Part shown: positions 1 to 25,774 of the stretch, piece after piece
Position numbering within the stretch: the stretch's first letter is position 1
Layout of the letters: each line of letters starts with the position of its first letter
DNA from: a virus
Length of the DNA: 25,774 nucleotides
IMG/VR virus record: IMGVR_UViG_3300030107_001363
Span: 18,849 to 44,622 of that record
Strand: one strand, 5' to 3'
Notes under the pieces: generated by a model
Databases searched by the model: none
What the model was told of the DNA's origin: nothing
Seen by the model: the letters and a program-made list of their open reading frames with translations, nothing else
Position numbers and translations under genes: made by a program

Positions 1-2
1 AA

Positions 3-3000
3 AAATTAGATGACATACAAAAACTACTTGATAATCCTAATGCAAAAGTATTTGAAAAAAGTCTTTTACCGATAGTACTTGATAAATTAAAAGAGGGAGA
101 TAGCAAAACTTATGCAAAAGCAGACCTTACAACTGCAGAAACATTTTATAATAATATACTTTCAAATGTACTTAACCAAAAGGAAATACATAAAGGATTA
201 GGGGTATTCCCTGCCAATGCAGTAGACTACTTTGCTGCTTTGCAAAGATTTATTTATGATTGGTCAAGTTTTTATTTAGGTGAAAATTATTTACGAATAG
301 ATAATTTATTTGGTGCTGAAGATAACGTAAATTTAATGGGTAATGAGATAGAAAGCCCTAAAGATGAACTATTTAAATCAAGAATGCTTACTGAAGAATT
401 TGCATCATCATTGCTGCCACACATTTTTAAAGATGGATTAGAAAATTTCTTTGCTTCGTCACCTACAGCATTACAAGCGTTAATGATGAATGATACAAAT
501 ATAAATCCTGCTGTACAAGATAAATTTATTAAATCATTTGTAGATGAGTATGGTGCAATTGTATTTAATAATGAAGCAATGGTTAACAGTATGCAAACAA
601 TATTACCTTTGTTAGCACAAGCAACATTTGTAGATAGAGGTTCGTTGTCATTATTAATAGATGAAATTTACAAATTAACTGATAAAGGCAAACCACCAAA
701 AGTAGATTTTGATAATACTAAACTATTAAAAGAATACATAACAGAAGTTGCAGACGAATTATTATCAGGTAATGCAATTGAAAAAGCAGACCCGGTAGAA
801 ATTGTTAAGTCTTTAGGTAAAGTTTTTCCACCTGAAGACTTTCCTGAACTATATAGAGTTCTGTCTCCGGAAGACCCATTTCTATTAGAGTATGTGCTAT
901 TTGTACTTGAAACAAATTTAAAAAGATTAGCTGTACGTCCTGAAAATATAGAAAAAATATTCAATACAGAAGTTTCTAAATTAGGAATAGGTGAAGAATT
1001 TAATTGGCAAGAGTTTAAAAACAAGATAGCTAAAGGTAATGTTTTTAAATTATTGACAGGCACAGGAGAAACATTCGATATACAACCTGAAAGAGTAAAC
1101 GAAATTAAAAATGTATCTAAAAAAAGATTATCAGATATGGTTTTTGAATATAACAAACTTATGTCAGGCACAGGTGTTCAATTTAAATTAGTGTCTAATA
1201 TTCCTGATAAGTGGGATATAAAAACACAACAAGGTAAAAACTTTAATCCGTTTGTTGTTGCACCTTCAAAAGGAGCAGATGCTTTTTATCATATACAGTT
1301 AGTATTACAAGACCCAACTAAATCGTTTGCTGATGTTATGAGTAAAGAAGTAGCTATGGCTATAACTCATTTACTACAAGTGGAACAACCTACTAACTTT
1401 GTAAACAATACAGGATTAGCAGGTAACTATAGCAATAGTCTTTTACGTAACGGGTTTTTAAATTCATATTTATATGCAGATACTTTGGGTGAAGAAATAG
1501 GTATGGAAGCTCTTATGAAAGAATTACAGCTTGAAATAGAATCTACTAAAGTTTTATTTGAAAAGATTAAAAAAGACACATTAAAGAACGCAGCTCCTGA
1601 AGATGTTAAGAAATTAGAAATTACATTTGACTATCTAGAAAGTGGTTTAGATGAAGCATACAAGTTAGCTAATGCTAGGGCATTAACCTACGGTAGGCAA
1701 TTTGTTGCAGAAAAAGGAACTAAAACTTTTTATGGATTAGATGATGCAGGTGCTTTCCCATTAGCTAAATTAAAAATACCTAAAGAATATATATTAGGTG
1801 GTGCAACAAATGTAACTAACTCTACATTGTTTACTAACTATATTGCACCTATTCTTCTTAGAAATAAATCACTAGACATAGAAGATATGAAACAAGTACA
1901 AGATGTATTAAACAAGAAAGGTGTTAATTTTGAAATAGCACAATTCGTTGATGTGTTGCTAGATTTAACAGAACCAAAGCTTGGTAGAAAAACATTAGAT
2001 AATGGATTGCAATTAGCTGATGAGTTATACAATACAATATTTTTTGACTCATTAGAGGGGTTTATGCAACCTGAAAAAGTTACAAGCAAAGAGTTTAAAA
2101 TATTACAAAATATAGATAAAGAATATTTTCTCTATCTAAAGCATAAGTTTGACCAAGGTATTGAATTAAAAAATATTCCTACTAAACAAGGTGTTCCTGC
2201 AGATTATCATCAAAGAGTTCAAGAATTATTATCAGGAACCTACAACATATATAAAGGTAATTTTCAGACGTTCAGAAGTAATATTTTTACTACAGATAAT
2301 AAAACTATAGGAGAATGGTGGGACGGTACATTAGAGAAATACAAGATTATGCAAGATAGATTTGTAACACCTGAAATAGGACCTGCAGACCCAACTAACT
2401 TTAAGGATTTAAGTGCAATGTTTTTGATGCAGTTTAGTAAAGATTTAAGTGATGGATTGATACAAGACTTATACAATCAATCAAATATAGATAGAACATA
2501 TGCATTAGAAATGCAAGAAATAACTTCTCATTTAAGAAAAGGAAATGGACTAGCAGATATTGCACAAATGTTTAACATACCTTTAACACCACAATTAGGT
2601 TCAGGTATTGGTAAAGACTTAACAATACGTGGTCCGGTAGGTTGGCAAATAGTACAACCTAGAGGTGAAGCAATACCAATGGGTCCACCTAAAGGTCCAA
2701 GTGACTTAGTGTTACGTGGTAAATTCTCTATGCTATATGACGATAGTAAACCTGCATTAGTTAAAGGTCCTAACTTTGGTGAAGGTGACCCATTTAGGAA
2801 TGCATTTAGAGCACCACCATTTAAAAGAGTTAAACAACCTAGAGACTTTACTGTGTTAAAAAACATAGTAGATGCAACTAAAAATATAAGATACAGTAAA
2901 GCTAAGTATCAATATAATTTTGGTAGAGGTAAAGAACTTACGTTTTATACAGGTGGAGGACCGCAATCATCTGTAGTTCCTTACGAAAAAGTAAGTCCAT

Positions 3001-3959
3001 TTAAAAGATATTTTAGAAATTTAAGAACACTTACAGAGTTACCATACTTCTATAACAAGCATGCAGGTAAAGGTGGACCAAGAGTATACGTTGGTTATTA
3101 TCTTAGTCAACCTGTATATGCATCTGATACAGACCCTAGAGTTGTTAAACAACCAAAGATGAAAGCAGGATTTATACCTACAAAACCGGGAGTTACGTTA
3201 AACGCAGCAGAGTTTGAAGATTGGTATAGAACTACTAAATCAGCATACTTAAAACAAAACTTAGTGTACAAACCTGTTCGTGCTTATGGCAAACTTAACG
3301 CAACAGCTTTTGGTGCTGATATGCTATATGCAGTAAATGCTTATAATAAAGATACTGCAGGTATGTCTTATGATGAATTTATAGAACATGCATATACGCA
3401 ACCCGGACAAGAAATGATACACAAGATTTTTTATCCTATACAAAAAATTATGGAAGCACCATTCAAAGCTAAAGAAAATTTAATGTCTAAACATTTAAAA
3501 TTAAAACAAGATTTAGATAACGGTGTTATAAATCAAGCATATTATCTATCTGAAATGGATAGACTTAATCAATTATATACTGTAGCTGATTTAGGTACGT
3601 TTGCTGTAACACAAGTAGGTAGAGTGTTTGAAGGTTTTATGGAAGGTGTTCCACGTAATATTGGTAGACAAAGTGAAGAAGCTAGACAACAAGCAGAACT
3701 TATAGCAGAAAATTATAATGCAGGTTCAGAAGAAGAATGGTTAGCAAATATACAAAATAGATACACAGACCTAGCAAAGACTAAACATTTAACTTATAAT
3801 TATGGAGACGATTATTATAGTCGTGGTAGAAGATTTATTAATAAACAGTTAAGGCAAATGAAAATGTTTAATAAAGATAAGAATGAAAGATTTGATGACC
3901 CTGAATATATATTAGAAAAACCAAAAGACATATACGAAATACCGGGAGGTCTTAAATGA
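3..3959 (+). CDS. Very large virion-type protein, 5' end outside the window
   Basis: The frame is open from position 3 to the TGA at 3957-3959, at least 1318 residues. A TTG at 240 could be read as a start, but the same frame runs without a stop back to the window edge, so this is the C-terminal part of a longer protein. I recognise no domain. The sequence is mostly hydrophilic and helical, with a Pro/Gly-rich middle near window residues 890-1010 and a charged C-terminus. It lies upstream of the scaffold and capsid genes and runs straight into the next gene through an ATGA overlap, with a GGGAGGT ribosome site at 3944-3950 serving that gene. Size and position suggest an internal or ejected virion protein. 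A portal fusion is possible, but I see no motif for it. The reading frame is certain; the function is not. Confidence 0.9.
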   Translation, partial: KLDDIQKLLDNPNAKVFEKSLLPIVLDKLKEGDSKTYAKADLTTAETFYNNILSNVLNQKEIHKGLGVFPANAVDYFAALQRFIYDWSSFYLGENYLRIDNLFGAEDNVNLMGNEIESPKDELFKSRMLTEEFASSLLPHIFKDGLENFFASSPTALQALMMNDTNINPAVQDKFIKSFVDEYGAIVFNNEAMVNSMQTILPLLAQATFVDRGSLSLLIDEIYKLTDKGKPPKVDFDNTKLLKEYITEVADELLSGNAIEKADPVEIVKSLGKVFPPEDFPELYRVLSPEDPFLLEYVLFVLETNLKRLAVRPENIEKIFNTEVSKLGIGEEFNWQEFKNKIAKGNVFKLLTGTGETFDIQPERVNEIKNVSKKRLSDMVFEYNKLMSGTGVQFKLVSNIPDKWDIKTQQGKNFNPFVVAPSKGADAFYHIQLVLQDPTKSFADVMSKEVAMAITHLLQVEQPTNFVNNTGLAGNYSNSLLRNGFLNSYLYADTLGEEIGMEALMKELQLEIESTKVLFEKIKKDTLKNAAPEDVKKLEITFDYLESGLDEAYKLANARALTYGRQFVAEKGTKTFYGLDDAGAFPLAKLKIPKEYILGGATNVTNSTLFTNYIAPILLRNKSLDIEDMKQVQDVLNKKGVNFEIAQFVDVLLDLTEPKLGRKTLDNGLQLADELYNTIFFDSLEGFMQPEKVTSKEFKILQNIDKEYFLYLKHKFDQGIELKNIPTKQGVPADYHQRVQELLSGTYNIYKGNFQTFRSNIFTTDNKTIGEWWDGTLEKYKIMQDRFVTPEIGPADPTNFKDLSAMFLMQFSKDLSDGLIQDLYNQSNIDRTYALEMQEITSHLRKGNGLADIAQMFNIPLTPQLGSGIGKDLTIRGPVGWQIVQPRGEAIPMGPPKGPSDLVLRGKFSMLYDDSKPALVKGPNFGEGDPFRNAFRAPPFKRVKQPRDFTVLKNIVDATKNIRYSKAKYQYNFGRGKELTFYTGGGPQSSVVPYEKVSPFKRYFRNLRTLTELPYFYNKHAGKGGPRVYVGYYLSQPVYASDTDPRVVKQPKMKAGFIPTKPGVTLNAAEFEDWYRTTKSAYLKQNLVYKPVRAYGKLNATAFGADMLYAVNAYNKDTAGMSYDEFIEHAYTQPGQEMIHKIFYPIQKIMEAPFKAKENLMSKHLKLKQDLDNGVINQAYYLSEMDRLNQLYTVADLGTFAVTQVGRVFEGFMEGVPRNIGRQSEEARQQAELIAENYNAGSEEEWLANIQNRYTDLAKTKHLTYNYGDDYYSRGRRFINKQLRQMKMFNKDKNERFDDPEYILEKPKDIYEIPGGLK

Positions 3960-5242
3960 ATCAACCATTAATAGATGGAACAACAGGAGTACCAAGTGGT
4001 GACCCTAATATAGGTAAATTCGGCTATCACCCTGTATTAAGTAAAGTACCTAGCAATGCTGATAGTATCTTATACAAGAAAGGTAATACCTACTACATAG
4101 TATTTACACAACAAGTTGCAGGAGAAACAGTATCTGCTTTCTTTGAATACACAGACCCTAATGGTCCTAGCTTAGGTGATGAAGTTCAGCTACAAGACAA
4201 TACAGGTGCTTTTGTACAAACATTAAAGATTTATGATGGCTCTGCATTATCAGATACTTTTATTGCTGAATCAATTAACTTAGGTAAGATGAATCAACTA
4301 CCTCCTTCTTATTTAAATCAAAGAGGCTTTGACCCATTTGACTTAATGAATATACAAGCAGAAAAGTTTATGGCAAAATGGGGAGATTATTTAACAGAAG
4401 AATATGATGCAGTATTAGATATAGTATTTCAATCTGCAATACAAGGTATAGAAATAAATAGACAAGCTATACAAGATGCACTACCTATAGGTACAGAATT
4501 TAACTTTAGAATAATAGATTATACTAATGCAAAAATTACAGGACCGGGTGCTATGGCAGCTTGGGAACAATCGCAAAAAGAAGTATTAGATACTGTACTA
4601 GCAGATTATGCAGGTAACTTTGAGTTTGATAATCCTGATGTATATGAAAACCTAAAAGCTTTATGGACAGAAGGTAATGTGCAGAATGAAGCAGTATTAA
4701 GAAACATTGTAGAAAAAATGTTTATGGATAAAGACTTGGGTGCTGACTTTGATGAATACTTTGATAGCATTAAAGGAACTATATACGGTGTTAATAACCC
4801 TCTTACTTTAGAAGTTACTAAGAATAGAGCACTTGTTTCTGATGATATAGACAACATGATAGGTGGTAGAGCGGCAAAACAAATTAAAAATGATAAAAAG
4901 AAAATGCAAGCATGGCAATCTATGTATGATACAGAAGAAGGTAAAGCTAAAGTAAAAGATGAATTGCAATCCATATGGGACGCAGGTGCACCTGATGCAT
5001 TAAAAGGTAGTAATGCATACACACAATTCTTGTACTTTAATGAGGCTATGTTAACTAACCAAGGTAAAAACATGGCTATAACGCATGAAGACTTTGATGG
5101 TTATAAGTATTTAAATTTTGGGGAAATGATGACAAAATCTAGAGGTGATGGTATGAAAGATGGTAATCAGTATACTAAGAATATAGTTAACGGATTACTA
5201 AGCAATAAGCTAGGTGACCCTAAGTTTGAGGAGAAATTTTAA
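3956..5242 (+). CDS. Unrecognised protein between the giant protein and the scaffold
   Basis: This is a 428-residue protein starting at an ATG that overlaps the previous stop by four bases (ATGA), behind a strong GGGAGGT site. The first ~110 residues look beta-rich, with alternating hydrophobic residues and a YYIVFT strand. The rest is helical and acidic, with repeated charged helices such as the KNDKKKMQAW stretch. There is no signal peptide or clear membrane segment. It ends in a TAATG overlap with the next gene, so the two are probably translated together. Its position among pre-capsid structural genes suggests a virion component or assembly factor, but I do not recognise the family. Confidence 0.85.
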   Translation: MNQPLIDGTTGVPSGDPNIGKFGYHPVLSKVPSNADSILYKKGNTYYIVFTQQVAGETVSAFFEYTDPNGPSLGDEVQLQDNTGAFVQTLKIYDGSALSDTFIAESINLGKMNQLPPSYLNQRGFDPFDLMNIQAEKFMAKWGDYLTEEYDAVLDIVFQSAIQGIEINRQAIQDALPIGTEFNFRIIDYTNAKITGPGAMAAWEQSQKEVLDTVLADYAGNFEFDNPDVYENLKALWTEGNVQNEAVLRNIVEKMFMDKDLGADFDEYFDSIKGTIYGVNNPLTLEVTKNRALVSDDIDNMIGGRAAKQIKNDKKKMQAWQSMYDTEEGKAKVKDELQSIWDAGAPDALKGSNAYTQFLYFNEAMLTNQGKNMAITHEDFDGYKYLNFGEMMTKSRGDGMKDGNQYTKNIVNGLLSNKLGDPKFEEKF

Positions 5243-6336
5243 TGGCAGGTCCAATAACAAGTGATTTAGTAGACAGTTCATTTATATATACAGATACACC
5301 GGGTAGTCAATATGACACAGTAGTCTATCTTGTTGATAGTGACGGTAATCAAAGAACAGCAGGTAGTGACGAAGAATACAACAGTTTAGTTGATGAAGGA
5401 TATGCAGCAGTAACTAAGGCAGCATACGATAGAACAACTACAGGTGTAGATAATAAAGGTACTAATATACTAACTGTTGATGAGTATCTAGCTAACAATC
5501 CACAATTAAAAGGACGTAGTGGTGCTAGAGAATTAGTAGAAGTATTTATTAATGAATGGATAAAAACAGGTTCTGCAGATTTAGCAGAGGATGCTATGTA
5601 CGCTAGTCCTTTACTAGAACAAGCCTTTCCGGGTATTAAAGATGACCAAGGTATAGCTCTCTATACAATATCTGCATACACAGCACAAGAAAGAAACTAT
5701 AACGTAGCTTTATCAGAGAAAGGTTTAAATCCTTTCTTGCCATTTTTACAAGAAAAAAAAGCAGACTTGTTTAAAAATCAAGTAGACCCTACTGAGTTTT
5801 CTGCAAGGCTAGAAGAAATAAGAAGTAATGTTTTAGATAATCCTAACAAAGAAGCAGTATTGGAACAGTACAATTCTTTCTTTGCAGCACAAGGTAAGAA
5901 CATAGAAATGACAGATGAAGCTTTGTTCTTATTAGCAATTGCACCTGACGTAGATTCATTTTTATTAGATGAAAGATTTAAAATTGCTGACATAGGTGTA
6001 GAAGCATCATTAGCAGGATTTAATATATCAAAAGGTATAGCATTAGATTTGTATGATAGAGGGTATGACATGGCTAGAGCTACTGAATTATTTGCAGGTG
6101 CATCTACAGCACTAGCACAAGCAGCTCGTTCTGCTGCACAGGCACAAGGTATATCTACAGAAGTTACAAGTCAAATGTTTAGCATAGATGATTACTTGTC
6201 AGCATTTGTAGATATGGACGCAGATGCCATAACTACATTTACTAGAATAGGTGCTATGGGACAATCCCTTGGTACTACAGCAACAGGTGCAACTACTACA
6301 GAAACAGGACAAGTAGTTGGACTTATTGAAACATAG
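5242..6336 (+). CDS. Unrecognised structural-module protein, Ala-rich C-terminus
   Basis: This is a 364-residue protein whose ATG shares its first base with the preceding TAA, with GAGGAG at 5228-5233 as ribosome site. The N-terminal ~60 residues resemble a small beta domain (VYLVDSDGN). Residues ~80-290 are helical, and residues ~285-300 are Ala/Gln-rich (STALAQAARSAAQAQ), a composition often seen in coiled-coil or internal virion proteins. The last ~25 residues are rich in Thr and Gly. It is the last gene of the first plus-strand run. A promoter (6317-6345) overlaps its 3' end and serves the scaffold-capsid pair. The function is unknown; an internal virion protein is my best guess. Confidence 0.85.
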   Translation: MAGPITSDLVDSSFIYTDTPGSQYDTVVYLVDSDGNQRTAGSDEEYNSLVDEGYAAVTKAAYDRTTTGVDNKGTNILTVDEYLANNPQLKGRSGARELVEVFINEWIKTGSADLAEDAMYASPLLEQAFPGIKDDQGIALYTISAYTAQERNYNVALSEKGLNPFLPFLQEKKADLFKNQVDPTEFSARLEEIRSNVLDNPNKEAVLEQYNSFFAAQGKNIEMTDEALFLLAIAPDVDSFLLDERFKIADIGVEASLAGFNISKGIALDLYDRGYDMARATELFAGASTALAQAARSAAQAQGISTEVTSQMFSIDDYLSAFVDMDADAITTFTRIGAMGQSLGTTATGATTTETGQVVGLIET

Positions 6337-6345
6337 TGATATAAT
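6317..6345 (+). promoter_or_regulatory. Promoter for scaffold and capsid genes
   Basis: TTGGAC at 6317-6322 lies 17 bp before TATAAT at 6340-6345. The -10 is preceded by TG one base upstream (TGATATAAT, 6337-6345), an exact extended -10. The predicted start is near 6352, giving an RNA leader of about 150 nt before the favoured ATG at 6503. The -35 overlaps the 3' end of the upstream gene. Confidence 0.6.
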
Positions 6346-6502
6346 TACATTAATGCGTTGCGTGGTCCGCACATAGACCTGCATCCGATAGGTAGTCCTA
6401 CGTTGCCTATTGTGTATTTAATACGTAGTGTTCAAACACCCCAATCATTCCCTAGCTATTGATTGTGTAATGGTGTATATGCTAGAGAAATACGGAGAAT
6501 AT
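6346..6502 (+). promoter_or_regulatory. Structured 5' leader of the scaffold-capsid transcript
   Basis: About 157 nt without a convincing gene separate the promoter from the scaffold ATG. Several short complementary segments overlap one another: CTACGT (6398-6403) with ACGTAG (6423-6428), ATAGG (6388-6392) with CCTAT (6406-6410), and GGTC (6364-6367) with GACC (6376-6379). Some are mutually exclusive. A GTG at 6428 could extend the scaffold frame upstream into this region but has no ribosome site. The structure is seen by eye only; a regulatory role is inference. Confidence 0.35.
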
Positions 6503-6961
6503 ATGGAAAACATTGACAATGACTTTACGGAAGAAACACCGAAGGGTCTAAGAGAACAATTGAAAAAAGAACAGGCAAGGCGTAAGGAAGCTGAGTCACA
6601 ACTTGTTGGTTTAACTCTTGGTGAGTTAGGTTTAAAACAAGATGAAGGATTAGGTAAAGCTGTTACACAGTTATACGATGGTCCTATTGACAAAGAATCC
6701 ATTAGTAAATTTGTGTCAGAAGAGTTTAATTATGTGCCAAACCAAGATGTGAGTGAAGCACCTGTAGAACAAGTGACCAAAGCACAACAAGTAAATACGT
6801 CCGAAGCTAGAGTTCAACAATTAAATCAAGTCGCAGGACATGTACAATCCACAAGTTTGGAAGACCAATTTGTAGATATTATAAATAACGGAAACCCCAA
6901 ACAAACTATTGCCGCTAAATTAGCGATGATGGATAACATTAAACAACAAAACAAACAATAA
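6503..6961 (+). CDS. Capsid scaffold-like protein
   Basis: This is a 152-residue protein directly before the major capsid gene. It starts with MENIDNDF, has a charged coiled-coil-like helix (GLREQLKKEQARRKEAESQL), then a Gln/Asn-rich low-complexity half and a lysine-rich end. The size, helical charged character and place next to the capsid gene fit a scaffolding protein. The GLREQLKK stretch resembles scaffolds of actinobacteriophages, from memory. I chose the ATG at 6503 because GGAG at 6494-6497 lies five bases upstream. A GTG at 6428 would add 25 residues but lacks a ribosome site. The gene runs 19 bp short of the capsid start. Confidence 0.7.
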   Translation: MENIDNDFTEETPKGLREQLKKEQARRKEAESQLVGLTLGELGLKQDEGLGKAVTQLYDGPIDKESISKFVSEEFNYVPNQDVSEAPVEQVTKAQQVNTSEARVQQLNQVAGHVQSTSLEDQFVDIINNGNPKQTIAAKLAMMDNIKQQNKQ

Positions 6962-6980
6962 ACAAGGACGGTGAATTGAT

Positions 6981-8099
6981 ATGGCTGATATTTCGTTAAC
7001 TAATAATACGATATACGCACAAAATATTAATAACTTTACGGGTGAATTGTTTAAAGTTGGAGGTCAAAGAACACCTTTACTTTCTGCTGTCGGTGGTTTG
7101 AATGGTGGTAAAGTATTAAACTCTACATATTGGCAAGTCCAAGTAGAGGACAATGCTACCATTTCTTCAGAACCTGACAAAGGAAAAGAAGGTCATACAC
7201 CTACAGAATATCTTGGAAGAGATAGAGCAGCATACACATATGTAACTCAAATTTTCCATAAGGGTGTACAAATGACATACACAGCTTTAGCATCTACCGG
7301 AAATCAAAATCCTTTTGACTTGTCAGCAAACATTGTTAACTCCTCTGATGGAGATGGAACAACAACTGCAGCAGACAAGCTAGGACTTTTTGGTGGTAGC
7401 CCTATTAACGATGAGTTTGCGTTGCAACTCGAAAAAGCAATGGAAAAATTATCAAGAGAAGTTGAGTGGTTTGCATTCAACGGTTCTTTCTCAGACGGTG
7501 CAAATACAACACCGGGTGATGGAACTAGAGAAATGTACGGTATTGATGTTTGGATTACACTAAACAAAAATGCTAACAACTCTGCAGCAGTTAACCCATT
7601 AGGTGGTAACTGTTACTACAACGACACAAACGGAGACGGTTCAGGCTCTACACAAGTTATCAGTTTTAAAACTATTGCTGAGACTTTAAAGAGAATGTAT
7701 GACAATCATGCACCAATGAAGCAACCTGTATTGTGTGTTAGCCCGCAGCAACTTCTAGACCTTAACAATGAACTTGTTAAAGGTACAGTTGATATAGCAG
7801 GAGCAATCATTCCTAGAGATAGAAATGTTGCAGGTATCGATGTTGATACAATCATAACCCCATTTGGTTCAATCGGAATGATGGTTATCGACCCTAACAT
7901 CCTACCGGCTAATACTGCATTCATTTTGGACTTAGCTTACATACAACCTGTATTTACCAACATCCCCGGATTTGGTACAGTATTCGTACGTGACTTAGAC
8001 CAAGACGCTAACGCTAGAATCGGTAAAGCAGTTTATATGGAGATGGGATTTGAATTTGGTCCTCCTTCATATCACGCAAAAATTCAAGCAGTAAGCTAA
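6981..8099 (+). CDS. Major capsid protein, SU10-like (HK97 fold)
   Basis: This 372-residue protein should form the icosahedral shell. The N-terminus (NINNFTGELFKVG, TPLLSAVGGL, then a TYVTQIFHKGVQMTYTALASTG stretch at ~85-106) matches the pattern I know from the SU10-type major capsid family (DUF5309): a short N-arm, a Gly-rich segment, then the 'TQIF..V..SY....STG' motif. The length is usual for the family, and there is no obvious prohead-protease domain. It follows the scaffold gene by 19 bp, with AAGGA at 6964-6968 as a somewhat distant ribosome site. It is closed by a strong intrinsic terminator at 8116-8142, as expected for a highly transcribed gene. Confidence 0.87.
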   Translation: MADISLTNNTIYAQNINNFTGELFKVGGQRTPLLSAVGGLNGGKVLNSTYWQVQVEDNATISSEPDKGKEGHTPTEYLGRDRAAYTYVTQIFHKGVQMTYTALASTGNQNPFDLSANIVNSSDGDGTTTAADKLGLFGGSPINDEFALQLEKAMEKLSREVEWFAFNGSFSDGANTTPGDGTREMYGIDVWITLNKNANNSAAVNPLGGNCYYNDTNGDGSGSTQVISFKTIAETLKRMYDNHAPMKQPVLCVSPQQLLDLNNELVKGTVDIAGAIIPRDRNVAGIDVDTIITPFGSIGMMVIDPNILPANTAFILDLAYIQPVFTNIPGFGTVFVRDLDQDANARIGKAVYMEMGFEFGPPSYHAKIQAVS

Positions 8100-8115
8100 A
8101 TTAATATTGAAGATT

Positions 8116-8142
8116 AGGGTGGATTTCCACCTCCACCCTTTT
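8116..8142 (+). terminator. Intrinsic terminator after the capsid gene
   Basis: AGGGTGGA (8116-8123) pairs perfectly with TCCACCCT (8132-8139) across an 8-nt loop, followed by TTTT (8139-8142) and more T/C. A competing smaller hairpin (GGTGGA with TCCACC, 8118-8131) lies inside. It is placed 17 bp after the capsid stop. Confidence 0.85.
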
Positions 8143-8146
8143 CTTC

Positions 8147-8155
8147 TGCTATGAT
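8147..8155 (+). promoter_or_regulatory. Extended -10 promoter just before the 110-residue gene
   Basis: TGCTATGAT lies immediately after the capsid terminator; the hexamer ends at 8155 and the ATG is at 8165. With the usual 6-nt gap from -10 to +1, the RNA would start near 8162 with a leader of only ~3 nt. No -35 is visible. AGGA at 8156-8159 could alternatively act as a ribosome site on read-through RNA. Confidence 0.5.
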
Positions 8156-8164
8156 AGGAATAAT

Positions 8165-8497
8165 ATGATACAATCAAAATTAGCTTTAATAGATGTTTCA
8201 GCAGATAACAACGATAGCTTAGGTGTTAAAACAGAAGGTATGTTATTATGTGGCGTACAATTTCCTGCAGCTATGACAGGCTCTGCAATTACATTTGATT
8301 TCTCAATGGACAATAGTACATGGATTGATGTTAAAGAAACTGATGGAACAGAAGTACAATACTCAGTTTCAGCAGGTGATGTTGTAAGAGTAGACCCTAG
8401 TGGTTGGGCTTTTGCTAGTAACGGATACCTTAGAGTTTCTTCAAATGGTACAGAAGCAGCAGACAGAGCGATAATATTACATTTTAGACACAGTTAG
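8165..8497 (+). CDS. Small beta-rich virion protein
   Basis: This is a 110-residue protein with alternating hydrophobic strands throughout and no helix, membrane segment or signal peptide. The middle (ITFDFSMDNSTWIDV) and the end (YLRVSSNGT...IILHFR) resemble small beta-sandwich proteins that sit near capsid and tail genes in many phages, where statements such as decoration or head-completion protein are common. It stands first in the transcription unit after the capsid terminator and is probably co-expressed with the 61-residue and 336-residue genes. I cannot assign a specific family. Confidence 0.7.
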   Translation: MIQSKLALIDVSADNNDSLGVKTEGMLLCGVQFPAAMTGSAITFDFSMDNSTWIDVKETDGTEVQYSVSAGDVVRVDPSGWAFASNGYLRVSSNGTEAADRAIILHFRHS

Positions 8498-8505
8498 GAG
8501 ATACT

Positions 8506-8691
8506 ATGGGTATTCTCTTAATGATAAAAGAGGGTAGAAATCTTAATATAGAGAGTATACCTGACCAACCTTTAGAACCTTCGTTCCCTATTGTTGACCC
8601 TGATAATACAGGCAATGATGGTTGGTTTGGTACAGGTGCATTTGGTCAAGCAATTTTTGCAAGAAATTTATCTGAAGAAGGAGCAGCATAA
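8506..8691 (+). CDS. Small virion-module protein, Gly/Trp motif
   Basis: This is a 61-residue protein. AGGAG at 8496-8500 lies five bases before the ATG at 8506, and the stop overlaps the next ATG (TAATG). The N-terminal half is polar, with a Pro/Asp-rich central part (PSFPIVDPDN). The C-terminal part reads GWFGTGAFGQAIFARN, a Gly/aromatic segment that may pack against a partner. The family is not recognised. Placement between two structural genes and tight coupling argue for a real small virion or assembly protein. Confidence 0.7.
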   Translation: MGILLMIKEGRNLNIESIPDQPLEPSFPIVDPDNTGNDGWFGTGAFGQAIFARNLSEEGAA

Positions 8692-9701
8692 TGTCAACTA
8701 CTATAAAGAATTTAATTGATAGAACTTATAGAGAATACTTAGAACCTAATGATGATTTAAATTCTTATACTGCATTAACTGCTGAGGTAAATGCCTCAGT
8801 TACAACAATACCTTTTAACCCTGCATTACTAACACAAGAAGAAGAAGACATGATGGATGCAGGTACAATCATAGAAATAGATACAGAGCTAATGATATGT
8901 ACTGAAATAGATACAGTTAACAACCAAGTTACTGTTATACGAGGTGCAAGAGGTACTACTGCAGCAACACATACTGACGCTTCAATAATAAAGATAGCAC
9001 CTGTGTTTACAAGAAAAGCAGTATTCGATGCAATTGTAGACCAAATAAATAATTTATTTCCTACGTTATTTGCAGTAGATACACAAAGTATTACAGCATC
9101 AGATGGATATTCTTTAATAGGAGATTTTAGTTCTCCGGGTACTCATAACTATATAGTGTCAATCATAGGTGCTATATCACAATATACAGATTTTAGTGCA
9201 GGTACAGATACTACAACAATTAACTTTAGTACAGTACCATCATCATTAATAGAATTACCTAACCCATTTACTTATACAGATAGTACAGGAACAGAAAGAA
9301 CTATTACTTACACTACAGGTCCTAACGTTGTACACGCTGTGCAGTTTGCTAATGTGTCTGCAAATAAAACAGTACACGTTACTTTTAAAAAAAGATTTAT
9401 AGAACCTACAGCAGAGACAGACACACTATCATCAATAGGTTTAGAAGATGAATATGTACCTATTATTATGACAGGTGTAGCTGCACAAATGGTAGCCGGT
9501 AGAGATATACCTGCTGCTACTTCTAGTTATATAACAGAAGCAATGGCAGCATCACAGTTTCCTGTAGGCAGTAGTAATAGCTTACGTAATTCATTGTTAC
9601 AGTATCAACAATTGTTATTAAATCAGGCAAGAAAATATTTAAGAGCTAAGTATCCTGAATCAGTTGCTGTAGATGGATTGGTCTTTGGTATACAAGCATA
9701 A
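8691..9701 (+). CDS. Neck or head-tail adaptor candidate
   Basis: This is a 336-residue protein starting in a TAATG overlap. The N-terminus (IKNLIDRTYREYLEP) is a helix of a kind I associate with head-tail connection proteins of phages. Residues ~25-105 form a beta domain with a 'D..GTIIEIDTELM..T' pattern and VIRGARGTTAATH, similar to segments in phage tail and adaptor proteins. The C-terminal ~90 residues are helical (residues ~250-325). In short-tailed phages this position, two to three genes after the capsid, often holds the adaptor or tubular protein A. I base the call on position and pattern, not on a firm homology. Confidence 0.6.
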   Translation: MSTTIKNLIDRTYREYLEPNDDLNSYTALTAEVNASVTTIPFNPALLTQEEEDMMDAGTIIEIDTELMICTEIDTVNNQVTVIRGARGTTAATHTDASIIKIAPVFTRKAVFDAIVDQINNLFPTLFAVDTQSITASDGYSLIGDFSSPGTHNYIVSIIGAISQYTDFSAGTDTTTINFSTVPSSLIELPNPFTYTDSTGTERTITYTTGPNVVHAVQFANVSANKTVHVTFKKRFIEPTAETDTLSSIGLEDEYVPIIMTGVAAQMVAGRDIPAATSSYITEAMAASQFPVGSSNSLRNSLLQYQQLLLNQARKYLRAKYPESVAVDGLVFGIQA

Positions 9702-11626
9702 TGGTAAGGCTAGCTACACAAGCTGAAGTTAGTAATCCTCATAGAAAAGGTTATGATTTTAGAATTGATGAACAGCTATATAGAGCTGCAGTTAATCCTG
9801 AGATAAATTTAACAATACAATCATCTGATGTAGAAACACAAGATATAAATTTACAACAAAACCCTGAAGACTTTACACGAAACCAAGGTCGTATATATTC
9901 TAGAAATAATTTTTCAGGTGGTAGCAACTTAGACATGGCACATACAAGAGGTAGTACAACTACAGATACACAAAGGTTTTGGGACAGTAATGGCATTGAT
10001 GTGTTTACACAAAACAAAGGTGACAGATACACATTAAAGTTATTAAACAGTACAGCAAAAGTACAATCACTTAGTTCATCAGATGGTGATAATTATATGG
10101 CAGTAGTGGGTACTGATATATATGTTTCCGATGATGCAACATTATACAAATCAACAGACGCAGGATTAACATGGAGCACAGTAAGTCTAGGTTTAACTGC
10201 AGGTTATCAAATTAAAGGTTTAGCAGCACATGGAACTACACTATATATAGTAGCTAATAATGGTTCAGCAGGAGAAATAGAAACATGGGACGGAAGTACC
10301 TCAACACAAAAAGCAACTACAGGTGCTTTTGATGGTATATGGTCTGTTAAAGGTAAGTTTCTTGTATCTATAGGCACAGAGCTAAGAGAGTACGATGGTG
10401 CAACTACAGTATCATCTGCTGTTATTACGCTTCCAACAGGAGAAACATGGACAGATGCTGCAGATGTAGGTGCTGTAGTATTAGCTACATCATCAGATGG
10501 TAGGATACATTCTATTAAAGATGTGTCTGCTTCATTTGTATCTAGAGGTCAGACAGTTTTGTCACATGAAGAACCCGTATCTGTTATAGAAATACAAGGT
10601 CAAATATTTTATGGAACTACTGAGAATACAACTACTGCTAAAAAAGTTGGTAGGTTATATAGAGCACAGCTAGTAGTGGCAGATGATTTATATGTTTTAG
10701 CTAACGCAAGTTTAATAAAAGAATGGAACATAGATGGTGTAGATGCTACGCCTCATAAATTATTTGCTACTAGAGATTCTTTATACACAGGCATAAGAGA
10801 ATCAGATGCTTCTTATTTGTATAGGTATTACTTACCTACTGCAGGTATAGCTAGAGATTTAAAGTTTGATTCAGCAGGTATAGTTAGAGGTATTGGTATT
10901 GTAAATGAAAAATTACATACTGCTGTACAACAACAAGGTACTTACTACCAAACATCTAACTACGTAGAAACAGGTTATCTTATATCTGCTGCTGCAGATT
11001 TTTTTACTGCAGAAAAGAAACAATGGGTAGAAGCACAAGTAGAGACAGAAGAATTATCAAACAGTTCTACGGTTCAATTGCACGTGTCAGATGATATAGA
11101 TAGTTTAAGTTCAAGTACACATACCTCATGGGATAAAGTAATAGATATACAATCAGGTACAGGCACAACAGTTGCACAGGTAAGTGGTAAAGTATCTAGG
11201 TATGGTGTAATAAAATTAGTAATGACTTCAACAGGTGTTACTAATACACCACAAGTGAACGCTGTATCTTATCGTGCGTTAGCAAGACCTGAACTTGTAG
11301 TTGTACAAATACCTGTAAACCTAAGCGATAGAGTAGAAAGACCTATGAGAAAACCTTTTACTGTTAAAAACTTAGGTGAAACTATATATCAGCAATTAAA
11401 AAAGAAAGAAGGTACACCTGTAACATTAGAAATATATGAACCTGCAGAAGTAATAAGAGGAGTAGTAGAACAAATTACTTATCCTGTTACATCAATAACA
11501 GAAGTTGGTAGTGTAACTCAGTATGGTATAATTACTATACGAGGGACAAGACAGGAAGTTTATGGTACAGTTACTTCAGGAAATGCATTAGCAATAAATG
11601 CATTTGGTATTATGAGATTTGGATAA
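9701..11626 (+). CDS. Propeller-like tail protein with an Asp-box
   Basis: This is a 641-residue protein starting in a TAATG overlap. Residues ~130-400 are made of repeating beta segments, including one clear Asp-box-type motif (YKSTDAGLTW) and repeats of the form 'G..LY....G.....WDG', which suggests a beta-propeller. The C-terminal ~130 residues form a separate domain with the KNLGETIYQQLKKKEG segment followed by strands, resembling tail proteins that close a ring. In short-tailed phages the nozzle or tubular protein B (T7 gp12) is a propeller at this gene position, so a nozzle role is plausible. A DNA-stabilisation protein or receptor-contacting tail protein is also possible. Confidence 0.6.
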   Translation: MVRLATQAEVSNPHRKGYDFRIDEQLYRAAVNPEINLTIQSSDVETQDINLQQNPEDFTRNQGRIYSRNNFSGGSNLDMAHTRGSTTTDTQRFWDSNGIDVFTQNKGDRYTLKLLNSTAKVQSLSSSDGDNYMAVVGTDIYVSDDATLYKSTDAGLTWSTVSLGLTAGYQIKGLAAHGTTLYIVANNGSAGEIETWDGSTSTQKATTGAFDGIWSVKGKFLVSIGTELREYDGATTVSSAVITLPTGETWTDAADVGAVVLATSSDGRIHSIKDVSASFVSRGQTVLSHEEPVSVIEIQGQIFYGTTENTTTAKKVGRLYRAQLVVADDLYVLANASLIKEWNIDGVDATPHKLFATRDSLYTGIRESDASYLYRYYLPTAGIARDLKFDSAGIVRGIGIVNEKLHTAVQQQGTYYQTSNYVETGYLISAAADFFTAEKKQWVEAQVETEELSNSSTVQLHVSDDIDSLSSSTHTSWDKVIDIQSGTGTTVAQVSGKVSRYGVIKLVMTSTGVTNTPQVNAVSYRALARPELVVVQIPVNLSDRVERPMRKPFTVKNLGETIYQQLKKKEGTPVTLEIYEPAEVIRGVVEQITYPVTSITEVGSVTQYGIITIRGTRQEVYGTVTSGNALAINAFGIMRFG

Positions 11627-11632
11627 ATAAGG

Positions 11633-11638
11633 TATAAT
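11633..11638 (+). promoter_or_regulatory. -10 box directly before the tail-fibre gene
   Basis: TATAAT at 11633-11638 lies between the previous stop (11626) and the ATG at 11647, leaving 8 nt to the start codon. There is no upstream TG and no -35. No Shine-Dalgarno sequence precedes the ATG (AATAAA only), so a near-leaderless mRNA is the simplest reading. Confidence 0.45.
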
Positions 11639-11646
11639 AAAATAAA

Positions 11647-12612
11647 ATGACAGCACAAGAAACAAACTTAGTAAACGCATTTGAAACTACTTTAGCTGCA
11701 CAGTTAGCTAGTGGTGGTACATCAATGAACTTAACAGACGACCCCGGAATAGATTCCAAAGCATATTTTGTAATAGACCCTGACAGCGACAGCAATAGAG
11801 AAGTTGTGTTGTGGTCATCAGGTACTAACCACGCTGCTGCTACAGTAACAAGAGACGTAGACTCTAAGCATGACCCTGACCCTACACATGCAGCAGGAAC
11901 AAAAGTAAGATTAGCTGTAGTTAAACAACACATAGAAGATGTACATGACAGAATAGAAGACATAGCTTTAACAGGTGACGTAACAGGTACATTAGCATCA
12001 GCTACACAAGATATAGCTACAACAATTGCTGCAGGTGCAGTAGATTTTGCCATGATAAATCAAACAGATTTAATTACACAATCAGAAACTATTACGTCTA
12101 ACGATAGTGATACAAAGATACCTACAACAGCAGCAGTTAAGAACTATGTTGATGCAGAAACAGCTACCCTAACAAATAAAACTTTAGGTGCTACTACATT
12201 ATCAGGAACAGTAACAGGTGGTGACCAAGAAGTAAATGCTGTTGTACTTAAAGACTATGCAGAAACAGATGTAGCTGTAACTTCTGCAACAACACTAGCA
12301 ATAAACTTAGCAAATGGTAATACAGGTACTGTAACATTAGCACACAATGTAACCGATATAGATTTTACAAATGTACCAACAAATGGTACATCTACATTTA
12401 CATTAAAAGTAACACAAGATGGCACAGGTTCAAGAACTTTATCTCTTGGTAAAGTAACTGTTAATGGTGGTTCAGAAGCAGTTGCTTTAACTGCAGGTAA
12501 TGCAGGTGTAACTTTATCTACTGCTGCTAACTCTGTTGACTTAGTTACATTTTTATTTTTTGATGAAGGTAATCCTTTAGTTAACGCATTATTAGATTTC
12601 AAAAATAGTTAG
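11647..12612 (+). CDS. Tail fibre protein
   Basis: This is a 321-residue protein rich in Thr, Ala, Asp and Asn. Residues ~1-100 form an N-terminal domain with VIDPDSDSNREVVLW and TVTRDVDSKHDPDPTHAAGTKV. That is the pattern of virion-attachment domains that begin many marine phage fibres. A short helix (HIEDVHDRIEDI) follows, then a fibrous part with TKIPTTAAVKNYVD and LTNKTLG, both common in trimeric tail fibres, and a beta-rich C-terminal domain. It lacks a ribosome site but has a -10 box just upstream. The next gene starts 8 bp later and encodes a likely tip adhesin, so the two probably work together in host recognition. Confidence 0.75.
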   Translation: MTAQETNLVNAFETTLAAQLASGGTSMNLTDDPGIDSKAYFVIDPDSDSNREVVLWSSGTNHAAATVTRDVDSKHDPDPTHAAGTKVRLAVVKQHIEDVHDRIEDIALTGDVTGTLASATQDIATTIAAGAVDFAMINQTDLITQSETITSNDSDTKIPTTAAVKNYVDAETATLTNKTLGATTLSGTVTGGDQEVNAVVLKDYAETDVAVTSATTLAINLANGNTGTVTLAHNVTDIDFTNVPTNGTSTFTLKVTQDGTGSRTLSLGKVTVNGGSEAVALTAGNAGVTLSTAANSVDLVTFLFFDEGNPLVNALLDFKNS

Positions 12613-12620
12613 GAGTTCAT

Positions 12621-13484
12621 ATGCCGTTAGGTGCAGCAAGATTTGGATTTCAATCAGGTGAAAGTTTTATAGAAGCCACAGGTGGTAATGCTATAAACAC
12701 ATACACCGAAAGTGGTGTTAATTACAAAGCACATGTATTTACATCTTCAGGTAACTTTGTTGTATCTAGTTTAGGTTCAGATGGTGCTACTCAAATACTT
12801 CTTGTTGCAGGTGGAGGTAGTGCAGGTGGTGGTAATGATGACCCTCAATCAGGAGGAGGTGGAGGTGCAGGTGCGTATGTTATAGACACCTTAACTCTTT
12901 CTTCAGTAGGAACATATCCAATAGTAATTGGTGGAGGTGGAGCACAAGTTTCCCATACACAAGAAGGTAATCAAGGTAGTGCTAGTCAAATACAAGCTAT
13001 TGGTGGAGGTTCAAATTTAAAACAAGGTAATGGCGGAGGTCGTGGTGGTGCTGCAGGAAGTCCGGGTGGTGGTTCAGGAAATCCTAATGGAGGCTCAGGC
13101 GGTGGTGCTTCAGGCAATCAGTCATCAGGAGGTGGTTCTAGTGGTACAAATGGAAACAACGGTGGCGGTGGAGACGGTGGCGACCGAGCCGGTGGCGGTG
13201 GCGGTGCAGGTGAAGCAGGTAACACAGATGGTCAAGGTGAAGGTGGTGATGGTTTGAGTAACACATATAAAGATGGCTCAACAGATTTTTACGCAGGTGG
13301 CGGTGGCGGAGGTCGTGATGGTGGCTCTGGTGGCGGTACAGGTGGTGGCGGTAATGGTACAGATGGTGAGAGTCCTGTTGCAGGAACGTCTAACACAGGC
13401 GGTGGTGGCGGTGGAGCTAAAGGAGCTCACGTTGGTCGTGCAGGTGGTTCAGGTATAGTTGTTATAAGGTATGCGGTAGCATAA
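12621..13484 (+). CDS. Glycine-rich tail adhesin
   Basis: This is a 287-residue protein with an AGGAG site at 12611-12615. The N-terminal ~50 residues carry the usual entry of glycine-rich adhesins (YKAHVFTSSGNFVV, then ILLVAGGGSAGGG). Residues ~55-280 are dominated by Gly runs broken by Ser, Asn, Asp and Ala, consistent with polyglycine-II helix bundles known from S16 gp38-type adhesins. The last residues (GIVVIRYAVA) form the closing strand typical of the glycine-rich domain family. The gene is locally richer in G than its neighbours because of GGN codons. It lies between the fibre gene and a small tail-associated gene. Host-receptor binding is inferred from the family. Confidence 0.78.
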   Translation: MPLGAARFGFQSGESFIEATGGNAINTYTESGVNYKAHVFTSSGNFVVSSLGSDGATQILLVAGGGSAGGGNDDPQSGGGGGAGAYVIDTLTLSSVGTYPIVIGGGGAQVSHTQEGNQGSASQIQAIGGGSNLKQGNGGGRGGAAGSPGGGSGNPNGGSGGGASGNQSSGGGSSGTNGNNGGGGDGGDRAGGGGGAGEAGNTDGQGEGGDGLSNTYKDGSTDFYAGGGGGGRDGGSGGGTGGGGNGTDGESPVAGTSNTGGGGGGAKGAHVGRAGGSGIVVIRYAVA

Positions 13485-13816
13485 TGGCACATTTTGCAAA
13501 GATAGAAGAAGGTTTAGTTACAGAAGTTATTGTCGTAGATAACTCTGATATAACAGATAGTAATGGAGATGAACAAGAAAGTTTAGGAATAGATTTTATA
13601 AACAACACATTAAATCAAAGTGGTGATTGGAAACAAACAAGTTATAATACATTTGGTAATGCACATTACAATGAAGGAACACCTTTAAGAGGAAACTATG
13701 CAGGTATAGGTTTTACATACGATAGTACTAATGATGTATTTTATGGACCTGACCCTTCTACAGAGGCACAATCTTTTACACTAAATACCTCAACATGGTT
13801 ATGGGAAAAAGACTAA
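13484..13816 (+). CDS. Small tail-associated protein common in marine phages
   Basis: This is a 110-residue protein starting in a TAATG overlap with the adhesin gene. It begins MAHFAKIEEGLVTEVIVVDN and continues with GDWKQTSYNTFGNAHY and FTYDSTNDVFYGPDP. That layout is one I know from short proteins found beside tail fibres in cyanophages and pelagiphages. The role is not established; a fibre-associated protein or chaperone is usual guesswork. No membrane segment or signal peptide is present. Confidence 0.7.
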   Translation: MAHFAKIEEGLVTEVIVVDNSDITDSNGDEQESLGIDFINNTLNQSGDWKQTSYNTFGNAHYNEGTPLRGNYAGIGFTYDSTNDVFYGPDPSTEAQSFTLNTSTWLWEKD

Positions 13817-13821
13817 TCATC

Positions 13822-13830
13822 TGATATAAT
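13822..13830 (+). promoter_or_regulatory. Extended -10 promoter, probably leaderless
   Basis: TGATATAAT is an exact extended -10, with the hexamer at 13825-13830 and only 7 nt before the ATG at 13838. The predicted RNA start falls on or one base before the ATG. There is no room for a ribosome site. The same 9-mer occurs at 6337-6345. It probably drives the lysis and envelope block. Confidence 0.6.
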
Positions 13831-13837
13831 CCGATTT

Positions 13838-13999
13838 ATGGATTTACTCATAAACTTATTTTTAATTGTTTTAGTTATAGAAAACTATGGTAATCTATAT
13901 AAATTTCTGACAGGTAAATCACAGAAAGCACCTTACTATCATAAGAAAAAAGACCCTTGGAATTGGCAAGATGATTGGGATAGAGATGACATCTTATAA
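13838..13999 (+). CDS. Small single-pass membrane protein
   Basis: A 53-residue ORF runs from the ATG at 13838 to the TAA at 13997-13999. The first ~14 residues (LLINLFLIVLVI) form a hydrophobic helix, followed by a basic segment and then an aromatic, acidic tail (DPWNWQDDWDRDD). The frame begins 7 nt after an exact extended -10 box, and its end overlaps the next gene, so I consider it real despite its size. The membrane helix and position at the head of the lysis block suggest a holin-associated or envelope role, but I do not recognise a family. Confidence 0.65.
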   Translation: MDLLINLFLIVLVIENYGNLYKFLTGKSQKAPYYHKKKDPWNWQDDWDRDDIL

Positions 14000-14177
14000 C
14001 GGCAACGGTTTTACACAGAAAGAAATGTTAAATTTAATATTGGAAGGGCAACAAGATATAAACAAACGCATAGATGAGTTACACGAAAAAGTTAATCAAA
14101 AAATATCAAGACAAGAGTTATCAGGTTGGTTAGTTGCAATCTCGGCATTGGTGGTGTTAATCAATAACTTAATGTGA
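13986..14177 (+). CDS. XhlA-like tail-anchored lysis protein
   Basis: This is a 63-residue protein. An N-terminal helix (FTQKEMLNLILEGQQ) and a heptad-like charged segment (INKRIDELHEKVNQKI) are followed by a C-terminal membrane helix (GWLVAISALVVLINNLM). This order, a soluble coiled coil then a terminal anchor, is that of XhlA-type proteins that work with holins. I prefer the ATG at 13986, which overlaps the previous gene by 14 nt and has a purine-rich stretch upstream. An in-frame ATG at 13971 would add five residues. The stop overlaps the next gene's GTG. The lysis role is inferred from layout and neighbours. Confidence 0.6.
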   Translation: MTSYNGNGFTQKEMLNLILEGQQDINKRIDELHEKVNQKISRQELSGWLVAISALVVLINNLM

Positions 14178-15958
14178 AAAAGTTATTAGCTCTTGTAGCC
14201 GCAGTTTTATTGATAGCTACTCCTGTATATGCATATCATACTGAAACACAAACACCTTATGGTATAACTAATACATTAAACAATAATGGTAGCATTACAG
14301 TAAGTTGGCAAGAAAGTGATGGCTTTGAAGATAATCCACCTGAGTATTACATAGTTTATATTGGACTTACTGAAACTGCTGATGATGTATCAGAACAAAC
14401 AGAGTTTGGTTTTACAGAAGCACTATCTTGGCAAACTTTTACATTTACAGCAGAATATTTATATAACGAATTGTCTGTAGATAATCAAAAAATATATGCA
14501 AAAGTAAAAGCATTTCACGATACAAATGGTACAACTAGCGACTTTACTTCAGTAGAAAGTGTATTATATAATTATGATTATGTTCCTAATAACACGCCAC
14601 CTAGTACGACAACAACTAGCACAACCCTCCCCAAAGCAGAAGATGTCGTTGAAGATAATATTACAACGTATTTGGCGTGGGATGAATACGGCTGTGAACA
14701 CCCAAGTAACCCTTTATCGTATAAACAATATTTGGAAGCGATAGAAAGTGGAGATTGGTTTGGTTTTCAAAATGGTGATTGCTCTGACATACCTGATGTC
14801 ATTACTATTATTGTCGAAGAAGAAGAGAATATAGATGAGTTGGACGAAGAAATATTACGAGATGACGACCTCGGAGAAGAAACAATTCAAGAAGAAAATG
14901 AGGAGGTTGAACTCACAGATGAAAATACTAGACCAAGAAATGAAGAAGTTAAACTCACAGAAGAAGAAATAGCTGCTATTGAAGCAGAGATTGCTGCTGA
15001 AGAAGAGCGTTTAATTCAAGAACAGATAGATGCTGAGGAAGAATTACTTATATTAGAAGAGCTTGAGAATAGCACTATTGACCTTGAGAAATTATCTGAA
15101 GAAGAACTAGAAGAGTTTGTAGATGTCATACAAGAAATAGAAGACACTCTTGAAATCATAGAAATAGTAGAGGAAATAATTGAACTAGATATACCTGATG
15201 ATATAATCATAGTCATAGAAGAGGAGGTAATAGAAGATGAGCCTATTGTTGTGGTGGAAGATACAGAAGTGGCTGAGGAAATTTTGGTTGAGCCAATACA
15301 GGAAGATGTTAAGAAAGAACCTATAGAACTAACCGAAGAAGAGGTAGTCGAAGAAGTAGCTGAAATTGTAGAAGTTATAGATATACCTATAGTAGAAGAA
15401 GATGCTACTGAAGAAGAGATAGCCGAAGTCATAGAGGAATATGTAGAGGAACTAGAGACAGAAGAAGTCATAGAAGTTCTTGAAGAAGTAAATGACGTAG
15501 GTGTACAGCAACTAGAAACTGTATCAGAAGAGGTTCAAGAAGTTATACAAGCAGTAGTAGAAGAGGCTATAGAAAATGTTGAAGAGCTTACAGAGGAACA
15601 GGTTGAGGTTGTTGCTGAGGTACTACAAGTTGAAACTAAAGATGTTGCTATCGTTGCAGAAGCAATTAAATCAGATGAAGTAGTAGCTGAAGCAGTAGAA
15701 GAATACGTAGAACGTGCAGTAAAAAATACAGATGTAGAAAACTATACACTTGCTGACGTAGTAACAGAGGTACAGTTTGAAACATTTATTGAAAATCCTA
15801 TAGAAGTTTTGGTGGATATAGATATACAAGAAATAAACCTTACGAGTATTGGTAATGATATGACCCAAGACCAAAAAGAAAAAGCACAAGAAGTTGTAGT
15901 GCCTGTTATTCTGACTAGAATAGCTAGTATGGCAGCTTTTGTATTTAGGAGAAGTTAA
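14174..15958 (+). CDS. Secreted Fn3-like protein with long Glu-rich stalk
   Basis: This is a 594-residue protein with a GTG start overlapping the preceding TGA (GTGA). Residues 1-20 form a clear signal peptide (KKLLALVAAVLLIATPVYA, cleavage after VYA). Residues ~22-135 look like a fibronectin-III or Ig-like beta domain (ITVSWQESDG, YYIVYIGL, KIYAKVKAFHD). Residues ~139-154 form a Thr/Pro linker (STTTTSTTLP). Residues ~165-205 are a small Trp/Cys segment with two cysteines (174 and 203) that may form a disulfide. Residues ~214-555 are extremely rich in Glu, Val and Ile. The C-terminus ends in a moderately hydrophobic stretch and RRS. It is probably exported and may act at the envelope or on the virion surface; the exact role is unknown. 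Confidence 0.8.
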   Translation: MKKLLALVAAVLLIATPVYAYHTETQTPYGITNTLNNNGSITVSWQESDGFEDNPPEYYIVYIGLTETADDVSEQTEFGFTEALSWQTFTFTAEYLYNELSVDNQKIYAKVKAFHDTNGTTSDFTSVESVLYNYDYVPNNTPPSTTTTSTTLPKAEDVVEDNITTYLAWDEYGCEHPSNPLSYKQYLEAIESGDWFGFQNGDCSDIPDVITIIVEEEENIDELDEEILRDDDLGEETIQEENEEVELTDENTRPRNEEVKLTEEEIAAIEAEIAAEEERLIQEQIDAEEELLILEELENSTIDLEKLSEEELEEFVDVIQEIEDTLEIIEIVEEIIELDIPDDIIIVIEEEVIEDEPIVVVEDTEVAEEILVEPIQEDVKKEPIELTEEEVVEEVAEIVEVIDIPIVEEDATEEEIAEVIEEYVEELETEEVIEVLEEVNDVGVQQLETVSEEVQEVIQAVVEEAIENVEELTEEQVEVVAEVLQVETKDVAIVAEAIKSDEVVAEAVEEYVERAVKNTDVENYTLADVVTEVQFETFIENPIEVLVDIDIQEINLTSIGNDMTQDQKEKAQEVVVPVILTRIASMAAFVFRRS

Positions 15959-16176
15959 TGCTAAAAAAATTATGGCAATGGATAGTTGAAGCAATTAAAG
16001 AAACGCTTAATTTAAGTTGGACTTTAGTTGGTTTAGTAATTGCAACCTTAACACTTACAGGTTCTGCCCAACAAGTAACAGGTTTAGCTACCGTTATTAC
16101 ATTAGGTATATGGTTGCTAACAATAGGATTTAGAAAAGAAAAACAAGATAAACAAAAAGGAAAAGTGAGCAAATAA
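15958..16176 (+). CDS. Holin candidate, two membrane helices
   Basis: This is a 72-residue protein starting in a TAATG overlap. An amphipathic N-terminus (MLKKLWQWIVEAIKETLN) leads into a first hydrophobic helix (~LSWTLVGLVIATLTLTG), a short turn, a second helix (~LATVITLGIWLLTIGF) and a strongly basic tail (RKEKQDKQKGKVSK). Two helices and a charged C-terminus fit a class II type holin. A second holin-like gene lies 0.7 kb downstream, so one of the two may be an antiholin or a pinholin partner. Its stop overlaps a 12-codon ORF. Confidence 0.62.
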   Translation: MLKKLWQWIVEAIKETLNLSWTLVGLVIATLTLTGSAQQVTGLATVITLGIWLLTIGFRKEKQDKQKGKVSK

Positions 16177-16214
16177 TGGAATGTTGTGGTGGTGGATGTT
16201 GTGGGGGTAAGTAA
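16176..16214 (+). CDS. 12-residue Cys/Gly mini-ORF
   Basis: An ATG at 16176 shares its first base with the stop of the previous gene (TAATG) and is followed by 11 codons and TAA, giving MECCGGGCCGGK. The TAATG coupling is the same one used by at least seven gene pairs here, which argues for translation. Two CysCys pairs separated by three glycines suggest a metal- or thiol-reactive peptide, but no family is known to me. It could be a chance ORF. Confidence 0.4.
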   Translation: MECCGGGCCGGK

Positions 16215-16244
16215 CTGTCACACATACACTAATGATAAAGGCAC

Positions 16245-16262
16245 TCACATAAGCATATGTGA
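16245..16262 (+). promoter_or_regulatory. Small hairpin before the DUF5675-like gene
   Basis: TCACATA (16245-16251) pairs with TATGTGA (16256-16262) across the 4-nt loop AGCA, about 20 nt upstream of the GTG start at 16283. No T-run follows, so it is not a terminator. It might affect translation of the downstream gene, but it could be chance in this AT-rich sequence. Confidence 0.3.
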
Positions 16263-16282
16263 TTGCAAGAATGGAGGTTTAG

Positions 16283-16873
16283 GTGAAACTCACAGTTGTT
16301 AGAACACAATTTGGTAAGGATGCAACAAATGGAATGTTGTTTATTGATGGTTTATTTGAGTGTTATACATTAGAAGACCAATACCAAGCAGTAAAAGTTA
16401 TGCATGAAACCTGCATACCTGAAGGAACATACGACATAAAGTTTAGAACTGTCGGTGGTTTCCATACAAAGTATAAAGAAAGATATGGTAATGCACATTA
16501 TGGTATGTTACATTTACAAGATGTACCTAACTTTACCTACATACTAATACACGCAGGTAATACCGATGAGCATACTTCAGGTTGTCTTATTGTCGGAGAA
16601 ACTCAACAAGACTTAGACATAAGTGATGACGGGTTTATAGGACATAGTGGCAAGGCATACACAAAGCTATACAATAAAGTAGCAAAAGATTTGTTACTTG
16701 GAAAGTCAGTATCAATAGAGTACACAACTATAACTAAGTTATTAGAGAAGCCATTATCAAATGCATCAACAGATGATGTCGTTTTGTCAAGGACCGTTAT
16801 GGAAAAACTTGAAGAGATTAATGGGAATGTACTAACAGTAGATGCTAGAATTAAGGGAAGGTTAATAACATAA
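16283..16873 (+). CDS. DUF5675-like protein with YkuD-like signature, lysis candidate
   Basis: This is a 196-residue protein with a GTG start behind GGAGG (16273-16277). Residues ~1-130 follow the layout of the phage protein family I know as DUF5675: an early LFECYTLED strand, the CIPEGTYDI segment, then HAGNTDEHTSGCLIVG. The His90 and Ser99-Gly-Cys101 arrangement resembles the HG...SxGC catalytic signature of YkuD L,D-transpeptidases, so an action on peptidoglycan is plausible. The C-terminal ~60 residues look helical and variable. It sits between two holin candidates, and no other endolysin is visible in the window. The family assignment is from memory of its motif; the activity is inferred. 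Confidence 0.68.
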   Translation: MKLTVVRTQFGKDATNGMLFIDGLFECYTLEDQYQAVKVMHETCIPEGTYDIKFRTVGGFHTKYKERYGNAHYGMLHLQDVPNFTYILIHAGNTDEHTSGCLIVGETQQDLDISDDGFIGHSGKAYTKLYNKVAKDLLLGKSVSIEYTTITKLLEKPLSNASTDDVVLSRTVMEKLEEINGNVLTVDARIKGRLIT

Positions 16874-17175
16874 TGTTTATAAGAAGTAAACGTGCAAGAA
16901 ATCAAGATGGTACATTCAAGAAGGATGTCAGGTGGACACCTTGGTCTGAATCATGGGAGTATAAAATGAGCGAAGACCTTAAAGATATGTTAGAGCGTAC
17001 AGCTTGGACATTTGTAGAGGCGTTCATCGGTGCTTTGACAGTTGCACCTCTCGTTGGTGTAGAAGCTGAAACATTACAGCTTGCTGCATTAGCAGGTGGT
17101 GGTGCAGCATTAGCAGTTATTAAAACATATGCTAAGAAACAAATATCCGGTGGCACTCAGAAAGCGAGTAAGTAA
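16873..17175 (+). CDS. r1t-like holin
   Basis: This is a 100-residue protein starting in a TAATG overlap with the DUF5675-like gene. A basic, aromatic N-terminus of ~30 residues precedes DLKDMLERTAWTFVEAF, which resembles the helix that opens r1t-type holins of phages of Gram-positive bacteria. Two hydrophobic stretches follow (~46-58 and ~68-84, LQLAALAGGGAALAVI), then a basic tail. Pore formation in the inner membrane is the family role. The long basic N-terminus is unusual; an internal ATG at 16966 (residue 32) would remove it. The next gene starts one base after the stop (TAAATG). Confidence 0.7.
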   Translation: MFIRSKRARNQDGTFKKDVRWTPWSESWEYKMSEDLKDMLERTAWTFVEAFIGALTVAPLVGVEAETLQLAALAGGGAALAVIKTYAKKQISGGTQKASK

Positions 17176-17310
17176 ATGCCACACGGTAAAGGTAAAAATT
17201 CTTTAGTTGCTAACATACATAGGCGTAAAGTGCAAGGCAAAAGCCGTAGCAAAAAGAATACCACTATAAGCAAGAAGGCTTACAATCAAATGAAACGTGG
17301 TTGGAAGTAA
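17176..17310 (+). CDS. Small basic protein, 44 residues
   Basis: An ATG at 17176 directly follows the holin stop, and the frame ends at TAA 17308-17310, which overlaps the next ATG. About a third of residues are Lys or Arg (RRKVQGKSRSKKN, MKRGWK), and the protein has no membrane segment. Similar tiny basic proteins occur near the ends of structural regions in marine phages. Nucleic-acid or virion DNA binding is a guess. It is tightly coupled on both sides, which supports translation. Confidence 0.65.
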   Translation: MPHGKGKNSLVANIHRRKVQGKSRSKKNTTISKKAYNQMKRGWK

Positions 17311-17564
17311 TGACAGTAACTTACAGAGGTGAAAAGTTTTCAGGTTACAACAAACCTAAAGCTACACCTTCGCACAAATCTAAATCACATGCTGTATTAG
17401 CTAAGTCAGGTAATCAGGTTAAGTTGATTAGATTTGGGCAGAAAGGCGTTAAGGGTAGTCCTAAAGGTACAAAAAGAAACAAAGCTTTTAGGGCTAGACA
17501 CGCTGCGAATATCAAGAAAGGTAAGATGTCGGCTGCATATTGGGCAGCTAAGACTAAGTGGTAG
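17310..17564 (+). CDS. Conserved small basic protein of marine phages
   Basis: This is an 84-residue protein with a TAATG start at 17310; a TTG at 17301 would add three residues but is less likely. It contains GYNKPKATPSHKSKSHAVL, KLIRFGQKGVKGSP, KAFRARHAANIKKGKMSAAYW. I recognise this arrangement, especially the RFGQ.GV and RHA.NI..GKMSAAYWA segments, from small proteins in cyanophages, pelagiphages and roseophages. Their role is unknown to me. The strong positive charge suggests nucleic-acid contact. The stop overlaps a zinc-ribbon ORF by 7 nt. Confidence 0.78.
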   Translation: MTVTYRGEKFSGYNKPKATPSHKSKSHAVLAKSGNQVKLIRFGQKGVKGSPKGTKRNKAFRARHAANIKKGKMSAAYWAAKTKW

Positions 17565-17710
17565 AACGTCTAAATTGTAAGACGTGTGGAAAACTATTAA
17601 AAATACAAAGACGAATTAAAAAGTGTGTTAATCTAGGTTGTATAGATTACAATAAAATAAAAAGGAGACAACGTGCCAATAACAAAAAAAGGTATGAAGA
17701 AAGGTTATAA
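17558..17710 (+). CDS. Tiny zinc-ribbon protein (paralogue of 18809-18949)
   Basis: A 50-residue ORF with a GTG start overlaps the previous stop by 7 nt; an in-frame TAA lies directly before the GTG, fixing the start. Four cysteines are spaced C-x2-C-x12-C-x4-C (residues 7, 10, 23, 28), followed by CIDYNK and a strongly basic tail. The same spacing and a CINYNK ending occur in the minus-strand ORF at 18809-18949, so both are almost certainly real and related. Zinc binding is inferred from the cysteines; nucleic-acid binding is a guess from the basic residues. Confidence 0.72.
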   Translation: MVERLNCKTCGKLLKIQRRIKKCVNLGCIDYNKIKRRQRANNKKRYEERL

Positions 17711-17747
17711 AGGTGGGAAACGTGGTGGAAAAAAAAGAAGATACTAA
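17673..17747 (+). CDS. 24-residue highly basic peptide
   Basis: A GTG at 17673 follows AAAAGGAGA (17660-17668), one of the best ribosome sites in the window, with a 4-nt gap. The 24 codons end at TAA 17745-17747 and encode a peptide with 12 Lys/Arg and 6 Gly (KKGYKGGKRGGKKRRY). It overlaps the end of the zinc-ribbon ORF in another frame. The strong ribosome site argues for translation. The composition suggests binding to nucleic acid or to an acidic partner. Confidence 0.55.
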   Translation: MPITKKGMKKGYKGGKRGGKKRRY

Positions 17748-17922
17748 TATATTTAAAAGCCCATCATCATTAAAACGATGGGCTTTAGATTTATCAGATA
17801 GTTGTGGTAGTGTAATAGCTAACAAACCTTATAATATGGAACAAGTTCAAAAACTTATTGATAAGTTTGTTAACGATTACAACGTTAACTTAAAACCTAC
17901 CACAAAGATTACGGAGCTTTAG
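17722..17922 (+). CDS. Small protein at the convergence point
   Basis: A 66-residue ORF with a GTG start at 17722 (GTGs at 17713 and 17725 are alternatives) behind GGTGGG. The sequence looks protein-like, with helical segments (SLKRWALDLSD, MEQVQKLIDKFVNDYN). It overlaps the 24-residue ORF at its start and the convergent minus-strand gene by 14 nt at its end. A perfect terminator-like hairpin (17756-17786) lies inside its coding sequence, so it may be poorly transcribed or not a gene. No family recognised. Confidence 0.48.
   Translation: MVEKKEDTNIFKSPSSLKRWALDLSDSCGSVIANKPYNMEQVQKLIDKFVNDYNVNLKPTTKITEL
17756..17786. terminator. Bidirectional terminator-like hairpin
   Basis: AAAGCCCATC (17756-17765) pairs perfectly with GATGGGCTTT (17777-17786) across an 11-nt loop. 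A/T-rich sequence flanks both sides, so it could stop transcription from either direction. It begins 9 bp after the stop of the 24-residue ORF and lies 122 bp past the stop of the minus-strand gene ending at 17909. Confidence 0.68.
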
Positions 17923-18787
17923 CTTCTTTAAGTTTATCAATCCATTGACTAGCAATTTTCTTAGTCATCTGTCCTGTATTAACAAGAGCTTTAGCTTCTT
18001 GTGCTACTAACTCTGCAGCACCACCTTTATCTATACACTCATTGATAAGTGTGTCCATAAAGTTAGCTTGTGGTTCGCTCATTGGGTCGTTCTCCCATGC
18101 ACCACTTGGTATGTCTGCCATTTCATCTCCTTCTTTTAATGTAAAGACACTTCCGACTTTTTCTTCTACGGTTTTATCTTCCCATGGTTTCATCTTGCTT
18201 CCTTCTTCTTTGTATTTCATTACAAACTTTTCAGCTTCATCTAAGAATTTACCTTGTGTACCTGTGTCCCATGACTCTATGTCCTTGGTTGCACCGCCAA
18301 TAGTTACTTTGTTATATGCAAATTCATATGTTGTTTTAGCAAACTCTTTGTTTTCATTACACATATTAAACACTAAGTTCTTCATGTTTGTTTGCACTCT
18401 AAGTTCTTTTACAGGTTTAGAAGGGGCAGTCTTCAATGGTGGTTTTTTTTTAGTGTCTTGTGTCTTACTCATTTCCTGTTGGGAAGGTCTCTTTTTATTA
18501 CTACCTTGATACTTCCAATTAGCTAACGCTCTACCAATAGCAGAGGTTTCGCAGTTCTCTACCCATGCGTCTTTGTTAGCAAAGCCACCTTGACCTTGTG
18601 TCTCTTGTGCTATACCTGTAGCAACAAGATTGCCTTCATCATTTTGTATGTGTGCTTTAATGGTTACACAACTACCATCATCTGTTATATGTACTACATC
18701 TGTTGTAATACAACCATTTGGATTATCTTTCCAAAAAGCTTTTAATCTATCTTCGACTAATTCATAGTCATCTAAATTGAATTTCAT
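17909..18787 (-). CDS. Putative ssDNA-binding or annealing recombination protein
   Basis: This is a 292-residue protein with AAGGAAGGG just upstream of the ATG at 18787. The N-terminal ~95 residues carry a two-strand core and the motif WVENCETSAIGRALANWKY (75-93). I know this ENCETSAIGRALA motif from phage proteins annotated as ssDNA-binding, Erf- or Rad52-like. A Lys/Pro-rich linker (~95-130) follows. The C-terminal ~50 residues (SEPQANFMDTLI, then MTKKIASQWIDKL) match a short helical motif found at the ends of many phage DNA-metabolism proteins. Neighbours are a metallophosphoesterase and a zinc ribbon, fitting a recombination or replication group. It is the last gene of the minus run; its stop overlaps the convergent ORF. 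Confidence 0.55.
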   Translation of the reverse strand: MKFNLDDYELVEDRLKAFWKDNPNGCITTDVVHITDDGSCVTIKAHIQNDEGNLVATGIAQETQGQGGFANKDAWVENCETSAIGRALANWKYQGSNKKRPSQQEMSKTQDTKKKPPLKTAPSKPVKELRVQTNMKNLVFNMCNENKEFAKTTYEFAYNKVTIGGATKDIESWDTGTQGKFLDEAEKFVMKYKEEGSKMKPWEDKTVEEKVGSVFTLKEGDEMADIPSGAWENDPMSEPQANFMDTLINECIDKGGAAELVAQEAKALVNTGQMTKKIASQWIDKLKEAKAP

Positions 18788-18808
18788 AGTTCCCTTCCTT
18801 ATTAAAGT

Positions 18809-18949
18809 TTAACTTATCTTTACACGTTTCATAGTAACGTAGTTAACTTTGTTATAGTTTATGCACATCATGTTCTTACAAATTAGATGACCATGCAGAG
18901 TGGTTTTAGTCCACCCGCAACTCGCACATATTGTATCTGATGTACACAT
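18809..18949 (-). CDS. Tiny zinc-ribbon protein (paralogue of 17558-17710)
   Basis: A 46-residue ORF on the minus strand, ATG at 18949-18947 and TAA at 18811-18809. Cysteines at 8, 11, 24 and 29 give C-x2-C-x12-C-x4-C, followed by CINYNK, identical in spacing to the plus-strand ORF at 17558-17710. A conserved promoter box ends 9 nt before the ATG. It fills a gap that would otherwise be empty between the metallophosphoesterase and recombination-type genes, ending 21 bp before the latter. Zinc binding is inferred; the partner or target is unknown. Confidence 0.72.
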   Translation of the reverse strand: MCTSDTICASCGWTKTTLHGHLICKNMMCINYNKVNYVTMKRVKIS

Positions 18950-18955
18950 GTCTCT

Positions 18956-18969
18956 TTCATGATAGCAGG
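18956..18969 (-). repeat. 14-bp promoter repeat, copy 1
   Basis: On the minus strand this reads CCTGCTATCATGAA. The same 14 bases occur at 20250-20263, in both cases immediately upstream of a minus-strand start codon. The core TGCTATCAT matches the extended -10 form. Confidence 0.8.
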
Positions 18970-18986
18970 TTATTCCAAGTTGACAA
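18959..18986 (-). promoter_or_regulatory. Promoter for the zinc ribbon and recombination gene
   Basis: On the minus strand, TTGTCA (18986-18981; five of six matches to TTGACA) is separated by 16 bp from TATCAT (18964-18959), which is preceded by TG one base upstream. The predicted start is near 18952, about 3 nt before the zinc-ribbon ATG at 18949. The promoter overlaps the 3' end of the metallophosphoesterase gene. Confidence 0.62.
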
Positions 18987-20034
18987 GGTATTCAGCAGTA
19001 ACACCTTTGTCAGGTTTAACAAATAGACAAAACTGTGAAGGTCTACCCATAGATGCTAGCTGTTCTTGTGCAAATGTATTGTAGCTTTCGGTACTACCAT
19101 TACACCAAAATCTAATATCATTAATGTATTGTGTGTTGGGTGTGTGAAAGTGTCCTGCTACTGCGTAATCAAAGTCTTCCATAAGTCCTTGACTTGCTAA
19201 TGTTTTCCAACCCTGTATCTTTTTACCAAATCCATACCATGGAAACCCTGCGAATCCACGTACTTGGTCACCATGAAACATAAAAAACCTAGACTTCTTA
19301 CCCAAATCAGCTACTGTATACCACGCTTTCTCACCTTTTTTGTACGCTAAATGAAACTTTAACCTCGGCTCATTAACAAATATTTGTTTAAGTATGTTAC
19401 CTAACATAGCATCTGCATTTGTTTCAGGGTGCATGTCTTTACGACTTCTACCACCTAATGCACCATGATTACCTATAACCCAATGACACTCTACTTCATC
19501 AAAGTGTTGTAACAATCTATTAAAAAAACCATGCAAGATACGTGGTCCATCAACTGTAACCTGTGCGTATAAAGAACTATCTATTAAGTGTGCTTGTCCG
19601 GGAAATATTAATTCACCTTCTACTATGTCGCCTAATGCTAAGACAACACACTTCTTAACCGTATGACTAGCACGTTGTATGTCTGCTATATCGCATATCT
19701 TATCTGCATATCTAAGCACACGTTCCTCTGCAACGGCAGTAGAATATGTTGGTGTAACCTTTGCTAGTTGTATATCACTTAGTAAAGGAACACAAATCTC
19801 TTCATGTTTAGTTTTCTTTTTACTCTTGGTGGGAGGTTTCACAGGGCGTAAATCTAATTCTGCTATATTGGTTTGTATAGCTTCGTTCATAGCATCAATC
19901 AAATCTAGTTTCTTGTCTTTCAACCTATCTATTTGCTTACGTTGTTTCTCAATTATCTTTTTAAGTTCATCAACTTTTTCACTTGTCGCCTCTGCGATTA
20001 AATCTACTAACTCGTCTTTACTTTTTTTGACCAT
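18970..20034 (-). CDS. Metallophosphoesterase with N-terminal coiled coil
   Basis: This is a 354-residue protein. Residues ~5-60 form a charged coiled coil, followed by a Lys-rich linker. The calcineurin-like phosphoesterase core follows, with its metal motifs in order: SDIQ (86-89), GDIVEGE (135-141), GNH (188-190), HGD (254-256) and GHFH (294-297). Gln89 stands where the classical DxH has His, as in some phage members. The family includes nucleases such as SbcD/Mre11 and phosphatases; beside a recombination-type gene, a nuclease or DNA end-processing role is likely but unproven. The start overlaps the upstream 79-residue gene by 28 nt and has no clear ribosome site, so translation is probably coupled. 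Confidence 0.85.
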   Translation of the reverse strand: MVKKSKDELVDLIAEATSEKVDELKKIIEKQRKQIDRLKDKKLDLIDAMNEAIQTNIAELDLRPVKPPTKSKKKTKHEEICVPLLSDIQLAKVTPTYSTAVAEERVLRYADKICDIADIQRASHTVKKCVVLALGDIVEGELIFPGQAHLIDSSLYAQVTVDGPRILHGFFNRLLQHFDEVECHWVIGNHGALGGRSRKDMHPETNADAMLGNILKQIFVNEPRLKFHLAYKKGEKAWYTVADLGKKSRFFMFHGDQVRGFAGFPWYGFGKKIQGWKTLASQGLMEDFDYAVAGHFHTPNTQYINDIRFWCNGSTESYNTFAQEQLASMGRPSQFCLFVKPDKGVTAEYLVNLE

Positions 20035-20246
20035 TTGCTTATCGTACTTTCATCTACTTTAGTTCCAAAGTTTTCTCTAAGGATTGTTGTTACTACACTA
20101 GGAGATATGTCTTTTCCTAATTTGATTTGTTTTTCAAGCTCATCTATGAAGTCTTTAGCATCATCATTTAATCGTGCGTAAAAGGTTTTGTTAAGACTAC
20201 CAACTGTTGCACGTTCTATGAGTTCATTGATTTCATGGTTGTCCAT
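20007..20246 (-). CDS. Small HTH-like protein
   Basis: This is a 79-residue protein. Residues ~45-76 (ISPSVVTTILRENFGTKVDESTISKWSKKVK) have the look of a helix-turn-helix, with the recognition helix near DESTISKWSKK. The N-terminal half is acidic and helical. It is the first gene after a terminator and control region, has no ribosome site, and its ATG falls exactly at the predicted RNA start of an extended -10 promoter, so the message is probably leaderless. It may regulate the nearby palindromes or act as a DNA-binding partner of the metallophosphoesterase that it overlaps by 28 nt. A terminase small subunit is a less likely alternative. Confidence 0.65.
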   Translation of the reverse strand: MDNHEINELIERATVGSLNKTFYARLNDDAKDFIDELEKQIKLGKDISPSVVTTILRENFGTKVDESTISKWSKKVKTS

Positions 20247-20249
20247 GTG

Positions 20250-20263
20250 TTCATGATAGCAGG
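20250..20263 (-). repeat. 14-bp promoter repeat, copy 2
   Basis: CCTGCTATCATGAA on the minus strand, identical to 18956-18969. Here it ends 3 nt before the ATG of the 79-residue gene. Confidence 0.8.
20253..20261 (-). promoter_or_regulatory. Leaderless extended -10 promoter of the HTH-like gene
   Basis: TGCTATCAT on the minus strand, with the hexamer at 20258-20253 and 6 nt to the ATG at 20246. The expected RNA start is the A of the ATG. No -35 is seen. A palindrome (20266-20283) covers the spacer and the -35 position, as an operator would. Confidence 0.62.
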
Positions 20264-20265
20264 AT

Positions 20266-20283
20266 ATCGCACACGAGGGCGAT
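20266..20283. repeat. Inverted repeat over the promoter upstream region
   Basis: ATCGC (20266-20270) and GCGAT (20279-20283) form an inverted repeat with an 8-nt spacer. It lies 5 bp upstream of the TG of the leaderless promoter and shares the ATCG/CGAT core with two other palindromes in the same gap. Repressor or origin-protein binding is possible. Confidence 0.45.
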
Positions 20284-20284
20284 T

Positions 20285-20318
20285 AAAAAAAAAATAAAAA
20301 CATATCGCCTGTGCGATA
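20285..20318 (-). terminator. Second minus-strand terminator-like hairpin
   Basis: TATCGC (20303-20308) and GCGATA (20313-20318) pair across CTGT. On the minus strand the stem is followed by TGTTTTTATTTTTTTTTT, formed by the A-tracts at 20285-20300. It follows the first terminator by about 36 bp. The palindrome also fits TATCG-N6-CGATA, shared with the first terminator. Confidence 0.6.
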
Positions 20319-20353
20319 CAAAAGAAATAAAAAACCCCCTCGCGAAAGAGACC

Positions 20354-20394
20354 AAAAAAAAAGGTGCAGTATCGTTTGCACGATACCACACCTT
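20354..20394 (-). terminator. Strong terminator after the VWA gene
   Basis: Nested inverted repeat: AAGGTG (20361-20366) with CACCTT (20389-20394), and GTATCGT (20369-20375) with ACGATAC (20380-20386), separated by a 2x2 internal loop and a 4-nt apical loop. On the minus strand it is followed by nine T (20362-20354). It lies 44 bp beyond the VWA stop, closing the minus-strand operon. Confidence 0.85.
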
Positions 20395-20437
20395 CTTATG
20401 TAGCTAGACTAAGCGAGACAAGTCTAGCCACTTAGAC

Positions 20438-22360
20438 TTATCTATTGCGTATAGTCTTAGCAAATTCTTTCGCCTCATGTATGTCTTGTAAGATAACTAT
20501 GTCATGCTTACGACACAATTCCTCACAATAGTCTCTTAGTTCATCACTATACACGTAGGAATTTTTCCCATTACTGCTGTAAGCTACCACTTCCATGTCG
20601 CTTACAAGCATACGTGGTTTTGGTTGTGATGCTAACCATAGTATTGCAGGTACATCTACAAAGTTTTCACCATATCCACGAGAGCGTATGAACGTATCAT
20701 CATAGTTCTCAATGGTGCGTTGGTTTTTAGCAAACACTTCAATAACACCTTCAGGTAAGTTATTGTTTCTAGCGTAAGTTTCGCCAACACCTGCATATCC
20801 TACTATTGATGAAGCAGGTAACAATGATATGACTTCCTCAATGTCTTGTGCATTGAAGTGCATACTACCACTACAATCTATGGCTACTGTACCACCTTTG
20901 AGACTTTGGCGTTTTCTAGCAAACACATGCTTGTCAGTAACCCACCTGTTAATGTACTTAGGTACTGCACCTACATCACTAGGTCTGTTTCTACGCACAC
21001 GTAAAGCACCTGCTAAGTCTTTGGTAAGAGTACCATTTAGAAATGTAGCATTTGCCCACCTGTGCCTACCTGCACTAACCTGTATATCGGTGTCTTTTCT
21101 AGTAAGTTCCTCAACTGCATTATCAATTTGTGTCATGATGTTGTCAGCTTTGTAATGCTTGGGTACAAATTCTTCACCTTCCATGTTCTCAATGGTTTTA
21201 GGCAGAAGTTTTCCATACTCATCAAAGCTACCTTCACACAAGGACTGATACAACGCAGCAAGTTGCTTTACATGCTTGTTGTATTTAGCTAACCCTCTAG
21301 GTACAACTGTGTTGTAAGGTATAACTCTCCATTGATACCTATGAACAACATCAATTACTTCTCGTATATTGATTAACCTTCTAAGTATCTCTGCATATTC
21401 CAATCCACCCATACCTGTGTGTAAAAATTCTAAAACTTCTACACAATGTAATGGTTGTCTTAGTACGCCAATGGAATACTTTACATCTGTGTGATTCATT
21501 ACTTTCCACAATATCTCAACTTCAGTTGGTGTCCATCTTGAAGTGAGAGGTTTTTCTAAATACTTCCTCTTGACACTCAAGTATCCGTTAATGTCATGGT
21601 CAGTAGTTTGCTTATCACTATCGTCATAGTCTTGTGCATTTCGCAAACAATCAATCAACGCATCTAAGTATTCAATAAAGTTATTACTATCCCTGTACAT
21701 AGTAAGAGACAATATTTGTCCTACTTGTTGTACAGGTGTATTCTCATACTGTAACCAAGCATGTACTGATTGCATGATAATGTCATAGCAAATGTATTCT
21801 TTTGCATTTACTTTACGTGGAACATTACCACGACTATTGTAATTCCAAGTCCAAGTGCCTTGTTCCTTACGCTCTTGCATGAGCTTATCATGTTCTTTCC
21901 TAGCTTCTTTGTTAGCTAGATTGTACTCAGCACGATACCATCTGTGCATAGCGTAAGCACGTTCCAAGTATTCTTTCTGTATCATCGATGTTCCTTGAAA
22001 CTTAGGCAAAGGAAACATTTCTTTGTACATTACATGAGTACGAATTGTCCTAGCATGATTAACTCTAGGTTTATCAGCATTTACCTTTGGTACGGAATAA
22101 TGAGAAATCTTTCTACTATTTTCCTCATCACGTTTCTGTACTTTGTTAATCAATTTGTTGTAAGGCTCAAAGAACTCTATGAGTTCTGTTATGCTAATGA
22201 GATTGCAATCACAATGTTCATCATCTATCGTAACTGCAGTAGCTTTCTTACGATTGATACTAGGTTTGTTCTGACCTAGAGTTACTTGATACTCTTGTTT
22301 GTCAAGTATCTCAGGGTACAACATGCCTTGTACTTTGCGTGATTTACTCATCTTTCGCAT
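20438..22360 (-). CDS. VWA-domain protein, partner of the MoxR-like ATPase
   Basis: This is a 640-residue protein. The first ~480 residues are mostly helical and unlike any family I know. Residues ~487-625 form a von Willebrand A domain: VAIDCSGSM holds the DxSxS metal site (Asp495), VSDMEV holds the later Asp (~588), and the middle Thr position is replaced by a GENF segment. Such proteins bind a MoxR/CobS-type ATPase and pass its force to a target. The start overlaps the ATPase stop by 17 nt; an ATG at 22351 would give an 8-nt overlap, as at other junctions here. Two terminators follow. A CobT role is unlikely because no cobalamin genes are near. Substrate unknown. Confidence 0.82.
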   Translation of the reverse strand: MRKMSKSRKVQGMLYPEILDKQEYQVTLGQNKPSINRKKATAVTIDDEHCDCNLISITELIEFFEPYNKLINKVQKRDEENSRKISHYSVPKVNADKPRVNHARTIRTHVMYKEMFPLPKFQGTSMIQKEYLERAYAMHRWYRAEYNLANKEARKEHDKLMQERKEQGTWTWNYNSRGNVPRKVNAKEYICYDIIMQSVHAWLQYENTPVQQVGQILSLTMYRDSNNFIEYLDALIDCLRNAQDYDDSDKQTTDHDINGYLSVKRKYLEKPLTSRWTPTEVEILWKVMNHTDVKYSIGVLRQPLHCVEVLEFLHTGMGGLEYAEILRRLINIREVIDVVHRYQWRVIPYNTVVPRGLAKYNKHVKQLAALYQSLCEGSFDEYGKLLPKTIENMEGEEFVPKHYKADNIMTQIDNAVEELTRKDTDIQVSAGRHRWANATFLNGTLTKDLAGALRVRRNRPSDVGAVPKYINRWVTDKHVFARKRQSLKGGTVAIDCSGSMHFNAQDIEEVISLLPASSIVGYAGVGETYARNNNLPEGVIEVFAKNQRTIENYDDTFIRSRGYGENFVDVPAILWLASQPKPRMLVSDMEVVAYSSNGKNSYVYSDELRDYCEELCRKHDIVILQDIHEAKEFAKTIRNR

Positions 22361-23048
22361 TTGATTGTTCTAGTGCATCAAGTATGTCTTTGTATCTGTC
22401 TTGAAACACAACTCTTGCACTATCTTCTTCGCTCATGAACTTAGTCAATCTGTTGAACTCTGCCCATGAACGTATGCTTGTACGTCTATCACTATCTGTA
22501 ATGAGAGACATAGCTTCACATACATCACGATACTTCTTAGGTATCTTTTTCAATGCAGAAGGGTGTATCTTATCAATGTTAATCTTGATAGGAAACCTAT
22601 CTGCTAGTGCATCAGGTAGTGTATCAGGTTGTCCGTTCATGGTTGCTACAACATTAAAGTCCTTCTTAGGTTTAACAAAGTCTTGTTCTCTGTTAGGTAA
22701 TGTCATACCTGCGAACTCTTTGTCATCTAAGATACTATACAAAAATGTAAGCACATCACTAGATGCGTGGTCAATCTCATTGACAACAAATCTAGCACCC
22801 TTCAACCATGCATTGATTGCTGTACCATGTAGCCAAGACATACTACCATTGTCATTTGGTATGAAATGTCCTCGCAATTCCATAGCACTTCCGTCCTCAG
22901 TTAGCGTAGTTGATACTACTTCCTGCTTGTCTTGTAAGTTGTAAAGTGTTGCTTGGTATGACTTACCTGTACCCGGTACGCCATAGAGTAACACTCTATC
23001 TGCATTGCCGATAACTTGTTCGGCTAATTCCCAACATGTTTTTTCCAC
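22344..23048 (-). CDS. MoxR/CobS-type AAA+ ATPase
   Basis: This is a compact 234-residue ATPase with a GTG start behind GAGG. Walker A is GVPGTGKS (23-30), the Walker B region is VVNEID (87-92), sensor 1 is ATMN (134-137), the arginine finger is DALADRF (145-151), and a sensor-2-like RSWAEF lies near 192. The Walker B Asp that normally precedes the catalytic Glu is Asn (NE), while the Glu is kept. These features place it with the AAA_5/MoxR/CobS group, which act as chaperone-like motors with VWA proteins. It is coupled to the VWA gene by overlap. A precedent in viruses is the MoxR-VWA pair of Acidianus two-tailed virus; the role here is unknown. Confidence 0.85.
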   Translation of the reverse strand: MEKTCWELAEQVIGNADRVLLYGVPGTGKSYQATLYNLQDKQEVVSTTLTEDGSAMELRGHFIPNDNGSMSWLHGTAINAWLKGARFVVNEIDHASSDVLTFLYSILDDKEFAGMTLPNREQDFVKPKKDFNVVATMNGQPDTLPDALADRFPIKINIDKIHPSALKKIPKKYRDVCEAMSLITDSDRRTSIRSWAEFNRLTKFMSEEDSARVVFQDRYKDILDALEQSNAKDE

Positions 23049-23071
23049 GTTGTCCTCGCTTTCTTGTTATG

Positions 23072-23536
23072 TTATTCTTCCTCTGCTTTGTCGAGGTAAG
23101 ATGTTATGTTGTCTAGCATTTCCTTAGTAACTTCATCTAAGTCCATGCTGTCATAGTCTGTTGCTAGTGCATAAGCAATAGGTGTGTTAGGTAAGCTTTC
23201 AAATGTAGATAATGGTATATCCACTTTGACATTAACTGTCTTTACCTTATTACCTGCACCTGTTTGGTCTAGCAGTACGCACTCCCATATAGTTCTCATA
23301 TGTACTTCACAAGGCACACCTTCTCTGTGCATGTGTTTCATATACATTTTGAGATATGCAGGAAAACGTCTATCAACATCTACAAAGAATTGTTCTGTGA
23401 GTTGTTGATTGTAACTGTTCTCAATCGCTTGGTCGTTGAGAACTTTGAGAACATCTATTGTAATAGCAATACGTTTGCTATCTACCATAGTCAAGTCCTC
23501 GCCTTCTACGAACATGTCATCACTAAAGTTAGACAT
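23072..23536 (-). CDS. Acidic protein upstream of the MoxR-VWA pair
   Basis: This is a 154-residue acidic protein. GGAAGG lies five bases before the ATG at 23536, which I prefer to a GTG at 23542. The first ~70 residues are helical and polar. The middle has a likely strand pair (EVHMRTIWECVLL, KTVNVKVDIPL), and the end is a helix (DEVTKEMLDNITSYLDKAEEE). There is no membrane segment. The start overlaps the upstream HTH gene by 8 nt, and the ATPase gene follows 23 bp later, so the protein could be an adaptor or substrate of the MoxR-VWA pair. The family is not recognised. Confidence 0.7.
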   Translation of the reverse strand: MSNFSDDMFVEGEDLTMVDSKRIAITIDVLKVLNDQAIENSYNQQLTEQFFVDVDRRFPAYLKMYMKHMHREGVPCEVHMRTIWECVLLDQTGAGNKVKTVNVKVDIPLSTFESLPNTPIAYALATDYDSMDLDEVTKEMLDNITSYLDKAEEE

Positions 23537-23849
23537 TAGCACCTTCCTTCTGTATTATGTTTTTGTACGCAAGACTTTGTGTATAAGCAATAGGTTGCTT
23601 AGTAAGTCTAAACGTAAATTTACTATTGCCTTCGTTAGTAGTTTCAATACGCCAACCTTTCTTACGTAAGTCGTGTATCACACCACCATATCTAGTGCAA
23701 CGTAAATCAAATACGAACTCACCATTTGTTATTGGTTTGTTCTGCTTACGACTAATCAACAATGCCCATGCGATTAGTTGTGATTTACTTGTTATGTAGT
23801 CAGGTACTTTCATACCTCTGAATTTCTTGACTAGCTTTTTTGTAGCCAT
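23529..23849 (-). CDS. Winged-helix DNA-binding protein
   Basis: This is a 106-residue basic protein. Residues ~20-75 contain a helix-turn-helix followed by a wing: SKSQLIAWALLI, then TRYGGVIHDLRKKGWRIET. The 'GGVIHDLRKKGW.I' segment matches the HTH_39-type domain of many phage regulators and small DNA-binding proteins. I favour the ATG at 23849, one base after the upstream stop and 9 nt from AGGAG. The ATG at 23858 would give an 8-nt overlap and three more residues. It lies inside the operon leading to the ATPase and VWA genes, so it may regulate that operon. Confidence 0.72.
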   Translation of the reverse strand: MATKKLVKKFRGMKVPDYITSKSQLIAWALLISRKQNKPITNGEFVFDLRCTRYGGVIHDLRKKGWRIETTNEGNSKFTFRLTKQPIAYTQSLAYKNIIQKEGANV

Positions 23850-23850
23850 G

Positions 23851-24498
23851 TTATTCATCTCCTTCCGTGTCTTGTTCCATTTTCATGGCTTTAGACACTT
23901 TGTCTGTTATTTCTTCCATTTCTTGTGCTGTCATAGCAAACATAGCTGTATGATGACCTTCCTCAAAAGCTATGATGCTTGTGATTTCAGGTATGTTCAT
24001 CTTAGTTATGTTCTTAGCACCTTTGTCTGTGCTTTCTGCTATGTCCATAAACATATCCATGTTTGTCATGGTTAAGTTTGCAATACATTGATGCAATCTT
24101 TCCATGTCGGTTATGTCTGCATCAAAGCCTAGCTTGTCTGCAATTTCTTGTGGAACATCTCCTGTATGTAAGTCATGGTAAAGCTGTCCTATTAAGTCAA
24201 ACCCTTTAGCAATAGCATCTATATACGCCATTTGTGCAGCAGTTTGACTCACACGTGTGATAGCTTCTTGTAATGAACTAGCATTGACTTTGAAATTCAT
24301 GTGTGTAAATTTCTTTATGAAACTATCCATGTCCTCATCTGTCAATTCAGGTATGTTATTTTTTCTGTTGTTGATTACTTTCTCAACATGCAATCCTTGA
24401 AAACCAACCATGACCATGTAGTCTTTAGGTGGTTTCTCAGCTATGTATGTCATGCTGTTAAGTTGTTTGCCGACTAGATTTCCCATCTCATCTGTCAT
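23851..24498 (-). CDS. Unrecognised helical protein of the minus operon
   Basis: This is a 215-residue protein with a TAATG start and GGAGG seven bases upstream. After a short beta segment (YMVMVGFQGL), most of it is helical and acidic, with many Met residues (LTMTNMDMFMDI). There is no membrane span. Residues ~30-70 contain a charged helix (LTDEDMDSFIKKFTHM). It ends next to the winged-helix gene and starts on the stop of the 148-residue gene. I do not recognise it. Its steady place in an overlapping operon argues that it is a real gene that works with the MoxR-VWA group. Confidence 0.7.
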   Translation of the reverse strand: MTDEMGNLVGKQLNSMTYIAEKPPKDYMVMVGFQGLHVEKVINNRKNNIPELTDEDMDSFIKKFTHMNFKVNASSLQEAITRVSQTAAQMAYIDAIAKGFDLIGQLYHDLHTGDVPQEIADKLGFDADITDMERLHQCIANLTMTNMDMFMDIAESTDKGAKNITKMNIPEITSIIAFEEGHHTAMFAMTAQEMEEITDKVSKAMKMEQDTEGDE

Positions 24499-24944
24499 TA
24501 TTCTTCCTCCGTTTTTATGTCTTGCAAATAGTTTTCAATGTCGTTATGCATCTTCTTAGCGACCTCGTCCTCTGCAAGAACTTTGGTTTGCATTACATCT
24601 TTACGTGTAATGACTAATCCGTCTATGTCAAAGTCATCATGTTGTATTCCATGTTGCTTAAACACACGTTCGGCTTGTTCATACTTGCCTTCGCTTACCA
24701 ACTGTGCAATCTTCGCACTCATATCACCAAACGAATTAAGTATGTCTGCTTGAATAAAGTTTCTACCTAGTTCAAGTGCTTTGGTTGTTGCCTCAGCAAA
24801 TGATTTTGCTTTGATAACAATCTCTTGAACGGGTGGCTCTTTGTAACCAATGGTTATGTGAGCTTGATACTCTTTCAACTTTCTAGGATTTGTAGAGCTT
24901 TCGTTTATAGCACCATTGTCTCCTTGTGTGTTGCGTTCTCTCAC
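24498..24944 (-). CDS. Unrecognised small protein of the minus operon
   Basis: This is a 148-residue protein with a GTG start overlapping the preceding TGA (GTGA), behind GAGGTG. Residues ~1-22 are polar and probably disordered. Residues ~23-65 form a beta-alpha unit (YQAHITIGY, IVIKAKSFAEATTKALELG), the kind of ferredoxin-like beta-alpha unit seen in many small phage proteins. The remainder is helical and acidic. No motif identifies its role. It shares tight translational coupling with its two neighbours. Confidence 0.7.
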   Translation of the reverse strand: MRERNTQGDNGAINESSTNPRKLKEYQAHITIGYKEPPVQEIVIKAKSFAEATTKALELGRNFIQADILNSFGDMSAKIAQLVSEGKYEQAERVFKQHGIQHDDFDIDGLVITRKDVMQTKVLAEDEVAKKMHNDIENYLQDIKTEEE

Positions 24945-25348
24945 AACATCACCTCGCTTTCTGTCTCTTCTTCTGTTCTACAACAACCACAAATTACTTT
25001 ACGTTCAAAGTATTCGGGGTAGTTGTTCTTCATTTTTTGAAAACATGAACCACATAATGCGTAGCCACCACTGATTTGTTGCCCTGCATTTGCATCACGT
25101 TTCGCCTCATCAATGTCATCTATCGTACAAGTTAGATTAATTGGTTGAGTAGCATCAATACTAGAACTACAAGCCATATCACATATCCATAAGTCATCAG
25201 GTATATCGCTATCTACTAGCTGTGATATGAACGCAAATCCTAGTTCCTCTGCTTGTTTTTTACCTTGTGCATAGTGCATGTGTGCTTGTATTCTTGCAAC
25301 TTGCCTATGCTTAATTGGGTTAGGTATTACTAACCACGCCTCATACAT
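24941..25348 (-). CDS. Cys-rich putative zinc protein
   Basis: This is a 135-residue protein with GAGGAGA before the ATG at 25348. Cysteines cluster at 56 and 60 (ICDMAC) and at 99, 102, 120, 122 and 123 (CGSC, then CGCC). The C-terminal set C-x2-C-x17-C-x-C-C looks like a small zinc site. Residues 1-40 include a basic helix (IKHRQVARIQAHMHYAQGKK). There is no membrane segment. It overlaps both neighbours (8 nt and 4 nt). A nucleic-acid or protein-binding role is likely from the zinc site, but the family is not known to me. Confidence 0.7.
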   Translation of the reverse strand: MYEAWLVIPNPIKHRQVARIQAHMHYAQGKKQAEELGFAFISQLVDSDIPDDLWICDMACSSSIDATQPINLTCTIDDIDEAKRDANAGQQISGGYALCGSCFQKMKNNYPEYFERKVICGCCRTEEETESEVML

Positions 25349-25568
25349 CTGTTATCTCCTCTCTAAATGGGGATAGTGCATACATCTTTGGTTTGTGTCC
25401 TGTTAGCTGTTCAAACTGTTCGTGATTGTTAGCCAACATCACTATCTTATCAACGATATCTATCGCTTGTTCTTTGGTTGTCTCAGCAGTAAAGCTAAAC
25501 TCTACTACCAATTCGTTCTCATCTGTTCTGTGTCCGTGTTGAACGAACTCATACACTTCAGCACTCAT
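25341..25568 (-). CDS. Small protein of the minus operon
   Basis: This is a 75-residue protein. I prefer the ATG at 25568, seven bases after AAAGGA, to a GTG at 25571. It reads as a beta-alpha-beta unit (ELVVEFSFTAETT, KEQAIDIVDKIVMLANN, KMYALSPF). No domain is recognised. It overlaps the upstream gene in another frame and is followed by the Cys-rich gene through an 8-nt overlap. Confidence 0.65.
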   Translation of the reverse strand: MSAEVYEFVQHGHRTDENELVVEFSFTAETTKEQAIDIVDKIVMLANNHEQFEQLTGHKPKMYALSPFREEITDV

Positions 25569-25764
25569 CACAATGTCCTTTCGTAGCTTGTGCTATCACT
25601 TTGCCTATGGGTTTAGATACATCAACTTGGTCAATGTTTAGGCTTATCACGTTCTTGTCATGCCTTCTGCACCATACTTGTATTCCTGTTGGTGTAAATC
25701 CTACTTCGTTCTTTTGAAACTCAGCAGGTGATACACTTCTTGTAGTCTGCGACCAATCAAACAT
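25558..25764 (-). CDS. Small putative zinc-finger protein
   Basis: This is a 68-residue protein. The ATG at 25764 has GAGAG seven bases upstream, so it is probably complete although it lies 10 bp from the window edge. Cys32-x2-His35 and Cys65-x2-Cys68 (CRRHD and HCDEC) suit a single zinc site closing the C-terminus. The first ~25 residues are polar. It begins the visible part of an overlapping minus-strand operon whose promoter must lie to the right of the window. Confidence 0.68.
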   Translation of the reverse strand: MFDWSQTTRSVSPAEFQKNEVGFTPTGIQVWCRRHDKNVISLNIDQVDVSKPIGKVIAQATKGHCDEC

Positions 25765-25774
25765 ACACTCTCTA

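Follow-up and report, generated by a model that had tools for sequence, protein, structure and literature searches.

Two short open reading frames, referred to here as zA and zB, are conserved, unannotated genes in many related phages. The explanation that we favour, with reasonable rather than firm confidence, is that they represent two separate families of great age, each consisting of stand-alone C4 zinc ribbons from uncultured marine phages, probably of Actinobacteria, to which roles can be assigned provisionally. The analysed DNA (the window, 25,774 nucleotides) corresponds to bases 18849-44622 of a 44,622-base IMG/VR virus record.

The zA gene (17558-17710, plus strand) encodes a predicted C4 zinc-ribbon microprotein of 50 amino acids which is basic (+13) and reads VVERLNCKTCGKLLKIQRRIKKCVNLGCIDYNKIKRRQRANNKKRYEERL up to the stop codon. 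The cysteines follow the pattern C-x2-C-x12-C-x4-C, then I-x-Y-N-K. Translation starts at a GTG that overlaps the stop codon of the gene before it. The zA cassette, also on the plus strand, comprises a Lys/Arg-rich protein of 44 amino acids (17176-17310, phrog_25774), a basic protein of 87 amino acids (17301-17564, phrog_7595, which also resembles a stretch of the phrog_220 DNA pilot proteins) and a 69-residue protein (17713-17922) that lies between zA and the terminase in most distant genomes. Within the 3′ end of zA, a further GTG frame with its own Shine-Dalgarno sequence (17673-17747, plus strand) encodes the 24-residue, Gly/Lys/Arg-rich peptide VPITKKGMKKGYKGGKRGGKKRRY, which is identical in L001-L005 and starts with ATG in L011. 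A hairpin at 17757-17785, within the 69-residue gene, was rejected as an element; it is confined to close relatives and seems to be a by-product of the coding sequence. Elsewhere in the late arm, a very acidic, Glu/Val-rich repetitive frame with an N-terminal signal-like segment occupies 14174-15958 (plus strand).

The zB gene (18809-18949, minus strand) encodes a predicted C4 zinc-ribbon microprotein of 46 amino acids, MCTSDTICASCGWTKTTLHGHLICKNMMCINYNKVNYVTMKRVKIS up to the stop, in which the same cysteine spacing is again followed by I-x-Y-N-K. Upstream lies the gene of an SbcD-like metallophosphoesterase (18970-20034, minus strand; phrog_284 exonuclease), and downstream that of a phrog_11717 protein (17909-18787, minus strand), which may be ERF-like. 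A sigma70-like sequence, TTGTCA-16-TATCAT with a TG extension, is found at 18959-18986 (minus strand), 9 nt before the zB ATG. It is a consensus match only, scoring 10 of 12, and is kept in L001-L005, with spacer changes in L003; promoter-like matches show no enrichment in this region, with 4 found against 14 expected. A strong stem-loop of 18 pairs with a T run lies upstream of the phosphoesterase operon (20358-20397, minus strand). The adjacent region (20438-23048, minus strand) encodes a MoxR-like AAA ATPase (AAA_5) beside a 640-residue protein containing the motif DCSGS; the two may form a MoxR-VWA pair. In addition, one gene (MFDWSQTTRSVSPAEFQ...) has two similar copies, one close to each end of the record, at 25558-25764 of the window (minus strand) and at L023:69-323 (minus strand); they could be tandem paralogues.

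Both translations, the identical spacing and the placement of one copy in each arm, zA on the plus and zB on the minus strand, were reproduced as the earlier note had described them. Among 290 stop-to-stop frames of 30-120 amino acids in the window, zA and zB alone carry the exact spacing. Dinucleotide-preserving shuffles of the window gave a mean of 0.045 matches, and at least two matches in 2 of 200 shuffles, so that a chance origin of both patterns is unlikely. The matter is settled by conservation in relatives. These were recruited via the phosphoesterase, the phrog_11717 gene and zA itself. The exact spacing and the four cysteines are invariant in all 36 zA sequences (33 distinct proteins) and in all 35 zB sequences (31 distinct proteins). 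Most zA relatives were recruited with patterns that include some of the motif, and this biases the set towards its conservation. A first zB alignment proved too variable to scan with directly; the zB relatives came mostly via a neighbouring gene, and the conservation of the zB cysteines is therefore the cleaner evidence. Pooled pN/pS ratios of 0.36 for zA and 0.33 for zB (Fisher 2e-14 and 5e-21) indicate purifying selection. Of 28 whole records, many recruited through other genes, 23 contain zA, 11 give a strong zB match and 10 have both. That the frames are short and have weak starts in the window would suit chance frames, a reading which purifying selection, invariant cysteines and fixed genomic slots refute and to which we give next to no credence. 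The earlier proposal that these are real genes which usual annotation overlooks is thus borne out.

The two genes are not universal. They are missing from the close relative L006, zA is missing from L007-L009 and zB from L010-L012; neither is therefore essential. The earlier note held that loss of the cysteines in relatives would speak against the genes. Instead, wherever relatives have the gene its four cysteines are retained, and the other relatives lack it; in L006 (5062-5149) only the last zB codons are left (KKIVDSFTFKITA, resembling the zB tail of L007), a deletion relic. The genes are therefore dispensable, not unreal.

The genomic slot of zB is well defined. In all recruited cases it lies directly behind the phosphoesterase, except in L118, where no phosphoesterase match was obtained. 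The phrog_11717 gene usually follows within about 60 bp, the distance being 1.7-2.4 kb in the L017, L021 and L151 lineages. In genomes without zB, the phosphoesterase and phrog_11717 genes abut or the slot is filled by a cysteine-free protein of about 50 amino acids, such as VKAVEFAGVGTIPKLLVE... in L154, L156, L166, L178 and others. A small cysteine-free protein also occupies this place in Streptomyces phage Dagobah, whose phosphoesterase is the nearest to that of the window.

The position of zA differs between lineages. Normally, as in the distant genomes, zA and the 44-, 87- and 69-residue families sit just before the large terminase gene (TerL, phrog_38), at the head of the late operon. 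The window's clade alone has the cassette at the opposite end (tail) of the late arm, where it follows the holin, and TerL lies near the start of the window's record without a zA cassette. This arrangement bears on the idea that zA is a packaging accessory, either taking the place of a small terminase or directing DNA towards the terminase. The order zA, 44-residue, 87-residue and 69-residue protein directly before TerL, the basic charge of zA and its neighbours, and the fact that no small terminase was recognised there all suit such a role. However, zA is distant from TerL in the window's clade and absent from the close relatives L006-L009, which retain neighbouring cassette genes, and we regard this accessory role as unlikely, though not negligible.

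No significant match to either protein was obtained in Pfam, PHROGs, NCBIfam or PDB, and assignment to a known family was rejected. Predicted models show a hairpin between two knuckles in both proteins (pLDDT 66 and 72, low to moderate confidence), and the zA model has in addition a long C-terminal helix, at the same low to moderate confidence. The four invariant cysteines and the two knuckles flanking a predicted β-hairpin agree with the general features of C4 ribbons, and zinc binding is plausible for both. The closest likeness is to the C4 finger of NAD+-dependent DNA ligases (PF03119, DNA_ligase_ZBD), in which C-x2-C...C-x4/5-C is accompanied by Gly, Leu and Asn positions similar to those of zA and zB; the ligase of Rhizobium phage RHph_TM21B has the identical spacing, C-x2-C-x12-C-x4-C. 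Profile comparison with hhalign gave P 91.5 for zA and 95.0 for zB. In contrast to the ligase finger, zA and zB each make up a whole protein, of about 40-60 amino acids, without the ligase (adenylation) domains, and at E ≤ 0.001 PF03119 matched neither the window's record nor the members scanned.

Foldseek searches with the zA model returned nothing. The best structural neighbours of zB, none significant, were Cas12p, the PR1 phage ligase and LigA ribbons, which belong to nucleic-acid enzymes, and NudC. The zinc ribbon of Cas12p (a Cas12/TnpB-type nuclease) is also the best PDB match of zB by sequence (E 0.21, below significance), and the structural comparison, likewise below significance, gave a Foldseek probability of 0.75 (E 1.4) and a VIA Z of 4.3 with 2.2 Å over 40 residues. 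However, zB has no nuclease domain, and the likeness probably reflects the shared ribbon fold only. The zinc motif of ribosomal protein S14 type Z starts like zA with C-x2-C-x12-C (weak, E 0.12), but this match stops at the third cysteine and none of the searches supported zA as a ribosomal protein.

The identical spacing and the shared downstream motif had been taken as strong evidence for paralogy. A duplication within the lineage, with the paralogues splitting control between the arms, would also agree with the 33% identity of the two window proteins across the 30-residue core and with a zA-zB profile score (P 90-94; 93.8 beside the ligase-finger control) above all 300 permutations in which the cysteines were fixed. 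Against duplication, 2 of 300 permutations attain the zA-zB score once the conserved Gly is fixed together with the cysteines. Moreover, the zinc fingers of ten NAD+-dependent ligases, one from a bacterium and nine from phages, match both families about as well as they match each other, whereas two other zinc-containing families from the same phages reached P of about 1-2%. The similarity thus points to one broad ribbon type rather than specifically to duplication. The I-x-Y-N-K tail is a feature of zA (Y in 26 of 26, N in 25 and K in 20) which recurs in a single one of 29 zB proteins, and the shared motif loses its weight as evidence of paralogy. In the tree, which rests on only 30 columns, zA and zB are reciprocally monophyletic with 100/100 support. 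The monophyly and the ligase control largely refute a recent duplication, and we consider duplication within the lineage improbable. An ancient common origin is possible. We thus retain the reading of two old, distinct families within one broad ribbon type, as far as the sequences allow.

The earlier note further suggested that duplication was followed by separate control. Duplication finds no support; separate control stands, in another form. In 20 of 24 distinct upstream regions of zA (21 if one at 8 nt is counted), a TANNNT hexamer ends 6-7 nt before the ATG, and none of the 24 has a Shine-Dalgarno sequence; these regions are interrelated and do not represent 24 independent events. Among 558 distinct frames of at least 100 amino acids from the same loci, the corresponding values are 4.1% for a -10 element at 6-7 nt and 38% for a Shine-Dalgarno sequence. 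The hexamers vary (TATAAT, perfect in many, TATGAT, TAACAT, TAAAAT and TAATAT) and the spacing is constant. Mycobacterial ribosomes initiate efficiently on leaderless ATG or GTG (PMC4633059), and the arrangement suggests that zA may be made from leaderless mRNA, as in Actinobacteria. Like the leaderless small proteins of mycobacteria (PMC4633059), zA is small, with an ATG apparently at the start of the transcript and no Shine-Dalgarno sequence. It differs from them as a gene of a phage late operon whose transcription start is deduced from sequence. In contrast, most zB starts (17 of 26) use a Shine-Dalgarno sequence that is supplied by the final codons of the phosphoesterase gene. The window's own clade is an exception to both patterns: its zA, with the overlapping GTG, has neither a promoter of its own nor a -10 element, and its zB is preceded by the TTGTCA-16-TATCAT match.

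These starts invite the interpretation of zA as a regulator of host take-over or of late transcription, made first and from a leaderless mRNA. The promoter-proximal, leaderless-like start in most lineages would fit, as would the terminator-resembling hairpins just upstream of zA in several genomes (L036, L113 and L072). However, zA shows no homology to regulators, and in many genomes another gene (cl2) precedes it, so that zA does not always come first in its arm. This interpretation is possible, although doubtful. A related version, in which a leaderless-expressed, promoter-proximal zinc ribbon would switch on or tune late transcription or packaging across a broad group of uncultured marine actinophages, appears slightly less probable still.

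The host is likely a marine actinobacterium because most relatives of the capsid protein and the phosphoesterase are actinophages and the G+C content of the window is close to that of Ca. Actinomarinales phages. The capsid protein is closest to those of Mycobacterium, Propionibacterium and Bifidobacterium phages and the phosphoesterase to that of Dagobah (51% over the matched part); the window has a G+C content of 36%, and two Ca. Actinomarinales phage sequences have 33.6% and 36.5% (PMC7771536). The leaderless-like start of zA may be an extra hint in the same direction. Relatives carrying zA or zB were not found by tblastn in a collection of 50,697 phage records, and no zA match was confirmed in bacterial genomes.

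Most likely, zA would be a basic zinc ribbon that binds nucleic acid and heads the late unit, and zB would serve the recombination operon as an accessory. The four cysteines of each protein would bind one zinc ion and form a knuckle, hairpin and knuckle similar to the ligase finger. The strongly basic zA (median net charge +9), with its predicted C-terminal helix, would bind nucleic acid; made as the late unit opens, it would act early in the late programme, in late transcription or DNA packaging. The near-neutral zB (median +2) may be a small accessory protein of the SbcD-like/phrog_11717 recombination and repair operon that binds DNA or a partner.

In kind, zA and zB are ordinary, with the leaderless-like start as a twist. 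They add two unannotated families, for which Pfam, PHROGs and NCBIfam gave no significant match, to a widespread group of marine phages, and illustrate that tiny genes can be validated through slot conservation together with codon bias. Furthermore, the leaderless-like start of zA provides a testable sign of how such phages may open their late programme.
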